DNA from: Candidatus Thiodiazotropha sp. CDECU1
Lineage (GTDB): Bacteria > Pseudomonadota > Gammaproteobacteria > Chromatiales > Chromatiaceae
DNA length: 64,000 nt
Assembly: GCF_963455295.1 (NCBI RefSeq)
Contig: NZ_OY734020.1
Coordinates: forward strand, 2,728,001-2,792,000
Direction of reading: 5' to 3'
Below the pieces are notes generated by a model. That model did not search any database. It was not told where the DNA came from and worked only from the letters and a program-made list of their open reading frames with translations. The stretch's first letter is position 1, and each line of letters starts with the position of its first letter. Shown piece by piece: positions 1 through 64,000 of the stretch. A program made the position numbers and the translations under genes.

Positions 1-212
1 CTGGCACCCTGTGTGGGGTCGTAGTTTCTGCTCGCCTCGAGCAGGCCCAACATCCCCGCTTGAATCAGATCATCCGCCTGAACATTCGGTGGCAACCGGT
101 TCATCAGGTGATAAGCGATCCTTTTCACCAGTCCGGCATGTTGATCCACCAGATCATCATAGTTCTGTTGTTGCTGCATGGCGGTGTATGTCGCTAAGCC
201 GCTCACCGTCAT
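1..212 (-). CDS. fliA: FliA, flagellar sigma-28 factor (N-terminal part, runs off window)
   Basis: Only about the first 70 codons are present. The frame reads MTVSGLATYTAMQ, then YDDLVDQHAGLVKRIAYHL and LPPNVQADDLIQAGMLGL, which is the region 2 start of FliA-type sigma factors. FliA directs late flagellar promoters (flagellin, chemotaxis). Its ATG overlaps the fleN stop codon as ATGA, and GGGGAGGT lies directly upstream, so it is translationally coupled to fleN. A GTG two codons in (position 206) has better ribosome-site spacing and is an alternative start. The place after flhF-fleN is the standard one in polar-flagellated gammaproteobacteria. Confidence 0.93.
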   Translation of the reverse strand, partial: MTVSGLATYTAMQQQQNYDDLVDQHAGLVKRIAYHLMNRLPPNVQADDLIQAGMLGLLEASRNYDPTQGA

Positions 213-1096
213 ACCTCCCCGTATTGGCTAGAAAATTGGATCAATCGTTCGACGAAAAACTGTAAATCGCCACTGACACCCGAGGGTACAGGCCAGTTAT
301 CGGCCTTTTTGGCCAAATTCTTGAATGCCTGTGCTACTCGTGAACGTGGATAGGCCTCTACAACCGGTTTTTGGCTTCGCACCGCTTTGCGGAGTTGTTC
401 GTCATAAGGAATGCTGCCCATGTAGTTCAGCATAACGTCCAGGTATTGATCGGTTACCCGGCACATTTTATTGTAAAGATCACGCCCCTCTTGCACACTC
501 TTTACCATATTAGCCAAGATTCGGAAACGACTAATTCCGTGCTCACGGTTGAGCAGCTTGATAATGGCATAAGCGTCCGTGATGGAGGCGGGTTCATCAC
601 ATACCACAACAATCTGTTCCTGCGCTGCACGACTGAAACTGATCACCAGATCGGAAATGCCGGCAGCCGTGTCGATCAGCAAAACGTCCACATCGTTGGC
701 AACTTCGCTGAAGGCTTGGATTAAACCGGCATTTTCGGCAGGGGTCATCTCAGCCATGTGCTGGATTCCGGAAGCACCAGGGACAACCCTCATTCCCTTG
801 GGCCCGGTGACCAAAACATCCTCCAGTGAGCATTCACCCTGCATCACATGGGACAGATTACGCTCTGCGTGCAAACCGAGGAGTACGTCCAGATTTGCCA
901 ATCCCAAATCGGCGTCGAGCAGCATTACCCGGCGACCGAGTTCGGCGAAGGCGACCCCCAGATTGGCAGAAATACTGGTCTTGCCCACACCACCCTTACC
1001 ACCGGTGACAGCAATCACCCTCACCGGTTCCGGGTTAATCATCCTGCGCAACCCTGTTGCCTGATCTTCGATCTGTTCAGACATGTGCATGTTCAT
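209..1096 (-). CDS. fleN: FleN/FlhG, MinD-like ATPase controlling flagellar number
   Basis: A 295-residue MinD/ParA-family ATPase. The deviant Walker A GGKGGVGKTSIS is near residue 32, DADLGLANLDVLLGL follows as the switch I region, and LLIDTAAGIS is Walker B. In polar-flagellated bacteria FleN/FlhG antagonises the regulator FleQ/FlrA and with FlhF keeps flagella at one per pole. GGGGGA lies 4 bases before the first ATG; ATGs at codons 3 and 5 are alternatives. The start overlaps the end of flhF by 20 bases and the stop overlaps fliA. The family call is firm; the regulatory partner is not in the window. Confidence 0.95.
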   Translation of the reverse strand: MNMHMSEQIEDQATGLRRMINPEPVRVIAVTGGKGGVGKTSISANLGVAFAELGRRVMLLDADLGLANLDVLLGLHAERNLSHVMQGECSLEDVLVTGPKGMRVVPGASGIQHMAEMTPAENAGLIQAFSEVANDVDVLLIDTAAGISDLVISFSRAAQEQIVVVCDEPASITDAYAIIKLLNREHGISRFRILANMVKSVQEGRDLYNKMCRVTDQYLDVMLNYMGSIPYDEQLRKAVRSQKPVVEAYPRSRVAQAFKNLAKKADNWPVPSGVSGDLQFFVERLIQFSSQYGEV

Positions 1097-2360
1097 TCAT
1101 TCCCCCGAAAGCCATCGCCAGATACTCCTCATCTGGACTGCCACCCATAAGTTCGGATAGCTCCACTGCATGCTTCATCAACCTATCCGCATAGGCGTTG
1201 TGTATATCCTCCGGTACCCGCTGACCATCGGTAACGAAGGCCAACGGCAGTTTTGCTTCGAGAACAGCTGAAAGCACGCCCCCGAGGGAAGCTGCCTCGT
1301 CCATCTTGGTCAAGACAACACCAATCGGACTGACGATATCAAATGCTCGAATGGCATGACTCAAGGCTGACCGCTGGGTGGTTGCAGAGAGCGTAAGCAG
1401 TGATTTCACGGGGTGGTTTCCTTTGCTCAATAGTGCCAGGCGTTCCGTCAGCTGGAGATCTCTCTGCCCCATACCGGCGGTATCGATCAAGACCAAACGC
1501 TTATCCGCAAAGGCGTGCAGGGCGTTGTTCAGCTCTTCCGGAGTGGTGACGCTGCGAACCGGCACATCCAGGATGCGGCCATAGTTTTGTAACTGCTCCT
1601 GGGCACCAATCCGGTAACTGTCGGCCGATATCAATGCGAGATGGCGGTTACCGTGACGCAGGCAGAATCGGGCGGCCAACTTGGCAATGGTGGTGGTTTT
1701 GCCGACACCGGTCGGCCCCACCAGGGCAAGGATGCCGCCCTCATCAAGGAGATCCTGCTTTACGGCTGGTATTTCAGCACCGAGCTGGGTCAGGGCCTGG
1801 CGCCATGCCTGTTCGGGTGTCTCGGCGTCCTCGACACGATAGGCCAACTCCTTACAGTGACCCGCATCCAGACCCAATGCCATCAGGCGGCGGATTAAAT
1901 CCTGTGTCTGGGGGCGACGATGTCCAAGATCACGCCATGTCAGCTCAGAGAGTTCGTTCTCCATCATACGACGCAGTGCCTGCATCTCACGCCGCATCTC
2001 CTTCAATACCGGATCCTGACTCCATTCGACTCGAGGCTGTTCCTGCCTCTGAGCCGGCTTGGAATCACGGTAGTCTTGCTTGGGCTTTTCAGACTGATCT
2101 GAAACGGTGTTGTTCAGGTAAGCTGATCTGGCTGCGCTTGAGAGGCTGGCACTGTCATCGGTCAATGTTCGAGGATCAGATTCGATGCTTGTTGGCTGAG
2201 TTGTGTCGAATGCGGATTCGTCGTAGTCCACGGCGGCCACCAACTCAATCCCGCCCTGCACGTTCTTGTTGGAGAGAATGACTGCGTCTGCACCCAGCGC
2301 CTCACGCACCTGGCGTAGGGCCTGCCGCATATCAGAGGCAAAAAAACGTCTTATCTTCAT
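1077..2360 (-). CDS. flhF: FlhF, SRP-type GTPase for polar flagellar placement
   Basis: A 427-residue protein starting MKIRRFFASDMRQALRQVRE, the typical FlhF N terminus; the frame stays open to 2474 but the extra codons look unlike the family. The N-terminal B domain is followed by a variable linker and an NG GTPase domain with G1 GPTGVGKTTTIAKLAA, DSYRIGAQEQL and LIDTAGMGQRD. FlhF marks the cell pole and recruits the first basal-body components. The ribosome site is weak (GGGGA before codon -3, which is also ATG). A sigma-54 promoter match lies about 150 bases upstream, so flhF-fleN-fliA may form its own transcript. Confidence 0.95.
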   Translation of the reverse strand: MKIRRFFASDMRQALRQVREALGADAVILSNKNVQGGIELVAAVDYDESAFDTTQPTSIESDPRTLTDDSASLSSAARSAYLNNTVSDQSEKPKQDYRDSKPAQRQEQPRVEWSQDPVLKEMRREMQALRRMMENELSELTWRDLGHRRPQTQDLIRRLMALGLDAGHCKELAYRVEDAETPEQAWRQALTQLGAEIPAVKQDLLDEGGILALVGPTGVGKTTTIAKLAARFCLRHGNRHLALISADSYRIGAQEQLQNYGRILDVPVRSVTTPEELNNALHAFADKRLVLIDTAGMGQRDLQLTERLALLSKGNHPVKSLLTLSATTQRSALSHAIRAFDIVSPIGVVLTKMDEAASLGGVLSAVLEAKLPLAFVTDGQRVPEDIHNAYADRLMKHAVELSELMGGSPDEEYLAMAFGGMNEHAHV

Positions 2361-2504
2361 AGTCCGCATTCCCCGGCGATTGCCCTGCATTGAGCTTGCG
2401 CCATTCAACCTGCCAATCCACTCTCCGGCTCTGTTTCCACGCCACCGGTCCTTGCCGGCTGTCGTAGAGGCCATTCACTCCCACTGAGGGTTTATTACTA
2501 TGTT

Positions 2505-2520
2505 TGCAAAAACTGTTCCA
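2505..2520 (-). promoter_or_regulatory. Probable sigma-54 promoter of flhF-fleN-fliA
   Basis: The minus strand reads TGGAACAGTTTTTGCA. It matches the -24/-12 consensus TGGCACG-N4-TTGC, with the GG and GC elements exactly 10 bases apart. Transcription would start near 2495, leaving a leader of about 135 bases before flhF. Sigma-54 control of flhF is known in Pseudomonas and Vibrio. No activator site was identified. Confidence 0.6.
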
Positions 2521-2750
2521 ATCATGAATAGATCGGAATTAATTATTTATTTTCTTTTAATACAATAGGTTGGAAGATCCGATGCGAACATGTCGGAGCT
2601 CCGTCAGGGCTGTTTAAGACGCCAGTCAATTGACTCCCCAGGACTACTCCGCCAAGGTTTCGGCACTGATTTGATTGATAATCATGCCTGACACAGAAAA
2701 TTGACATGCTGGTCGAAGAGAACTTCAGCTGAGATCGCTAGAGGGGAGTT

Positions 2751-3086
2751 TTACCTGGCGTCAGCAATTGCCTGGGTGATCGTTTTGACCTCTGTACCCT
2801 TGCGATAGAGATCGAGTGATATGACTTTTTCCGGCCACAGGTGTTTGATCTCGAATTGAGCCCCTGCAGACTCCAGGGTGTAGGTGAGCGCCTCCGCGTG
2901 CTCCCGACTCACCAGTTGAAACTCACATGCTTCCCGCTTAAGCAGTGATTCAGCTGTGCAATTCAGTGCTCTACCCCTCAAATAGGTGCAGTGGTAGAGC
3001 CTTTGGCAATAATCAATCTGTGACCAGCTCTCATTTTGCAGCCATGCAGATTCGGCTGACCACCCTTTTATAACTAACATGACCAT
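2751..3086 (-). CDS. Hypothetical 111-residue protein between flhA and flhF
   Basis: No family recognised. The protein is soluble (no signal peptide or membrane span), has five cysteines, and reads MVMLVIKGWSAESAWLQNES at the start and VKTITQAIADAR at the end. It sits on the same strand as the flagellar genes, between flhA and flhF, where the usual order has no gene. A hairpin lies in the 104 bases before it. GGA lies about 10 bases before the ATG. It is probably real because of length, strand and position, but a role in flagella is only suggested by location. Confidence 0.5.
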   Translation of the reverse strand: MVMLVIKGWSAESAWLQNESWSQIDYCQRLYHCTYLRGRALNCTAESLLKREACEFQLVSREHAEALTYTLESAGAQFEIKHLWPEKVISLDLYRKGTEVKTITQAIADAR

Positions 3087-3123
3087 TTGTTTTAATCCTT
3101 ACCGAGGTCAATCAAGCGCAACC

Positions 3124-3143
3124 TGTTGAGACCCATCTCAACA
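3124..3143. other. Perfect 8-bp hairpin between flhA and the 111-residue gene
   Basis: TGTTGAGA and TCTCAACA flank a four-base loop, 48 bases after the flhA stop on the minus strand. There is no U-tract, so it is more likely an mRNA processing or stability structure, or an operator, than a Rho-independent terminator. Confidence 0.4.
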
Positions 3144-3190
3144 CTAATCCTGTGGTTACTATCTCATATTCGGTACTGGGGTGTGTAGTA

Positions 3191-5281
3191 TCAGTCCTCA
3201 TTTCCCCCATTACCGATGGTTGTGATCACCTTGATCTGACGATTGTCGGGTATCTCGTTGTAGGAGAGGATATGCATACTCGGGGCAGCATGTTTAGCGA
3301 AGCGAGCCATCCAGGGCCTGATCGGGGCCGCCACCAATAACACACTCTCCTGACCCTGGGTCTCCATTGCCGCAGAGGTTTCGGAAAGCGCATTCTGCAA
3401 TCTCTCTGCCAGACCCGGTTCGAATCCCGCCTGTCCCTCTTCAGATGCCTGCAGCGTTCTCTGCAGCAGCTGCTCCAGGGTTGGATCCAGAACAGCTACC
3501 GGGATCTCTTCAGAGGCCCCGATCAGCTGCTGCACGATTCCCCGTGACAGAGCCACCCGGACTGCAGCTGTCAACGCGCCCGGATCCTGGGTTCTTTGTG
3601 ACTGCTCTGCCAACGTCTCTGCAATGGTGCGGAAATCACGCACCGGCACATGCTCAGTCAGCAGATTCTGCAATATTTTCGTCACCACGCTCAATGAAAG
3701 TGCTTTCGGCACCAGGTCTTCCACCAGCTTTGGCGCGGTTCTGCCCAGCATATCCAGCAGCTGCTGTGTCTCTTCATGGCCCAGCAGTTCGTTGGCATGG
3801 GACTGGAGGATTTCACTCAGATGGGTCGCCACCACGGTACTGGCATCCACCACCGTATAACCCAGGGTCTGTGCATGGTCCTTCTGTTCCGGATCGATCC
3901 AGATGGCATCCAGACCGAAGGTCGGATCCTTGGTGACCGTTCCCTGCAGCTCACCGAACACCTGACCGGGATTGATCGCCATCTCCCGGTCCGGAAAGAT
4001 ATCCGCCAGCGCCACAGATACCCCATTGATGGAAATTCGATAACTGTTGGGACTGAGATCCAGGTTGTCGCGGATGTGAACGGAGGGAATCAGGAAACCG
4101 ATCTCCTGTGACAGCTTGCGCCTGACACCCTTGATGCGATTCATCAGCTGCCCGCCCTGATTGCGATCGACCAGGGGGATCAGACGATAACCCACTTCGA
4201 GGCCGATCAAATCCACAGGTTGCACATCCTCCCAACTCAGTTCCCGCTGTTCCGGTTGCTCGACCGGCTCTTCCAAAACCGGTTCTTCCACAGGTTTCAT
4301 CTGCCGCTGCCAGATCATCCAAGCCCCTGCCGCCGCTGCCGCTGCCAGGGTAAGAAAGGCAAAATTGGGCATCCCTGGAATTATGCCCATCAGAAACAGC
4401 ACCGCCGCCGCTATCGACAGTGCCTTGGGACTGGTAAACAGCTGACTGACAATCTGCCCACCCACATCCTGGGTACTGGCCACCCGGGTGACGATGATCG
4501 CCGCCGAAGTGGAAAGCAGCAATGATGGGATCTGTGCCACCAGACCATCACCAATGGTCAGCAACACATAGTTCTGCAGGGCGGTGTTGAAATCGAGACC
4601 ATGCTGGGCCATGCCGATGGAGAGGCCGCCGATGATATTGATGAAAAGGATCAGGATACCCGCGATCGCATCCCCGCGAACGAACTTGCTCGCACCGTCC
4701 ATGGCACCGTAAAAATCTGCTTCACGGGCGATATCCTCGCGCCGGGTCCTGGCCTCATCCTGATCGATCAGACCGGAATTGAGGTCGGCGTCGATGGCCA
4801 TCTGTTTACCCGGCATGGCATCCAGGGTAAAGCGCGCACTGACTTCAGAAACACGCCCTGCACCCTTGGTCACAACCACGAAGTTGATGATCACCAGGAT
4901 CAGGAAGACCACCAGGCCCACCGCATAGTTACCGCCGATGACAAAGGCACCAAAGGCCTCGATCACCTTACCCGCCGCATCACCACCGGTATGGCCTTCC
5001 AGCAGCACCACCCGGGTGGAAGCCACATTGAGGGCAAGGCGCAGCAGGGTGGCAATCAACAACATGCTGGGGAAGACTGAGAATTCGAGTGGTCGACGGG
5101 TGTAGACCACCACCAACATCACCACCAGAGAGAGGGTGATATTGAAGGTAAAGAACATATCCAATGCAATCGGCGGCAATGGAATCACAATCATCGTCAA
5201 CAACATCAACAACATAATCGGCGCGCCCAAGCCGCGTGCGCCTGATTGTTTTACATTGTCGAGGATTGCTATGGCGTTCAT
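3191..5281 (-). CDS. flhA: FlhA, flagellar type III export gate protein
   Basis: A 696-residue protein with about eight N-terminal membrane segments (residues ~20-320), the conserved FHIPEP-type signature region around LLRLALNVASTRVVL and GDAIAGILILFINIIGG, and a large cytoplasmic domain that docks export chaperones. The start MNAIAILDNVKQSGARG fits the family; the frame is open 23 codons further but there it translates the GAGTTTT tandem repeat. GGGG lies 8 bases before the ATG. FlhA forms the nonameric export gate with FlhB and FliPQR. An AT-rich repeat-bearing spacer of 179 bases separates it from flhB. Confidence 0.97.
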   Translation of the reverse strand: MNAIAILDNVKQSGARGLGAPIMLLMLLTMIVIPLPPIALDMFFTFNITLSLVVMLVVVYTRRPLEFSVFPSMLLIATLLRLALNVASTRVVLLEGHTGGDAAGKVIEAFGAFVIGGNYAVGLVVFLILVIINFVVVTKGAGRVSEVSARFTLDAMPGKQMAIDADLNSGLIDQDEARTRREDIAREADFYGAMDGASKFVRGDAIAGILILFINIIGGLSIGMAQHGLDFNTALQNYVLLTIGDGLVAQIPSLLLSTSAAIIVTRVASTQDVGGQIVSQLFTSPKALSIAAAVLFLMGIIPGMPNFAFLTLAAAAAAGAWMIWQRQMKPVEEPVLEEPVEQPEQRELSWEDVQPVDLIGLEVGYRLIPLVDRNQGGQLMNRIKGVRRKLSQEIGFLIPSVHIRDNLDLSPNSYRISINGVSVALADIFPDREMAINPGQVFGELQGTVTKDPTFGLDAIWIDPEQKDHAQTLGYTVVDASTVVATHLSEILQSHANELLGHEETQQLLDMLGRTAPKLVEDLVPKALSLSVVTKILQNLLTEHVPVRDFRTIAETLAEQSQRTQDPGALTAAVRVALSRGIVQQLIGASEEIPVAVLDPTLEQLLQRTLQASEEGQAGFEPGLAERLQNALSETSAAMETQGQESVLLVAAPIRPWMARFAKHAAPSMHILSYNEIPDNRQIKVITTIGNGGNED

Positions 5282-5296
5282 CGTTACACCCCTGGG

Positions 5297-5329
5297 GAGT
5301 TTTGAGTTTTGAGTTTTGAGTTTTGAGTT
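5297..5329. repeat. GAGTTTT tandem repeat upstream of flhA
   Basis: Nearly five perfect copies of the heptamer GAGTTTT start 16 bases before the flhA ATG, over its ribosome-binding leader. A related, inversely oriented set (AAAACTCAT, ACTCATAACTAAAA) fills 5402-5459 next to the flhB stop, so the flhB-flhA leader RNA could pair with itself. Heptamer tandem repeats can change copy number by slippage. Confidence 0.75.
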
Positions 5330-5401
5330 GTATGTGTGCACCCTGTGCACAGCCTATTGGACAGTCCAATCAAGAAACCAGATTGAAGTGAATAGTTAAA
5401 T

Positions 5402-5459
5402 TCAAAACTCATCATTTTCGACTCATAACTAAAAACTCATAACTCATAACTAAAAACTC
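5402..5459. repeat. ACTCATAACTAAAA-type tandem repeat downstream of flhB
   Basis: Imperfect tandem units of ACTCATAACTAAAA and ACTCATA abut the flhB stop codon at 5461. Their AAAACTC core is the reverse complement of the GAGTTTT heptamer at 5297-5329. The two arrays are about 75 bases apart and could form an extended stem. Confidence 0.65.
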
Positions 5460-5460
5460 T

Positions 5461-6597
5461 TCAGTCACTGTGTTGGTACTCCTCCGGAATCGACAGCTCG
5501 TCCGGCAGATCCGGATACTCCCCTCCCTCGGTGCGATAGGCCCTGAGCTGGAAGACATAGGCCAACAGTCGAGCTACCGCGAGATAGAGTCCGGCAGGAA
5601 TAAAGGCATTCAGCTCAGTATGGAAGTAGATGGCACGCGCGAGCATCGGCGACTCCACCACCGGTACCTTCGCCTCGCTACCGACCTGACGAATGGTCAT
5701 TGCCACCAGGTCGGCGCCCTTGGCCAGCAGTTTCGGCGCATGCATGGTTTGTGGATCGTATTGCAGAGCAACCGCATAGTGGGTCGGATTGGTAACGATG
5801 ACGTCTGCCTTCGGCACCTCCTGCATCATGCGCTTTTGCGCCATCTCCCGTTGCAGTTGACGGATTCGACTCTTGACCTCAGGTTTACCTTCAGTCTCTT
5901 TCAGTTCGTCACGCAGCTCCTGACGGGTCATCTTCAACTGGCGTTTGTGATCCCACAACTGAAACGGTATATCAATCGCCGCGATAAGGATCAAGGTTGA
6001 GGTCATGAGGATCACCGACCAGCCGATCAATCCGTTCAGGTTCTGCATTGCCTGAGAGAGCTCCATGCCATGCAATGCGAGGAACTTATCCAGGGAGTGC
6101 CAGAGTAGTAGTACGGTGACACCGCCGATAAAGACAAACTTGGCCAAAGCCTTGAGCATCTCCACCAGACCACGCGCCGAGAAGATGCGCTTCAATCCCT
6201 TCAACGGACTCATCTTACTCAGCTTTGGTGTCAACGCCTCAGCACTGATTGAGAATCCTCCAAGGGCGACTGAGCTGAAGATGGCAGCCACGATAACCAA
6301 CAGAAAAAATGGCAGCAGTACCAGCAACACCTGGAACAGTCGCTCACCCAATTGAATCAGCATGCTGTTGATATCGAAGATCTGTTCCCGGGTCAGGACG
6401 AAGCTCTGACTCATCATCTCCGACAGGCCGTCGCCAATGGTGTGGCTCATGACAACCAGGGTGGTTACGCCGATCATGGTTACCGCCATACTGTTGAGCT
6501 CACGGGAACGGGGTACCTGCCCCTTGCGCTTGGCATCCAGCAGCCTTTTCGCCGAGGGTTGTTCTGTTTTTTCCTGGCCGTTTTCATTCTCAGCCAT
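5461..6597 (-). CDS. flhB: FlhB, export substrate-specificity switch protein
   Basis: A 378-residue member of the FlhB/YscU family. The charged N terminus ends TEQPSAKRLLDAKRKGQVPRS, four membrane segments follow (about residues 33-210), and the cytoplasmic domain carries the NPTH self-cleavage site in VIVTNPTHYAVAL. Cleavage between N and P switches export from rod/hook proteins to filament proteins. It starts 3 bases after the fliR stop, indicating coupled translation. Length is normal for the family. Confidence 0.97.
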   Translation of the reverse strand: MAENENGQEKTEQPSAKRLLDAKRKGQVPRSRELNSMAVTMIGVTTLVVMSHTIGDGLSEMMSQSFVLTREQIFDINSMLIQLGERLFQVLLVLLPFFLLVIVAAIFSSVALGGFSISAEALTPKLSKMSPLKGLKRIFSARGLVEMLKALAKFVFIGGVTVLLLWHSLDKFLALHGMELSQAMQNLNGLIGWSVILMTSTLILIAAIDIPFQLWDHKRQLKMTRQELRDELKETEGKPEVKSRIRQLQREMAQKRMMQEVPKADVIVTNPTHYAVALQYDPQTMHAPKLLAKGADLVAMTIRQVGSEAKVPVVESPMLARAIYFHTELNAFIPAGLYLAVARLLAYVFQLRAYRTEGGEYPDLPDELSIPEEYQHSD

Positions 6598-6600
6598 GAT

Positions 6601-7380
6601 TCACCTCGTCACCTGAAGGGTCAGCATCAGATGTTGAAAGGCCTCATCCAGGAGTTCATTGAAGACAGCAAATACGTTTGGCAGGGTCACCCAGATCAAG
6701 GCAAAACCGAGCAGCATGGTGATCGGAAAACCGATCGAGAAGATATTCAGCTGCGGTGCGGCGCGCATCACCACACCCATACCCATGTTGACCATCAACA
6801 TGGCCCCCACAATGGGCAGTGCAATCAGCAGACCGCCGGTAAAAAGCCGGCTCCCCCAAGCAACGACTTCAAGCAGACCATTTCGCGAGATACCATCCAT
6901 CGCCACCGGCATGGTAGCGAAACTGTCAGCAATCAGCTCTATGGAAAGCAGATGACCATTGAAGATCAGGAACAGCAGGGTAGCCAGAATCAGATAGAAT
7001 TGTGCCACCACCGGCACCTGTACCCCGTTCGCCGGATCGACCATCGAGGCGAAACCCAGACCCATGCTATAGGCGATCACTTGACCGCCGAAGACCAGCG
7101 CACCGAATACCATCTGCAGGACAAAACCCATCAGCACGCCGATCAGGACCTGCTGCAGCATAATGGTGAATCCGGTATGACTCAGTACATCCGCCTGGGG
7201 TTGAGGCGGCAGTGTCGGCGCTATCAGCAGGGTGATCAGAATCACCAGAATAAGCCGAAACCGCGCAGGCACCTGACGGGAACTGAACAGGGGCATCGCC
7301 AACAGCATGGCGCTGATGCGCACCATCGGCCAGAGATAGGCCGCTAACCAGGTGTTGAACTGCGCTTCGTTGAAGATCAT
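6601..7380 (-). CDS. fliR: FliR, flagellar export apparatus membrane protein
   Basis: A 259-residue, highly hydrophobic protein beginning MIFNEAQFNTWLAAYLWPM with six or so membrane segments and the internal region GEIIAYSMGL-like (here GQVIAYSMGLGFASMVDP). FliR completes the FliPQR export channel at the centre of the MS ring. It lies 44 bases after fliQ and directly before flhB. Family assignment rests on length, hydropathy and position in fliOPQR-flhBA. Confidence 0.95.
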   Translation of the reverse strand: MIFNEAQFNTWLAAYLWPMVRISAMLLAMPLFSSRQVPARFRLILVILITLLIAPTLPPQPQADVLSHTGFTIMLQQVLIGVLMGFVLQMVFGALVFGGQVIAYSMGLGFASMVDPANGVQVPVVAQFYLILATLLFLIFNGHLLSIELIADSFATMPVAMDGISRNGLLEVVAWGSRLFTGGLLIALPIVGAMLMVNMGMGVVMRAAPQLNIFSIGFPITMLLGFALIWVTLPNVFAVFNELLDEAFQHLMLTLQVTR

Positions 7381-7424
7381 GGTGTTTCCAAATGTGCCTC
7401 ATAGATAGATTTTGTGTACCAGGC

Positions 7425-7694
7425 CTAAAAAAGCAGTTCCGGAATACTCTCGATAAGGTTCATGGAGAAATTCATCAGTAGGTGCAGCATCCAGTTACCG
7501 GCGAACATCAGCACTACACCCACAACCACCAACTTGGGGATGAATGTCAATGTCATTTCGTTGATCTGGGTTGCCGCCTGAAACATGGCGATAATCAGTC
7601 CCACAGCCAGCGCCGGCAACAACACCAGTCCAGCCAGTATGCCGATCACTTCAAGTGCATTTTGTCCAATCGACATTACTGTATCCGGACTCAT
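7425..7694 (-). CDS. fliQ: FliQ, flagellar export apparatus membrane protein
   Basis: An 89-residue protein with two membrane segments and the family motif QAATQINEMTLTFIPK in the middle. FliQ helices wrap the FliP/FliR core of the export gate. The start MSPDTVMSIGQNALEVIG and length are typical. AGGAGG lies upstream of the ATG, and the gene begins 12 bases after fliP. Confidence 0.96.
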   Translation of the reverse strand: MSPDTVMSIGQNALEVIGILAGLVLLPALAVGLIIAMFQAATQINEMTLTFIPKLVVVGVVLMFAGNWMLHLLMNFSMNLIESIPELLF

Positions 7695-7706
7695 ACACCT
7701 TCCTCC

Positions 7707-8441
7707 TTAGAGTTGGAAACTGGCCGCCAGGGTACCGAACACCAATGCCCAACCATCGATCAACACAAACAGCATGATTTTGAACGGCAGGGAGATAATC
7801 ATTGGTGACAACATCATCATGCCCATCGACATCAGGATACTGGCTACCACAATGTCGATGATCAGAAACGGTATAAACAGCAGAAAGCCGATTTGGAAAC
7901 CGGTCTTCAATTCGCTGGTGGCAAATGAGGGAAGCAGGAGGCTGAATGGTACATCGTCAGGTTCTTCTAGCTCATTGAAATCACCGATCCGCGCAAACAG
8001 TGCCAGATCATCCTCCCGTGTCTGCGCGATCATGAATGACTTCACCGGTTCAGCGGCGGCCTGTAACGCCTGGGTGGTATCCATCTGTTCCGCCAGATAG
8101 GGTTGCAGTGCCACCTCATTCACTTCGTTGAAGACGGGCATCATGATAAATAGCGTGAGGAACAGGGCCAATCCGATCAGGATCTGATTCGAGGGTGTGT
8201 TTTGGGTTCCCAGGGCCTGCCTGAGGATGGCCAATACAATGATGATGCGGGCAAAAGAGGTCATCATCATCAAGGCACCCGGCAACAGGGTCAATGCGGT
8301 CATGAAGAGCAGGACCTGGATGGTCAGGGTATAGGTTTGACCACCCTCCCCATCCGTCGCCACCGTGAATGCATCGACACCCGGTGCAGCCTGCAGCAAT
8401 GTAGTGCTTAACAGACCAATGATTAACAACCAGGTTTTCAT
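7707..8441 (-). CDS. fliP: FliP, flagellar export apparatus core protein
   Basis: A 244-residue protein with an N-terminal signal peptide ([20 protein letters not shown]), then membrane segments with the signatures [20 protein letters not shown] and [20 protein letters not shown]. Five FliP and one FliR form the export channel plug. The start codon overlaps the stop of fliO by one base. Length and motifs match the family. Confidence 0.97.
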
Positions 8442-8863
8442 TAGGACCGCTCCTGACTACTGTCAGCCAGACGAGCGCCGCTTTTTTCACTCTGCAACTG
8501 GTTCTGAAAACTCTGTTCTGAGGTTTGCAGGATATGCAGCTTACGTACTTGACCCGGCGCCACACCGAGCAACAAGCGTTGATTCTCGACCTCTACGACG
8601 ACCACGCGTTCGCGTGCGCCTACCGAGGCCCCTCCCACGACTCGCACCAATCCCTTTCCACCGATTGGCATTTGTGCATAGCGTTTGAACAACCAGGCCC
8701 CGCCAATGATCAATGCCAGGACAAATAACAGGCCACCGGCGGTGTGCAACAGGCTGTCGGCGCCCAAGGGAGAGACATTCACGCCCAGCTGTTTCTGCGC
8801 ACTATCCGCTGCATACAGGGAGTGGCTGAAAAAAAGGGCGATGAAGGGCCAGCGGCACATCAA
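8441..8863 (-). CDS. fliO: FliO, flagellar export assembly factor
   Basis: A 140-residue protein with a signal-like N terminus ([18 protein letters not shown]), a membrane span near residues 42-62 and a small cytoplasmic domain with [20 protein letters not shown]. FliO assists assembly of the FliP ring and is absent from the finished motor. It overlaps fliN by 4 bases (ATGA) and fliP by one base. Sequence conservation in this family is low; the assignment leans on gene order and architecture. Confidence 0.9.
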
Positions 8864-9264
8864 CTAATCCTCTTCACCCGCTCGGAAGGACTGATGATAT
8901 CGGTCAGCCTGAGACCGAATTTCTCATTCACCACAACCACCTCGCCCTGAGCGATCAGGGTGCCGTTGACCAGTACATCCATCGGCTCACCCGCCAATCT
9001 ATCCAACTCCACCACGGAGCCCTGGTTGAGTTGCAAAAGATTGCGAATATTGATCTTGGTGCGGCCAATCTCCATAGAGATGGTGACCGGCACATCCAGG
9101 ATCGCATCCATATTGACTGCATCGTTACCTGACTCATCCCGCAGTTCGTCGAAAGAGGCTGCTGCTGCCTTGTCTTCGCTATCAGTCTCGTCCTGTTCAT
9201 CCAGTGCGGCAGCCCATTCATCTGCCAGTGCTTCATTCGGATCAGTTGTTTTCTCTTCACTCAT
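8860..9264 (-). CDS. fliN: FliN, C-ring switch protein
   Basis: A 134-residue protein with an acidic, low-complexity N terminus (to about residue 55) and a C-terminal SpoA domain, VPVTISMEIGRTKINIRNLL then GEPMDVLVNGTLIAQGEVVV. FliN tetramers form the base of the C ring and help load export substrates. The upstream partner fliM ends 67 bases before it. Length is as expected. Confidence 0.96.
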   Translation of the reverse strand: MSEEKTTDPNEALADEWAAALDEQDETDSEDKAAAASFDELRDESGNDAVNMDAILDVPVTISMEIGRTKINIRNLLQLNQGSVVELDRLAGEPMDVLVNGTLIAQGEVVVVNEKFGLRLTDIISPSERVKRIS

Positions 9265-9331
9265 TGTTTACGCCCTCTTCGGGTATCGTTGTGCAGTCAG
9301 CCTCGGTTGACTCACCGCCGCAGTCATTTGA

Positions 9332-10372
9332 TTACTCTTCATTCGCGGCCTGCACGGCTTGTTTTTCCATTTCCAGATAATCGTGCAGTCCTTTTTGCCG
9401 ATTCTGATGAATCCAAGTATTGATCTTCAAGGCATAGTTACCATCGGAAACACCCAGTTTGGCCTTGAAGATGGGGACCTCGGCAGCTTCAACCTCAACC
9501 TCTTCCGGCATATCGAAGGGAAGAATGTCTCCCGCTTTCAGCTCGGCCAGCTGTTTGACACTAATCTGCACATCCGCCAGTTGGCTGGAAAGTTCAATCC
9601 TCGCCGCCAGGATCTCCTCCTTGAGGGAACGTTCCCAACGTTCATCCCTTTCACCACGGTCGCTCTGCACACCCGCATCAAGCAACTCGCGTATCGGTTC
9701 CAGCATCGAGTAAGGCATACAGATATGAAAGTCACCTCCCCCACTCTCCAGATCCACATGAAATGAGGTGACAACCACCACCTCGGACGGACTCACGATG
9801 TTGGCAAATTGAGGATTGACCTCTGAACCGCTGTATTCGAATTTGACCTGAAAGACAGGTTTCCAAGCTACCACCAAATCCTCAAAGGCGCGGTTCAAAA
9901 GAAGTTGAACAACCCTGTTTTCCGTAGGCGTGAAGTCACGCCCTTCGATCTTGGTATGGAATCTCCCAGATCCGCCAAAGTAGTTATCCACCACACTGAA
10001 CACCAACTTGGGATCGATAACGAAAAGCCCCTTCCCCCGCAAGGGTGGCACCCGGACCATATTCAAGCTGGTAGGCACGAACAGGCTATGCACAAACTCG
10101 GAGAACTTCTGCATCTGGATACCGGATACGGAGAGATCAGCGGTGCGGCGAAGCATGTTAAACAGACTGGTGCGGAACAGGCGTGCAAAGCGTTCGTTGA
10201 TCATCTCCAGCGTAGGCAGACGTCCCCGAACGATACGGTCCTGACTGGTGAAGTCATAGGAATTGACACCACCGGCCTCGACCACGTCCGATTCGGTAGC
10301 GACATCACCATTATCGACCCCGTGTAATAGGGCATCGATCTCTTCTTGTGAAAGTAAGTCGTTGGCGCTCAT
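9332..10372 (-). CDS. fliM: FliM, C-ring switch protein
   Basis: A 346-residue switch protein. The N-terminal CheY-binding peptide is LLSQEEIDALLHGV, the CheC-like middle domain spans roughly residues 45-240 and a C-terminal SpoA domain follows (SVKQLAELKAGDILPFD). Phospho-CheY binding here reverses rotation. It starts 5 bases after fliL. Complete and of normal length. Confidence 0.97.
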   Translation of the reverse strand: MSANDLLSQEEIDALLHGVDNGDVATESDVVEAGGVNSYDFTSQDRIVRGRLPTLEMINERFARLFRTSLFNMLRRTADLSVSGIQMQKFSEFVHSLFVPTSLNMVRVPPLRGKGLFVIDPKLVFSVVDNYFGGSGRFHTKIEGRDFTPTENRVVQLLLNRAFEDLVVAWKPVFQVKFEYSGSEVNPQFANIVSPSEVVVVTSFHVDLESGGGDFHICMPYSMLEPIRELLDAGVQSDRGERDERWERSLKEEILAARIELSSQLADVQISVKQLAELKAGDILPFDMPEEVEVEAAEVPIFKAKLGVSDGNYALKINTWIHQNRQKGLHDYLEMEKQAVQAANEE

Positions 10373-10377
10373 GACGA

Positions 10378-10896
10378 TTATTGCATTACAAAACTGGTGA
10401 AATAGAGGGCTTCAACTTCGCCGGGGCCCTGTAATTCCGTGACAACCCGGTTGAGTTCCTTAAGCATCTCTGCTTGTAAACTCTCTTTGGTCTCACGCCC
10501 CTTCAGGGCCTTGGCATCTGCAGCCGAGAGCAGGTTAAGAAGATTGTGACGAATCATCGGATCATTATGTTTAACGAATTCGACCATCTCGTCGGATCTA
10601 ACCCGGACACTGACCCCGATCTGCAGCAGGCTTGGACGTCCAGGCAGGTTTACGACAAAGGGGGGCTTCAGCTCGATATACTGGGCAGGAGCCTGCTCCA
10701 CTTCGGCCTCTTCCGCCTGTTCCGATGTCGCCGCATCCTCATCAACCGCCTCGTCACCACCCATCAACAGAAAATAGGCGGCAGCACCACCACCGATGAG
10801 TAAGACTGCGACTATTGCTATGATGATAATGAGCTTGGACTTGCCCGACTTCTCTTCACCCAGATCGAGCTCTTCCGCTGTTTGTTCTTCTGCCAT
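10378..10896 (-). CDS. fliL: FliL, stator-associated membrane protein
   Basis: A 172-residue protein: short cytoplasmic tail, one membrane span (KLIIIIAIVAVLLIGGGAAA), an acidic alanine/glutamate-rich linker (about residues 50-72), and a periplasmic domain from YIELKPPFVVNLPG. FliL rings surround and support the MotAB stators. It is the first gene of the fliLMNOPQR-flhBA block, 34 bases downstream of a sigma-54 promoter match. Confidence 0.95.
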   Translation of the reverse strand: MAEEQTAEELDLGEEKSGKSKLIIIIAIVAVLLIGGGAAAYFLLMGGDEAVDEDAATSEQAEEAEVEQAPAQYIELKPPFVVNLPGRPSLLQIGVSVRVRSDEMVEFVKHNDPMIRHNLLNLLSAADAKALKGRETKESLQAEMLKELNRVVTELQGPGEVEALYFTSFVMQ

Positions 10897-10929
10897 TTTG
10901 CCGTCCTCAAGATTTACACCTTAGGGAAT

Positions 10930-10944
10930 GCAATTTAAATGCCA
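10930..10944 (-). promoter_or_regulatory. Probable sigma-54 promoter of the fliL operon
   Basis: The minus strand reads TGGCATTTAAATTGC, an almost perfect -24/-12 element with GG and GC 10 bases apart. Transcription would start near 10919, about 20 bases before the fliL ATG at 10896. Class II/III flagellar operons of polar-flagellated gammaproteobacteria are typically RpoN-dependent. An activator-binding site was not identified. Confidence 0.75.
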
Positions 10945-11204
10945 TCCAAAGCTGACCTATTTATTCCTTTAAATACAAATAGTTATATACAGCTCCTCGA
11001 CAAAAGACAAAATATTGACTCGCCAGAAAACCTGCACAAGGCAAAAATTCGACATACTCCAGTCAGAGTGGAAAGGGGTAGTTTCAGGGGTTCATTTTCG
11101 ATGATCAGTGGGGTTTTGCAGTAATATAGCTTTAACATTAGCCTGTTAAGTGCTATTAATTACCCCGGTAACCAGCTGTTATAAAAAATATTTTTAGGAT
11201 TTCC
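10945..11204. other. Divergent intergenic region between fliL and the HDOD kinase
   Basis: AT-rich spacer holding the fliL promoter at its left end and, at 11196-11199, the AGGA ribosome site of the downstream GTG-started kinase gene. No gene, terminator or clear repeat seen in the rest. Confidence 0.5.
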
Positions 11205-13310
11205 GTGCCTACTCAATCGGAGCAAAAGCCAATCATAGGTAGATTCAGCAATCTCCCTAGCCCGCCAGCAATCCTTATCGAGTTGATCGATAGCTGCAAT
11301 AGCCCCGATGTGAGTTTCAAGCAACTGGCCGAGACCATCGAACGAGATGCCGGTGTCTCATCCAAGGTCATCACCGCTGCCAACTCGCCTTTCTACCGCC
11401 AATGGCAAGAGATCAGTGATATTCAACGATTGTTAGTTGTACTTGGCATTCGCAGTGTCAGAACAATTGCCATCAACAGTGCAGTGCAACAGTTTTTCAA
11501 CCAGCTGAGTAAACAGGCTGGAAGAGCCCTGGACGAAATATGGTGGCAGTCGTTGCTATGTGCGCAAGTGACAAAGGCCTTGGCTGACTTGACTACCTAT
11601 CGGTCACCCGATGAGGCCTACCTGGCGGGACTCCTGCACAGTTTAGGACAACTTGCATTGCTGCAGGCCTTTCCCGATGAATACGGAACCCTGCTTGAAC
11701 AGGGCTTGAGTGGGGAGTCGCTGGTCAAGGCGGAAATCGAGAAATTCGACTATTCATCCCCACAGATCGGGTCCCACATGATCGAAAGCTGGGATCTGCA
11801 ATCATTCCTCACTGATGCTGTCCTCTACCAGCATGAACCGGCTGAAAACATTCTTGACTGTTCTCACTTGGTTAAACTGGTGAATCTCGCAAGCCAGCTC
11901 TCTGACAAGACAGAAAAACCGGATAATGAGAGCCTGGCACGGGCCGATAGCCTGTTCGGATTGAATCAGACAATAGTGGAAGGATTGGTGCAGGAGGCCA
12001 GGCAGAAAGCGTCCAATGCAGCACAAAGTCTAGGCATCTCTCTAGCTTCCGAAAAGACGGACAAGCAGGCGCAAAAGCAGCAACAGGCATTGGCGGAACG
12101 GGTCAAACAGGCGGCCCTTTTAGGCGGCGGTTTGGAACCGATGCCGGAAACACCCGACATGGTCGCCACCATGCAGCAAATTCAGCGCGACTTCGATCTG
12201 CTGTTCGGGATTCAGCAGATCTGTTACCTGTTGCAGGACCAGGCTAGTAAGACACTGCGTCCAGTCAGCCCTACAGCCCAGAGTAATGAGCTACTGGAAG
12301 AGATTGCAATTTCCACAGAATCCGATCGCAGCCTGGCTGCAGCTGCCTTCAATCGAGGCAGTGTCTGCTATTCAGAGGATGATGAGAATCTCTCTCTGAT
12401 GAGTGTCGTGGATCGTCAACTGGCACGTTTTCTCAATCAGGAATCCCTACTCTACCTGCCTTTAAACTCACATCATTCCCGGTTTGGGTTGATCGCTGTC
12501 GGCATCAACGCCAGCCAGTGGGAATCCCTGAGTGGGCAAAAGCAGCTACTTACCCTGTTTGCCGGAGAGGCGGCAGATCTACTCCAGCGGCAGAGGAATA
12601 TGCTCTCCCAACAGCAGCAGATGATTGAGGACGAGCGGTCCAGCTTCCATCTCGAGGCGCGCAAGATCGTACATGAAGTCAACAATCCTCTCGGCATCAT
12701 CAACAACTATCTGCATATTCTCGGTATGAAGCTCGGTGAGGACAATCAAGTAGTGGAGGAACTTGATATTATCAAGGAAGAGATTGCAAGAGTAGGCAAG
12801 ATCATACTACGAATACGCGATATTCCTGACGAACTCGAACAACAGGTAAAAAGTGTCGATATCAACCAACTCGTACAGGATCTGCACAAACTGTTTCAAT
12901 CCTCCCTGTTTACCATGCACAATATCACTGCGGAGCTCGACCTTGACTCGAACCTACCCTCTCTGGACAGCCAGCGGGGTCATGTTAAGCAAATCTTAAC
13001 CAATCTGATAAAAAATGCAGTCGAAGCCATGCCAGAAGGGGGGAAACTAGGTATTGAAACTCGCGCAAATGCATATATAAATGGTAAGGAGCACATAGAG
13101 ATTCAGATCATTGACAATGGCCCAGGCATAGAAAAAGAGATAATGGACCAGCTATTCACCCCCGTAACAACCACCAAAGACAGTTCTCACTCCGGATTGG
13201 GGCTTACCATAGTAAAAAATCTTGTTGACGAGCTTTCCGGTTCCATCAACTGCACATCCAATAGCGGATCAGGTACACGATTTCAGCTCTACCTGCCCAG
13301 GACCGGATAG
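11205..13310 (+). CDS. HDOD-domain sensor histidine kinase
   Basis: A 701-residue protein with a GTG start (AGGA 5 bases upstream). Residues ~10-210 are an HDOD domain (LPSPPAILIELIDSC, AGLLHSLGQLALL). A linker and probable GAF-like region follow to ~470, then a HisKA-like helix with the phospho-acceptor in KIVHEVNNPLGIINN and a HATPase_c domain with NLIKNAVEAMPEGG (N box), IDNGPGI (G1) and HSGLGLTIVKNLVDEL (G2). There are no membrane spans, so it is cytoplasmic. HDOD domains are common in motility and c-di-GMP networks. The gene is 14 bases upstream of a REC-PAS-GGDEF-EAL gene, its probable phosphorylation target. The input signal is unknown. Confidence 0.85.
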   Translation: MPTQSEQKPIIGRFSNLPSPPAILIELIDSCNSPDVSFKQLAETIERDAGVSSKVITAANSPFYRQWQEISDIQRLLVVLGIRSVRTIAINSAVQQFFNQLSKQAGRALDEIWWQSLLCAQVTKALADLTTYRSPDEAYLAGLLHSLGQLALLQAFPDEYGTLLEQGLSGESLVKAEIEKFDYSSPQIGSHMIESWDLQSFLTDAVLYQHEPAENILDCSHLVKLVNLASQLSDKTEKPDNESLARADSLFGLNQTIVEGLVQEARQKASNAAQSLGISLASEKTDKQAQKQQQALAERVKQAALLGGGLEPMPETPDMVATMQQIQRDFDLLFGIQQICYLLQDQASKTLRPVSPTAQSNELLEEIAISTESDRSLAAAAFNRGSVCYSEDDENLSLMSVVDRQLARFLNQESLLYLPLNSHHSRFGLIAVGINASQWESLSGQKQLLTLFAGEAADLLQRQRNMLSQQQQMIEDERSSFHLEARKIVHEVNNPLGIINNYLHILGMKLGEDNQVVEELDIIKEEIARVGKIILRIRDIPDELEQQVKSVDINQLVQDLHKLFQSSLFTMHNITAELDLDSNLPSLDSQRGHVKQILTNLIKNAVEAMPEGGKLGIETRANAYINGKEHIEIQIIDNGPGIEKEIMDQLFTPVTTTKDSSHSGLGLTIVKNLVDELSGSINCTSNSGSGTRFQLYLPRTG

Positions 13311-13324
13311 TAGAGGATTCTGAT

Positions 13325-15589
13325 ATGCACCCATACTATCCGGCACCATGGCAAGGTATTGAAGGCAACTTCGAGTCCTTGCCCAAAACCTTTGATACAA
13401 ACAGTCCTGCAAGAAGCTATAACGCACGTATACTGATCGCCGATGACGAGCCGAGAGCTCGCGCCAGCCTGAAAGAGATCCTCCGCTTTACAGGCTATGA
13501 GACAACACTTGCAGAGAGCGGTAGCGAGGCAATCGAACTGCTCAATACGGGAACCTTCGATTTGATCCTGCTCGACCTGAACATGCCTGACCTGGATGGG
13601 CATAAGGTAATGGAGCATATCGATCACTATCGCCTGAATTGCGATATCATCGTCGTCAGTGGCGAAACCACCTTTGACCATGCAACCATGGCATTACGCA
13701 AAGGGGCACAGGATTTTCTACGCAAACCCTATGCTCCGGACGAACTATTGAGATCGGTGGCGAATGTAATCGAACGCCGACAACTGAGGGCGGCAAACCA
13801 ATCGATACATCTGCGGCTCCAGGAGTCCGAGTCCCTGCATAAATTTATCGTCAATAATTCACCCGACATGATCTATCTATTGGATCAGGAGGGTAAATTT
13901 GCCTTCATCAACGAACGTGTGAAGTCGCTTCTGGGCTACAGCCAGAATGAAATCATTGGTGAGCACTTCAGCAAACTGATCCTCACAGAAGATATGGAAA
14001 AAGCGCAATTCACCTTCAATGAGCGTCGCGCAGGAGAGCGCGCCACGCGCAGTGCAGAACTGAAATTGTGCAGCAAGAACCATAACGGAACCCGCTTTTT
14101 CGAGTCCCACGTGATACCAATAGAACTGAGTTCGATCGGCATATACACGACCAATGACGACAACAGCAAATCATTCATCGGCACCTATGGCGTAGCGCGT
14201 GATATCTCCGAACGGAAACAGGCCGAAGCACTCATCAAATACCAGCTCTACCATGACCTGCTCACCAACCTGCCGAATCGCAGTCTGTTCCGCGACCGTT
14301 TGAATATGGCGATGGCGCAATCCAAACGCTCCGGTAAGAAGCTGGCAGTCATGTATCTGGATATGGACCGTTTCAAAATCATAAATGACTCACTCGGACA
14401 TTTTGTTGGTGATGAGTTGTTGAAACTTGTTGGCCAACGACTGCGCAGCGAGCTGAGGGAGGCGGATACCCTCGCCCGTGTCGGCGGTGACGAGTTCAAT
14501 CTGCTGGTACCGGAGATCAATGACATACAAGACGCAAGAAATCTTGCGGAAAAAATTCTTCGACTGACGGCAGAGCCCTATATCATTAAGAACGAGGAGA
14601 TCTTCATCAGCTTCAGCATCGGCATATCAATCTATCCTAGTGATGGCGACACCAAGGATATGTTGATAAAAAATGCTGATATAGCGATGTATAAAATCAA
14701 GAATGCCGGAAAGAACGGTTACGCCTTCTATTCAGAGAAGATGAAGACCCACTTCTCACAATCTTTAGACATTGAAAATGGTTTACGCAAGGCAATCTCA
14801 ACCAATGAGCTATGTCTCTACTACCAACCACAATTCGATATCAAGAAAGGCTATATGCGAGGTGTTGAAGCCCTGGTGCGTTGGAAGCATCCGGAAAAAG
14901 GCACCATCCAACCTAGTGAATTCATCAGTGTCGCGGAGGAATCCGGTCTCATCATCCCACTTGGTGAGTGGGTGCTGCGCAGGGCATGCACGGACATCAA
15001 ACGCTGGATGGAGCAGGAAGACATCTCATTGCTCCTCTCGGTAAACATCTCAATGCAACAGCTCGAGATGGATCAATTCGTGGCGAAGGCAATGAAAATT
15101 ATCAAGCGTCATGATCTACCGAAAAACACCTTGGAACTGGAGATCACCGAGCATGCCATTATGCAGGACATGGAGAAAGCGATAGATGCCTTGACCAGGT
15201 TGTCCCATAAGGGTATACGCATCGCCATCGATGATTTCGGCACCGGCTATTCATCATTGGGCTACCTGCAAAACCTACCGATAAACACATTGAAAATAGA
15301 TCGCTCATTTGTCCAGAGCATCAAATCCTCAGAAGACAATTCAATCATTGACGCGATAATAGCAATGGCCAAGGGGCTCAACCTGAACCTGATCGCCGAG
15401 GGTGTGGAAAACCAGACCCAAATCGACCATCTCAGCAGGGCCGGCTGTGGTTTGGCTCAAGGATTCTTCTACTCTCATCCCGTACCTGAAGACGAGTTGC
15501 TAAGATTTATAAAAGCAAACGGATTTGCCAAGGGCCACAACGCATCAGAATCGAGAAAAGCCCCTGAGCATGACACGCCCATACAGTGA
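13325..15589 (+). CDS. Response regulator with PAS, GGDEF and EAL domains (c-di-GMP turnover)
   Basis: A 754-residue protein: REC domain (residues ~35-150, phospho-acceptor D84 in LLDLNMPDLDGH), PAS (~170-300), GGDEF (~315-475) and EAL (~490-740). The GGDEF active site GGDEF at 387-391 is intact and preceded by an I-site READ, as for a feedback-inhibited diguanylate cyclase. The EAL catalytic residues also look intact (EALVRW at 515, SVNIS, ITEHAI, DDFGTGYSSL, AEGVE), so both synthesis and hydrolysis of c-di-GMP are possible. It is co-transcribed with the HDOD kinase, which presumably sets which activity dominates. Start chosen as the first ATG, 15 bases after the kinase stop. Confidence 0.9.
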   Translation: MHPYYPAPWQGIEGNFESLPKTFDTNSPARSYNARILIADDEPRARASLKEILRFTGYETTLAESGSEAIELLNTGTFDLILLDLNMPDLDGHKVMEHIDHYRLNCDIIVVSGETTFDHATMALRKGAQDFLRKPYAPDELLRSVANVIERRQLRAANQSIHLRLQESESLHKFIVNNSPDMIYLLDQEGKFAFINERVKSLLGYSQNEIIGEHFSKLILTEDMEKAQFTFNERRAGERATRSAELKLCSKNHNGTRFFESHVIPIELSSIGIYTTNDDNSKSFIGTYGVARDISERKQAEALIKYQLYHDLLTNLPNRSLFRDRLNMAMAQSKRSGKKLAVMYLDMDRFKIINDSLGHFVGDELLKLVGQRLRSELREADTLARVGGDEFNLLVPEINDIQDARNLAEKILRLTAEPYIIKNEEIFISFSIGISIYPSDGDTKDMLIKNADIAMYKIKNAGKNGYAFYSEKMKTHFSQSLDIENGLRKAISTNELCLYYQPQFDIKKGYMRGVEALVRWKHPEKGTIQPSEFISVAEESGLIIPLGEWVLRRACTDIKRWMEQEDISLLLSVNISMQQLEMDQFVAKAMKIIKRHDLPKNTLELEITEHAIMQDMEKAIDALTRLSHKGIRIAIDDFGTGYSSLGYLQNLPINTLKIDRSFVQSIKSSEDNSIIDAIIAMAKGLNLNLIAEGVENQTQIDHLSRAGCGLAQGFFYSHPVPEDELLRFIKANGFAKGHNASESRKAPEHDTPIQ

Positions 15590-15632
15590 CCGAAACACTG
15601 CCTTTGTGATTGTCACCAAATCATAGAAGTCG

Positions 15633-15667
15633 TTAGGGCCTGTTAACACTAATCCGATAGGCCCTAA
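15633..15667. repeat. Truncated MITE-end relative forming a 9-bp inverted repeat
   Basis: TTAGGGCCT and AGGCCCTAA enclose GTTAACACTAATCCGAT. The left part matches the terminal inverted repeat of the MITE at 63161-63431 (GGGCCTGTTAACACTAATCC). It lies 44 bases after the GGDEF-EAL stop and may act as a hairpin in that mRNA. Confidence 0.6.
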
Positions 15668-15670
15668 CAT

Positions 15671-15694
15671 AAGAAACCCCGCCGAAGCGGGGTT
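15671..15694 (-). terminator. Rho-independent terminator, better on the minus strand
   Basis: AACCCCGC-CGAA-GCGGGGTT is a perfect 8-bp stem (15675-15694). On the minus strand the loop becomes TTCG and the stem is followed by TCTTA, a modest U-tract. On the plus strand the sequence after the stem is CTGTTGG. It could end the GGDEF-EAL transcript, a minus-strand transcript from 15999, or both. Confidence 0.6.
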
Positions 15695-16208
15695 CTGTTG
15701 GCTCTAGTGATGAAAAACGGAACCTTGATTATTGGATGGACCAGCCAGACTCCGATACGCTTCCTTTAGATTCAATTGTGACGACTCAATCTGATCACAC
15801 TCTTCTCATGCGTATGTTCAAGTTGGCTGGTCAAACCAGAATCAACAGCTCCATCAAGTTGAATACCCAGTCTCCTCTGTTCAAGTTTACGAGATACCCA
15901 AGATGGGCCACACACCATGCCAATATCCACTAAGTGGACAGCATTATGACCAACACCATCTCCAGTCCATCTGCATGCTTGGCCGCAACAATTGATCATC
16001 GCTCATTCCCAGCATGCATAGGCCATATTTTTACTGGAGACAGTAGTAAGTGTAATTGAGTTCGGGTGTATATCAAGTTCTCCAGTTATTTATTTCCCAA
16101 GCCCATGTAAACACAGCATTTACTATCAGGTTCCCTGGCTCCCGTGTTAATATGGCCGGATCATATGGGCGCCAGGCGCCACCTCAACCCAACAACTGCA
16201 ATCTATCC
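15695..16208. other. Non-coding or weakly coding gap before ettA
   Basis: About 510 bases with no recognisable gene family, tRNA or mobile element. The only notable content is a 75-codon minus-strand frame at 15772-15999, with the terminator beyond its stop. The frame upstream of the ettA start is open but unlike the family. Confidence 0.4.
15772..15999 (-). CDS. Doubtful 75-residue ORF followed by a minus-strand terminator
   Basis: The frame starts MINCCGQACRWTGDGVGHNA and ends EKSVIRLSRHN; no family recognised. It is listed because a strong stem-loop suited to minus-strand termination lies 78 bases after its stop and no other minus-strand gene is nearby. The ribosome site is weak (GGGAATGAGCG before the ATG). 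It may be a gene remnant or a non-coding RNA locus instead. Confidence 0.2.
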   Translation of the reverse strand: MINCCGQACRWTGDGVGHNAVHLVDIGMVCGPSWVSRKLEQRRLGIQLDGAVDSGLTSQLEHTHEKSVIRLSRHN

Positions 16209-17876
16209 ATGGCCCAGTACATTTACACAATGAACGGGGTGGGAAAAGTCGTCCCACCTAAAAAACATATACTACGCGATATATCTCTCTCCTTTTTTCC
16301 CGGTGCCAAGATCGGTGTACTCGGTCTCAATGGCGCGGGTAAATCAACCCTGTTACGCATCATGGCAGGGGTCGATACCGATATTGAAGGCGAAGCACGC
16401 CCCCAGACCGGGATCCGTGTCGGCTATCTTCCCCAGGAACCCCAGTTGGACGAGAGCACCGATGTACGTGGAAACGTGGAAGCCGCCCTGGCCGATGTCA
16501 AACAGGCCCTGACCCGACTCGACGAGGTTTACGCGGCCTATGCCGAAGCGGATGCTGATTTCGATGCCCTGGCGAAGGAGCAGGCAGCCCTTGAAAACAT
16601 CATTCAGGCCACCGATGGGCACAATATCGAACGCCAACTGGAGATTGCCGCCGACGCCCTGCGTCTACCACCCTGGGATGCCAAGGTAGAAACCCTGTCC
16701 GGTGGCGAAAAACGCCGTGTAGCCCTGTGCCGTTTATTGCTTGAAAAGCCGGATATGTTGCTGCTCGATGAGCCGACCAACCATCTAGATGCGGAATCCG
16801 TGGCCTGGCTGGAGCGTTTCCTCCACGAATACAGTGGCACCGTGGTTGCGGTCACCCATGACCGCTATTTTCTTGACAATGTTGCAGGATGGATTCTTGA
16901 ACTGGACCGTGGTTATGGCATTCCCTGGGAGGGTAACTACTCTTCCTGGCTGGAACAGAAGGAGCAGCGCCTGGAACAGGAGTCTCGCGAGGAAGCGGCC
17001 CATATCAAGAGCATGAAGGCGGAGTTGGATTGGGTTCGCGCCAATCCCAAAGGGCGGCATGCCAAAAGCAAGGCCCGTCTACAGCGTTTCGAGGAGTTGC
17101 AGTCCCAGGAGTTCCAGCAACGCAATGAGACCAATGAACTCTATATACCACCGGGACCGCGGCTTGGCGACCTGGTGATCGATGCGGTAGGACTAAAAAA
17201 ATCCTTCTCTGATCGCCTGCTCTATGACGACCTGACCTTCAACCTGCCTAAAGGCGGCATTGTCGGCATCATTGGTCCCAACGGGGCGGGAAAGACCACC
17301 CTGTTCCGCATCATCACCGGCCAGGAGAGCCCCGACGCCGGTGAGTTGCGTATTGGTGATACAGTGGAAGTCGCCTATGTAGATCAGAGCCGTGATGCCC
17401 TGGATGGGAACAAGACCGTATGGGAGGAGATTTCCGACTCCCAGGACATCATCACCGTGGACCGCTATCAGATGCAGTCACGAGCCTATGTGAGCCGATT
17501 CAACTTCAAGGGTTCCGACCAACAGAAGCGTATCGGCGATCTCTCCGGTGGTGAACGCAACCGGGTACATCTGGCAAAGCTGTTGAAGAGCGGCGGCAAC
17601 CTGCTGCTGCTCGATGAGCCAACCAACGATCTCGATGTGGAGACGCTGCGCGCCCTGGAAGAGGCCCTGCTCTCCTTCCCCGGCTGCGCGGTGATCATCA
17701 GCCATGATCGCTGGTTCCTGGATCGTATTGCCACCCACATCCTCGCTTTCGAGGGGGATTCAGGTGCGGTGTGGTTCGAGGGTAATTATGCTGACTATGA
17801 AGCCGATCGCAAACAACGTCTCGGTGCCGAGGCCGATCAACCCCATCGAATCAAATACAAACGTCTGAGCGGATAA
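16209..17876 (+). CDS. ettA: EttA, energy-dependent translational throttle ABC-F protein
   Basis: A 555-residue ABC-F ATPase, the length usual for EttA, starting [20 protein letters not shown]. Two ATPase cassettes lack membrane domains: Walker [11 protein letters not shown] and [10 protein letters not shown], signatures [11 protein letters not shown] and [11 protein letters not shown], Walker [16 protein letters not shown] and [15 protein letters not shown]. The linker between them carries the arginine-rich P-site tRNA-interaction region. EttA binds the ribosomal E site and gates entry into elongation according to ATP/ADP. The frame is open 51 codons upstream but that part is not EttA-like. 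It converges on the ParA-like gene with only 7 bases between stops. Confidence 0.95.
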
Positions 17877-17883
17877 GCGTTGA

Positions 17884-18630
17884 CTACTGCAGATTGATGG
17901 CGTGGTGTGCTTCGTTATTGCTGGGAGGTAGTGATGACAACAGCTGGCCGGTCTCCAGCCAGTTGATCAATATCGACCACTGCTGATTGTCTTTTTTAAA
18001 CGACGGTTGTTTCAAATCGACTACCGCACATCCCGATTCGGCCGCATAAACATAGTTTTGTGACTCCCTCAGATAGGCGACCAGAGGCACGTCAAGATCC
18101 TCTAACGTCTGTTTCAGCTTCTTGAACGCACGGGTATTGATGCGCACCCGGTTAGCAACGATTCCAATCGGCAGATCGAGCCCCATCTGACGCACCAGGT
18201 CACTAAGCTGTTTGAGAAAATCCAGGGTAACGTGACAATCGATACCGGACGGAAGAACCGGCACCACAACCGCCGTGGCTGAGCGCAGCATCTCCATCAT
18301 TTCCAGACGTTTCATCGATGCGGGTGTATCGACGATGATGCGTTGCGTATCTTGGGGAATCCGTAGGGCAAAGGCGCGAGTGACACTGCCTTGCGTGGTT
18401 TTTGCAGCGAACACACCGTGGATGTCAGGGAATTGTTCTGAACGCAACTCCAACCAGCGCTGGCTGGATCCTTGAGGATCGTAGTCAAAAAGTGTTGTCG
18501 ACGTCCCGGAAGCGGCGTAGAACCCCGCTAAATTTGTCGCTATCGTTGTCTTTCCACAGCCTCCCTTGCTGTTGAGGATCAAAAGCCTTTTCATCACACG
18601 GAACCTATTCCAGTGGTCTGCCTGAGGCAT
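17884..18630 (-). CDS. ParA/MinD-type P-loop ATPase (orphan)
   Basis: A 248-residue ParA-family ATPase with Walker A NSKGGCGKTTIATNLAGF, switch region DYDPQGSS and a Walker B-like RIIVDTPASMKRLEM. AGGAGG lies 5 bases before the ATG at 18630, giving a 12-residue N-terminal extension over MKRLLILNSKGG. No parB, centromere-like repeat or chemotaxis gene is adjacent, so a role in plasmid partition is unlikely; a chromosomal positioning role (McdA- or PpfA-like) is possible but unproven. Confidence 0.8.
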   Translation of the reverse strand: MPQADHWNRFRVMKRLLILNSKGGCGKTTIATNLAGFYAASGTSTTLFDYDPQGSSQRWLELRSEQFPDIHGVFAAKTTQGSVTRAFALRIPQDTQRIIVDTPASMKRLEMMEMLRSATAVVVPVLPSGIDCHVTLDFLKQLSDLVRQMGLDLPIGIVANRVRINTRAFKKLKQTLEDLDVPLVAYLRESQNYVYAAESGCAVVDLKQPSFKKDNQQWSILINWLETGQLLSSLPPSNNEAHHAINLQ

Positions 18631-18729
18631 ATTCCTCCTATTAAAGGATAATTACAAGCGATTACAAGCATGTTTGAGAGGTCCCCTCAGACCGTTCCGA
18701 AGCCGTGTAGAGATCTGCATAGTACCCTG

Positions 18730-19275
18730 TCATCTTACAGCATCCCCCTTTGTCAGGCTCATCAACTGTTCGATCAGATCCGGATGACTGAATTCGCGAC
18801 CACCCACTGCCCGAAAGGCCAGTTTGCCATCAGGCGCAACCACATAAGTGGTCGGTAAACCCCTCACCTCCCATGCTGACAGGCTTGAAGAGTCACTGTC
18901 GAGCAGAATCGGGAAGCTTGGTGAGGGTTCGACTCTGCCGAGAAAGGGAAAGATGGTATCGATGTCCTCACCTATGTTGACAGCCAACACCACCACGCCC
19001 TGCTCTTTTGTCGCCTGGTGGAGCTGCTCCAGAGAGGGCATTTCCCGTCTGCAGGGTGGACACCAGGTTGCCCAGAAGTTGACCACAACCACTTTACCCC
19101 TCAGCGAACCTATATTGATCACCTCGTCATCCATATCGGGCAGTCGTAATTCGGGAGCCGATAGAGACTCCGTGATCGGTATCAGGTTATGGGTCAGGGG
19201 AGGAAGTTCTGCCTGAGCGGGGATCAGCCACAGAGAGAGCCATAAACCCGCCCATTTGATGCTGTCAGCGCGCAC
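18730..19275 (-). CDS. TlpA/ResA-like periplasmic thioredoxin
   Basis: About 181 residues with an N-terminal hydrophobic signal (IKWAGLWLSLWLIPAQA) and a thioredoxin fold with the redox motif WCPPCRREMPSL in NFWATWCPPC. TlpA/ResA-type proteins reduce disulfides in apocytochrome c or copper-chaperone substrates in the periplasm. The frame is open to 19284, but the GTG at 19275 has AAGG at 9 bases. It overlaps the end of the upstream secreted-protein gene by 11 bases, so the two are coupled. Substrate unknown. Confidence 0.85.
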   Translation of the reverse strand: MRADSIKWAGLWLSLWLIPAQAELPPLTHNLIPITESLSAPELRLPDMDDEVINIGSLRGKVVVVNFWATWCPPCRREMPSLEQLHQATKEQGVVVLAVNIGEDIDTIFPFLGRVEPSPSFPILLDSDSSSLSAWEVRGLPTTYVVAPDGKLAFRAVGGREFSHPDLIEQLMSLTKGDAVR

Positions 19276-19828
19276 AATGAACACCCTTCAAGATACCTTG
19301 ATAGGTTCGTCCCGCCACATCCCAGCGGGCCACCAGATTAAATTCACTACCGGCCGGAAGGCCGGTGGTAAGCATACCTTGATTCCAATCACCACCGGGC
19401 TGGTAGGCATGTTCGGGCGGAAATTGAGCCCACCTGAAAGCAATGGTTGCAGATTTTGTATGTTCATATGCCTCGAAACGTTTAAGCCATCCCTCCACAC
19501 TCAAAGGCGGCTTTGACGCCTCATCAGTCACCACTGACCAATCGGCCAGCCTGAAATGAACCACCCCGGGGGCATCGTCATTTCTCAATACCGTCATATA
19601 GACACAGGATCCGGCATACAGCTCAGTGGCCTCCGCCGATAGTCCCCGATTGAGATAGAAGGCCCGGGCCTGATCCGGCAATATCTGGGTTAGGGAGAGC
19701 GTCACTCCATGTACTGACGTCTTCCAGGTGACTGCCCCGGTAGCCGGATCGACGGTTCTGTCTTGAGCCTCTACAAACTCGCTGCAGAGGAGTATACAGA
19801 GCGAGAGAGAGACTGTTAGAGCTCTCAT
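19265..19828 (-). CDS. Hypothetical secreted protein, coupled to TlpA-like gene
   Basis: A 187-residue protein with a signal peptide (MRALTVSLSLCILLCSEFVEA) and a mature part containing three cysteines, including LYAGSCVYMTVL and GVHCAR at the extreme C terminus. No family recognised. It overlaps the TlpA-like gene and lies 5 bases after mtkB. A plausible but unproven idea is that it is a periplasmic client of the thioredoxin. The mature domain looks beta-rich (many alternating hydrophobic residues around QILPDQARAFYLNRGL and FNLVARWDVAG). Confidence 0.6.
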   Translation of the reverse strand: MRALTVSLSLCILLCSEFVEAQDRTVDPATGAVTWKTSVHGVTLSLTQILPDQARAFYLNRGLSAEATELYAGSCVYMTVLRNDDAPGVVHFRLADWSVVTDEASKPPLSVEGWLKRFEAYEHTKSATIAFRWAQFPPEHAYQPGGDWNQGMLTTGLPAGSEFNLVARWDVAGRTYQGILKGVHCAR

Positions 19829-19833
19829 TCAGC

Positions 19834-20703
19834 CTATTTCAAGCTGTAGCTAACCGTCTTGCCGATTTCCGCAGCATTCTGCACTACACTGACACCCAAC
19901 TCCGCCAGACGTTGCATTTTTGCCTGGGCAGTATCCCCCTCACCGGAGATGATCGCCCCTGCATGCCCCATTCTACGCCCTGGAGGTGCTGTCGCACCGG
20001 CAATGAAACCGATCAGGGGCTTGTTCAGGTGGTCCCTGGCCCAGGCAGCCGCCTCGACCTCCTGAGCACCACCGATCTCCCCAATCATCAACACCGCCTC
20101 GGTCTCGTCATCATCGGCAAATTTTTTCAGCAGGGTAAGAAAATCACAGCCATTCACTGGATCACCACCGATACTGACACTGGTCGAGACCCCGAGTCCG
20201 AGTTCGCTCATCTGTTCCACCGCCTCATAGTTGAGGGTTCCGGAACGCGACACGATACCGATGCGCCCCTTGGGGTAGATATGGGCAGGCATGATCCCAA
20301 CCTTGCACTCTTCAGGAGTGATTACCCCTGCCGTGTTGGGACCGACGATAATGGTGTCATGACCGATCAGGTAACGCTTAACCCGAACCATATCCTGCAC
20401 CGGCACACCGTCGGTGATCACTACGATCACCTTGATCCCACCCTCTATCGCCTCCATGATGGCATCGGCGCTGAAAGGCGGCGGTACAAATACGACGCTG
20501 ACATCCGCTCCAGCCTGAGCCACTGCATCAGAAACGGTGTCGAACACCGGCCTGTCGATATGGATCTGGCCACCTTTGCCCGGTGTCACGCCACCCACGA
20601 CCTGGGTCCCCATGCGGATCGCTTCCTCGGCATGAAATGTCGCATGCTGCCCGGTAAAGCCCTGGAAGATAACCCGTGAATCCTTGTCTACGAGGATGCT
20701 CAT
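19834..20703 (-). CDS. mtkB: Malate-CoA ligase (malate thiokinase), alpha subunit
   Basis: A 289-residue subunit of the succinyl-CoA synthetase superfamily. The CoA-binding fold has [19 protein letters not shown], and the catalytic phospho-histidine lies in [17 protein letters not shown]. The alpha subunit binds CoA and carries the phosphate during ATP + malate + CoA to malyl-CoA. The sequence agrees better with serine-cycle MtkB as I remember it ([27 protein letters not shown]) than with SucD, and malyl-CoA lyase in the same operon supports this. Its ATG overlaps the mtkA stop by 4 bases. Confidence 0.85.
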
Positions 20704-21875
20704 GCTGCCACCCCGCTAGCGACTGCTTCCACTGACTTCTCCGCTGCGTCACTCAGCCGATCGGCATGAATATAGTCGAGTCCTGATCTCTTCAGGATCT
20801 CTCTACCCGCTTCCAGGTTGGTTCCGGCCAATCTCACTACGACCGGCACCTCAACAGTGAGCTCGGTCATCGCCTTGACGATACCTTCGGCAATCCAGTC
20901 ACAGCGGTTGATACCTGCGTAGATGTTCATCAAAACAACCTTCACATTGGGATCCTCCAAAACGATGCGGAATGCATTGGAGATCTTCTCCGGTGAGGCA
21001 CCACCGCCCACATCCAGAAAATTCGCCGGTTTCCCGCCATACAGGCTGATAGCATCCATGGTCGCCATTGCCAGGCCGGCGCCATTGACGATACAACCGA
21101 CACTGCCATCGAGAGCGATATAGTTGAGATCATGGCCCGAGGCTTCAACCTCTTTGGGATCCTCCTCGTCAAAGTCGCGAAGATCGGTGATTTCCGACTG
21201 TCTGAACAACGCATTCCCATCGAAGGACATCTTCGCATCGAGGGCCAGAAAATCACCCTCCGTCGTCGTTACCATGGGATTGATCTCGACCATCAAGGCA
21301 TCCTTATCCCGAAAGCAACGATAGAGACTCTTCATGATGCGAGCCGCTTTAACAATCTGTTTGCCATTGAGACCGATCCCAGCAGCCACTTTGCGACATT
21401 GAAAATCCTGTAGCCCCACCGCAGGGTCGACCACTTCACGGATCACTTTATCCGGTGTTGCCCTGGCTACCTCTTCGATCTCCATGCCACCGGCGGCGGA
21501 CGCAATCAAGGTGATCCGCTGGCTACTCCGATCGATGACTATACCGAGGTAGTATTCCGTATCGATCTGATGAATCTGCTCAACCAGTACCCGGTTGACC
21601 AGACGCCCGGCTTCACCGGTCTGCTTGGTGACCAAGCGCTTGCCGATCAAACTCTCGGCATGCTCCTGCACCTCATCCAGACTGTTTGCCATTTGCACTC
21701 CACCGGCCTTTCCCCGGCCACCGGCGTGGATCTGGGCCTTCACCACCCAGCCATCACCACCCAGCTGTTCCGCAGCCGATAGGGCCTGGTTGGCGGAATG
21801 GGCCATGCGCCCCTCTGGCACGGGTATCTTGTAGCTGCGAAACAACTCCTTGGTCTGATACTCGTGGATATTCAT
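20700..21875 (-). CDS. mtkA: Malate-CoA ligase (malate thiokinase), beta subunit
   Basis: A 391-residue ATP-grasp subunit starting MNIHEYQTKELFRSYKIPVP, with KAQIHAGGRGKAGGV, VEINPMVTT, DAKMSFDGNALFR and CIVNGAGLAMATMD. The C-terminal part reads NIYAGINRCDWIAEGIVKA, where SucC proteins have a different sequence (FGGIVRCDLIA-like), so MtkA fits better. It binds the nucleotide and, with MtkB, interconverts malate and malyl-CoA. It overlaps the lyase gene upstream and mtkB downstream by 4 bases each, so the three are made together. Confidence 0.85.
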   Translation of the reverse strand: MNIHEYQTKELFRSYKIPVPEGRMAHSANQALSAAEQLGGDGWVVKAQIHAGGRGKAGGVQMANSLDEVQEHAESLIGKRLVTKQTGEAGRLVNRVLVEQIHQIDTEYYLGIVIDRSSQRITLIASAAGGMEIEEVARATPDKVIREVVDPAVGLQDFQCRKVAAGIGLNGKQIVKAARIMKSLYRCFRDKDALMVEINPMVTTTEGDFLALDAKMSFDGNALFRQSEITDLRDFDEEDPKEVEASGHDLNYIALDGSVGCIVNGAGLAMATMDAISLYGGKPANFLDVGGGASPEKISNAFRIVLEDPNVKVVLMNIYAGINRCDWIAEGIVKAMTELTVEVPVVVRLAGTNLEAGREILKRSGLDYIHADRLSDAAEKSVEAVASGVAA

Positions 21876-22855
21876 GCAACGGCCTCCTTGAGGGTGGCCG
21901 TGCTCTCAATCTGTTTCATCTTCTCGATGACTACCTCGGCCTGACGAATCGAGGCTGCATCGATCATACGGCCGTCAAGACTGACCGCACCCATGCCTTC
22001 CGCGGCAGCCTTTTCCATCGCATCCAGAACCCGCCTTGCATGTTCCACTTCCTCCTCAGCCGGAGAGAATATCTGGTTGGCGAGGTCAATTTGCGAGGGG
22101 TGAATGGCCCATTTTCCCTCACCCCCAAGGGCGGCAAATGACTTTGCCACAGCGAGATATCCATCCGGGTCACTGATATCACCGAAGGGTCCGTCGATGG
22201 GTCTAAGTCCATAGGCACGACAGGCGACAATCAGGCGCGACATGGCGAAATGCCACTGGTTGCCCAGATAGGTCTTGCGCTGTCCCTCATCATTGGGATC
22301 ACTCAACACGTGATAGTCGGGATTCACCCCTCCCATGCTGATGGTTCTGGCCTGAGTTGATGCCGCATAATCCGCAACCCCGAACACCAGCGCCTCAAGG
22401 CGATCGGGACAGCTTTGCGCGATAGCCTCCACATTCGCCATACCCAGCGCCGTTTCGATCAATGCATGCAGGTTGATCGGTTTGAATCCCTTCGCTGCCT
22501 CGATTTGGCCAAGCATCAGGGCGACAAATTGCAAGTCGGAGGGGTGCCCGACCTTCGGCACCAGAATGGTGTCCAATTTATCCCCCGCCTGTTCCACAAC
22601 GTCAACGATATCGCGATAACAAAAATGCGAATCCAAGCCATTGATTCTTACGGAAACGGAACACTTCGACCAATCGAGATCGTTGAGTGCATGAATGACA
22701 TTGCGCCGTGCATCTTCTTTGTCTGAAACGGCGACTGCGTCTTCCAAATCGAGAAAAACCAAATCGGCACCCGCATGGGGCGCCTTTTCAATCATCCGCA
22801 TATTACTGCCTGGCACAGCCAGTTCGCTTCTATGCAAGCGATTCTTATAGGCCAT
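21872..22855 (-). CDS. mcl: Malyl-CoA lyase (CitE-like family)
   Basis: A 327-residue HpcH/HpaI/CitE-family TIM barrel. The start MAYKNRLHRSELAVPGSNMR has GGAGGG 8 bases upstream; the frame is open 54 codons further but is unlike the family. Motifs include FLDLEDAVA (Mg/substrate Asp-Glu), RINGLDSHF, ILVPKVG, ALIETALGMANVEAIA, ACRAYGLRPIDGPFGD and KWAIHPSQIDLANQIF, matching serine-cycle malyl-CoA lyase. It cleaves malyl-CoA to glyoxylate and acetyl-CoA, or makes it in reverse. It is first in the operon with mtkA-mtkB. Activity on beta-methylmalyl-CoA cannot be excluded. Confidence 0.87.
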   Translation of the reverse strand: MAYKNRLHRSELAVPGSNMRMIEKAPHAGADLVFLDLEDAVAVSDKEDARRNVIHALNDLDWSKCSVSVRINGLDSHFCYRDIVDVVEQAGDKLDTILVPKVGHPSDLQFVALMLGQIEAAKGFKPINLHALIETALGMANVEAIAQSCPDRLEALVFGVADYAASTQARTISMGGVNPDYHVLSDPNDEGQRKTYLGNQWHFAMSRLIVACRAYGLRPIDGPFGDISDPDGYLAVAKSFAALGGEGKWAIHPSQIDLANQIFSPAEEEVEHARRVLDAMEKAAAEGMGAVSLDGRMIDAASIRQAEVVIEKMKQIESTATLKEAVA

Positions 22856-23062
22856 ATCGGACCCTCCGTGATTGTTGTATTTATCCTGAATCCGCTCCTT
22901 GACCGAGTCCCAGATCGACTCTCTTATTCGTCTGGAAGCATCAAAATTCTGATCAGGTTCAATGACATGGCAGTGAATTACCATGTCCCATGCCGAATCC
23001 CGTTTTGTGCACTGCACTCAATCTGAATTCACGTTTTCAGGTTTAATTATTTTCTAAGCTTC

Positions 23063-23207
23063 TGCCCAAGTGTGGCTAACGATTACCACAAACAGGGCAA
23101 GTATTTACCACAGGAGGAGGATAAATGACAGATGGAGTTCTCTATCCAGCAGGATAAATATCTGGTTTGCGGGGTCAGGAGCCCGCGTCTGGCAAGGGTA
23201 CTCCAGG
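23063..23207. repeat. Repeat B, copy 1 (145 bp)
   Basis: Matches 29077-29221 over 145 bases with one mismatch (T/C in GGAGTTCTCT). It starts TGCCCAAGTGTGGCTAACGA and ends GGCAAGGGTACTCCAGG. On the minus strand it supplies the last codons GVPLPDAGS and stop of the transposase-like frame at 23175-23579. The plus strand has an isolated AGGAGGAGGATAA-ATG with a 10-codon frame, probably not a gene. It is probably part of an IS91-type element end. Confidence 0.85.
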
Positions 23208-23579
23208 GCGTACGTTGATCAGGCTCGTCGGCGGTGTCCGACTCTCAGGCAGCAGGCTGGGCTCGTTTACGTCGGCCTTTTGCTTCAGGTGATCGAGAAT
23301 CCTCTTGATCACCACCGGGTCTTCGATGCAGGCAATGACCTTCACCGCCCCGCCGCAGGCCGGACAGGTCTCAATGTCGATGCCAAAGACGCGTTTCAAG
23401 CGCTGCGCCCAGAGCCTGCCCCGGACTTGATCCGGGGTCATGGAGGCCCGGCACTCAGCCGGCGTTGGTGGTTCATCGGGTACCCTGGCCTTGTTGCCCT
23501 TGCCCCATTTGGCCGGGGTGACCAAGGCGCGATGCTTGCTGTTCGGCGCAAACACCCCGTGAAAGCGGCTAATCACCAA
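23175..23579 (-). pseudogene. IS91-family transposase, C-terminal fragment
   Basis: About 130 codons that resemble only the C-terminal end of IS91-type rolling-circle transposases: RFHGVFAPNSKHRALVTPAK, then the zinc-ribbon-like ETCPACGGAVKVIACIEDPV and IKRILDHL. The catalytic HUH and tyrosine motifs are missing, so it cannot be functional. Its 3' portion (23220-23463) is repeated at 26646-26889. The reading frame includes a palindromic CCCCGGACTTGATCCGGGG at 23419-23437, translated as PDQVRG. Confidence 0.75.
23220..23463. repeat. Repeat C, copy 1 (IS91 transposase 3' segment, 244 bp)
   Basis: Matches 26646-26889 over 244 bases with about five mismatches (roughly 98% identity by eye). The shared part begins CAGGCTCGTCGGCGGTG and ends CACTCAGCCGGC. 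High identity between two inactive fragments points to recent duplication or gene conversion. Confidence 0.85.
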
Positions 23580-23580
23580 C

Positions 23581-23610
23581 TCCCGCCAGCATGATCATAT
23601 GCTGGCGGGA
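23581..23610. terminator. Strong 12-bp stem-loop at the edge of the IS91 remnant
   Basis: TCCCGCCAGCAT and ATGCTGGCGGGA are perfect complements around GATCAT. No U-tract follows on either strand. It lies just beyond the 5' limit of the transposase fragment, and could be an IS terminus hairpin (rolling-circle elements use these) rather than a terminator. Confidence 0.5.
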
Positions 23611-23839
23611 TCTGATCGATGACAACCCGTCACCAACCCTCCCCAATAGAATCGACTTATTCATCAACCCTGTCTTTCCATTGCCAATAGGCAACTGGTC
23701 CGGGGTTAACACCCTTACCCGAAACCTTCTTAATAAAGACACATAAAAGGCATAGTCACGCAACCAAGTCAGTCTATGTTGGCAGATTGGATTTACTTAA
23801 TCCTGCTACCGAAACATAAGACTAAACGAGGATTTGACT

Positions 23840-25126
23840 ATGAACTTGAAGAAAGTATGCCTGGCATTAGCGGCTACCGGCATAGCGGTTCTTATCTCAA
23901 CCGGTTGTCTTGCCGGCGATCGGGATAAATGGGATGACGACAACCGCTGGGAATCGCGCAAAACAACCAGACTGAGTGTTCAGCTTGGACCTCGCCCCTA
24001 CTATCTGGTCAACGATATGGAGGATAGCGAGTTGAAGGAAGAACTCCTGTCCTGCAACAACAGAAAAAGATTCAAAAAGAGCGACTTCTCCATCGGCCAC
24101 CGCGGTGCACCGATGCAGTTTCCGGAACATACCAGGGAGTCCTATGTGGCCGCCGCGCGGATGGGCGCGGGCATACTTGAATGTGACGTAACCTTTACCA
24201 AGGACCGAGAGCTGGTATGCCGCCATTCCCAGTGTGATCTGCACACAACCACCAATATCCTTGCCACCTCCCTGGCTGACAAGTGTTCCGAACCCTTTGT
24301 GCCGGCAGTAATCGATCCGGTCAGCGGTGAAGTGGTGACTCCGGCCAGCGCCAAATGCTGCACCAGCGATATTACCCTCGAAGAATTCAAGACGCTGACA
24401 GGAAAAATGGATGCATACAATTCCGCGGCGACTACTGTCGAGGAGTACCTGGATGGAACATCCGGTTGGCGTACCGATCTCTATACCGGAAACGGCACGC
24501 TTATGACCCACGCAGAGAGTATCGAATTGTTCCTTGACCTGGGCGCCAAGATGACTCCGGAGTTAAAGTCACCCAGCATAGAGATGCCTTTCGACGGTGA
24601 CTACACGCAACAGGATTATGCACAACAGATGATCGATGAGTACAAGGCCGCCGGCGTCAAACCTAAGCGTGTATTCGCCCAATCATTCAACCTGGAGGAT
24701 GTGCTCTACTGGATCGACAATGAACCCGCTTTTGGCAAACAGGCGGTCTTCCTCGATGGCAGCAATAATGCGGAAGAGGCTGCACAGACGATCGAGGTGA
24801 TGGCCGATCTTCGCGCCAATGGCGTCAACTACCTTGCACCTGCCATGTGGGCCCTGGTAACCGAGGTGAATGGGGAAATCGTAGCTTCGGATTATGCCTT
24901 GGCCGCGCAAGCCCACGGCCTGAATCTGATCACCTGGACCCTTGAGCGTTCCGGTCTGCTGGCAAGCGGTGGCGGCTGGTACTATCAGACGATCAATAAT
25001 ATAACGGACAACGATGGCGACATGATGCTGTTACTTGATGTCCTGGCCCAGGATGTCGGAATAAAAGGCATCTTTTCTGATTGGCCAGCGACAGTCACTT
25101 ACTATGCCAATTGTAAAGGTTTATAG
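23840..25126 (+). CDS. Secreted glycerophosphodiester phosphodiesterase (GDPD/GlpQ family)
   Basis: A 428-residue protein with an N-terminal signal ([20 protein letters not shown], then TGCLAGD, perhaps a weak lipobox). The GDPD TIM-barrel motif is [19 protein letters not shown] (catalytic His, Arg-Gly, metal-binding Glu), followed by [22 protein letters not shown] with the second catalytic His and metal ligands. It would hydrolyse glycerophosphodiesters to glycerol-3-phosphate and an alcohol outside the cytoplasm, for phosphate or carbon salvage. AGGA lies before the ATG; a TTG two codons earlier is an alternative start. No phosphate-regulon box was seen. It stands alone, between IS remnants. 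Confidence 0.88.
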
Positions 25127-25484
25127 TAAAGACTGATATATACTTCTGCCTCAAGGATGAGGCAGCGCTACCAGCCCCTGAAGCTTAATAAAATATAAGC
25201 TCCTACCTTTTATTAACCCTTCTCTACATCATTATCGATGAACTCCTCATAGTAGATACCAACCACTAAACTCCTGCTTAATCTGACTTAGTAGATAGTC
25301 GTCGGAATTGGTTGGTGGAATTCTGACATCTTATGTCATTAGTCGTATAAGTCGGCAGCTGAACGAGTATCACATGGAGCGTGATTATGTTACCAAATCA
25401 GGGTATGCAAGGTGCAGAAGCTCTTCGCCAGCCATCCGCCGCTGGAGGATCGAATCGCAGCTTTGAAGGATAGCGCCTCAGGTA
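25127..25484. other. Intergenic region after the GDPD gene
   Basis: A hairpin CTGCCTCA-AGGA-TGAGGCAG at 25146-25165 lies 20 bases after the GDPD stop and may end its transcript, though it has no U-tract. The rest is AT-rich and non-coding, apart from a possible 28-codon frame at 25387-25473. Confidence 0.5.
25387..25473 (+). CDS. Doubtful 28-residue ORF
   Basis: ATG with GGAG 8 bases upstream; the frame reads MLPNQGMQGAEALRQPSAAG and ends GSNRSFEG. No family recognised and no membrane span. The ribosome site spacing is good, but such short frames arise by chance and it may be the remnant of a longer gene. It runs toward the convergent isomerase-like gene. Confidence 0.2.
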   Translation: MLPNQGMQGAEALRQPSAAGGSNRSFEG

Positions 25485-26348
25485 TCAGGCGCTGATCAGG
25501 GCGTCGCGTCGACCGATACGCTCGATCTCCTCCAGCACCCTTTGCAGGTTCTCCCGCGCTTCGCTGGGCTGGACTTCCATCACCTTGCGCGCCTGAGGAA
25601 AGCGCTGTTCCAGGATCGCCAGGGCTTTAAAGCTGTTCCAGGGCGTGGTGTATTCGTCTACGTGGCAAAGATCCATCCACTCGGCATCGACGAAAGAGAG
25701 ATGTTCATCGGAGAGCCCCCGATTGGTATGCAGGTGAAAGTGCAGACGCCTGCCGGTGCGGTCGAGCTCAGCGAGAAAATCGAGCCAGGCCCTGAGCGGA
25801 CGCATCGACCAGACTTTGGCGTGCCCGAAGTCGAAACAGAAGTGCAACTGATCGAGTTCCTCCCGCTCAACACTGAGCATGATGCGTCGGTAGAAGTCGA
25901 TCTCGTGGTAGGTGTTTTCGATATGGATTGGAAACTGATACTCCCGGCAGAGACGGTTCAGGATTCGCAGCTGTTCGGTCAGTTTCCGCTCCAGTGCCTC
26001 CTGGTATTCCGGTCTGCGTGTCAGGGTAAATGCAGAGAGATGATTGATGCCGTAGCTGGCACCCCAAAGCAGTGAGTTTTCAATCTGCCGGCGCAGAAGG
26101 CTGATCAGGTCCTCGTCATCCAGCGCGAAGACGTTCAGTCGGCGGTGGTCAAGATGGGTATTCAAGGGGCACTCGCTGCCGGGGAGCAGTGAGTCGAGCA
26201 AGTCATGGGTCGCCGGGTCGTGGGCGTAGAGGCCAATCTCGATTGCCCGGCTATCTTGCAGTGCCTGCAACAACAGAGGCTCGATTTCGTCGCGTCGACG
26301 ATCAAATACCTTGTAGCCCCAGTTGAGGTAGTGATTGGCAGCTTTCAT
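25485..26348 (-). CDS. Xylose-isomerase-like TIM-barrel protein
   Basis: A 287-residue member of the sugar phosphate isomerase/epimerase (AP endonuclease 2-like) superfamily. Metal-binding positions are visible as HIENTYHE (Glu), FCFDFGHAKVW (Asp, His), LHFHLHTNRG (His) and VMEVQP (Glu). These proteins isomerise or epimerise sugars, or cleave DNA at abasic sites; the sequence does not fix the substrate. It starts MKAANHYLNWGYKVFDRRRD. It stands alone between repeat-rich regions on both sides, so it may belong to an accessory insertion. Confidence 0.7.
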   Translation of the reverse strand: MKAANHYLNWGYKVFDRRRDEIEPLLLQALQDSRAIEIGLYAHDPATHDLLDSLLPGSECPLNTHLDHRRLNVFALDDEDLISLLRRQIENSLLWGASYGINHLSAFTLTRRPEYQEALERKLTEQLRILNRLCREYQFPIHIENTYHEIDFYRRIMLSVEREELDQLHFCFDFGHAKVWSMRPLRAWLDFLAELDRTGRRLHFHLHTNRGLSDEHLSFVDAEWMDLCHVDEYTTPWNSFKALAILEQRFPQARKVMEVQPSEARENLQRVLEEIERIGRRDALISA

Positions 26349-26419
26349 GGGCGCCTACTCTAACCATGGCAGATGACAGGAGCATGAATGAAAGGATACG
26401 GGAGGGGGGTATGGGTATA

Positions 26420-26544
26420 AGAAGAATAAACGCCCTTTTTGCCCGGGTCCAGCAGCAGCTTACCGTCAACGGCCCACCACTTCACCGCCCGATCATCCTG
26501 AGCGCGCTCCGAATTCCGCGGATATCGTCTAGAACCTGCCTGTG
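26420..26544. repeat. Repeat A, copy 1 (125 bp)
   Basis: Matches 28954-29078 with three mismatches. It starts AGAAGAATAAACG and ends CTAGAACCTGCCTGTG. No gene family recognised on either strand. At the second site it abuts repeat B directly; here it does not. Confidence 0.85.
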
Positions 26545-26636
26545 TTTTCTCCATTTATCCCCCCCCTTCCCAACCTCCCGGCAAGCCGGGACCCTGCCGG
26601 GGCTCACGGCACAGCGTCCTAGAGTCGGTTGTTTTG

Positions 26637-26889
26637 TCAGGCGAACAGGCTCGTCGGCGGTGCCCGACTCTGAGGCAGCGGGCTGGGCTCGTTTGCGTCG
26701 GCCTTTTGCTTCAGGTGATCGAGAATCCTCTTGATCACCACCGGGTCTTCGATGCAGACAATGACCTTCACCGCCCCGCCGCAGGCCGGACAGGTCTCAA
26801 TGTCGATGCCAAAGACGCGTTTCAAGCGCTGCGCCCAGAGCCTGCCCCGGACTTGATCCGGGGTCATGGAGGCCCGGCACTCAGCCGGC
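26637..26889 (-). pseudogene. IS91-family transposase, second C-terminal fragment (repeat C, copy 2)
   Basis: About 77 codons with ETCPACGGAVKVIVCIEDPV and IKRILDHLKQKADANEPS, near-identical to the fragment at 23220-23463. It begins within MTPDQVRGRL and lacks all catalytic parts. The palindrome CCCCGGACTTGATCCGGGG is at 26845-26863. Its end does not join repeat B, so the tail differs from copy 1. Confidence 0.75.
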
Positions 26890-27050
26890 CAGCCTGACCC
26901 GGCTGAGCGGACTGCCTCCTGATGGAATACTCGGGGCAGTCATAAATCTTACATATTTGCCTGCTAGTTTCAGACTCGGCTCTGCCACGCCGGCAACAGA
27001 GTCGTTGTTACTCACGGGGCTCTTGAGAGCAGATCTGGAAAGGGGGACAT

Positions 27051-28883
27051 TTGTTCGAGTCAATGCTGCTGACAGCCTTCGTCATGGGGCTGATAAGTGC
27101 TTCCTCACTGCCTATGGGCGCGATTACGGCTGCCTTCTGGCGGCCCAGCGACCGGGTCACCGCCATGCTCATGGCCTTTGGCGGCGGAGCCCTGCTGGCG
27201 GCCCTGACCATCGACCTGGTGGCCGCTTCGGTGGAAGAGGGGCACTTTTACGCCCTGGCCTTCGGTGCCGTGGTCGGGGGACTGCTCTTCACTTCCCTGA
27301 ATCAGCTGGTCAACGACTACGGTGGTTTTCTGCGCAAGGCCTCGACGACCATCTATCATCTGCGGCGCAAGCAGCATCAGCAGATCCGCCAGATCATCTC
27401 GCGCATCCATCAGGTGCGGCTGTTTCACAATCTGCCGACTGCCGACTTCAAGGCCATCGCCCCCTCGGTGCGTATCTGCCACTATCGCCAGGGGGAGGCC
27501 ATCTACCGCAAGGGTGATCCCCCGGACACCTTCTACATCATTGATCAGGGACGGGTGGAGCTGTTCGATCCAGCCGCTGAGGAGCGGGTGGAGAACCTGG
27601 ATCGCTACAGCGTTTTCGGCTGGCACGCCTGTCTCACCTCGGCACCTAATGCCTTTAATGCTATTGCGGCTGCCGATGCCACGGTCTGGGCCATCCCCAA
27701 ACATGCCATCGACACCCTGCTGCTCAATTCACCCCAGTTTCAGCAAGAGGTGCATCTGTTGTTGCGCAGCGGGGAGCTGACCGGATACCTGCAAAAGCAT
27801 CATGGGCTCAGCGGGCAGGCAGCTGAGGACTGGAGTGACCAGGCGGCTCATGAGCTGATCCAGCGTGGCGTGTTGCCAGCGGCGGTCGAAGTGGAGCGCA
27901 TGAGTCAGCAGGTGATGGAGCGTTTTCCACAACTCAAACGACTGCCACCCCTGTTCAGGGATCTCCCCTTCGAGGAGCTGCAGATGCTGGCTCACTCACT
28001 GATCCACAAGCGCTACGATCAGGGTGAGACCTTCTTTCATCAGAACACGCGGTCGGACCGGGCCTTTATCATCGCCTCGGGGGAGGTGAACCTGATCGAT
28101 CCCATCACGACACTGCGCAAGACGGTTTCGCTGAGTGAGAACGATACCTTCGGCTTCTATTCCATGCTCACCGGCGCGGGTCATTCGGCAACAGCCGTGG
28201 CGACCCGTGAGACCTGGGTCTGGGAGCTGCGGCGTAGCGATTTCCTCGATCTATTGAAGTCGGAACCGGTTTTTGCACAGCGCTACCGGGCCTTTCTGCA
28301 ACAGGGGGATGCGGTACGCTACCTGGAGAGTCGTCACCTGAACGGCGAGCAGGCGGCACGCTGGTCCCGTAGCGCCCTGCGCAGCCTGGACAGCGGTGTG
28401 GCGCTGCCGTTGGCCGCCGATGTGGCGCTGGAGATGCGTGACAACCACGCAGCGCCCCTGGCCATCTGGCTGGGCATTACTCTGGACGGCATTCCCGAGT
28501 CGCTGGTGATCGGTGCCAGTCTGATCAATTCAAACATCAGTCTGTCATTGATCGCGGGTCTGTTTCTCTCCAACTATCCAGAGGCGCTGTCCAGCTCCAG
28601 CGGTATGCGAGAACAAGGATTCGGCTTTCGCCGTATCCTGGTTATGTGGACCTCACTGATGCTTTTCACCGGTATCGGTGCAGCCCTGGGCAACATCTTT
28701 TTTGTCAATGCCACACCCGCCATCTTTGCCTTGGTGGAAGGGGTCGCTGCCGGCGCCATGCTGACCATGATCGCTGAGACCATGATGCCTGAAGCCTACT
28801 TCAAAGGGGGCTCTGTCGTCGGCATGTCGACCTTGGCTGGTTTTCTGGTGGCGATCTTTTTCAAGACCCTGGAGACGGTGTAA
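27051..28883 (+). CDS. ZIP-like permease with two cNMP-binding-like domains inserted
   Basis: A 610-residue protein. Three membrane segments (residues ~5-28, 36-58, 67-88) precede two tandem CRP/cNMP-binding-fold domains (~125-240, FHNLPTADFKAIAP, YRQGEAIYRKGDPPDTFYII; and ~290-410, FRDLPFEELQML, YDQGETFFHQNTRSDRAFII). About five more segments follow (~468-608). TM4 has LDGIPESLVIG (478-488) where ZIP proteins have HNxPEG, and TM5 has LSNYPEA (506-512): the Pro-Glu pairs are kept but both metal-binding histidines are replaced. The domains sit in the ZIP TM3-TM4 loop. Neither shows the usual phosphate-binding cassette arginine. TTG start with GGGGGA 3 bases upstream; ATG at 27063 is the alternative. 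Confidence 0.75.
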   Translation: MFESMLLTAFVMGLISASSLPMGAITAAFWRPSDRVTAMLMAFGGGALLAALTIDLVAASVEEGHFYALAFGAVVGGLLFTSLNQLVNDYGGFLRKASTTIYHLRRKQHQQIRQIISRIHQVRLFHNLPTADFKAIAPSVRICHYRQGEAIYRKGDPPDTFYIIDQGRVELFDPAAEERVENLDRYSVFGWHACLTSAPNAFNAIAAADATVWAIPKHAIDTLLLNSPQFQQEVHLLLRSGELTGYLQKHHGLSGQAAEDWSDQAAHELIQRGVLPAAVEVERMSQQVMERFPQLKRLPPLFRDLPFEELQMLAHSLIHKRYDQGETFFHQNTRSDRAFIIASGEVNLIDPITTLRKTVSLSENDTFGFYSMLTGAGHSATAVATRETWVWELRRSDFLDLLKSEPVFAQRYRAFLQQGDAVRYLESRHLNGEQAARWSRSALRSLDSGVALPLAADVALEMRDNHAAPLAIWLGITLDGIPESLVIGASLINSNISLSLIAGLFLSNYPEALSSSSGMREQGFGFRRILVMWTSLMLFTGIGAALGNIFFVNATPAIFALVEGVAAGAMLTMIAETMMPEAYFKGGSVVGMSTLAGFLVAIFFKTLETV

Positions 28884-28889
28884 GTTGTG

Positions 28890-28920
28890 CTAGGGTCTGT
28901 TAACACTAATCCAATGCGCC
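28890..28920. repeat. Solo MITE-type end
   Basis: CTAGGGTCTGTTAACACTAA and the following TCCAATGC match the terminal repeat of the MITE at 63161-63431 with one substitution. The other end is absent nearby. It lies 7 bases after the permease stop codon. Confidence 0.7.
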
Positions 28921-28950
28921 CTGCTGGGACTGTTATTGCTCCCAGCAGGG
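28919..28950 (+). terminator. Strong stem-loop after the ZIP-like gene
   Basis: CCCTGCTGGGA and TCCCAGCAGGG form an 11-bp perfect stem around CTGTTATTGC, 36 bases after the stop codon. No long U-tract follows. It directly abuts the MITE-type end, so it may have arrived with that element. Confidence 0.5.
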
Positions 28951-28953
28951 TAT

Positions 28954-29078
28954 AGAAGAATAAACGGCCTTTTTGCCCGGGTCCAGCAGCAGCTTACCGT
29001 CAACGGCCCGCCACTTCACCGCCCGATCATCCTGAGCGCGCTCCGAATTCCGCGGATATCTTCTAGAACCTGCCTGTG
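28954..29078. repeat. Repeat A, copy 2 (125 bp)
   Basis: Second copy of the repeat at 26420-26544 (three mismatches). Here it runs directly into repeat B with a two-base overlap, giving an A-B composite of 268 bases that starts 3 bases after the hairpin at 28919-28950. Confidence 0.85.
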
Positions 29079-29221
29079 CCCAAGTGTGGCTAACGATTAC
29101 CACAAACAGGGCAAGTATTTACCACAGGAGGAGGATAAATGACAGATGGAGTTCCCTATCCAGCAGGATAAATATCTGGTTTGCGGGGTCAGGAGCCCGC
29201 GTCTGGCAAGGGTACTCCAGG
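29077..29221. repeat. Repeat B, copy 2 (145 bp)
   Basis: Second copy of the repeat at 23063-23207 (one mismatch). On the minus strand it provides the last residues (GVPLPDAGS) and the stop codon of the membrane-anchored protein encoded at 29189-29698. Confidence 0.85.
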
Positions 29222-29698
29222 CCGCACGGTAATGAAGCGATAGGGGACCGAAATCAGTCCCTGTGGAGTGTCGATCAAGACCTGGGCCTCCCACTCCATG
29301 GCGTCCCATACACACACCGGCAACATCCCCTGGCCACTGAACACCCCGTCGCCTTGAGCGCTCAACTGGGTCCGATTAAAGCCCATGTTCATATCCACGC
29401 CACTGAAATCGACGGCGATACTTTTCGCCTCTATACCCGCCAGGTCCACCCTTAACGCCAGGGGTTTCACCACCGGAATATCCCTGGGCTGGATGGAGAA
29501 GGTGACACTGCCGCCCCTATTCAACTGGGTCGTACAGCCACTGGCACGAAGATCACAAGCCGGATCGACACTCGCCGTATGCGCCGCCTTTGGGAAGAGC
29601 ATTGGCCAGGTCTTGTAGAGAGCGACTATGCAGATTGCCGCAAACAGCAGCCCCAGCAGTGCCCATAAAAGGGGATAATTGTTATTTGAGCGTTGCAA
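29189..29698 (-). CDS. Membrane-anchored protein (FixH-like architecture) with repeat-derived C terminus
   Basis: A 169-residue protein: a membrane span near residues 9-29 (PLLWALLGLLFAAICIVALY), then a periplasmic domain with two close cysteines (DPACDLRASGCTT), the motif FSGVDMNMGFNRTQL and MLPVCVWDAMEWEAQVLI. The layout (single N-terminal anchor, beta-sandwich-like domain) resembles FixH or other small copper-related periplasmic proteins, but the family is not certain. The final residues VRPGVPLPDAGS are encoded by repeat B, so the native 3' end was replaced. It lies 41 bases after the UbiA-type gene on the same strand. Confidence 0.6.
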   Translation of the reverse strand: MQRSNNNYPLLWALLGLLFAAICIVALYKTWPMLFPKAAHTASVDPACDLRASGCTTQLNRGGSVTFSIQPRDIPVVKPLALRVDLAGIEAKSIAVDFSGVDMNMGFNRTQLSAQGDGVFSGQGMLPVCVWDAMEWEAQVLIDTPQGLISVPYRFITVRPGVPLPDAGS

Positions 29699-29739
29699 CT
29701 ATCGATTCCTATCAGGCTGACCTAGATGCATTGCATAGT

Positions 29740-30642
29740 TCACAAGACAATAAGATCCAGCGTTATGCCGATAAAGATCAGAAACGGTGTTACCAGGGTG
29801 AGGATGACGTTCTTGCCCAAGTAGGGTATCAGCTGCTTGACATCACCTGTATACACCCTGACACCCTGATAGTTCTGGTAGGCGAGTCCTCCTGTAACCA
29901 AACCAATGAGAGCCATCATCGGCAGGCGACCCAACACCACTCCCGCGACAATCACCAAATAGGCCAGGATAGAGAATATCAGGTAGAGCCAGGCACTTTT
30001 TGCCGGACTCCAAGCGATAGCATAGTTGTCGCGACCCACACTGCGGTCGGCATCCACATCAGGTATCTGATTGAGCAACAAAAGGTTATTCACCAGAAAA
30101 AAGGGAACCATAGAGAGCAGAAACGCGGTGGCACTATATTCCGCCGTCAATGCGTAGTGGGTACCGATCACCATTAATGGCCCGAATCCCAGACCTGGCG
30201 CCAGCAGTACCAGCAATCGGTTACGATTGATCCAGCTGGTATAGGTAAGGATGATCAAAACACCGATAAATCCTATCGGGATCAGCCCCCAACCCGCTTG
30301 TTGCAAAAGGTATAGGCCGCAGATCAGGGTTATTAACAAAGAGGCCACACCAATGGCCAATGCATAGGGAGCGAGACGGGGTTGAACCACCAAGGTTCCG
30401 CTGCCACCACTGAAAGGGGTACGATCCGTTTTAAAATCGAGGCCTGAATGAAAATCCGAATATTCATTCAGTGCATTGACACTGATATGGGCCATCAAGG
30501 CACCCAGCAAGACAACCGCAAACAGGCCCCAATCCACACTATGTTCACTCAACAGGACACTGGACAAACCGAGTGAAATACAGATTGGCGTGAGAATCAG
30601 AAAGTTGGGTCGAGCAACTCCAACTACGGGGAAAGGTATCAT
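29740..30642 (-). CDS. UbiA-family prenyltransferase (MenA-like)
   Basis: A 300-residue integral membrane protein with about eight or nine spans and the two Asp-rich motifs of the UbiA superfamily: NALNEYSDFHSGLDFKTD and NQIPDVDADRSVGRD. These bind the Mg-prenyl diphosphate. The FSGGSGTLV stretch after the first motif resembles 1,4-dihydroxy-2-naphthoate prenyltransferases (MenA), but no other menaquinone gene is present. Start chosen at MIPFPVVGVARPNF with AGGA 8 bases upstream. The frame is open 11 codons further. Confidence 0.82.
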   Translation of the reverse strand: MIPFPVVGVARPNFLILTPICISLGLSSVLLSEHSVDWGLFAVVLLGALMAHISVNALNEYSDFHSGLDFKTDRTPFSGGSGTLVVQPRLAPYALAIGVASLLITLICGLYLLQQAGWGLIPIGFIGVLIILTYTSWINRNRLLVLLAPGLGFGPLMVIGTHYALTAEYSATAFLLSMVPFFLVNNLLLLNQIPDVDADRSVGRDNYAIAWSPAKSAWLYLIFSILAYLVIVAGVVLGRLPMMALIGLVTGGLAYQNYQGVRVYTGDVKQLIPYLGKNVILTLVTPFLIFIGITLDLIVL

Positions 30643-30811
30643 CGGGTGTCCTGATATAAAGAAACTTGTATGCACAGACTACTGCAAAACATCGATGCAA
30701 TAAAACAGTATATATATCCAGGGATAACCAATGCCCGGACCTGGGCTGAAATTCGAATCTTTAATTACCTCGATCCTGTGAGCTGGAACCTGGCCATGGC
30801 ATACCCGGTGA

Positions 30812-30847
30812 AAATAATACCCCAACAGCAGAAACCTGCTGCTGGGG
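30812..30847 (-). terminator. Rho-independent terminator of the TonB receptor gene
   Basis: On the minus strand CCCCAGCAGCAG-GTTT-CTGCTGTTGGGG forms a 12-bp stem with one mismatch, followed by TATTATTTT. It lies about 70 bases after the receptor stop codon at 30919, and separates that gene from ubiA. Confidence 0.75.
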
Positions 30848-30892
30848 CGCTACTCAGGGGGGGCGACCACCATTCCGGAGCAAACACCGGTT

Positions 30893-30907
30893 GCTAGGGC
30901 CTGTTAA
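30893..30907. repeat. Short relative of the MITE end
   Basis: GCTAGGGCCTGTTAA matches the first bases of the MITE terminal repeat (63161-63431) and then diverges. A similar GGGGCCTGTTA is at 33337-33347. These short matches may be chance or decayed ends. Confidence 0.35.
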
Positions 30908-30918
30908 GGTTCAAGCCA

Positions 30919-33009
30919 TCAGAATTGAAGCGTACCTTTCAACCAGATTTCGCGACCGGGTTCATTGACCTGGATAGCTTCCGGATTGAAGGGGTCCACA
31001 TTGGCCCTGTTGACATGATAGGCAAAACTCTTATCCAACAGGTTGTCGACACCAAAGCGGATCGAACTGTTTTTCGTCATGGCATATGTTCCATACAGAT
31101 CGAGGACCCCCCAACCGGGTGTCTCCTGAGCATCCTGACCGCTACCATTCTCCAGATCGGCACGTGACTGTTTCGCGTTCGCCCGCAGGGTACCGCCCAA
31201 CTCCCAGTCACCGCTGCTATAGTCCAATCCGATCGTTGCCTCTAAGGGGGCAATTTGTGCTATCGGCCTGTCGTCAGTGCTGTTTTCCGCTCTGACATAG
31301 GCCAAACTCGCATTCGCCTGCAGTGCATTGGAGAGCTGATAGCCCGCCTGCCACTCGATACCATAGAATTCAGCATCCACATTGCGATAGATATTGGCGG
31401 TACCATTCGCCACCAGGATACCGTCCTGCCCGCGCGCCTTATCTCTCAGGATATAGTCGCTGACATCATTGTAGTAGAGAGTGACATCAGTATTGATAGC
31501 TGCGTTTTTCCACTTGTAGCCCACTTCCAGTTGGTGGTGCTTTTCAGGTTCAAGCTCAGGATTACCGACCCAGCTGGAATCCATGCCGGTCATCATGTTA
31601 CGCGCGAAACCGGCCAGGTAGCGTTCCGTTGCATCCGCGGTTCTGACGCTACGACTGAAACCGGCAAATAGGGAATCATCCCCCAGGGCGTGTTCATAGT
31701 GAACAAAACCGCCCAGGTTGTTTTCCGTCTGCTCATCCGATGTCTCGGCATAATAGGCGGCATACAGGTTATTGGGTGTTGGACTCGGGCCAAGATCTGG
31801 CTTCTCGTCACCCCGCGAGATCGAGGCATCGACCCGATCGTAGCGTAAGCCAAGCTTGAGCATATTCTCGTTCCCAACCGGCATCGCGAGCTCCGCAAAC
31901 AGGCCTGTCTGATCCAGCTCCGCACCTGGCCACATAATCGACTGCAGGGTGGTCGGCTCAGCCATCATTGGCATACCCGAAAAGCGGTCCGCATCCCGCT
32001 CATTGTTTTGGAAATCGATACCAAGGGTGAGGTTACTGCCACCCACCATGATATCGCCAAAGATTCGGCCACCCGTGGTGTCTGAGGTCGTCGGGACACT
32101 CATGAGCATGGGTGCCGTCAACTCTCGTAGCGAAAAGTTATCCATCAAATGGTCCACTTGGCTCGAGTAGATCTCGGCCTTCACCCCGGCAAAGGGTCCC
32201 AAACCATCGCTTTGCTCATATTTGAAACGGATGTTGTCGGCATCACTCATGGGGGAATCCATACCCGCACCTGCATACAGGGTATCGTCTTCCCGGGTTG
32301 CCTCGATATTCAGCTCCAAGCGTCTGTCTTTGTCCGGGGTGTATCCCAATAGCAGATTTCCGCTTTGGTTTTCATAGGCGGAGCGCACCTCGTTGCCATC
32401 ACCGTCTTCATAGTTATCGGCATCCTTATAGCCGACCACTCCACGGATATAACCGGTTTCCGAACCGGCGGCGACGTCGGCGGAGAACTCCTTGGTCTTT
32501 GAATTACTCTTGTAACCGGCATCGACCTGCCCCAGATAGGACTTGCCAGCCTCAAAACGGGGCGGCTTGCGTTCAAACAGCACTGTGCCACCACTTCCCC
32601 CGCCACCATAGATCACGGTTTGAGAACCCTTGATCACGGTTACACTGTCGTAGCTCTCCATGGCGGAATAAGCGGTAGGCGGATCCATACGATTCGGACA
32701 ACCACCATGGATGTAGGCGCCGTCGAGGAGGATGTTGAGTCGATTCTGGCTCTGGCCGCGAATCACCGGATCGATGCCATGCCCCCCCATACGGATGCCA
32801 GAGACACCATTGATATCGCGTAGAAAATCACCACCATCCACTGGTAGCCCTTGGGATGTGTCACCCACTGGCGTGCGGGTCACTGCAGGGGTTGTTTCGG
32901 CTACACCTTCAACCTGGATTTCACCCAGTTGGTCCGCCTGTTCTTGTGCAAGCAGGCAGGGTGCTGCCAACAGGGAGCTGATGGCTAAGGATAGGGCGCT
33001 AAGTCGCAT
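30919..33009 (-). CDS. TonB-dependent copper receptor (OprC-like)
   Basis: A 696-residue outer-membrane receptor. Signal peptide MRLSALSLAISSLLAAPCLL is followed by a TonB-box-like stretch (DQLGEIQVEGV), a plug domain (GDTSQGLPVDGGDFLRDING, IRGQSQNRLNILLDGA) and a beta-barrel ending in the aromatic residue of LKGTLQF. GCPNRMDPPTAYSAMESYD and GGSGGTVLFERKPPRF are distinctive of the copper-receptor subgroup that includes OprC. Methionine-rich barrel loops (MPMMAEP, MLMSVP) fit copper binding. GAGG lies 9 bases before the chosen ATG; an ATG 5 codons earlier is possible. The family is firm, the copper substrate inferred. Confidence 0.87.
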   Translation of the reverse strand: MRLSALSLAISSLLAAPCLLAQEQADQLGEIQVEGVAETTPAVTRTPVGDTSQGLPVDGGDFLRDINGVSGIRMGGHGIDPVIRGQSQNRLNILLDGAYIHGGCPNRMDPPTAYSAMESYDSVTVIKGSQTVIYGGGGSGGTVLFERKPPRFEAGKSYLGQVDAGYKSNSKTKEFSADVAAGSETGYIRGVVGYKDADNYEDGDGNEVRSAYENQSGNLLLGYTPDKDRRLELNIEATREDDTLYAGAGMDSPMSDADNIRFKYEQSDGLGPFAGVKAEIYSSQVDHLMDNFSLRELTAPMLMSVPTTSDTTGGRIFGDIMVGGSNLTLGIDFQNNERDADRFSGMPMMAEPTTLQSIMWPGAELDQTGLFAELAMPVGNENMLKLGLRYDRVDASISRGDEKPDLGPSPTPNNLYAAYYAETSDEQTENNLGGFVHYEHALGDDSLFAGFSRSVRTADATERYLAGFARNMMTGMDSSWVGNPELEPEKHHQLEVGYKWKNAAINTDVTLYYNDVSDYILRDKARGQDGILVANGTANIYRNVDAEFYGIEWQAGYQLSNALQANASLAYVRAENSTDDRPIAQIAPLEATIGLDYSSGDWELGGTLRANAKQSRADLENGSGQDAQETPGWGVLDLYGTYAMTKNSSIRFGVDNLLDKSFAYHVNRANVDPFNPEAIQVNEPGREIWLKGTLQF

Positions 33010-33358
33010 CGTTTTGTACCTCATATTTTCGTTATCTGAACCGGTTTGATGTTGCAAAAATCAGCCCATTCAGATAACAGCTTGATTTATCATATGAAGT
33101 CTGAAAAAGAGCCAGGATTCTAAAGATTAATTCGAGGCATATGCCATAGATGCGTCGGCATATGACGCAGACAATGGATATTATCTAAATAGCGTGGTAT
33201 TCAGTTCTGTCACAGCCATAACATGCCTGACTTGGAATGAGCCGACTGTAGCACTCGATAGGAAACGGAAAGCGGCATTTAAAAACTTAGAAGAACCATG
33301 TTTTTCTCATCTGGTGTAACCTATAAGCTGCGCTTGGGGCCTGTTACGAGGAGAACCT
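33010..33358. other. Divergent promoter region between the TonB receptor and glcD
   Basis: About 350 non-coding bases. Two inverted repeats at 33136-33169 are the only notable structure. AGGAG at 33349-33353 serves glcD. A possible minus-strand promoter for the receptor was not identified with confidence. Confidence 0.5.
33136..33169. promoter_or_regulatory. Pair of inverted repeats, possible operator
   Basis: A perfect 10-base palindrome GGCATATGCC (33136-33145) is followed 5 bases later by TGCGTC-GGCATAT-GACGCA (33151-33169), and both contain GGCATAT. Their place in the divergent spacer suggests regulator binding for the receptor, glcD or both. The regulator is unknown; no Fur or CueR consensus is evident. 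Confidence 0.35.
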
Positions 33359-34816
33359 ATGCATGACCGTCTGACCCTAGCCAGGGAATTTCAACGGATG
33401 TTGCCCGATGAGTGCGTCATCTATCGCGAGGAGGAACTGATCCCCTATGAGTGCGATGGCCTCTCTGCCTATCGCAAGGTGCCCCTGATCGTGCTTCTCC
33501 CCTACACCGCCGAACAGGTGGAGCAGATTCTGAAGTTCTGCCATCAGCAACGCATACCCGTGGTGGCCCGGGGATCGGGTACAGGTCTCTCGGGCGGCGC
33601 GCTACCTCACGAAGAGGGGGTGCTGCTGAGTCTCGCCAGACTCAACCAGATCCTTGAGATCGACAGGGAAAATATGCAGGCACGGGTACAGCCCGGAGTG
33701 CGTAATCTGGCAGTGAGCGAGGCGTCAAGGCCCTACGGTCTCTACTATGCCCCCGATCCCTCATCCCAGATCGCCTGTTCCATCGGCGGCAATGTGGCGG
33801 AAAATGCCGGCGGTGTGCACTGCCTGAAATATGGGCTCACCCTGCACAATGTATTGCAGGTGACGCTGATTACCATCGACGGCGAGAGGATTACCCTGGG
33901 CGCCGGCAGTCTGGATGCCCCCGGCCTCGACCTGCTGACCCTGATCACCGGCTCGGAAGGGATGCTTGGGGTGGTGGTCGAGATCCTGGTGAAGCTGCTG
34001 CCGATACCTGAACGGCAACAGGTGGTACTTGCCGCATTCGACGATATTGAGACTGCGGGCAATGCGGTGGCCCAGGTCATCGCCAAGGGGATTCTCCCCG
34101 CCGGATTGGAGATGATGGATAATCTCTCCATCCGCGCTTCGGAGGATTTCGTACATGCCGGTTATCCCACCGAGGCAGCGGCGATCCTGCTGTGTGAAGT
34201 GGATGGGGTGGATGCCGAGGTCTCCGATGAGATCATGCATGTCAGGGAGATTCTGCTGCAGTCCGGGGCCACCGAGGTGAGGACCGCAAAGGATGAGCAG
34301 GAGAGGGTTAGATTCTGGGCAGGCAGAAAGAACGCCTTCCCCGCGGTGGGTCGCCTCTCCCCCGACTACTACTGCATGGATGGCACCATACCCCGCCATC
34401 AACTGGGCAAGGTACTGAAGATGATCGACGGGATGTCGGAGCGTTACGGCTTGCGCTGCGCCAACGTCTTCCACGCCGGTGACGGCAACCTGCACCCATT
34501 GATCCTCTACGATGCCAACAATCCTGGTGAGCTGGAGCAGGCGGAGGCATTCGGCGGTGAAATCCTAGAGCTGTGTGTCGCTGTCGGCGGCACCATCACC
34601 GGTGAGCATGGAGTGGGCCTGGAGAAGATCAATCAGATGTGCGCCCAATTCCGGGATGAAGAGCTGGAGACATTCCACGCAGTCAAAAGGGTGTTCGACC
34701 CCCATACCCTGCTCAATCCCGGCAAGGCGATACCAACCCTGAACCGCTGCGCCGAGTTCGGCGCCATGCATGTGCATGCGGGCAAACTGCGTTTTCCTGA
34801 ATTGGAGCGTTTTTAA
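33359..34816 (+). CDS. glcD: Glycolate oxidase subunit GlcD (FAD-linked)
   Basis: A 485-residue FAD-binding subunit of the VAO family. The FAD fold has VVARGSGTGLSGGAL and GGNVAENAGGVHCLKYGLT, GSEGMLGVVVEIL follows, and the C-terminal catalytic region shows NVFHAGDGNLHPLILYD and TGEHGVGLEK. GlcD with GlcE and GlcF oxidises glycolate to glyoxylate and passes electrons to quinone. AGGAG lies 6 bases before the ATG. It overlaps glcE by one base (TAATG). A D-lactate dehydrogenase role is possible for this family, but GlcE as partner favours glycolate. Confidence 0.9.
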   Translation: MHDRLTLAREFQRMLPDECVIYREEELIPYECDGLSAYRKVPLIVLLPYTAEQVEQILKFCHQQRIPVVARGSGTGLSGGALPHEEGVLLSLARLNQILEIDRENMQARVQPGVRNLAVSEASRPYGLYYAPDPSSQIACSIGGNVAENAGGVHCLKYGLTLHNVLQVTLITIDGERITLGAGSLDAPGLDLLTLITGSEGMLGVVVEILVKLLPIPERQQVVLAAFDDIETAGNAVAQVIAKGILPAGLEMMDNLSIRASEDFVHAGYPTEAAAILLCEVDGVDAEVSDEIMHVREILLQSGATEVRTAKDEQERVRFWAGRKNAFPAVGRLSPDYYCMDGTIPRHQLGKVLKMIDGMSERYGLRCANVFHAGDGNLHPLILYDANNPGELEQAEAFGGEILELCVAVGGTITGEHGVGLEKINQMCAQFRDEELETFHAVKRVFDPHTLLNPGKAIPTLNRCAEFGAMHVHAGKLRFPELERF

Positions 34817-35880
34817 TGAGCAGTGACCGCGATTCCAGTCAATCCCTGCAAACTGCGGTCTTGGATGCAGCCCGAGATACTCATCCCCTGCAACTCGAGG
34901 GTCATGGCAGCAAGCGGTTTTATGGGCGTGAAGCGTCCGGCGAGATCCTGTCACTGGCAGAGCATCGTGGCATCATCAGCTATGAACCCACCGAACTGGT
35001 GATTACGGCACGTAGCGGAACACCCTTGCAGGAGATTGAGGATGCGCTACAGGAGAAGGGACAGATGCTCCCCTTCGAGCCTCCCCATTTCGATGCCATA
35101 GGCACCATCGGTGGCGCCATCGCGGCGGGACTCAGTGGACCACGCCGGCCCTGGGGCGGGTCACCCAGGGACCAGTTGCTGGGGATCAAACTCCTCGATG
35201 GGCAGGGCCAGATTCTCAAATTCGGCGGCCAGGTGATGAAAAATGTGGCCGGCTATGACCTCTCGCGCCTGATGGCTGGGGCTATGGGGACCCTGGGAAT
35301 TCTGCTGGAGCTATCGATCAAGGTACTACCCAAACCACCCCTGGAGCACAGCCTCAGATTCACCGCGGAGCGAGCCGAAGCCTGGCCGCTGCTGCACAAG
35401 ATGTTGATCGAGGGGGTACCTGTAACCGCCACCTATAGCCTGGGAGATCAACACAAGCTACGCATTGCCTGCCCAGCCCAGCGTTTGCAGTATCTCCAGA
35501 CAAATTATGCCCTCGAGACCTGCGAGCAGGACAATGACTTTTGGCAGGGTCTGCGGGATCAGCAACACGACTTCTTCAAGCAACAAGGCCCTCTCTGGCG
35601 CCTCTCGCTACCCCCCGCCGCAGATCTCGATATTTCAGAGCAGATGCTACACGAATGGTCTGGCGGTCTCCGCTGGCTTGTTTCAGACCGTCCTGGGCAG
35701 GAGATCCGTAGACTGGTGGAAAAAGCGGCGGGACATGCCATACTTTTTCGCAATGGGGACCGCAAAGGGGATATCTTCCATCCGCTCCATCCCCGAATTG
35801 CCGCCATTCAAAAGCAACTGAAGCAGGTATTTGATCCGAAGGGGATATTCAATCCTGGCAGGCACTATGCTGACTATTGA
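34816..35880 (+). CDS. glcE: Glycolate oxidase subunit GlcE (FAD-binding)
   Basis: A 354-residue second FAD-binding subunit, smaller than GlcD as usual. Motifs: ARSGTPLQEIEDALQEKGQ, IGGAIAAGLSGPRRPWGGS and GGQVMKNVAGYDLSRLMAGA, then LGILLELSIKVLPKP. The C terminus DPKGIFNPGRHYADY is typical. Translationally coupled to glcD. The third subunit gene, glcF (iron-sulfur), would be expected next but is not here; a small secreted protein follows instead. Confidence 0.9.
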   Translation: MSSDRDSSQSLQTAVLDAARDTHPLQLEGHGSKRFYGREASGEILSLAEHRGIISYEPTELVITARSGTPLQEIEDALQEKGQMLPFEPPHFDAIGTIGGAIAAGLSGPRRPWGGSPRDQLLGIKLLDGQGQILKFGGQVMKNVAGYDLSRLMAGAMGTLGILLELSIKVLPKPPLEHSLRFTAERAEAWPLLHKMLIEGVPVTATYSLGDQHKLRIACPAQRLQYLQTNYALETCEQDNDFWQGLRDQQHDFFKQQGPLWRLSLPPAADLDISEQMLHEWSGGLRWLVSDRPGQEIRRLVEKAAGHAILFRNGDRKGDIFHPLHPRIAAIQKQLKQVFDPKGIFNPGRHYADY

Positions 35881-35954
35881 GAAGACCCAATGCATAGCCC
35901 ATCAGGTGGCCTGAAACGATTGACCCTTGCTTGTGTCGGATCTGATGAGGACCC

Positions 35955-36266
35955 ATGCCCACTATTCTGAAGATCACCCTCATCACCCTGCTCTGCTGGA
36001 TTCACCCGGTCCAGGCCTTTTTCTGCTTTTCGTTCGGAGGCCACGGAAAATCAAAGGGTCATCACACTCAGCGACAACACTACTTCCCTCCTCCCCCACT
36101 ACTGTTTGCACCACCAATCGCCAACCACTCGCAGCTTCAACAGCCCCAAGCGCTGCCCCCAATCACCCCAGTAAAAGAACAACCGGTAATCATACAGGGT
36201 TACCGATTCAGACCGGTGCAGCAGGAGCCTGAGCAGCTGATGCCTGGGACCCTGCGTCAGAAATAG
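35955..36266 (+). CDS. Small secreted Pro/His/Gln-rich protein
   Basis: A 103-residue protein with a signal peptide (MPTILKITLITLLCWIHPVQA) and a low-complexity mature part: GGHGKSKGHHTQRQHYFPPP, then a stretch rich in proline and glutamine. GAGGA lies 5 bases before the ATG. No family recognised. The His-rich start of the mature chain could bind metal, which is speculation. It follows glcE by 74 bases on the same strand. Confidence 0.5.
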   Translation: MPTILKITLITLLCWIHPVQAFFCFSFGGHGKSKGHHTQRQHYFPPPPLLFAPPIANHSQLQQPQALPPITPVKEQPVIIQGYRFRPVQQEPEQLMPGTLRQK

Positions 36267-36289
36267 CCATATTCAAGACAATCTATTGG

Positions 36290-36745
36290 CTATTGCTTGG
36301 GCTTGGGTCGGGCCGCCTGCATACAACTCTGCATCTGCTCCACTTTGCTGCTTTGGGTAAAGCACTTTTGCATGGCGGAACCGATCGTGATCGATCTTTC
36401 CAGGAACTTCAGCATATTTTGCTTGGTCTCCGGGGTGTACTTGATATCCTCCGGCCCTTTCGTCGGCTGTTGCTTAGCCTCCGGCATACCGGGCACGGGT
36501 CCCATACTCTCTTTTATCTCCTTTTCCATGGCGGTCATGATCTCAGCACACTTCTCGAATGCTGCTTGATCGTCTGCCTTTTGCAAACAGCTCTTGGTCT
36601 TCCGCATGGCAGGAATGCTCTTCTCCATCATGGGCAGCATCTTCTGCTTCGACTGCTCAAAGAACTGCTGTTGGTCCATTTGAGTCCCCGGCGGCTGTGC
36701 CATAGCCAGCGACGGCAGCATTAGCATAATGTGACGCCATTTCAT
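36290..36745 (-). CDS. Hypothetical secreted helical protein with paired cysteines
   Basis: A 151-residue protein with a signal peptide (MKWRHIMLMLPSLAMA) and a mature part of charged helices. Cysteines appear as SCLQKADDQAAFEKC and KCFTQSSKVEQMQSC, each pair separated by 13 residues, which suggests helical hairpins closed by disulfides. Methionine and lysine are abundant. No family recognised. It converges on the Pro/His-rich gene with 23 bases between stops. Confidence 0.55.
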   Translation of the reverse strand: MKWRHIMLMLPSLAMAQPPGTQMDQQQFFEQSKQKMLPMMEKSIPAMRKTKSCLQKADDQAAFEKCAEIMTAMEKEIKESMGPVPGMPEAKQQPTKGPEDIKYTPETKQNMLKFLERSITIGSAMQKCFTQSSKVEQMQSCMQAARPKPKQ

Positions 36746-36948
36746 TCAAACTCTCCTCACCTGATTTTGTATTTATCTGGATTTTTTACCCTAAAGCACG
36801 ACCATACCGCAATCCGAGTGGTTGAAACAGCATCCCATTCTGACTTGGCTGGCTTACCCAATCATTCAATAACCCGGATTCAAGTGGCTGTTTTTTGCCA
36901 CACGAGCCGTTAGAATCCCGATCTGCACAATCATTGTAGGAGACCTCC

Positions 36949-38355
36949 GTGGCAGAAAAACAAGTTGACGTCGCTATCCTTGGCTCAGGAACAGCGGGAC
37001 TGAATGCAACCAGCAGAGTCGGCCCCAGCGGAAAAAGCTTCCTCCTCATCAATGGCGGCGAACCCGGCACCACCTGTGCCCGGGTCGGTTGTATGCCCTC
37101 CAAGGCCTTGATTCAGGTGGCAGAGGACTACCATCGGAGGACCCACCTCAACCGTTACGGAGTGGATGGTCATACTGAATTGACCATCGACATTCCAGAG
37201 GCCATGGAACATGTGCAGGATCTACGCGACAACTTTGTGGACCGGGTGCTCTCCAACAGCACCGACAACATGGGTGACAAGTTCGTCGAGGCGTATGCTA
37301 AATTCGTCGATCCTCACACCCTCGAACTCGACAATGGCGACCGGGTGGTAGCCGACAGGATTGTCATCGCCACGGGATCCCGCCCGGTGGTTCCACCAGC
37401 CTGGGAGGCCTTCGGTGACAAGGTGCTGACCACCGACACTTTCTTCGAGCTGGAAGACCTGCCGAAGTCTGTGGCGGTGGTCGGCCTGGGTGTGATCGGA
37501 CTTGAACTGGGACAATCCTTGAGCCGTCTGGAGATCGATGTGCACGGTTTCGATATGGCGCAAACCATTGGCGGTACCACGGACCCGGAAGTCTCGCAGA
37601 TGGCCCTGGAAACCATGCAGCGGGAGTTCCCCATCTACCTGGGAGAGGCTGTCGAGATCAGCGAAGAGGGCTCCCGGTTGCGGGTCACCGCGGGTGAGCA
37701 ATCGGTGGTGGTGGACAAGGTCCTGGCCAGTCTCGGACGAACTGCCAACGTTGAAGGCCTGGCTTTGGAGAATGCCGGTATCGAGCTCGACGAGCGCGGC
37801 ATCCCCCGCTATAACCCCAATACCATGCAGTGTGGCGATTCACATATCTTCATTGCAGGGGATGTCAACGGTGTGCGCCCTATCCTGCACGAAGCCGGTG
37901 ACGAGGGTAAAATCGCTGGTCACAACGCGGCCCATGATGAAACCATGGCGTTCAAACGCAAGGTCCCCCTGGCCATCAATTTTTGTGACCCAAACATCTG
38001 CCTCGTAGGTGAAACATATCAGGCCCTGGATCCTGACAAAACAGCCATCGGCGAGGTAAAACTGGCCCCCGTGGGACGTGCCCAGATCATGGGCCAGAGC
38101 CGTGGTATTATCCGTGTGTATGGCGATAAGGCCAGCGGCAGAATAGTCGGTGCCGAGATGATCACAGCCCGCGGTGAAAACCTTGCCCATCTTCTCAATT
38201 GGGCCATATCACAACAGCTCACTGTCGGTGATCTTATCCGCATGCCCTTTTATCATCCGGTAATTGAAGAGGCATTGCAGGCTGCGCTGAATAACCTCTA
38301 TGCACAGGTTGAGACGAAAAATGAAGGGCCGGTTAAAGAGCTCTATCCCCTATAA
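36949..38355 (+). CDS. Dihydrolipoamide-dehydrogenase-like flavoprotein
   Basis: A 468-residue class I pyridine nucleotide-disulfide oxidoreductase. FAD motif is VAILGSGTAGLNATSR; the redox pair is TTCARVGCMPSKALI; the NAD(P) motif is VAVVGLGVIGLELGQSLSRL; FIAGDVNGVRP is the second FAD site; the C terminus has YHPVIEEAL, the position of the catalytic His-Glu pair. The cysteine spacing (C-x4-C) fits lipoamide dehydrogenases. It is not next to 2-oxoacid dehydrogenase genes but 13 bases before an OsmC gene. GTG start with AGGAG 7 bases upstream. Mercuric or glutathione reductase activity is less likely. Confidence 0.8.
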   Translation: MAEKQVDVAILGSGTAGLNATSRVGPSGKSFLLINGGEPGTTCARVGCMPSKALIQVAEDYHRRTHLNRYGVDGHTELTIDIPEAMEHVQDLRDNFVDRVLSNSTDNMGDKFVEAYAKFVDPHTLELDNGDRVVADRIVIATGSRPVVPPAWEAFGDKVLTTDTFFELEDLPKSVAVVGLGVIGLELGQSLSRLEIDVHGFDMAQTIGGTTDPEVSQMALETMQREFPIYLGEAVEISEEGSRLRVTAGEQSVVVDKVLASLGRTANVEGLALENAGIELDERGIPRYNPNTMQCGDSHIFIAGDVNGVRPILHEAGDEGKIAGHNAAHDETMAFKRKVPLAINFCDPNICLVGETYQALDPDKTAIGEVKLAPVGRAQIMGQSRGIIRVYGDKASGRIVGAEMITARGENLAHLLNWAISQQLTVGDLIRMPFYHPVIEEALQAALNNLYAQVETKNEGPVKELYPL

Positions 38356-38368
38356 GCGGTGAATAAAC

Positions 38369-38761
38369 ATGCAATCCATACAGGTAAGTTTCGCAGGTGG
38401 AAAACGCATTCAGGCCAAAGTCGGTGACTACACCATAGACACAGACCAACCTGTCAAGTACGGCGGTGATGCCAGCGCCCCTGCTCCATTCGATCTGTTT
38501 CTTGCCTCGCTGGCCACCTGTGCGGGTATCTACGCCTGGAATTTTTGCGACTCACGCAAACTCTCGACCGAAGGTATGGATCTACATATGGATTGTGTGA
38601 GCGATGAAAAGAAAAAGATGATCCTCAAGATCATATTTCGCCTCACCCTTCCCGATGGTTTTCCTGAGAAATACCGCAGCGGCATTATCAAAACCATGGA
38701 GCTATGTGCCGTGAAACGGCATATGCAGGAGACACCGGAATTTTCTGTTGAGCTTTGTTGA
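38369..38761 (+). CDS. OsmC/Ohr-family thiol peroxidase
   Basis: A 130-residue OsmC-family protein with both active-site cysteines in their usual settings: LASLATCAGIYAWNFC and MELCAVKRHM. A catalytic Arg or Glu could not be confirmed by eye. OsmC/Ohr proteins reduce organic hydroperoxides and are themselves reduced by dihydrolipoamide in some species. It starts 13 bases after the Lpd-like gene and is probably co-transcribed with it. The start codon has only a weak GGTGA upstream. Confidence 0.82.
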   Translation: MQSIQVSFAGGKRIQAKVGDYTIDTDQPVKYGGDASAPAPFDLFLASLATCAGIYAWNFCDSRKLSTEGMDLHMDCVSDEKKKMILKIIFRLTLPDGFPEKYRSGIIKTMELCAVKRHMQETPEFSVELC

Positions 38762-38930
38762 CAGTGAAAATCCAATCTCAGCTTTGATACGAATAAATTT
38801 GTCTGGCGACCTCAATCGGCTCAACGACAACTATCCTCGCTAAGAATTACCACACATTTACTTTGGGATTTAGAATCATTATTTGTTTGTTAAAACATTG
38901 ATTCTAATGAATTTTAGTTATAACTTGGAG

Positions 38931-38997
38931 TTTCCCCGCAAGCGGGCTAAGCTAAAGGTCGCGCACGGGCGCATGGAACAACCAAGAAGGTAACTGT
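38931..38997 (+). promoter_or_regulatory. Structured leader of the diguanylate cyclase gene
   Basis: A GC-rich stretch stands out from the AT-rich spacer before it. It has the hairpin CCCG-CAAG-CGGG (38935-38946), CTAAGCTAAAGG, and GCGC-ACGG-GCGC (38961-38972), ending at the AAGAAGG ribosome site. The order CGCAAGC...GGCTAA...AAGG loosely recalls part of the c-di-GMP-I (GEMM) riboswitch, but the full consensus is not there. It may be a divergent riboswitch or an unrelated 5' UTR. Confidence 0.3.
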
Positions 38998-40146
38998 GTG
39001 AGTCACATCAATTCCGGCCAACGTACAGCAGATCGGCGTTCCGGTATAGAGCGCCGAGCAAGTAAGATAGATGGACATGGCTCCCAATACAGGATGACCT
39101 GGGAGGATCAGCGTACCCAGTATTGGACTCGCCTGCTGTTTTGCGGTCTGGCGCTCCTATATTTCAATTTCGGCGGTGAGGAGCAGGTTCGCGACTGGAC
39201 CAGCCTCCAGGTGGTCAACCTGTTATTTGTCGCCTTTGGCATCGAGATTCTGTTCTTCATGCATCACGCCTCGCGGATGCCACACGCACCCTGGCGTCAA
39301 CGCCTTACCATGTGGGTGGACATTTTCATGACCTCGTTTGCGGTTTTGGCAGACACCACAGTCAGCTCACCCGGCTTTCTGGTCTTTCTGATGGTCATCC
39401 TCGGCAACGGCATGCGCTACGGACTGCGCCTGTTTGGCGAAGCTGTAGTGGGAAGCCTTGGCGCAGCGGTACTGATCGTCAGCCTGCGGCTGTACGATTA
39501 TGTGGACCTGTTTTCAGTCAGTGCCATCTTCTTTCTCGTCTTTTTCGCGATTATCGTTATCTACTCCTATACACTCACGGCCAAAACCGAGCTTGGCCGT
39601 GCCAAGCTTGCCCACGAGCGCAATATCGACGCCCTTACCGGATTGCTCAACCGACGCGCCCTTATCGAGCGTTCATCGACCCTGTTCCAACCCCAGGAGA
39701 ATGGCAACGGCGTGGTCGTATTGTTCGCTGATCTGGACGGCTTCAAGACCGTCAACGATACCCATGGCCACCATGTGGGTGATCGCGTGCTGGCAGCGGT
39801 TGCGAGCAACATCGCCAAGACAGTACGTAACGAAGACCTGGTGGCACGCTATGGTGGGGATGAGTTCCTGCTCCTACTGCCCGATGCCACCAAGCAGGGC
39901 GGTGAACTGGTGGCTCAGCGCGTGCGACAGGCAATCGACGACTATGCCAAGGACAACCAAATCGACTTCAGCATCTCAATCGGTATGGGCAAGTATCCCG
40001 ATCATGGCCTTGATCTGGAGACCGTAATCGATTGCGTCGACAAAGCAATGTATCGGAGTAAATTGAAACAAGGCCGTGGGGGGATATTGCACGTCGATGG
40101 TTGCGAGTTGGATTCCCCAGACCCGACTACCGGGTCAGTTCATTGA
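38998..40146 (+). CDS. Membrane-bound diguanylate cyclase
   Basis: A 382-residue protein with a GTG start (GAAGG about 10 bases upstream). Residues ~40-195 hold five or six membrane segments (LLFCGLALLYFNF, VVNLLFVAFGIEILFF, SAIFFLVFFAIIVIYSY), a sensory array without a recognised name. The GGDEF domain is ~215-370, with GGDEF at 286-290 intact and an RNED I-site five residues before. It should make c-di-GMP from two GTP. A GC-rich structured leader precedes it. The signal sensed is unknown. Confidence 0.9.
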   Translation: MSHINSGQRTADRRSGIERRASKIDGHGSQYRMTWEDQRTQYWTRLLFCGLALLYFNFGGEEQVRDWTSLQVVNLLFVAFGIEILFFMHHASRMPHAPWRQRLTMWVDIFMTSFAVLADTTVSSPGFLVFLMVILGNGMRYGLRLFGEAVVGSLGAAVLIVSLRLYDYVDLFSVSAIFFLVFFAIIVIYSYTLTAKTELGRAKLAHERNIDALTGLLNRRALIERSSTLFQPQENGNGVVVLFADLDGFKTVNDTHGHHVGDRVLAAVASNIAKTVRNEDLVARYGGDEFLLLLPDATKQGGELVAQRVRQAIDDYAKDNQIDFSISIGMGKYPDHGLDLETVIDCVDKAMYRSKLKQGRGGILHVDGCELDSPDPTTGSVH

Positions 40147-40170
40147 TTACGTCGATTCACTGGACCCGCA

Positions 40171-41145
40171 TTATCGTTTGGCAATAAATATAGCCCTACG
40201 CGGTGCAGGATAACCTTCGATGGTCAAACACTGATCCTGCGGATCCAGATAGTCCGCCAAGGACTCGAAGCGCATCCACTCCGTTGATCGTTGTTCATCG
40301 ACGGTGGTTACCGAGACATCAATCAGTTTCACATCCTTAAAACCAGCCCGCTGTAACCATTTATGCAGTGTTTCAGTGGTCGGGATAAACCAGACATTGC
40401 GCATCTTGGCGTAGCGTCCCTGTGGTACCAGCACCTGGCCCTCTCCTCCTTCTATCACCAGGGTCTCCAATACCAGTTCACCACCGTTGCATAGCGCGCC
40501 TCTCAAATCAGCCAGGTGCTCAAATGGGGATTGTCGATGATAGAAGACGCCCATGGAGAATACAGTATCGAAGCCTTTGATGTCCGGGGGCAGCTGTTCG
40601 ATGCCGAGGGGAAAGAGATGCACTGGATAGTGGCCACCGAGGAAGTGTTTGATGGCCTCGAACTGCATGATAAAGAGTTGGGTGGGATCGATACCGATCA
40701 CCAGCCTGGCGCCCTCCCCCAACATGCGCCAGGCATGATAGCCGTTGCCGCAGCCCACATCCAATACCAGCCTACCCTTCAGTGGCTGAATATGGGATTG
40801 CAGTCTGTCCCATTTATAATCGGAGCGCCATTCGGTATCGATATGCAGACCGCAAATCTCATAGGGCCCCTTACGCCAGGGATGCAGCCCGGAGAGAAGT
40901 TGCACTAAATGCTGGCGCGTCTCTTCGTCGCAATCCTTCTGCGTACCTGCCCTGACTCGACTACTTGTCAATTCAATAGATGAGATCGTAGGAGTCGGCA
41001 GTTGAGCAATGATCTGGCGCCAGCGTGTAATATCCCCGTGGGCCCGTTCCCGCCATACCTGTTCGACCTGCCGCGGCAGTTGCTCAAGCCATAACCCCAG
41101 CGGTCCGTCCATGTAGGGTTGACGCCATGCCCATGGATCAGTCAT
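40171..41145 (-). CDS. cmoB: CmoB, tRNA U34 carboxymethyltransferase
   Basis: A 324-residue SAM-dependent enzyme. It starts MTDPWAWRQPYMDGPLGLWL, with the SAM/Cx-SAM-binding motif LVLDVGCGNGYHAWRMLGEG and VFSMGVFYHRQSPFEHL. CmoB transfers the carboxymethyl group from carboxy-SAM to 5-hydroxyuridine at tRNA position 34, giving cmo5U for wobble decoding. Its ATG overlaps the cmoA stop by 4 bases. Complete and of normal length. Confidence 0.95.
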   Translation of the reverse strand: MTDPWAWRQPYMDGPLGLWLEQLPRQVEQVWRERAHGDITRWRQIIAQLPTPTISSIELTSSRVRAGTQKDCDEETRQHLVQLLSGLHPWRKGPYEICGLHIDTEWRSDYKWDRLQSHIQPLKGRLVLDVGCGNGYHAWRMLGEGARLVIGIDPTQLFIMQFEAIKHFLGGHYPVHLFPLGIEQLPPDIKGFDTVFSMGVFYHRQSPFEHLADLRGALCNGGELVLETLVIEGGEGQVLVPQGRYAKMRNVWFIPTTETLHKWLQRAGFKDVKLIDVSVTTVDEQRSTEWMRFESLADYLDPQDQCLTIEGYPAPRRAIFIAKR

Positions 41146-41879
41146 TTGATTGCCAGCAGGGAGACGAAATTAAAACACTGAAACCAGACCTCGACCGTGG
41201 AAAAACCCACTCCCTTCAAGCGATCGATATGAGCGGTCAGACTCTCTGGGATCAAGACATCCTCCAGGGCTGAACGCTTTTGACTGATCTCCAGGTCGGA
41301 ATATCCCTGGGCCTTTTTGAAGCCGTGATGCATCTCTGTAAAGAGTTGCTGGGCAGTATCGTTGGGTACAACAATCTTTTCGGACAACACCAACAGACCA
41401 TCCGCTAACATGCCAGCATAGATCTTATTCAGAATCGCGCTTCGCTCCTCAGCGGGAATGAACTGCAGGGTAAAATTCAATACCACCATCGATGCCTGTT
41501 GAATCACCACATCCTGGATATCCGCACAGATCAGTTCAATCGCCGGAGCTTGTGTACATTGAGCAAGATTTTCCTTGGCCCTGGCCAACATCGCCGGAGA
41601 GTTATCGACGCCGATGAGGCGCACATCGTCAGCTTCGATGGCGGAGTGGATCGCCATGCTGGCCGCACCCAGGGAACAACCGAGATCGTAACAGCAGGTA
41701 CCCTGTCTAATACGCTGCGCAGCCAAGGTTCCGATCATATTGATAATGGTTGCGTAACCGGGAACCGAACGGTTTATCATATCGGGGAAGACAGAGGCCA
41801 CCCTGTCATCGAAGACGAAATCGGGAACGATTTCGTGAGTATTTACATAGAGCTTGTCTTTTTTCGGGTCTTCAGCCAT
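41142..41879 (-). CDS. cmoA: CmoA, carboxy-SAM synthase
   Basis: A 245-residue SAM-binding protein with CYDLGCSLGAASMAIHSAI, GVDNSPAMLARAKENL and NFTLQFIPAEERSAIL. CmoA converts prephenate and SAM to carboxy-SAM, the donor used by CmoB. The cmoA-cmoB arrangement with overlapping ends is the standard one. It starts MAEDPKKDKLYVNTHEIVPD. Firm assignment. Confidence 0.95.
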   Translation of the reverse strand: MAEDPKKDKLYVNTHEIVPDFVFDDRVASVFPDMINRSVPGYATIINMIGTLAAQRIRQGTCCYDLGCSLGAASMAIHSAIEADDVRLIGVDNSPAMLARAKENLAQCTQAPAIELICADIQDVVIQQASMVVLNFTLQFIPAEERSAILNKIYAGMLADGLLVLSEKIVVPNDTAQQLFTEMHHGFKKAQGYSDLEISQKRSALEDVLIPESLTAHIDRLKGVGFSTVEVWFQCFNFVSLLAIK

Positions 41880-41938
41880 GAATCGATAGACAATCAGTAG
41901 CGTGATTTTGAAGTTTACAGGTTACACATGGTTGTTGC

Positions 41939-43213
41939 TTAACTATTCTCTTGTACTGCTCGCTCACCTGCCTCGACATCAACAAAATTCAACAATACAC
42001 CGCCAATGATGAACAGTATGCCAATAGAGAGAATAGAGAGGCGAGTATCCCCGGTAAGTACGCCGATCCATCCCATCAACAACGGCCCCAACACGGTTGC
42101 GAATTTCCCAAGCATGTTATAAAAGCCAAAGAACTCCGCCGACTGATCGTGAGGAATCAAGCGGGCATAGAGGGAACGGGAGAGTGCCTGTATTCCACCT
42201 TGCACCAAACCGATGGCGATGGCCAACAGATAGAACTCCCAAACCGCCTCCATATGATAGGCCCACAAGAGTATCAGCAGGTAGATGAATATAGCCAGCA
42301 TGATACCCTGTTTGGGACCGCGCCGATTGCCGATCTCACCAAAAACGAGGGCAGCGGGAAAACCGACAAATTGGGTGATAAGCAGGGCGACCATCAGATT
42401 ATTCGCATCGAATCCGATCGAAAGCCCGAAATCCACCGCCATTCTGACAATGGTATCGACGCCATCGATATAGCACCAATAGGCGATCAGAAACAGAAAT
42501 GCCATACGCAGTTGTTTCAACTTACCGAAGGTACTGGCCAGTTGGCGAAAACCCGCAAGTAGCCACGCCTTTTCGCGGGCTCCAACCACAGGCTCCTCCA
42601 CCAACAGGAAAAGTGGAATAGAGAAGACAGCCCACCATATTGCGACCAGCACGAAGGAGAGTTTCACTGCCTGTGCGGCATCCGCAAGACCGAAAAACCC
42701 GGGGAACAGGGTCATCAGGACATTGCAAGTGAATAACAGACCACCGCCAAGATAACCGAAGGCAAAGCCGTAGGCGGATACCTTGTCATAGTGTTTTTTT
42801 TGCGTCACCGAGACCATCAGGGCATCGTAGAAGATATTGCCACCGGAAAACCCGAGGATTCCCAACCCATAGAGCGCCAGGGCCATGACCCAGTTCCCCA
42901 TAACCACCAGATAGAGTGAGCCGGTCATAACTATGCCCATAGCGGCAAAGAAGAGCAGAAAGCGTTTTTTTGCCCCGGCCTGGTCCGCCACTGCCCCCAA
43001 CAGAGGTGCGAGACAAACAACCACGATGCTTGCCACCGAGTTGGCCATCCCCAGGCGGAAGGTGCTCTCGGTCACCGCCGCATCGGCGCTCCAGTACTGT
43101 TTGAAAAAGATTGGAAAGAATCCGGCCATTACCGTGGTGGCAAAGGCGGAGTTGGCCCAGTCGTACAGACTCCAGGCGAGAACCCTTGGCTCCCTTAACA
43201 AGGATTTGGGCAA
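41939..43213 (-). CDS. MFS permease, UMF1/Atg22-like
   Basis: A 424-residue permease with about 12 membrane segments. The start REPRVLAWSLYDWANSAFAT with the WSLYDWANSAF signature is characteristic of the UMF1 family, related to yeast vacuolar amino-acid effluxer Atg22. It follows a two-component system by 6 bases on the same strand, so it may be controlled by or co-transcribed with it. Substrate not predictable. Confidence 0.87.
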   Translation of the reverse strand: MPKSLLREPRVLAWSLYDWANSAFATTVMAGFFPIFFKQYWSADAAVTESTFRLGMANSVASIVVVCLAPLLGAVADQAGAKKRFLLFFAAMGIVMTGSLYLVVMGNWVMALALYGLGILGFSGGNIFYDALMVSVTQKKHYDKVSAYGFAFGYLGGGLLFTCNVLMTLFPGFFGLADAAQAVKLSFVLVAIWWAVFSIPLFLLVEEPVVGAREKAWLLAGFRQLASTFGKLKQLRMAFLFLIAYWCYIDGVDTIVRMAVDFGLSIGFDANNLMVALLITQFVGFPAALVFGEIGNRRGPKQGIMLAIFIYLLILLWAYHMEAVWEFYLLAIAIGLVQGGIQALSRSLYARLIPHDQSAEFFGFYNMLGKFATVLGPLLMGWIGVLTGDTRLSILSIGILFIIGGVLLNFVDVEAGERAVQENS

Positions 43214-43219
43214 TTGAGT

Positions 43220-43858
43220 CTACTCTTCGTTGTTCGGCTCAGAGAGTGTCAGATTGGCGTTGATCGCCATCCTCACCAGTTCAGCGAGTGAATTGGCCTG
43301 CATCTTCTCCATGACCCTGGCACGGTGAGCTTCGACGGTTTTGGCGCTGACCCCCAGGCCGCTTGCGATTTCCTTGTTTGCCTTGCCATTGGTCACCATC
43401 ACCATCACTTCGTGCTCTCTCGGTGTCAGGCGTGCCAGGCGGGTGGCGATCTCAGCGCGCTGGGCCTGCATATCCCGTTGCTTTACATCCAGCGCCAATG
43501 CATGGCGAATGCTCTCCAGTAATAATTCATCATTAAAAGGTTTCTCAATGAAATCGATCGCTCCCGATTTCATAGCCCTAACAGCCATAGGCACATCACC
43601 ATGACCGGTAATGATAATCACGGGAATGGCAATCTGATTTTCCCGCAAATACTCCTGCAATTCCAAGCCGCTCATTCCGGGCATTCGAACGTCCAATAAC
43701 AGACAGCCGGATCGTCCCGGATAGTAACTATTGATAAAGGCATCAGCCGACTCGAATGTCTCCACCTGCATGGACACCGATTCTATAAGCCATTTCAGGG
43801 AATTCCGCATGGCTTGGTCATCATCTACTACAAAAACTGTCGGTCGATTGGACATCAT
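43220..43858 (-). CDS. FixJ-family response regulator
   Basis: A 212-residue regulator: REC domain (TVFVVDDDQAMRNSLKWLIE, phospho-acceptor Asp in CLLLDVRMPGMSGLELQ, the lysine in IEKPFND) and a LuxR-type HTH (RLTPREHEVMVMVTNGKANK, then KTVEAHRARVMEKM). It shares one base with the stop of the kinase gene, so the two form a unit. FixJ/TodT-type regulators activate transcription when phosphorylated. The target genes are unknown; the MFS gene downstream is a candidate. Confidence 0.92.
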   Translation of the reverse strand: MMSNRPTVFVVDDDQAMRNSLKWLIESVSMQVETFESADAFINSYYPGRSGCLLLDVRMPGMSGLELQEYLRENQIAIPVIIITGHGDVPMAVRAMKSGAIDFIEKPFNDELLLESIRHALALDVKQRDMQAQRAEIATRLARLTPREHEVMVMVTNGKANKEIASGLGVSAKTVEAHRARVMEKMQANSLAELVRMAINANLTLSEPNNEE

Positions 43859-46407
43859 TAAAAACCTGGTAGTTTGAGTTTAGAATCCGTTGGTAGAATG
43901 ACATGAAAGGTCGTCCCACTGCCTACCTGAGAATCAACCTCGATCATGCCATGATGATCTTGCATGATTTTCTGGCTAATCCGCAATCCCATTCCCATAC
44001 CGCCTTTCTTGGTGGAAAAAAATGCATCAAAGAGATGACTCAAGGTCTCTTCCGGCATGCCTTGACCAGTATCTTTGACCAGCACTTGGACCATTTTATT
44101 GTCTATTCTCTCCGACTTCAGCAGCAACTTGCGTTTACTGATATCGACCTGCTTCATGGCATCGATAGCGTTCCGTACAAGGTTGAGCATCACCTGTTCA
44201 ATCTGTACCAGGTCAACCATAACCGGAAGGACCTCATCACTCAATTCCACACTCACCTCTACCTTCTGTCGATTTGCCTCGAACTCAATGAATGAGGCGA
44301 CTTCCAATACCAGGTGATTGAGATTCACCGCCTCACGTTCCTGGGGGCGTTTCCCCACCAACGAGCGAAGGCGCTTGATAATCTCACCGGCCCGTTCCGC
44401 CTGCACAGTGATCTGAGCCATGGCGTCCAACAGTTCGGCTTCACCGCCACTTCCTGCTTGCAGACGTCTGACACAGCCGCTGGCAAAATTGATAATTGCC
44501 GAGAGTGGCTGGTTCAGCTCATGGGCCAAGCCCGTCGACATCTCTCCCATTGTACTGAGCCGGCAGACATGGACAAGTTCAGACTGGTGCTGTCTGCTCT
44601 GTATCTCGGCCATACGCATTTGGGTGAAGTCGCGGCCATAGATATTGACATATTCCAACTCTTTGATGGGTGCCAGCAATAGTGAGAATATCTGTTCTTC
44701 CAGATTAATCTCGTAGACCTTGTTAACACCATCATTGAGGACACTGGCAACCAGGTTGCGCCAATAGAGAGGCAACGTCTGACCACGCTCACAATCCCAG
44801 TAGGTCAACAACGGCTCACTGGCCTCATTGGCATAAACGATTACACCCCTGTCATTGACGCGTAATACAGGGTTGGGATTTTCACTCGCAAGTTTGGCCA
44901 AACTTGAGATCTCCCGCTCGGCCTGTCTACGTGCGCTGATATCGCGGAGATAGACATTGAAAACCGTCTGGTGTTGGAGATGAATCGAAATGACCGAGCA
45001 CTCGATTGCCTTCTCCTCACCATTGGCAGTTTGTGCCAGCATCGGTTTATCATGACATTGATCAGAGCCGACACTCCGCTTGATGCATTGTCCCAGCATT
45101 TCGCGGAAACGGGTGCGATAATCGGGCTTTATGGCAATCTCCTCCAATTGCTTACCGATCAACTGATCCCTGGAATAACCGAAGAATTTAAGTGCAGTTC
45201 CATTGACCTCCACAACAATACCCTGCCCATTTAAGGTGATGATCGAAACCATGGAGTTATCGAACAGCGCACTCTTAAGAACCTCCGTTTCCCTGATCCG
45301 CTTCTCCTGCCTGTCGTGCAATGTATCACGTGCCGTAATTAACTGGCGGAAAAACTTCTTTACCCAATCCTCCAGTTGCAGAAGTTGATTTCCTTTTTCT
45401 ATGACCGGCTGTTTCACCCCCAGCGCCTGCTGCCCATAACTGGAGATGCGCTTCAAAACCTGATTGATCTTGGCAGATATCAAATAGATGATAAAGGAGA
45501 ACACAACCACATAGACCAGCGCAGCAAGCAATCGATCCAACTGCGCAAGTTTGGTTATATTTTCTATGTTCTGCCGCACCAAATCCCGCGATACCATAGT
45601 GGTGAACAACAGATTGTGTTCCAACGATTGATAGTGCGTTATTGCCTGGGATGTCAATAGATAGCTGTCATGCCAATCCCGTATATAGGAACCCTGGGGT
45701 ATTTCCCTGTTATCGCTGCTTACCAGCAGCCTTTGGTCATCTGAGTTGATCAATGCAATAAGGGTATCCGTACCGTGGGCCATCTTCTGCGACTCGGCAA
45801 GAAAGCGTTCATCTATATCGATGATCAGCAGGAGTACTGCTGGATCCGTCTCCTGCTGATAGGCGATATTCGACCATACCAACAGATAGGGGTAGCCATT
45901 GATCAGAGTGACATTCAGGGCATCATGATTTGGATACAACTCAATTACTCTTTCGAGACTGAAAGGCAGCAGCTTTCGTTGGTAGATCTCACGCGCATTG
46001 CCTTGCATATCCATCAGTACCACTTGGCTGGGCTCAATCATACTTACATTTGGGTGGCCGATTTCCAACCAGCTTGGCGTATCATTGTAATATTTTGCGC
46101 GCTGCGCCGACTCCTGCCAGGAAAAAGAGTTGAGGTAGGTGATGAGCTGCCAGTGATTTGATAGAGAGTGCCCCTGCACTTGCCACTCTCTTATAAACTC
46201 TTCGAAGCGACGCCGGGTCTCCACGGCACGTACATCCAGCCGCCGCACCAACTCACTTTGAAACAGCTGTTCCAGGTGCTTACCCTGGATCGGATCCAGT
46301 AATAACCAAGCAACCAATCCGCTGAAAATACCTGCCAACAGGGAGAGTGCAGGCAAGGATATATTTAGTAACTTGGCACGCCAACTTTTTGTTTTAATAG
46401 TGCTCAT
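43858..46407 (-). CDS. Membrane sensor histidine kinase with PAS domains
   Basis: An 849-residue kinase. An N-terminal span (ISLPALSLLAGIFSGLVAWL) and a second near residue 300 (ALVYVVVFSFIIYL) bracket a periplasmic sensor of about 270 residues. Two PAS domains (VSIITLNGQGIVVEVNGTAL, SENPNPVLRVNDRGVIVYAN) follow, then HisKA with GLAHELNQPLSAIINF and HATPase_c with NLVRNAIDAMK, VKDTGQGMPEE and GMGMGLRISQKIM. It is the partner of the FixJ-type regulator. Start chosen at MSTIKTKSWRAKLLN; the ribosome site is poor and the frame is open 25 codons upstream. Confidence 0.9.
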   Translation of the reverse strand: MSTIKTKSWRAKLLNISLPALSLLAGIFSGLVAWLLLDPIQGKHLEQLFQSELVRRLDVRAVETRRRFEEFIREWQVQGHSLSNHWQLITYLNSFSWQESAQRAKYYNDTPSWLEIGHPNVSMIEPSQVVLMDMQGNAREIYQRKLLPFSLERVIELYPNHDALNVTLINGYPYLLVWSNIAYQQETDPAVLLLIIDIDERFLAESQKMAHGTDTLIALINSDDQRLLVSSDNREIPQGSYIRDWHDSYLLTSQAITHYQSLEHNLLFTTMVSRDLVRQNIENITKLAQLDRLLAALVYVVVFSFIIYLISAKINQVLKRISSYGQQALGVKQPVIEKGNQLLQLEDWVKKFFRQLITARDTLHDRQEKRIRETEVLKSALFDNSMVSIITLNGQGIVVEVNGTALKFFGYSRDQLIGKQLEEIAIKPDYRTRFREMLGQCIKRSVGSDQCHDKPMLAQTANGEEKAIECSVISIHLQHQTVFNVYLRDISARRQAEREISSLAKLASENPNPVLRVNDRGVIVYANEASEPLLTYWDCERGQTLPLYWRNLVASVLNDGVNKVYEINLEEQIFSLLLAPIKELEYVNIYGRDFTQMRMAEIQSRQHQSELVHVCRLSTMGEMSTGLAHELNQPLSAIINFASGCVRRLQAGSGGEAELLDAMAQITVQAERAGEIIKRLRSLVGKRPQEREAVNLNHLVLEVASFIEFEANRQKVEVSVELSDEVLPVMVDLVQIEQVMLNLVRNAIDAMKQVDISKRKLLLKSERIDNKMVQVLVKDTGQGMPEETLSHLFDAFFSTKKGGMGMGLRISQKIMQDHHGMIEVDSQVGSGTTFHVILPTDSKLKLPGF

Positions 46408-46735
46408 AATGCAGATAGTCGAGGTGGGCGGCAATAAACCATCAAATTCTAATAAGGCTTTCGGTACATAAGGAAGCCACATACACCGTCCACTTCACCC
46501 TTTTTACCCTGGTTGCTATCGCGATTCCAGTTTATTGGGTAAATGCTATGAAAATCAGTTAATTCCCAAGCATCATGAATGTGCCCGATGTCAGCTTCGT
46601 AGGTCTAATGTTTGGTCTCTGGATACTTGAGTTTTAGCGGAACTTGGAAAACAAAAAAAAGACGCAGAATGCGTCTTCTTAAATATGAAATCCAGCTAGC
46701 TGGAATTATTATAGTTTTCAGGAGGTTCGATTAGG
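46408..46735. other. Intergenic region between the sensor kinase and PilZ genes
   Basis: Both flanking genes are on the minus strand. It holds the terminator at 46653-46677 for the PilZ gene and a palindrome CCAGCTAGCTGG at 46692-46703. The promoter of the kinase gene should be at its left part but was not pinned down. Confidence 0.5.
46653..46677 (-). terminator. Rho-independent terminator of the PilZ gene
   Basis: On the minus strand AAGACGC-ATTCT-GCGTCTT is followed by a run of T (complement of A8 at 46653-46660). It lies about 60 bases after the PilZ gene stop at 46736. A textbook terminator. Confidence 0.88.
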
Positions 46736-47131
46736 TCAATAGTTATAACCAACCTGTTTAGACAAGGCCTGGGAGGTTTCACTATAGCCAGTGTGCATAT
46801 ATGCCCTTTCCGCCACTGTAGCATAGCCATACAGCATTTTTCGTAGCATCTGTCTAACTCCGGCATCCAACTCACTGAACATCAGGCCCAGACAACCGGA
46901 TTGCTGATGCACGATGAACGCCTTGGCCTGGCACTGCTTCTGGCCGCCACAGGAATCGACAGGGAATGAGACTTCAACGATCGGATTCAGCTTATGTGTG
47001 CTGTCGCCAATATCGACCAGCATACCGCTCAAGCTGATATTTCTTATCTTAGCGTCTATTTTACCGAGAGTGCGATCATTGATGATAATGTCTAGAGTTA
47101 GCAACTTGCGATGGTCACGTCTGTGTTCCAT
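46736..47131 (-). CDS. PilZ-domain protein (c-di-GMP receptor candidate)
   Basis: A 131-residue protein. The N-terminal RRDHR supplies the RxxxR c-di-GMP motif and RNISLSGMLVDIG the (D/N)xSxxG motif, so binding looks possible. VEVSFPVDSCGGQKQCQAKA and VHQQSGCLGLMFSELD complete the beta-barrel. A C-terminal tail of about 30 residues has no recognised domain. It is monocistronic (own terminator). A link to the c-di-GMP enzymes elsewhere in the window is inference. Confidence 0.8.
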   Translation of the reverse strand: MEHRRDHRKLLTLDIIINDRTLGKIDAKIRNISLSGMLVDIGDSTHKLNPIVEVSFPVDSCGGQKQCQAKAFIVHQQSGCLGLMFSELDAGVRQMLRKMLYGYATVAERAYMHTGYSETSQALSKQVGYNY

Positions 47132-47288
47132 GCTTTGGCTCCGTATAATCGCTCTTTAGTCAGGACCTGAAAGTATGGACCCAGGGGGGAAAATTTCAAA
47201 TCGGGAGTATTGCCTCAAGAGATTAGGGTTTATCCTAGGTCAGGACCCCAACGACCCTCAAAACCCCCTTGATATGGTATGAAAAGAG

Positions 47289-47729
47289 ATGACGACAAAT
47301 AGCGACCTCGAGCCGACAGCTGCTCTTGCTCCAGGCCTCATCCGCCGCTTCGCTGCCATCCTCTACGATGGCTTGCTGCTGATCGCTCTACTCTTTGTGA
47401 CCACCGCCATCATCACCCTGCCATTGGGTAAACCAAGCGGGATCATGTTACTTGTTTTTCAAATTTTTGTCTTTGAAATCATACCTTTGATATTCTTTAC
47501 CGGGTTCTGGGCCTGGGGCGGCCAAACACTTGGCATGCGCGCTTGGCGACTCAAACTGGTCCGCATGGATGGGGGGGATGTCAGTTGGGCGGATGCCTTC
47601 AGACGCCACCTCGCCGCACTCTTTTCGCTGCTGGTTTTTGGCCTTGGATTTATCTGGATCCTGGTCGATCCGCAAAAACTCGCCTGGCATGACAGGCTGT
47701 CAAAGACTCGATTGATAATTGTCGAATAA
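47289..47729 (+). CDS. RDD-family membrane protein
   Basis: A 146-residue protein with three membrane segments and the RDD family outline: the first Arg-containing element LIRRFAAILYDGLLLIALL, then GGQTLGMRAWRLKLVRMDGG, and LAWHDRLSKTRLI with the Asp-Arg near the end. The function of most RDD proteins is unknown; some affect Na+/H+ or stress responses. It starts MTTNSDLEPTAALAPGLIRR. It converges with purA; a hairpin lies between. Confidence 0.83.
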   Translation: MTTNSDLEPTAALAPGLIRRFAAILYDGLLLIALLFVTTAIITLPLGKPSGIMLLVFQIFVFEIIPLIFFTGFWAWGGQTLGMRAWRLKLVRMDGGDVSWADAFRRHLAALFSLLVFGLGFIWILVDPQKLAWHDRLSKTRLIIVE

Positions 47730-47785
47730 TTGATCCAGATCACGTTTTCATTTTGGCCGAAATCGAATCGAGTCGACAGGACTTT

Positions 47786-47807
47786 TCCACACTCGGCAGA
47801 GTGTGGA
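47786..47807. terminator. Stem-loop between RDD gene and purA
   Basis: TCCACACTC-GGCA-GAGTGTGGA is a perfect 9-bp stem in the convergent spacer, 57 bases after the RDD stop and 107 bases beyond the purA stop. Neither strand has a U-tract after it, so it is a weak bidirectional terminator candidate. Confidence 0.5.
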
Positions 47808-47913
47808 TAGCAATCTGATAAACTCGATTCGGAATCAGCCCCCCTATCACATAGCACGCAGGCGACAATGTGACAGAAGTGGCTGGGTCATGAACGGAAA
47901 CCGGCTGAAAATA

Positions 47914-49224
<1,311 letters not shown>

Positions 49225-49293
49225 TTATTTCCGATCATTATCGGAGCTAGATTTACGATAAAGTTAGCGATTCTTGCAGAATTTGTTACAGAA

Positions 49294-50475
49294 TCAAACA
49301 GAAATCAGCCGCCATTGACCATCCGTCAATACCAGCTGTTGATTACACCCCATCTCTTCGGCATCACCATGCTGACCGGGTAAGGCACAGACGACCCTTA
49401 CCCCTGCTGCCCGTAAGCGGGCAATCTCCTGTTGCAGACCCTGATCATCCGAGGTTGGGGCGAAGACCGCGGAATTCTGCGCCGTCTGCTGGGGTAGATG
49501 TGCCACCCTTATCAGGGTCTTGAGATCACAGCTGAAGCCGGTTGCCGGCCTGGATCGACCAAACACACTGCCGATGGCATCGTAACGCCCGCCCCGGGCG
49601 ATCTCCTTGCCACTGCCGGGCACAAACGCGGCGAACACCACACCGGTGTGGAAGTGATATCCGCGCAACTCCGCAAGATCGAAATGGACCGGCACCTCAG
49701 GCAGCCAGACTGCGATCTGATCAGCCATCATCTGCAGATACTCCAATGCCTCCTTGACAACCTTGGAAGCGCCTTGCAGCTGATCCCTGGCCTGTTGTAA
49801 CGCGTTATCGCCATTCAACTCTCCCAGTCGGGCGAGCATGGCTGCATGCTCAGGGGCGATGGAAAACGCCTCGAGAAGCCTGTCGACTTCCGGCATCGCC
49901 TTACGTTGCAATGCATCGAAAAGCTCCCGCTCCTGATAATTGTTGAGACCGGCTTGTTGCGCCAGGCCTTTATAGATACCAACATGGCCCAGATCCAGGT
50001 AGACATCCTCGACACCGGTGGTTTTGAGGGTCTCCATCATCAACCGCAGTACCTCGATGTCACTCTCAACCCCACTGTGCCCGTAGAGTTCTGCGCCTAT
50101 TTGCAGCGGACTGCGGGTACCGGCGAATCCATCCGAGCGGGTATGCAGCACCGTACCCAGATAACAGAGACGGGTTGGGCATTGAGAGCGGATGTGATGC
50201 GCATCGATGCGCGCAGCCTGGGGGGTGATATCCGCACGAATCCCCATCAGCCGTCCGCTGAGTTGATCGGTCAATTTGAAGGTGTTCAGATCCAAGTCGC
50301 CGCCAGTGCCGGTCAATAACGAGTCGAGAAACTCGACAAATGGCGGGATTACAAAGTCATAGCCCCAGCTGCTGTATAGATCGAGCAACTCACGGCGCTT
50401 TTGTTCGATGAGGCCTGCTTCCAACGGAAGCACTTCATCGATGCCATCAGGCAGTATCCAACGTTCATTTTCCAT
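49294..50475 (-). CDS. hisZ: HisZ, ATP phosphoribosyltransferase regulatory subunit
   Basis: A 393-residue class II aminoacyl-tRNA-synthetase-like protein. ILPDGIDEVLPLEAGLIEQK opens it; YDFVIPPFVEFLDSLLTGTG, RADITPQAARIDAH and GGRYDAIGSVFGRSRPATGF follow. HisZ lacks tRNA-charging activity and activates the short form of HisG in histidine synthesis. Its place before purA is usual in gammaproteobacteria with short HisG. A histidyl-tRNA synthetase call is unlikely given the gene context. Confidence 0.93.
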   Translation of the reverse strand: MENERWILPDGIDEVLPLEAGLIEQKRRELLDLYSSWGYDFVIPPFVEFLDSLLTGTGGDLDLNTFKLTDQLSGRLMGIRADITPQAARIDAHHIRSQCPTRLCYLGTVLHTRSDGFAGTRSPLQIGAELYGHSGVESDIEVLRLMMETLKTTGVEDVYLDLGHVGIYKGLAQQAGLNNYQERELFDALQRKAMPEVDRLLEAFSIAPEHAAMLARLGELNGDNALQQARDQLQGASKVVKEALEYLQMMADQIAVWLPEVPVHFDLAELRGYHFHTGVVFAAFVPGSGKEIARGGRYDAIGSVFGRSRPATGFSCDLKTLIRVAHLPQQTAQNSAVFAPTSDDQGLQQEIARLRAAGVRVVCALPGQHGDAEEMGCNQQLVLTDGQWRLISV

Positions 50476-50476
50476 C

Positions 50477-50662
50477 TTAGTTCACCAGGTAGAGCAGGAT
50501 TACCCCGAAAACCATACTGACAAAACCGCTGATTCTCAGTGAGCGGTTATCTTGCTGAGCTATCATCAAGAGTGCTTCCCGCATGCTATTCGGGCTCAGG
50601 AAGGGCCATATCCCCTCGATCACCAACAATAGCGCCAGCGCTACAAGCAAATCATGCCACAT
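50477..50662 (-). CDS. DUF2065 small membrane protein (YjeT-like)
   Basis: A 61-residue protein of two membrane segments, MWHDLLVALALLLVIEGIWP and ISGFVSMVFGVILLYLVN, matching the YjeT/DUF2065 family found between hflC and purA. The start at 50662 is preferred: the frame further upstream would translate the terminator at 50678-50701, and GGGGA lies about 9 bases before this ATG. Function unknown. Confidence 0.85.
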   Translation of the reverse strand: MWHDLLVALALLLVIEGIWPFLSPNSMREALLMIAQQDNRSLRISGFVSMVFGVILLYLVN

Positions 50663-50677
50663 CGATGAATTCCCCAT

Positions 50678-50701
50678 AAAAAAACCGGGGATCATCCCGG
50701 T
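50678..50701 (-). terminator. Rho-independent terminator between hflC and DUF2065
   Basis: On the minus strand ACCGGG-ATGATC-CCCGGT is followed by six further T bases (complement of A7 at 50678-50684). It would separate the hfl transcript from DUF2065-hisZ-purA. It also argues against the longer DUF2065 start. Confidence 0.72.
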
Positions 50702-50844
50702 CGTAAGCATGCGGCCCGCCAGGACCGCCGGCCATTCTCTCAGAGCAGGACCCTGTTGTCCATGCGGATCGGATCAAGCAAGCCGATATTGGAAAATCAA
50801 GGGGTTATGACTACAGAATGACTGAACAGTAATGGTGCGATGCG

Positions 50845-50882
50845 AATCAGCCCACCACCCGTAGCGCAGGTGGTGGCTGATT
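50845..50882 (-). other. Long hairpin just after hflC
   Basis: AATCAGCC-C-ACCACC pairs with GGTGGTGGCTGATT around a ten-base loop: a 14-bp stem with one bulged base, starting 12 bases after the hflC stop. No U-tract follows, so it may protect the 3' end of the mRNA rather than terminate by itself. Confidence 0.5.
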
Positions 50883-50894
50883 TGTCACTTGAGG

Positions 50895-51764
50895 TTACTG
50901 ACCCCCGCGGTTCTTCAAGTAGCGGAAGAAATCGGAGTCAGGTTGCAGAACCATCACATCAGAACGGTTTTGAAAACTATTTTTATAGGCATTCAGACTC
51001 CGATAGAAGGAGTAGAACTCGCTGTCCTGTTTATATGCATTGGCGTATGTCTCCGCAGCCTTGCCGTCACCCTCACCACGTAGTTTTTCCGCCTCCCGGT
51101 AGGCGGAGGCCACGATGACCACGCGCTCACGATCGGCGTTGGCGCGGATCTTCTCAGCCGCCTCAGCACCCTTGGCCCGAAGGTCCCTGGCTACACGTTC
51201 ACGTTCCGCGCGCATCCGCTGATAGACCGACTCACTCACTTCCGGGGGCAGATCGATCTGCTTGACCCTCACATCGAGGATCTCGACACCTAACTCTGCC
51301 GCTTTGGCATCGGAATCCTTGGTCAGCTTGTCCATGATCTCGGTACGCTCGCCGGAGATAACCTCCTGCACCGTGCGTTTACCAAACTCATCACGCAGAC
51401 TGGTATTTATACGCTCCTGCAACAGGCGCGCGGTCTTGTCGAGACTGCCGCCGGTGGAACGATAATACTGCGCTACGCTGGCGATACGCCATTTGGCGAA
51501 ATAGTCGACGATAACATCCTTCTTCTCAGCGGTGAGAAAACGTTCGGGACGGGCATCCATGGTCTGGATCCGGGCATCGAAGGTCTGGACATTGTTCAGT
51601 ACCGGCACCAACCAGTGGAGACCCGGTTTGTAGTCAGTGGCGACAATTTCACCCAGACGCAGCTTCAATGCCACCTCCCACTGATTCACAACGAAAGCGG
51701 AGGCATAGACAATGATTCCAGCAATCGCTGCCACAGGGATTAACAATTTAGACGCTTTCATCAA
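50895..51764 (-). CDS. hflC: HflC, FtsH-protease modulator
   Basis: A 289-residue SPFH/band 7 protein: one N-terminal membrane span (LIPVAAIAGIIVYASAFVVN), a SPFH domain and a coiled coil (MRAERERVARDLRAKGAEAA). With HflK it forms the membrane cage around FtsH and limits its proteolysis of membrane proteins. The start overlaps the hflK stop by 4 bases. Complete. Confidence 0.96.
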   Translation of the reverse strand: MMKASKLLIPVAAIAGIIVYASAFVVNQWEVALKLRLGEIVATDYKPGLHWLVPVLNNVQTFDARIQTMDARPERFLTAEKKDVIVDYFAKWRIASVAQYYRSTGGSLDKTARLLQERINTSLRDEFGKRTVQEVISGERTEIMDKLTKDSDAKAAELGVEILDVRVKQIDLPPEVSESVYQRMRAERERVARDLRAKGAEAAEKIRANADRERVVIVASAYREAEKLRGEGDGKAAETYANAYKQDSEFYSFYRSLNAYKNSFQNRSDVMVLQPDSDFFRYLKNRGGQ

Positions 51765-52912
51765 CGAACCCCCCTTGTACGATCCACATTGCGGATCGGA
51801 CCGCTACCGCTCTGACTGCGCGAGGACTCTTGAGTAGAAAACTGTTGCTCTCTCACGGTACTTCCCTTCTCACTACCTTGGATCAGCTTATCCAGAGGTA
51901 GGTACATCAGGCTGTTGCCACCCTCCGTGTCCAGCATAACCTTGCTTGACTGCCCCAACATCGACTCGATTGCATCCAGATAGAGACGCTCCCGTGTGAC
52001 TTCAGGTGCAAGACGATACTCTTTGAGAATCGCCAGAAAACGGCTCACATCACCTTCCGCTTCGGCAATCACCCGGTCTCTGTAGGCATTCGCGTCGGCG
52101 GTACGGCGTGCCGCCTCACCACGCGCCTTGGGTACGACCTCATTGGCGTAGGCTTCGGCCTGATTCTCCAGCTTCTCCTTATCCTCGCGGGCCTTGATGG
52201 CGTCATCGAATGCACTCTTCACCTGCTCCGGCGGCTTCGCGGGCTGCATATTCACACTGGTGATAATGAGGCCTGTCTTGTAGGTATCGACCAAGCCCTG
52301 GGCACCAGTCATTATCCGAGCCGCTATGGCGCCACGCCCCTGGGTCAGGATAAAGTCGAGATCGCTCTTACCGATGATTTCACGCACCGCGGTCTCGGTT
52401 GCGTCGCGCAAGGTCTTGTTCGGATCCCGATCCTGAAAAAGGAAGTCGGCTGCGTCCTGTATACGGGACTGGATGGTGAACTCCACATCGACGATATTCT
52501 CATCCCGGGTCAACATCTGCGCCTTGTGACGAAATGAGGATATCTGGTCCACATTGACCAGAATGCGCCTTTCGATTGGAAACGGGATATGCCAGTGGGG
52601 TCCCGGCTCGGTGGTCTCTGAATAGGCGCCGAAGCGCAGTACCACGCCACGCTCGGCGGGCTCGACGATATAGATTCCGCTGGCGAGCCAGACGATCAGC
52701 CCGATAGCGACGATCACACCGATCGTTTTGGAACCAGGCCCTGAGCCACCGCCAATCGAGGAACCGCCCCGGGAAGGCTTGCCGCCTCCGAATATTCCAC
52801 CGAATTTATCCTGAAGCTTTTTTACCACTTCATCCAGGTCTGGTGGACCTTGATCGCCACCTTTACCGCTCCAAGGATCTTTACCGTTTCCACCCGGTTC
52901 ATTCCAGGCCAT
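51761..52912 (-). CDS. hflK: HflK, FtsH-protease modulator
   Basis: A 383-residue SPFH protein starting MAWNEPGGNGKDPWSGKGGD, a glycine-rich N-terminal tail usual for HflK, then one membrane span (TIGVIVAIGLIVWLASGIYI) and a SPFH domain (GVVLRFGAYSETTEPGPHWH). GGAG lies 7 bases before this ATG; a start four codons earlier is possible. Partner of HflC. Confidence 0.95.
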   Translation of the reverse strand: MAWNEPGGNGKDPWSGKGGDQGPPDLDEVVKKLQDKFGGIFGGGKPSRGGSSIGGGSGPGSKTIGVIVAIGLIVWLASGIYIVEPAERGVVLRFGAYSETTEPGPHWHIPFPIERRILVNVDQISSFRHKAQMLTRDENIVDVEFTIQSRIQDAADFLFQDRDPNKTLRDATETAVREIIGKSDLDFILTQGRGAIAARIMTGAQGLVDTYKTGLIITSVNMQPAKPPEQVKSAFDDAIKAREDKEKLENQAEAYANEVVPKARGEAARRTADANAYRDRVIAEAEGDVSRFLAILKEYRLAPEVTRERLYLDAIESMLGQSSKVMLDTEGGNSLMYLPLDKLIQGSEKGSTVREQQFSTQESSRSQSGSGPIRNVDRTRGVR

Positions 52913-53096
52913 TGAACACTCCAACTATTGTTACTGGTTTAATCCGCGTTAACTCAAGCAGCGGATATCTATTTATGGGGACGACTATAGCCAAATTCAA
53001 TCCGTATTAGGATATCCATCAAACCCCAATCTGGCGCCATTCTATCAGTACCCGGGGGGGTAGTGTACATCGTGATGGATTCTGTGACACTCAACA

Positions 53097-54380
53097 CTAA
53101 CCGATAATACAATTCTGCAATAGAGGTTCTTCCTTCAAGAGTTTCAGGAACTCCCGCTCAGACATATCGATATCCATCTCCCAGCCCCCCTCATCGGTAC
53201 TCGACTCCTGCAGCACCGAACCGCGTTCAAACAGCAGCGCATGCAAGCGTCCATCCTCAGGATTCAATCGCAGCCGCTGCTGGATATGATTTTTACGAAA
53301 GAACTCAGCGAGCGCCTGATGCAACAACTCGGTTCCTTCGCCGGTAATGGCAGAGAGCCAGATACGTATAATCTGACCACTATTGTCCCGGTCAATTCTG
53401 GGATCAACATTGGCAAGTTGATCGATTTTGTTGAATATCTCTATCTGATGGACCTTATCAGCGCCGATCTGTTGCAGCACACTGTTCACTTCCGTTATAC
53501 AGGTCGCCCTCTGATGGCTGGATGCATCCACCACATGCAGCAACAGAGAGGCATCAGTTGTCTCTTGCAGGGTGGATTTGAAGGCGGCTACCAGATCGTG
53601 GGGCAGATGGCTGATAAAACCGACAGTATCGGCCAACACCACCGCCCCCTCACCCTCAAGATCCAGTCGCCTCAAGGTTGGATCGAGGGTCGCGAATAAC
53701 TGGTCAGCGGCATAGACCCTGGAACCAACAAGTGTATTGAAAAGCGTGGATTTACCCGCATTGGTATAGCCAACCAGGGAGACTGTGGGGATATCAGCCC
53801 GTTCGCGCCCGCGTCGTCCCTGCTCACGTTGAGAATCCACCCGCACCAGACGTCGTTTGATCTGTTGAATACGCTGATTCAGCATACGCCGGTCACTCTC
53901 CAACTGGGTCTCACCCGGTCCGCGCAGGCCAATGCCGCCTTTCTGACGTTCCAGATGGGTCCATCCTCTCACCAGACGGGTAGAGAGGTGTTGTAACTGG
54001 GCCAGCTCCACTTGTAGCTTACCCTCGAAAGAGCGCGCCCGTTGACTGAAAATATCCAGAATCAGGCCAGTCCGATCGACGACCCGACATTTGAACTCCC
54101 GTTCGAGATTTCTCTCCTGACTGGGAGAGAGTGTATGGTCGAAAATCACCAGGTCGGCACGCTCATCGGCGACGATCTGCCTGATCTCTTCCGCCTTACC
54201 TCGCCCGACAAAGAGCTTGGGATCGGGTTGTTGCCGGCTCCCCGAGACAAAGGATACGATCTCCGCGCCTGCAGAGAGCGCCAGATCACGAAACTCGTTG
54301 ATCTCACCCTGATCCCTGGTTGCACCCAGATCAAGATGGACAAGTACAGCGCGTTCACCCGCTTTGGGACGTTCAAACAT
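53097..54380 (-). CDS. hflX: HflX, ribosome-associated GTPase
   Basis: A 427-residue GTPase: the N-terminal domain reads LFVGRGKAEEIRQIVA and VVDRTGLILDIFSQRA, a coiled linker has LRGPGETQLESDRRML, and the G domain has G1 GYTNAGKSTLFNTL, G3 DTVGFI and G4 NKID. HflX rescues stalled or heat-damaged ribosomes by splitting them. It is downstream of hfq on the same strand. Confidence 0.97.
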   Translation of the reverse strand: MFERPKAGERAVLVHLDLGATRDQGEINEFRDLALSAGAEIVSFVSGSRQQPDPKLFVGRGKAEEIRQIVADERADLVIFDHTLSPSQERNLEREFKCRVVDRTGLILDIFSQRARSFEGKLQVELAQLQHLSTRLVRGWTHLERQKGGIGLRGPGETQLESDRRMLNQRIQQIKRRLVRVDSQREQGRRGRERADIPTVSLVGYTNAGKSTLFNTLVGSRVYAADQLFATLDPTLRRLDLEGEGAVVLADTVGFISHLPHDLVAAFKSTLQETTDASLLLHVVDASSHQRATCITEVNSVLQQIGADKVHQIEIFNKIDQLANVDPRIDRDNSGQIIRIWLSAITGEGTELLHQALAEFFRKNHIQQRLRLNPEDGRLHALLFERGSVLQESSTDEGGWEMDIDMSEREFLKLLKEEPLLQNCIIG

Positions 54381-54474
54381 ATTTGGATCAGAGAGGATAG
54401 GCCGGGAGGTAGAGGACTATGCTATCGGGCATACCTTGTATGCGATAGGCCCGATAGCAAACTGTTCGTAAAGG

Positions 54475-54744
54475 CTAGAAATTGCCAGTACCGGTGGGTG
54501 GTGCTGGCTCTTCACCTTGGCCATTCGCATGCTGAATACGGACATTCCGCGCGGGTACGACCGTTGAGATTGCATGTTTATAGACCATTTGACTGACACT
54601 GTTCTTCAGAAGCACTACAAACTGGTCAAATGATTCAATCTGTCCCTGCAGTTTGATACCGTTGACTAGAAAAATCGATACTGGCACGCGTTCCTTCCTC
54701 AGTGCATTTAAAAAAGGGTCTTGTAGACTTTGCCCTTTAGACAT
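54475..54744 (-). CDS. hfq: Hfq, RNA chaperone
   Basis: An 89-residue Hfq with the Sm1 motif in [19 protein letters not shown], Sm2 [12 protein letters not shown] (the YKH signature), and a short C-terminal tail. It binds small RNAs and A-rich mRNA ends. The tail is shorter than in E. coli (about 102 residues in total). AAGGAG lies 7 bases before the ATG. A promoter candidate and an upstream terminator suggest independent transcription from miaA. Confidence 0.98.
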
Positions 54745-54780
54745 GGAGTTTCTCCTTATTGTGTTTCTAATTTGGCAGTG

Positions 54781-54808
54781 ATATTAAGCGCACAATGTAT
54801 GCTGGCAA
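54781..54808 (-). promoter_or_regulatory. Candidate sigma-70 promoter of hfq
   Basis: On the minus strand TTGCCA and TAATAT are 16 bases apart, with the start expected near 54773, about 30 bases before the hfq ATG. It lies just after the miaA terminator. Reasonable matches but not tested. Confidence 0.5.
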
Positions 54809-54811
54809 CAG

Positions 54812-54835
54812 AAAAAAAACGACGCCACAGGCGCA
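54812..54835 (-). terminator. Rho-independent terminator after miaA
   Basis: On the minus strand GCGCC-TGT-GGCGT, a short 5-bp stem with a wobble closing pair, is followed by C-G and eight T (complement of A8 at 54812-54819). It lies 86 bases after the miaA stop. The stem is short, so some read-through into hfq is likely. Confidence 0.6.
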
Positions 54836-54920
54836 AGTTTAGCACAATGTTTTTTTGTCCATGTATTCAAAATATCAATAGCAATGAATGAAAAATAGTA
54901 CCCGAATCAACTAAAAGAGG

Positions 54921-55889
54921 CTAGGAAGGGGTGAAAAATGACGAGAACCGGCCTGAAATCAGTTCCAACGCCTGTTCAAACACCCCTCTCTCTTCATCGA
55001 GCCAGTGGCACCCCTCACAGCTTCGCAACCAGGTGAATTGACGCTTCGCCAGCTGTCGCGTGGCAATTATGCCCCTTTCTATCATCTCATCCCGAGATAA
55101 CTCACCCGCTAGGTAACTGAGCATCTGACGATACCCCACGGCCCGCATCGAGGGCATCGCGGGTGAGAGATCACCCCGATCCATCAATGATCTGACCTCC
55201 TGTTCGAATCCCTGTGCCAACATCTCAAGAAAGCGTCTTTTTATACGTGCGTGTAATAGAGTTCGTTCCCCGGGTGCCCGCACCAGCTTCAACACACTGT
55301 ATGGCAATCTATGACCCGCGCTACCCTGCTGAAGTTCAGTCAGGGTTTTTCCGCTGATCTCAATCACTTCCAATGCTCGAAGGATCCTCTGGGGATCATT
55401 GGCATGGATACGCCGCCCCGCTGTGGGATCCAGCTGGGACAGACGCTGGTGTAACGCCTGCAAACCGAGCCTTTGTAAATCCTGATCCAATTGCGCCCTG
55501 ACCCCGGGATCGGCTTCCGGCAAGTCAGAAAGCCCCTCTTCAAGGGCCTTGAAATAGAGCATGGTGCCGCCCACCAACAGGGGGACCCTTCCCATCCTGG
55601 TGATTGCAGCCATTTCAGCCAGGGCATCCTGCCGAAATGCTGCGGCAGAGTAGTTCTCCGCTGGATCCCTGATATCGATTAGCCGATGCGGCGCAATCTG
55701 CAGCGTGGTCTGATCCGGCTTGGCTGTACCTATGTCCATACCCCGGTAGATAAGCGCCGAATCGACACTGATGATCTCCAGCGGCAGGCGCTTGACCAGT
55801 TGCACTGCCAGTTCGGTCTTTCCCGAGGCGGTAGGCCCCATAAGAAAAATGGCAGGCGGTAAACCTTGAGCCGGTTCTCCGATTCCCAT
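54921..55889 (-). CDS. miaA: MiaA, tRNA dimethylallyltransferase
   Basis: A 322-residue enzyme with the P-loop [40 protein letters not shown] and the dimethylallyl site [13 protein letters not shown]. It adds the isopentenyl group to A37 of tRNAs reading UNN codons. Its start is one base after the mutL stop. Complete and normal. Confidence 0.97.
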
Positions 55890-55890
55890 C

Positions 55891-57666
55891 TCATCGACCC
55901 CTTAGAAAGAGTCTATCCAATTCGCTTAGTGTCATCTGCACCCAAGTGGGCCTGCCATGATTGCACTGATCTGCACGTTCGGTCCTCTCCATATCGCGTA
56001 ACAAGGCATTCATCTCATCCAGTTCAAGCCGTCGATTGGCCCGCACGGATCCATGGCAGGCCATGGTGGCCAACACCTTTTCGATCTCCACCTGCATACG
56101 GTCGGTGTGGCCATATTCCGCAAGATCGGATAGCAGATCGCGTAACAGGGTCTCCGCATCGGCACCCCGCAGCAGTGCCGGAATCGTCCTGATCGCCAGG
56201 GAATCCCTGCCCAGGCGGCTGACTTCGATGCCGAGTTGGCGCAACAATCCTTGAAATTCCTCTACCAAGTCCGCCTCGGACGCACTCACCGCAACCGTGA
56301 CAGGAACCAACAACGGCTGGCTGGTGATGCCATCACCGCCGTGAGTCTGTTTGAAGCGCTCATAGGTGATGCGCTCGTGAGCTGCATGCATATCGACCAA
56401 CACCAGGCCGGCTTCGTTCTGCGCCAGGATATAGACACCATGCAGTTGTCCCAGGGCAAACCCAAGCGGCGGTATCTGCTCTGGTTGGGTAGACTGGGCC
56501 GTTGAATCCTCTTCAGCATGGGTGGGTTGTTGCGCCGCGAATGCTGCTCGATAGGCAGCAGGACGCTCGGCCACGCGCAAATTCATACCCTGCTGTTGTA
56601 AGCGCTCATAGGCCGATTCACTCGCCGGCGCTACTGATGCAACAACACTCTCCTGGCTGGGCTGGGGTCGCGTCTCGGCCAGCAGCCTGTGCAGGCCCCG
56701 ATAGATGAAATCGTGGATAGAGCGGGAATCGCGAAAACGCACCTCGTGTTTTGTCGGGTGCACATTCACATCCACCTTACGCGGGTCCAAATCAAGGAAC
56801 AGCAGATAAGCAGGATGACGGCCATGATAGAGCACATCCTGATAACTCTGGCGAATTGCGTGGGTGACCAGCTTATCCCTGACCATTCGCTGGTTGACGT
56901 AGAAATATTGCATATCCGCCTGTGAGCGTGAAAAACTCGGTCTTGCCACCCACCCGCTCAGGCGCAGATCGCCGGTCTGCTCTTCGATTGGTAGCGCCTG
57001 CTCCAGAAAGCCGGCTCCAAGCAAGCTTTGAATGCGTCCTTCCCTGTCGTGCTGATCACGACAGGGTGGCAACCTATGGATCTGACGTCGATTATGGTGC
57101 AGAGAGAGCCCCACCCCGAAGTGTGCCAGGGCAAAGCGTTGAAACAGTGAATTGATGTGATTGAATTCGGTCTTTTCAGTGCGCAGAAACTTACGCCTCG
57201 CCGGGGTATTGTAAAAGAGATCGCACACCTCGATGCTGGTGCCTGGAGGATGTGCCGCCGGACTGGGTTCCGTGACTGTATCCGATCCATCCCCCCTAAC
57301 CTCCCAGGCCTCATCGGCCTCCTGATGACGGGAGATCAGTCTGAGACGGGAAACCGAGCTGATACTGGGTAGCGCTTCACCCCTAAAACCCATGCTGCGA
57401 AGTGATTCCAGATCCTTGAACTGGGTGACCTTACTGGTGGCATGTCGCGACAGGGCCATGCTCAACTCCTGTTTCACAATTCCCACCCCATCGTCGCGAA
57501 TGTGGATGCGCTTGATACCCCCCTGGTCGATCTCAATATCGATTTGATGCGCACCCGCATCAAGGCTGTTCTCCAGCAACTCCTTGACCACCGATGCCGG
57601 ACGCTCCACCACTTCACCAGCGGCAATCTGATTGATAAGTTGTGGCGGCAGGATACGGATCGGCAT
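55891..57666 (-). CDS. mutL: MutL, DNA mismatch repair ATPase
   Basis: A 591-residue GHKL ATPase: [26 protein letters not shown] (G1), [13 protein letters not shown] (motif III), then the dimerisation domain at ~440-580. MutL links mismatch detection by MutS to the nick. The C-terminal domain has no DQHA(X)2E(X)4E endonuclease motif that I can see, as expected for the MutH-type species. Starts [20 protein letters not shown]. Confidence 0.97.
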
Positions 57667-57794
57667 AATCAGCTGGCGGTTGTCATCGGTGGAAGCTGTC
57701 GGAATGGGCTATTGTGCCATCCATCCAGGAAACGGGCCATGGCCAAGCCGATATGGCAGGAAATCAAGCGTTGATAGGGATAGGGGATCTGAGA

Positions 57795-59111
57795 TCAGCC
57801 GCCGGGAATCTGCAGCACCTGGCCGATCCGAATGGTATCGCCTTTCAGCTCATTGGCATTACGCAGTCGACTGACACTGACCTGGTATCGATTGGCAATG
57901 GCGATCAGCGTTTCACCCCGGGAGATGACATGCTTGCGCGGCGCCTTTCGCGCCTGATTGGAGGCAAGCAGGGTTCCAGGGGGGGGTTGGAATTTGAAAT
58001 AGTCGCGAATCCCCTTCATCAGGGCGGTGGCCACCTTTTGCTGGTGTTTCTTACTCCTCAGGCGCCGCTCTTCATCCGGGTTGGAGATAAACGCGGTCTC
58101 CACCAGCATGGATGGGATATCTGGAGACTTCAACACCACGAAACCCGCTTGCTGCACCCTGCGCTTATGGGTTTTACCCAGCCCTTTGAGCTGCCTCAAT
58201 ACCCGGTTGGCGGCCTCAGAACTCGCCTGCAAGGTGCCGATCTGGGAGAGATCGAGCAATACGGAGGCGAGCATGTCATCCTTATCCTCGAGGGAGACAC
58301 CACCCACCAGGTCCGCACTGTTTTCCCTTTCCGCCAACCAACGGGCCGCTTCATTGGAGGCCCCGCTACGCGACAGGGTGTAGACCGATGAACCCCGCAC
58401 CTTGCGGTTGTGAAAGGCGTCGGCGTGAATCGACACGAACAGATCCGCCTGGGCCTCTCTCGCCTTGGCAATCCGTTTTCTTAATCCGAGATAGTAGTCA
58501 CCATCACGAATCAGCACCGCCCGCATACCCTTCTGTTTATTGATCGCTGCAACCAATTTACGCCCTATCGCCAGCACCACGTCCTTTTCATAGGTTCCCT
58601 TGACGCCACGGGCACCGGGATCCTCACCACCATGACCCGGATCCACGGCAATTACCACATCCCGCTTCCCCAGCGCCTTTGCTGTCTTCACCGGTTGGGT
58701 GCGTCGGGCAGCGGTATGTTTGTCATCATACAGATCGATAACCAGACGATGGCCGTACTCCCGATTGGGCTTGAGTGAGAAGCTCTTAGGTTTGACCGCG
58801 CTGGTAAGATCGAATACAACTCGCATATCACGCTTGTCGCGAACCGCGGATCTCATGCCCCGGATGATCTTGTTCTCTTTGGTTGGGTCGGGAAGATGTT
58901 CGGTCAGGGTGGTGTTTTTCAGATCCAGCACCAGGCGATCAGGCCCCTTCAGGGTGAAGATCTTATGGCTGATCTGACTGTTCGCATCGAACACCAATCT
59001 GACATGATCGGGTGCCGACCAGATGCGCAAGCCGGTGATCTGCGACTGTTTAGCGTAGAGAGGGAGACTGCTCAGCAACATCAGCAGCAGCAGTAGGCAA
59101 TTCTTCCTCAT
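57795..59111 (-). CDS. amiC: N-acetylmuramoyl-L-alanine amidase, AmiC/AmiB type with LysM
   Basis: A 438-residue exported cell-wall amidase. Signal peptide MRKNCLLLLLMLLSSLPLYA, an AMIN domain (~25-125), an Amidase_3 zinc domain (VIAVDPGHGGEDPGARG with the first His, DLFVSIHADAFHN, PSMLVETAFISNP with the catalytic Glu), and a C-terminal LysM (VISRGETLIAIANRYQVSVS). It cleaves peptide stems at division septa and needs an EnvC- or NlpD-type activator. An ATG 11 codons earlier is possible but would bury the signal peptide. Confidence 0.93.
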   Translation of the reverse strand: MRKNCLLLLLMLLSSLPLYAKQSQITGLRIWSAPDHVRLVFDANSQISHKIFTLKGPDRLVLDLKNTTLTEHLPDPTKENKIIRGMRSAVRDKRDMRVVFDLTSAVKPKSFSLKPNREYGHRLVIDLYDDKHTAARRTQPVKTAKALGKRDVVIAVDPGHGGEDPGARGVKGTYEKDVVLAIGRKLVAAINKQKGMRAVLIRDGDYYLGLRKRIAKAREAQADLFVSIHADAFHNRKVRGSSVYTLSRSGASNEAARWLAERENSADLVGGVSLEDKDDMLASVLLDLSQIGTLQASSEAANRVLRQLKGLGKTHKRRVQQAGFVVLKSPDIPSMLVETAFISNPDEERRLRSKKHQQKVATALMKGIRDYFKFQPPPGTLLASNQARKAPRKHVISRGETLIAIANRYQVSVSRLRNANELKGDTIRIGQVLQIPGG

Positions 59112-59214
59112 TTCCCCATGACCTTTGAATACGAGCAAATTCATCCTAAAAATAGCACGCTATAATCATTTTTCCAAGGTTTTCTGTAGGATAGGCAATT
59201 TTTCTTTAAAAAAC

Positions 59215-59700
59215 TTAAACATTTGCCAGTGCTTTCTGCAACTCCGGGAGAGATTTTGCACCTCGATCGGTCACAGCTTCGAATTTTATCCTCCGCGCCT
59301 GATCATGGTGGGTGAAATGCACCATCAGATCCGCCTGGGGCAATACACCGATACCCTTTTCAGGCCACTCTATCAACAGTAATGCATCCCTATTCAACAG
59401 ATCCTCAATGCCTAAATAGTCCAACTCCCTGGGATCAGAGAGACGATAGAGGTCAAAATGGTAGTAGGATTGACCCGCCAATTCGTAGGGCTCTAGCAAA
59501 GTATAGGTCGGGCTTTTGACCCTTCCCTGGTACCCGAGCTGCCGCAGAAACCCCCTTACGAGGGTTGTCTTTCCCGTCCCAAGGTTTCCCTCGAGATAGA
59601 CAATAAAGGGTGGTCTGCAGTTCAATGCCAGACAGGCACCAACCGCCTCCTGTCGCTGCTCGCCTTTGACCTCTATTTCAAACACTGTCACCAATACCAT
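59215..59700 (-). CDS. tsaE: TsaE, tRNA t6A biosynthesis ATPase
   Basis: A 161-residue P-loop ATPase with LEGNLGTGKTTLVRGFLRQL, VKSPTYTLLEPYE and HFDLYRLSDPRELDYLGIED. It works with TsaB and TsaD to make N6-threonylcarbamoyladenosine at tRNA A37. Its start overlaps the nnrDE stop by 23 bases; the exact start codon is uncertain (ATG at 59700 or GTG a few codons in). Confidence 0.94.
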   Translation of the reverse strand: MVLVTVFEIEVKGEQRQEAVGACLALNCRPPFIVYLEGNLGTGKTTLVRGFLRQLGYQGRVKSPTYTLLEPYELAGQSYYHFDLYRLSDPRELDYLGIEDLLNRDALLLIEWPEKGIGVLPQADLMVHFTHHDQARRIKFEAVTDRGAKSLPELQKALANV

Positions 59701-61186
59701 TGAGAAGGGTGCGTATTTCAGGCAGCAGATCACCGGCCAAGAGACCGATTTCACCCTTGATTGCAGCCCTGTCACCCGCTGCCGCATGCAGACAGACCCC
59801 CAATTCAGCAGCTTCGAGACCTGGGTGGCCCTGCGCTATCATGGCGCCGATGATGCCGCTTAAGACGTCACCGCTCCCCCCTGTTGCCATACCCGGATTA
59901 CCGTCACTGCAGAGTGAGGTGGGCTGAGCACTGCCATCACCTATCAGGGTACCCGCACCTTTCAGTACCACAACCCCCCCAAAGCGCTGCTGTATCTCTT
60001 CCACTGCGCTAAATCGGTCATTTTCCACCCGTGCTATATCACAACCGAGAAGCCTCGATGCCTCCCCCGGGTGCGGTGTCAGGATCCAATTCTCCCGCCG
60101 CCTTGGCTGATCGGCCAACCAGTTGAGACCATCCGCATCGATGACCAGCGGAAGCGTGAAACCACTGGCAGCCCGATGGCACATCTCTCCCCACTCATTT
60201 CGCCCCAGACCAGGCCCCAGCACCAGGGCATCGGCGCGATCCATCAGTTGCTCCAGCTCCTCCACCCCAGTCACTCCCCGCACCATCAGTTCGGGACGGC
60301 CCAGATTCAGGCAGTGGGCATGGTCGGGATGGGTAGCCAGGGTCACCAGACCCGCCCCGCTCCGTGCGGCCGCTTCGGCTGCCAGGCGGGCAGCACCCGG
60401 ATAGCCCCGGTCACCGGCAATAACCAGCAGGTGACCAAAATCACCCTTATGGGCGGTGCGTCGCCTGGGCAGGATGAGGCTGGAGCGCTTTTGCCAGTCG
60501 ATGCGTTTGCAGGCAAGCCGTTGATGGGCATAGACCCGTGCCGGGATTTCCAGGGCATCGAAAACGATCTCACCACAGCAATCAGGCCCCCGGCCGGTAA
60601 ACATCCCCTGTTTCAGGCCAATGAAACTGATGCTGGCGCGTGCCTCGATGGCACAACCCATAATACGCCCGGTATCGGCATGCAGCCCGGAAGGGATATC
60701 GATGGCAAATACATTCGCAGGATGACGGTTTATCTGTTCGATGGCCGACGCCCAATCTCCCCTCACATCACGTTCAAGTCCCGTACCCAGGATGGCATCC
60801 ACGATCAGATCGGTTTTACCCAGCTTCTCAAAGGGCTCTATGGGATGGCCCAGGGCTGTCCAGGACTCCGCCATGATCAGGGCATCCCCCTTTAGTTGCA
60901 GGGCGTCACCCAACTGCAGTACCCGTACCCGTATGCCGGCCTGGCTGGCCAATCGAGCAACCACATAACCATCGCCGCCATTGTTGCCCATACCGCAGAC
61001 CACGACGATCTCAGATAGATCCGGCCATCGATCCTGCATGAACTGATAGGCTCGGCTTCCGGCACGCTCCATCAGCTCCGCACCGGGGATGTTGAACTCC
61101 TCGATGGCGATACGATCGAACTCTCTCACCTGATCCGCCCGATAAAGGGCATAGGGCAGCTCTTCGATATGTGGCATAACACGCAT
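59678..61186 (-). CDS. nnrDE: Bifunctional NAD(P)H-hydrate epimerase/dehydratase
   Basis: A 502-residue fusion. The N-terminal epimerase half has VVCGMGNNGGDGYVVARLAS and the C-terminal dehydratase half (ribokinase-like) has ALVLGPGLGRNEWGEM, LTPHPGEASRLL, VLKGAGTLIGD and GNPGMATGGSGDVLSGIIGA. It repairs damaged NADH/NADPH hydrates. ATG at 61186 chosen because the open frame only extends upstream by a TTG. Divergent from queG. Confidence 0.95.
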   Translation of the reverse strand: MRVMPHIEELPYALYRADQVREFDRIAIEEFNIPGAELMERAGSRAYQFMQDRWPDLSEIVVVCGMGNNGGDGYVVARLASQAGIRVRVLQLGDALQLKGDALIMAESWTALGHPIEPFEKLGKTDLIVDAILGTGLERDVRGDWASAIEQINRHPANVFAIDIPSGLHADTGRIMGCAIEARASISFIGLKQGMFTGRGPDCCGEIVFDALEIPARVYAHQRLACKRIDWQKRSSLILPRRRTAHKGDFGHLLVIAGDRGYPGAARLAAEAAARSGAGLVTLATHPDHAHCLNLGRPELMVRGVTGVEELEQLMDRADALVLGPGLGRNEWGEMCHRAASGFTLPLVIDADGLNWLADQPRRRENWILTPHPGEASRLLGCDIARVENDRFSAVEEIQQRFGGVVVLKGAGTLIGDGSAQPTSLCSDGNPGMATGGSGDVLSGIIGAMIAQGHPGLEAAELGVCLHAAAGDRAAIKGEIGLLAGDLLPEIRTLLNGIGDSV

Positions 61187-61392
61187 TCGATTATTCTCAA
61201 TCAAAGTCCAGGTTCCAATCCACGCTCTTTACCCATTGTGCTTGAGCAACCATACCCTGTTGCATATGAGGCTTCAAAATGTGTTCGAGCACCAAGTGAA
61301 CAGATAGGAGTCATACTACAACTGAGCTATAGTGACACTCCACTATCCATCCACAGTCAGCCGCTTTCATACGATTAACCCGACAACCATAT

Positions 61393-62472
61393 ATGGCGCA
61401 TTCAGGGCTTCAAATATTGCAACAAGATCAGCTGGAGGAATTGACCCAAAACATCAAGGCATGGGCGCAAATCCTGGGACTGAGTGCCATCGGTATCAGC
61501 GATACCGAGATCACCAGGGCGGAATCCGAACTGAACAGTTGGCTTGCCAGAGGTTACCACGGTGAAATGGACTACATGCAAAAACATGGCACCAAGCGCA
61601 GCCGTCCCGCTGAACTGGAACCCGGCACCACTCGCATCATATCGGCCAGATTAAACTATCTGCCGGAACCATTGACTCAGTCCGAACAAGTCCTGGCGGA
61701 TCCCGAACTGGCCTTTATCGCTCGCTATACATTGGGCCGTGACTACCATAAGTTACTGCGTAAAAGATTACAGAGACTGGTGGAATTGATCCGCACCGGG
61801 GTGGACAACGCCGATTTCCGGGTGTTTGTCGACTCGGCGCCGGTGATGGAAAAGCCCTTGGCGCAAAAGGCGGGACTGGGATGGATTGGCAAACATACAA
61901 ACCTGATTGCCAGGGATGCAGGATCCTGGTTCTTTTTGGGAGAGATCTTTACCAATATACCTTTGATCTGCGACTCACCGGCACAGGACCATTGCGGTGA
62001 CTGCTCGGCCTGTATCAGCTGCTGTCCCACCCAGGCCATAGTCGCCCCCTATCAGCTGGACGCCAGACGCTGTATCTCCTACCTGACCATCGAACTGCAT
62101 GGCTCGATCCCCGAAGCGCTAAGACCCGATATAGGCAATAGGATCTTCGGTTGTGACGACTGCATGCAGGTCTGTCCCTGGAACCGTTTCGCCAAACTTA
62201 CCGGAGAGATCGATTTCCTGCCCCGTGCCTCACTCGACAGCTCCACCCTGGTCGAGCTGTTCAACTGGGACGAAGCCAGATTCCTGAAGACCACTGAAGG
62301 CTCTGCGATCCGCCGCTTGGGACACACGCGCTGGTTGCGTAACATTGCCGTAGCCCTGGGTAATGCCCCTTCATCAGTAACGGTTGTCACGGCATTGCGA
62401 AAGCGCCTGAATCACCCATCGCCCATGCTCCGGGAGCATGTTGTATGGGCCCTCGATCAGCATCGTGTGTAG
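61393..62472 (+). CDS. queG: QueG, epoxyqueuosine reductase
   Basis: A 359-residue cobalamin- and iron-sulfur-dependent enzyme. The two 4Fe-4S cluster motifs are CGDCSACISCCPTQAI and CDDCMQVCPWN; the N-terminal domain (GYHGEMDYMQKH, RIISARLNYL) binds cobalamin. It reduces epoxyqueuosine to queuosine in tRNA. Convergent with orn, only 3 bases apart, and divergent from nnrDE as in E. coli. Confidence 0.95.
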   Translation: MAHSGLQILQQDQLEELTQNIKAWAQILGLSAIGISDTEITRAESELNSWLARGYHGEMDYMQKHGTKRSRPAELEPGTTRIISARLNYLPEPLTQSEQVLADPELAFIARYTLGRDYHKLLRKRLQRLVELIRTGVDNADFRVFVDSAPVMEKPLAQKAGLGWIGKHTNLIARDAGSWFFLGEIFTNIPLICDSPAQDHCGDCSACISCCPTQAIVAPYQLDARRCISYLTIELHGSIPEALRPDIGNRIFGCDDCMQVCPWNRFAKLTGEIDFLPRASLDSSTLVELFNWDEARFLKTTEGSAIRRLGHTRWLRNIAVALGNAPSSVTVVTALRKRLNHPSPMLREHVVWALDQHRV

Positions 62473-62475
62473 TGA

Positions 62476-63024
62476 TCAGGGCAGGCGCAGGAAATGATCC
62501 CGGTAGTAGCGTAACTCATTGATGGAGTCCTTGATGTCATCCAATGCCAGGTGCTTCCCCTGTTTCGAGAATCCTTCGCTAAGGGAAGGCGCCCATCGAT
62601 TCATCAACTCCTTCAGGGTGCTCACATCCAGGTTCCGATAGTGGAAGAAGGCCTCAAGCTTCGGCATGCTCCTGGCCAGGAAACGCCTATCCTGGCAGAT
62701 GCTGTTGCCACACATGGGTGAGGCACCAACGGGCAGGTATTGGTGCAAAAAATCGAGGGTTTCAGCCTCTGCCTTTGCCTCGTTATAGCCGCTCTGCTGA
62801 ACCCGTTCAACCAACCCGGAAGCACCATGTTGCCGCTGGTTCCACTCATCCATCCCATCCAGTCTCTGCTGTGACTGATGTATAGCGATCATGGGCCCTT
62901 CCGCGATGATGCTCAACCTTGCATCGGTGACGATGGTGGCGATCTCGATAATCTCATCGTTCTGGGGATCGAGCCCAGTCATTTCCAGATCGATCCATAT
63001 CAGGTTGGAGGCGTCAACAGGCAT
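62476..63024 (-). CDS. orn: Oligoribonuclease
   Basis: A 182-residue DEDDh exonuclease. Motifs: [20 protein letters not shown] (first Asp-Glu), [20 protein letters not shown] and [17 protein letters not shown] (His-x4-Asp: HLALDD). It degrades RNA dinucleotides to mononucleotides, including pGpG from c-di-GMP turnover, which matters given the several c-di-GMP enzymes here. Confidence 0.96.
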
Positions 63025-63160
63025 CTTGTTATCCTTCTTTCAGTTACAGCTGCCTGATTCTAGCAGGAAGCCGCCACTCTCTGTATTCTATCAGAGGCCG
63101 ACCCATGCCACGAATCGCCCTGAAAAAAACTGTGAGCATTTTTCAACTGGCGCAATCTAA

Positions 63161-63431
63161 CTAGGGCCTGTTAACACTAATCCAATGCACTCTGTTGTGC
63201 CTGAAAAAGCGCCAATCAAGGCGCGAGGAGAGAAGTTTGGTCACTCCAAATGAACGACGAGCAACGCTGAGTGGCGCTTTTTCAGGCGCAACCCGAAGGG
63301 CTGGGGCTGTTTTTCCACCCAGCGGCGTTATCATTCGCTCATGTAGCGCTGCTACACCACGCTCATTCTGCCTTGCTGGACGAAAAAACAGCCCCAGCAG
63401 AGTGCATTGGATTAGTGTTAACAGGCCCTAG
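63161..63431. mobile_element. MITE of about 271 bp with 34-bp terminal inverted repeats
   Basis: The ends are perfect inverted repeats of 34 bases, beginning CTAGGGCCTGTTAACACTAA and continuing TCCAATGCACTCTG. CTAG at both outer ends could be a 4-base target duplication of the IS5 type (YTAR), leaving a 263-base core at 63165-63427; because CTAG is palindromic this cannot be proven here. Inside lie two further long inverted repeats: TGCCTGAAAAAGCGCC-type arms at 63199-63214 with 63272-63287 (16 bp) and CTGGGGCTGTTTTT at 63301-63314 with 63384-63397 (14 bp). No transposase frame is present. It lies between orn and the M48 protease gene. Confidence 0.85.
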
Positions 63432-63469
63432 AGAGTTCATACCTCAACCGAAAAACAGAAACAGGACTG

Positions 63470-64000
63470 ATGCCGATATTTACCCAACTATTTCTTATTT
63501 TCCTGGCCATTGGCACCCTGCTTCAACTCTGGCTGCTGTTACGCCACCTCGGGCATGTCCGGCAGCACCGCGACCGGGTGCCCCACGAGTTCAGTGAAAG
63601 CGTGACCCTTGGCGAACATCAGAAGGCTGCGGATTATACCCAGGCAAAAGGCCGCCTCGCGATCATTGAGACTCTACTGGGTGTTGGCCTGTTGCTTGCG
63701 TGGACCCTTGGCGGCGGACTAGATCTGCTCGATCGATACTGGCATGGCTTTGGCTGGCAGGAGATCATCATCGGCATGCTGTTCATCTTTTCCTTCTTTC
63801 TCATTAGCAGTCTGTTGGACTTGCCCTTCGATCTCTATCGAACATTCCGCTTGGAAGCGGCCTTCGGATTCAACCGCATCACTCCGCTGCAATACCTCAA
63901 GGACCGCCTGCTCGGTGTCATGCTCTCACTCCTGTTGGGAGGGCCCTTACTATGGATCATCCTGCTCCTCATGCAGGGTGCGGGCAAATTCTGGTGGCTC
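63470..64000 (+). CDS. Ste24-like M48 membrane metalloprotease (N-terminal part, runs off window)
   Basis: 177 codons are present, with an ATG and AGGA 6 bases upstream. The protein starts MPIFTQLFLIFLAIGTLLQL, has at least four membrane segments, and carries HEFSESVTLGEHQKAADYTQ and LDLPFDLYRTFRLEAAFGFN, which are typical of the N-terminal region of CAAX-protease-like (Ste24/M48) enzymes. The HExxH zinc motif would lie beyond the window edge and cannot be checked. Its promoter would have to lie in or beyond the adjacent MITE. Confidence 0.8.
   Translation, partial: MPIFTQLFLIFLAIGTLLQLWLLLRHLGHVRQHRDRVPHEFSESVTLGEHQKAADYTQAKGRLAIIETLLGVGLLLAWTLGGGLDLLDRYWHGFGWQEIIIGMLFIFSFFLISSLLDLPFDLYRTFRLEAAFGFNRITPLQYLKDRLLGVMLSLLLGGPLLWIILLLMQGAGKFWWL

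Follow-up and report, generated by a model that had tools for sequence, protein, structure and literature searches.

The window, by which we mean the whole 64,000-nucleotide stretch of DNA that was analysed, comes from Candidatus Thiodiazotropha sp. CDECU1, a clam-symbiont bacterium. It holds a gene for a protein in which three transmembrane (TM) helices are followed by a soluble insert of ~378 residues and five further TM helices. This layout had been read from the letters in an earlier note, and it was borne out by AlphaFold2 helices and by alignment, as was the placement of the insert in the TM3-TM4 loop (helix order, alignment). The coordinates and 610-residue length of the reading frame likewise held, with a purine-rich sequence upstream of the TTG start and, in relative L006, an ATG at the matching position. 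The soluble loop spans residues 89-466 (TM limits set by eye) and carries 43 Lys and Arg against 45 Asp and Glu overall, its first stretch after TM3 being basic. The features are given below, with positions compared to those of BbZIP/ZupT, a GufA-type ZIP of the SLC39 superfamily; CNBD stands for cyclic-nucleotide-binding domain.

27037..27047, forward strand: purine-rich, Shine-Dalgarno-like GGAAAGGGGGA before the TTG start, read from the sequence
27051..28883, forward strand: CNBD-ZIP gene, 610 residues, TTG start, stop included
27063..27128, forward strand: TM1, residues 5-26 (AlphaFold2 helix 2-26 at low pLDDT, alignment; limits by eye)
27156..27230, forward strand: TM2, residues 36-60, in which D55 and L48 take the BbZIP S106 and M99 positions (AlphaFold2, profile, alignment)
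27246..27314, forward strand: TM3, residues 66-88, a scaffold helix by homology, with N84 at the BbZIP D144 position
27366..27911, forward strand: repeat unit A, residues 106-287, comprising CNBD-A (144-225 in Pfam) and a helical tail (Pfam, AlphaFold2)
27615..27671, forward strand: equivalent of the phosphate-binding cassette in CNBD-A, residues 189-207, with Trp191 for Glu and Asn200 for Arg
27912..28430, forward strand: repeat unit B, residues 288-460, comprising CNBD-B (~297-408) and a helical tail (Pfam, AlphaFold2)
28149..28205, forward strand: equivalent of the phosphate-binding cassette in CNBD-B, residues 367-385, with Phe369 for Glu and His378 for Arg
28449..28520, forward strand: TM4, residues 467-490, a transport-domain helix by homology (AlphaFold2, profile)
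28485..28502, forward strand: DGIPES motif, residues 479-484, replacing HNxPEG (alignment)
28539..28598, forward strand: TM5, residues 497-516, with SNYPEA at 507-512 (alignment, profile)
28626..28700, forward strand: TM6, residues 526-550, with T540 at the BbZIP E240 position (profile, alignment)
28716..28787, forward strand: TM7, residues 556-579, with E576 at the BbZIP H275 position (profile, alignment)
28812..28868, forward strand: TM8, residues 588-606, with K605 at the BbZIP D305 position (profile, alignment)

Membrane halves and metal site

An AlphaFold model, which the earlier note had suggested as a check, answered in part. The two CNBD folds were modelled well (ten-residue pLDDT means of 70-91 over ~111-240 and 64-92 over ~297-417), but from an alignment input of six rows the membrane part came out with low confidence: eight helices (2-26, 34-62 and 66-90; 468-490, 498-521, 526-550, 556-584 and 589-609), with pLDDT below 50 at residues 1-105, 460-555 and 560-610. 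Because the membrane part was not modelled confidently, the ZIP claim rests on profiles and not on a fold; a Foldseek search of the model against the PDB returned no ZIP among the best 50 of 1,302 matches.

A profile of TM4-8 matched five distinct PDB chains at E ≤ 10, with E-values of 6.7e-10 to 2.1e-9. All five are BbZIP-type, of one family, and align nearly identically; one is named BbZIP, and entries 5TSB and 7Z6N among the matches are BbZIP according to the part of PMC9873690 available to us. The TM1-3 profile alone found no ZIP in the PDB (best match RcpC, E = 1.8). In pairwise profile-profile comparisons, made without a database, TM1-3 matched stand-alone relatives (98.1%, E = 1.1e-13) and TM1-3 of 20 canonical ZIPs (93.7%, E = 1.9e-7), TM4-8 matched the canonical ZIPs (97.4%, E = 1e-11), and the stand-alone relatives matched the canonical ZIPs over 218 columns (99.0%, E = 2.1e-18). 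One stand-alone relative, L071, also aligned with the NCBI ZupT model (residues 7-245 to 6-256 of 266, E = 2.1e-13), its 50 bits lying below the cut-off of 252. By these profiles the membrane part is ZIP-like, as the earlier note had proposed, with TM1-3 tied to ZIPs mainly through the stand-alone relatives. With Pfam Zip (PF02535) the window protein scored 19.9 bits (E = 4.8e-4), below the gathering score of 35.1, and neither L005 nor stand-alone L070 had a Zip match at E 0.1. Since the score falls short of the Pfam cut-off and the HNxxE motif is lacking, ‘ZIP-like’ is the right term and ‘ZIP’ too strong.

The window protein resembles BbZIP in its TM4-8 profile, in the Pro-Glu pairs of TM4 and TM5 and in a GAM-type TM7 motif. 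The pairs lie at 482-483 and 510-511; of the two altered residues named beside them in the earlier note, Ser507 is right, but ‘Asp478’ is actually Asp479. Unlike BbZIP, in which, according to the available part of PMC9873690, TM3 and TM4 are linked by a flexible cytoplasmic loop (149-158 unmodelled), the window protein has ~378 residues there. It also differs at six of the eight residues of the BbZIP binuclear site (M99, H177, N178, Q207, D208 and E240): the family has L48, D479, G480, S/A507 and T540 at the M99, H177, N178, Q207 and E240 positions, and N508 at that of D208, where 8/20 canonical ZIPs likewise have Asn. No histidine is left in the mapped site of the window protein. The TM4 motif HNxxE is absent, all 18 aligned members reading DGxxE (HN was found in 20/20 canonical rows, which were picked partly by this motif). 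The TM5 pattern [QH][ND]xPEG gives way to S/A-N-x-P-E-A with E511 kept, and the TM6 Glu is absent, the aligned members having Thr at the E240 position; the 20 canonical rows read QD (12), QN (6) or HN (2) in TM5 and Glu (19) or Gln (1) in TM6. Invariant among the aligned members are D479, E483 and N508 (18/18 each) and E511 (17/17 rows with a letter). At the BbZIP D305 position, 11 of the 15 rows with a letter have Lys or Arg.

Most of the canonical metal ligands are replaced in the window protein, in line with the earlier note, but the change is not confined to proteins with CNBDs. Stand-alone ‘DGIPE’ proteins share its TM4 signature and differ in their short TM3-TM4 loop (total length ~240-260 residues). 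In L070-L074, rows picked by such a motif, D-G-x-P-E stands in TM4 and S-N-x-P-E in TM5, and Pfam found no CNBD in the three scanned (L070, L071 and L074). A similar CNBD-free core was found in other Pseudomonadota, in Deinococcus (WP_249395302.1, ‘ZIP family zinc transporter’, same TM4 and TM5 signatures) and in Haladaptatus (WP_227380302.1, ‘hypothetical protein’, same TM4 signature, S-N-x-P-Q in TM5). Because these relatives carry the same replacements, an effect of the insert on the metal site was rejected as their cause.

The CNBD pair and its relatives

The two CNBDs proposed earlier are well supported: in addition to the modelled folds, Pfam cNMP_binding (PF00027) matched two stretches with 114.9 bits, where the cut-off is 27.5 (E = 1.7e-33), and the best sequence and fold matches were to PKG and the PKA regulatory subunit, which also have two consecutive CNB folds (TM-score at most 0.44 by target, whole chain). 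Unlike PKG and PKA, the window protein has the cassette Glu and Arg replaced and carries its CNBDs in a membrane protein rather than a kinase. Units A and B are 30% identical over 172 residues (E = 5e-22 in a small database) and are probably a duplication.

The cassette consensus of cyclic-nucleotide-binding domains has a Glu after FG and an Arg after Pro. Both are absent from both CNBDs of the window protein. Across the family, the Glu is missing from both domains in 18/18 aligned members, but the lack of the Arg, noted earlier, is limited to some branches: CNBD-A keeps it in six of the 18 (P-R-A-T in five, R-R-A-T in one), and so does L094, whose only CNBD sits at the corresponding position and has both Glu and Arg in its cassette. 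In CNBD-B the Arg place is His in 17/18 rows and Arg in one; the distant L118, outside this count, has Glu. The role of the Arg in the phosphate-binding cassette is described in the available part of PMC10959531, as are trypanosomatid PKARs, whose CNBDs lack the phosphate Arg and bind purine nucleosides instead of cAMP. Unlike the window family, which lacks the first Glu in both domains, these PKARs keep the FGE Glu (E309/E433) and add a second (E311/E435), by our reading of that source. The loss of Arg and Glu from both cassettes might mean, speculatively, that the ligand in the window's branch is neither cAMP nor cGMP, and the His that is almost constant in CNBD-B suggests that a site was kept there and re-tuned.

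The search for homologues with the same split, in genomes of the organism's phylum, yielded 17 aligned relatives that share the layout (37-98% identical, two incomplete) from Ca. Thiodiazotropha, other genera of its family and one alphaproteobacterial MAG. Against the 83%-identical L002, whole-gene dN/dS is 0.064 (rough, since dS is 1.7) and ranges from 0.022 to 0.097 by region; dN is 0.028 and 0.051 in the membrane segments and 0.118 and 0.206 in the units. Unit B compared with L001 gives dN 0.020 and dS 0.004, from very few changes. The gene is under purifying selection, and this ratio together with the relatives argues that the reading frame is not a chance one. In the tree, the 18 CNBD-labelled rows form one clade (96/99), and the nearest rows without a CNBD are the stand-alone ‘DGIPE’ relatives. 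As drawn, L094 sits on a long branch among two-CNBD rows (92/84 and 93/97), which would point to loss of one unit rather than to an ancestral single-CNBD form; the tree of units does not settle this.

No conserved operon emerged when the ORFs of 16 loci were clustered (window, L002, L003, L005, L006 and L104-L114; L103 and L115 duplicate L003 and L005 and were excluded): no neighbour cluster spanned more than three loci. The CNBD-ZIP gene fell into one cluster in 15/16 loci, another frame having displaced it in L111. Two themes were dropped, copper (a CopD-like gene upstream in L003 only) and phosphate (one PBP_like_2 gene near L105, with further phosphate-ABC-like genes by eye).

A proposed tethered elevator and its alternatives

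Our favoured reading, with a probability of roughly 0.55, is that the window protein is a divalent-cation permease that has the ZIP fold, works as an elevator and is controlled by its built-in CNBD pair. In BbZIP, TM2, 3, 7 and 8 form a static scaffold and TM1, 4, 5 and 6 a moving transport domain (available parts of PMC9278863 and PMC9873690). The insert thus lies between the fixed and the moving half, and this layout, kept in relatives, suggests that a signal inside the cell switches an ion transporter. The folded two-CNBD module would tie TM3 of the scaffold to the mobile TM4. A bound ligand would make the CNBD lids close, displacing the helical tails that lead into TM4 and so freeing or locking the elevator. 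We infer the following parts of this reading: transport itself, gating of the permease by CNBD ligand binding, and a hard divalent cation as the ion, the last from the invariant acidic D479, E483 and E511 together with N508 in a mapped site with no His. As the earlier note suggested, its ion specificity may be altered. In favour of the reading as a whole, class III cyclase-domain matches occur in 8/8 carrier genomes tested. A transporter with a built-in CNBD is known in sNHE/SLC9C1, the sperm Na+/H+ exchanger (PMC11120249, in part); unlike the window protein, it belongs to another transporter family, and its CNBD follows a voltage-sensing domain in the C-terminal cytosolic part instead of interrupting the TM3-TM4 link. 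More tentatively, at somewhat less than even odds, the whole clade may consist of signal-gated ZIP-type elevators in which a ligand-binding module acts as a mechanical tether setting elevator travel, the sensor having been re-tuned within the clade: one cyclic-nucleotide-type site in L094, and in the window's branch two units, one with His, for a different small molecule.

The replacement of six of the eight site residues, with Lys or Arg mostly at D305, means that the protein may not carry metal. It could instead be a receptor whose ZIP-like core has ceased to move ions, responds to a periplasmic ion or to the state of the membrane and passes the signal on through the CNBDs, or the CNBDs could be ligand-free protein-docking domains. 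The changed cassettes would fit this as well, but we consider it unlikely: constraint is strongest in the membrane segments (dN against L002), which have invariant glutamates, the protein carries no output domain, the neighbourhoods revealed no conserved partner gene, and a similar core exists without any CNBD.

A cyclic-nucleotide-gated permease proper, with cAMP or cGMP as the ligand in all members, would account for the intact cassette of L094, for the Arg in CNBD-A of six further members and for the four class III cyclase-domain matches in the window's genome. However, the window CNBDs lack both residues, the Glu is missing throughout the 18 aligned members, and no class III cyclase lies near the gene in any of the eight genomes, as far as contigs reach. 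The nearest is ~0.98 Mb away in the window's genome and ~404 kb away in G460, and none shares the gene's contig in the six others, some of whose contigs are short. A cyclase need not adjoin its target, though. We regard this reading as improbable. In L104 an Apyc1 (PF23023) gene, above the Pfam cut-off, follows ~70-75 bp downstream on the same strand; it speaks for a cyclic nucleotide and also, with the patchy distribution of the family, for a role in a Pycsar-like anti-phage system, in which the protein would be the membrane effector and a cyclic nucleotide induced by phage would open it. PADLOC gave weak matches to PycTIR (2.6e-5) and TIR-effector (5.5e-6) models, but only over residues 313-465 (CNBD-B and tail), and the membrane part is ZIP-like. 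Pycsar pairs a cyclase with its effector, whereas none of the eight carrier genomes shows a class III cyclase beside the gene within the reach of its contigs. We consider this last proposal very improbable. A pattern search of viral contigs gave 60 stretches, none of which encoded a relative, and PHROGs gave no match at 1e-3.

A literature search covering part of the literature found no title on a CNBD-bearing ZIP among those listed, which is no proof of absence; the main texts of PMC5751234 and PMC13192868, as available, contain no word beginning with ‘cyclic’. We found no description of a substrate for the DGIPE branch, some members of which NCBI annotation names zinc transporters.

Expression, trafficking and loops are generally regarded as the main means of controlling ZIP transporters. 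The window protein belongs to a ZIP-like branch with DGIPE in TM4 that was seen here in bacteria and an archaeon and has a mapped metal site without histidine. If the favoured reading is true, it would offer a direct, testable model of a cytoplasmic signal gating an elevator transporter, since the sensor joins parts that move against each other, and the natural series of no, one and two CNBDs would provide ready-made comparisons.

Architecture of the gene and kinship of its membrane part

The gene analysed here, termed CNBD-ZIP, lies as follows:
27051-28883 (+): frame encoding 610 residues, with TM1-3, a soluble loop holding two cyclic-nucleotide-binding domain (CNBD) units, A and B, and TM4-8

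It is present in a single copy in its genome, which is one 4.46 Mb contig. The earlier note had read the product as a ZIP-like permease interrupted by two CNBD-like folds. The two domains were borne out by Pfam (E=1.7e-33), and the suggested search for homologues with the same split found CNBD-bearing relatives in the family, in another class and in another family (e.g. loci L094 and L118). The architecture is solid. We found no paper on a CNBD-bearing ZIP in the literature searched; domain databases, in which automatic flagging of the CNBDs is expected, may already display the architecture as such.

Judged by profile comparison, the membrane part is ZIP-like. A TM4-8 profile (16 rows) matched five distinct PDB chains at E<=10, all of the type of BbZIP, a ZIP with a solved structure (E 6.7e-10 to 2.1e-9), with alignments that run the length of the profile. 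The TM1-3 profile found no ZIP in the PDB, but hhalign matched it to the first three segments both in 20 canonical ZIPs (93.7%, E=1.9e-7) and in five stand-alone relatives, short ZIP-like proteins without CNBDs (98.1%, E=1.1e-13). Between the stand-alone relatives and canonical ZIPs the alignment spanned 218 columns (99.0%, E=2.1e-18); all three values are for single pairs. One stand-alone relative, L071, matched the NCBI ZupT model nearly end to end (E=2.1e-13), far under the equivalog cut-off. Thus the proposal of ZIP-like halves was upheld by profiles, but not by Pfam, where the ZIP match was sub-threshold (E=4.8e-4, 19.9 of 35.1 bits). Its best stretch placed residues 8-75 on profile positions 236-313, so that N-terminal membrane segments fell on the model's C-terminal portion, in keeping with the inverted-repeat symmetry that ZIPs show (PMC13192868, excerpt). 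At E 0.1 Pfam gave no Zip match for the relative L005 or for stand-alone L070. The AlphaFold2 model that had been suggested as a check was no help on the ZIP fold, with pLDDT under 50 at residues 1-105, 460-555 and 560-610. A scan of the window's genome gave no ZIP above Pfam's cut-off; its only signals at E<=1 were CNBD-ZIP and, weakly, a 181-aa frame at 2038619.

Metal site and cyclic-nucleotide-binding insert

The residues of the binuclear site of BbZIP (PMC9873690, excerpt) and its entry and exit residues (PMC9278863, excerpt) were located in the window protein through the TM4-8 alignment to PDB and the TM1-3 alignment to canonical ZIPs.

Table. BbZIP positions, equivalents in the window protein, and counts in an 18-row alignment of CNBD-bearing proteins (gaps set aside)
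M99: L48; 18
H177: D479; 18
N178: G480; 18
E181: E483; 18
Q207: S507; Ser 12, Ala 6
D208: N508; 18
E211: E511; 17/17
E240: T540; 16/16
S106 (entry): D55; Asp 17, Glu 1
D144 (exit): N84; Asn 14, Asp 4
H275 (exit): E576; 15/16, one Gln
D305 (entry): Lys or Arg in 11/15 rows

The altered metal residues noticed earlier are therefore present at canonical sites (D479 in TM4, S507), but the change is shared with stand-alone relatives and is not tied to the insert. The TM4 pair HN occurs in 20/20 canonical ZIPs of related genomes (rows picked partly by that motif), while stand-alone proteins of ~240-260 aa from other Pseudomonadota carry DGIPE in TM4 and SNxPE in TM5 (five rows, picked by motif). A Deinococcus protein annotated 'ZIP family zinc transporter' reads DGIPES and SNIPES. 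The archaeon Haladaptatus has a similar form, annotated 'hypothetical protein', with DGIPES and SNVPQG; weaker stand-alone matches vary (DGxPEN in L075 and L076, DFLPEA in L077). Because these CNBD-free proteins carry the motifs or close forms of them, the acidic, histidine-free site is, by alignment, a trait of a wider branch than the CNBD form, and the insert is ruled out as cause of the changed site.

A TM4-8 tree built from 34 rows and 149 columns grouped the 18 CNBD-labelled rows in one clade (96/99) within the DGIPE branch. Between the DGIPE branch and the 7 canonical ZIPs lies a long branch (100/100); program warnings concerned a long branch at L037 and long branches meeting where L075/L076 join the ZIPs. 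One of the 18 rows, L026, holds the end piece of a gene that is divided between two contigs; its CNBD label comes from the other piece (L022).

The insert consists of two units, each a CNBD with a helical tail, whose nearest counterparts by sequence and by fold are found in the tandem CNBDs that PKG and PKA carry. Units A and B of the window are 30% identical over 172 aa (E=5e-22, small database) and probably arose by duplication; in a unit tree with a single outside CNBD (L010), the A and B groups were weakly supported (74/53 and 88/77). The phosphate-binding cassette, with consensus Glu and Arg, has diverged. In CNBD-A the Glu position holds Trp in 9 rows, Arg in 8 and His in 1, and the Arg position holds Arg in 6/18; in CNBD-B Glu is never at its position, and at the Arg position 17/18 rows have His and 1/18 has Arg. 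The absence of the cassette arginine thus holds for the window's CNBDs, but not across the relatives. The two Arg positions read Asn and Glu, by eye, in L118, which is outside the 18 rows. In L094 a lone CNBD occupies the same insertion place and keeps Glu and Arg (LGEIALVTGAPRTATAV). As drawn, L094 falls among two-CNBD rows, which favours loss of a unit, its own branch being long and the surrounding support moderate. A progression of the sensor from a single canonical site to two is not supported. Class III cyclase-domain matches numbered 29 in the genome of L094, 27 in that of L093/L005, 4 in the window's and 2-4 in five other family genomes (counts, no statistics). Like the window's CNBDs, the nucleoside-binding PKAR of trypanosomatids lacks the phosphate Arg; unlike in PKAR, the Glu at the FGE place is also gone in the window's (PMC10959531, excerpt).

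Separately, L100 1360-2598 (-), in genome G800, is a frame with a single CNBD unit and without TM1. It apparently lost unit B in frame, and may reflect decay of the copy or an error of assembly.

Distribution, decay and surroundings

The gene is real and conserved. The L001 protein, which comes from a Ctena orbiculata clam symbiont, is 98% identical to the window's. Against the relative L002, dN/dS was 0.022 over TM1-3 and 0.032 over TM4-8, and in the two units 0.059 and 0.097, rough values with dS >1.2 in each; unit B against near-identical L001 gave dN 0.020 and dS 0.004, on few changes.

Whole-protein searches at E<=1e-30 matched 15/146 family genomes (two cut by contig ends, G406 and G444; two with interrupted frames, G519 and G456), and 1/398 of the phylum sample, the window's own. 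The TM4-8 profile matched 19/146 family genomes and 33/210 order genomes, 9 of the 33 partially (contig ends or remnants). Its 24/398 phylum-sample matches (E<=1e-8) included one frame >500 aa, the window's own, the others, so far as they were read, being ZIP-type frames of the stand-alone or the canonical kind. Another class gave 4/289, two of them CNBD-bearing (L094, and L093 on the same contig as L005), and the class sample 3/219: the window's own, L118 (CNBD-bearing, from another family) and L119 (a 181-aa frame). Among the same-genus genomes listed, 8 had a match (one a remnant only) and 14 had none, so the distribution is patchy.

Some genomes hold two or three copies (G478, at L018 and L025; G843, in three places). 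C-terminal remnants occur in L008 (5968-6225, 57 residues), L063, L064, L066 and L068, and in genomes G830, G840 and G845, one of them being in a Desulfofustis MAG; they span 36-90 profile columns, alone or within unrelated frames. This scatter suggests repeated decay of the gene.

No conserved partner gene was found around the loci compared, and no recurring family among 20 neighbours scanned with Pfam. At L006 a DUF2784 gene lies within 20 bp downstream, at that locus only. At L104 a metallo-beta-lactamase-fold gene (6654-7463, -), above the Pfam cut-off of anti-Pycsar Apyc1 and without a PADLOC match, lies ~70-75 bp downstream on the same strand; in that genome it may be a partner of CNBD-ZIP that acts as a cyclic-nucleotide phosphodiesterase. 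In the window, repeats closely flank CNBD-ZIP on both sides:
23058-23463, 26420-26889, 28954-29238: pieces that recur and are in part broken (247 nt at 98%, 167 nt at 95%, 125 nt at 98%)
Some pieces occur in L001 too, and one frame within them has what we take to be a likeness to a transposase end.

A CNBD pair between the predicted scaffold and transport domains

The transport domain of BbZIP comprises TM1/4/5/6, and its scaffold TM2/3/7/8 (PMC9278863, excerpt). On metal removal the cytoplasmic side of TM4 swings off TM3 and TM7, and deletion of an amphipathic helix causes hyperactivation, for which that helix's TM3/TM4 contacts are the explanation offered (PMC9873690, excerpt, the latter citing other work). 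Because TM3 belongs to the scaffold and TM4 to the transport domain that moves off it, a folded CNBD pair joining the two would be in a good position to restrain the elevator or to drive it. Taken together, the sequence comparisons identify CNBD-ZIP as a confirmed new variant, a ZIP-like protein carrying built-in CNBD units, with a predicted role as an elevator transporter.
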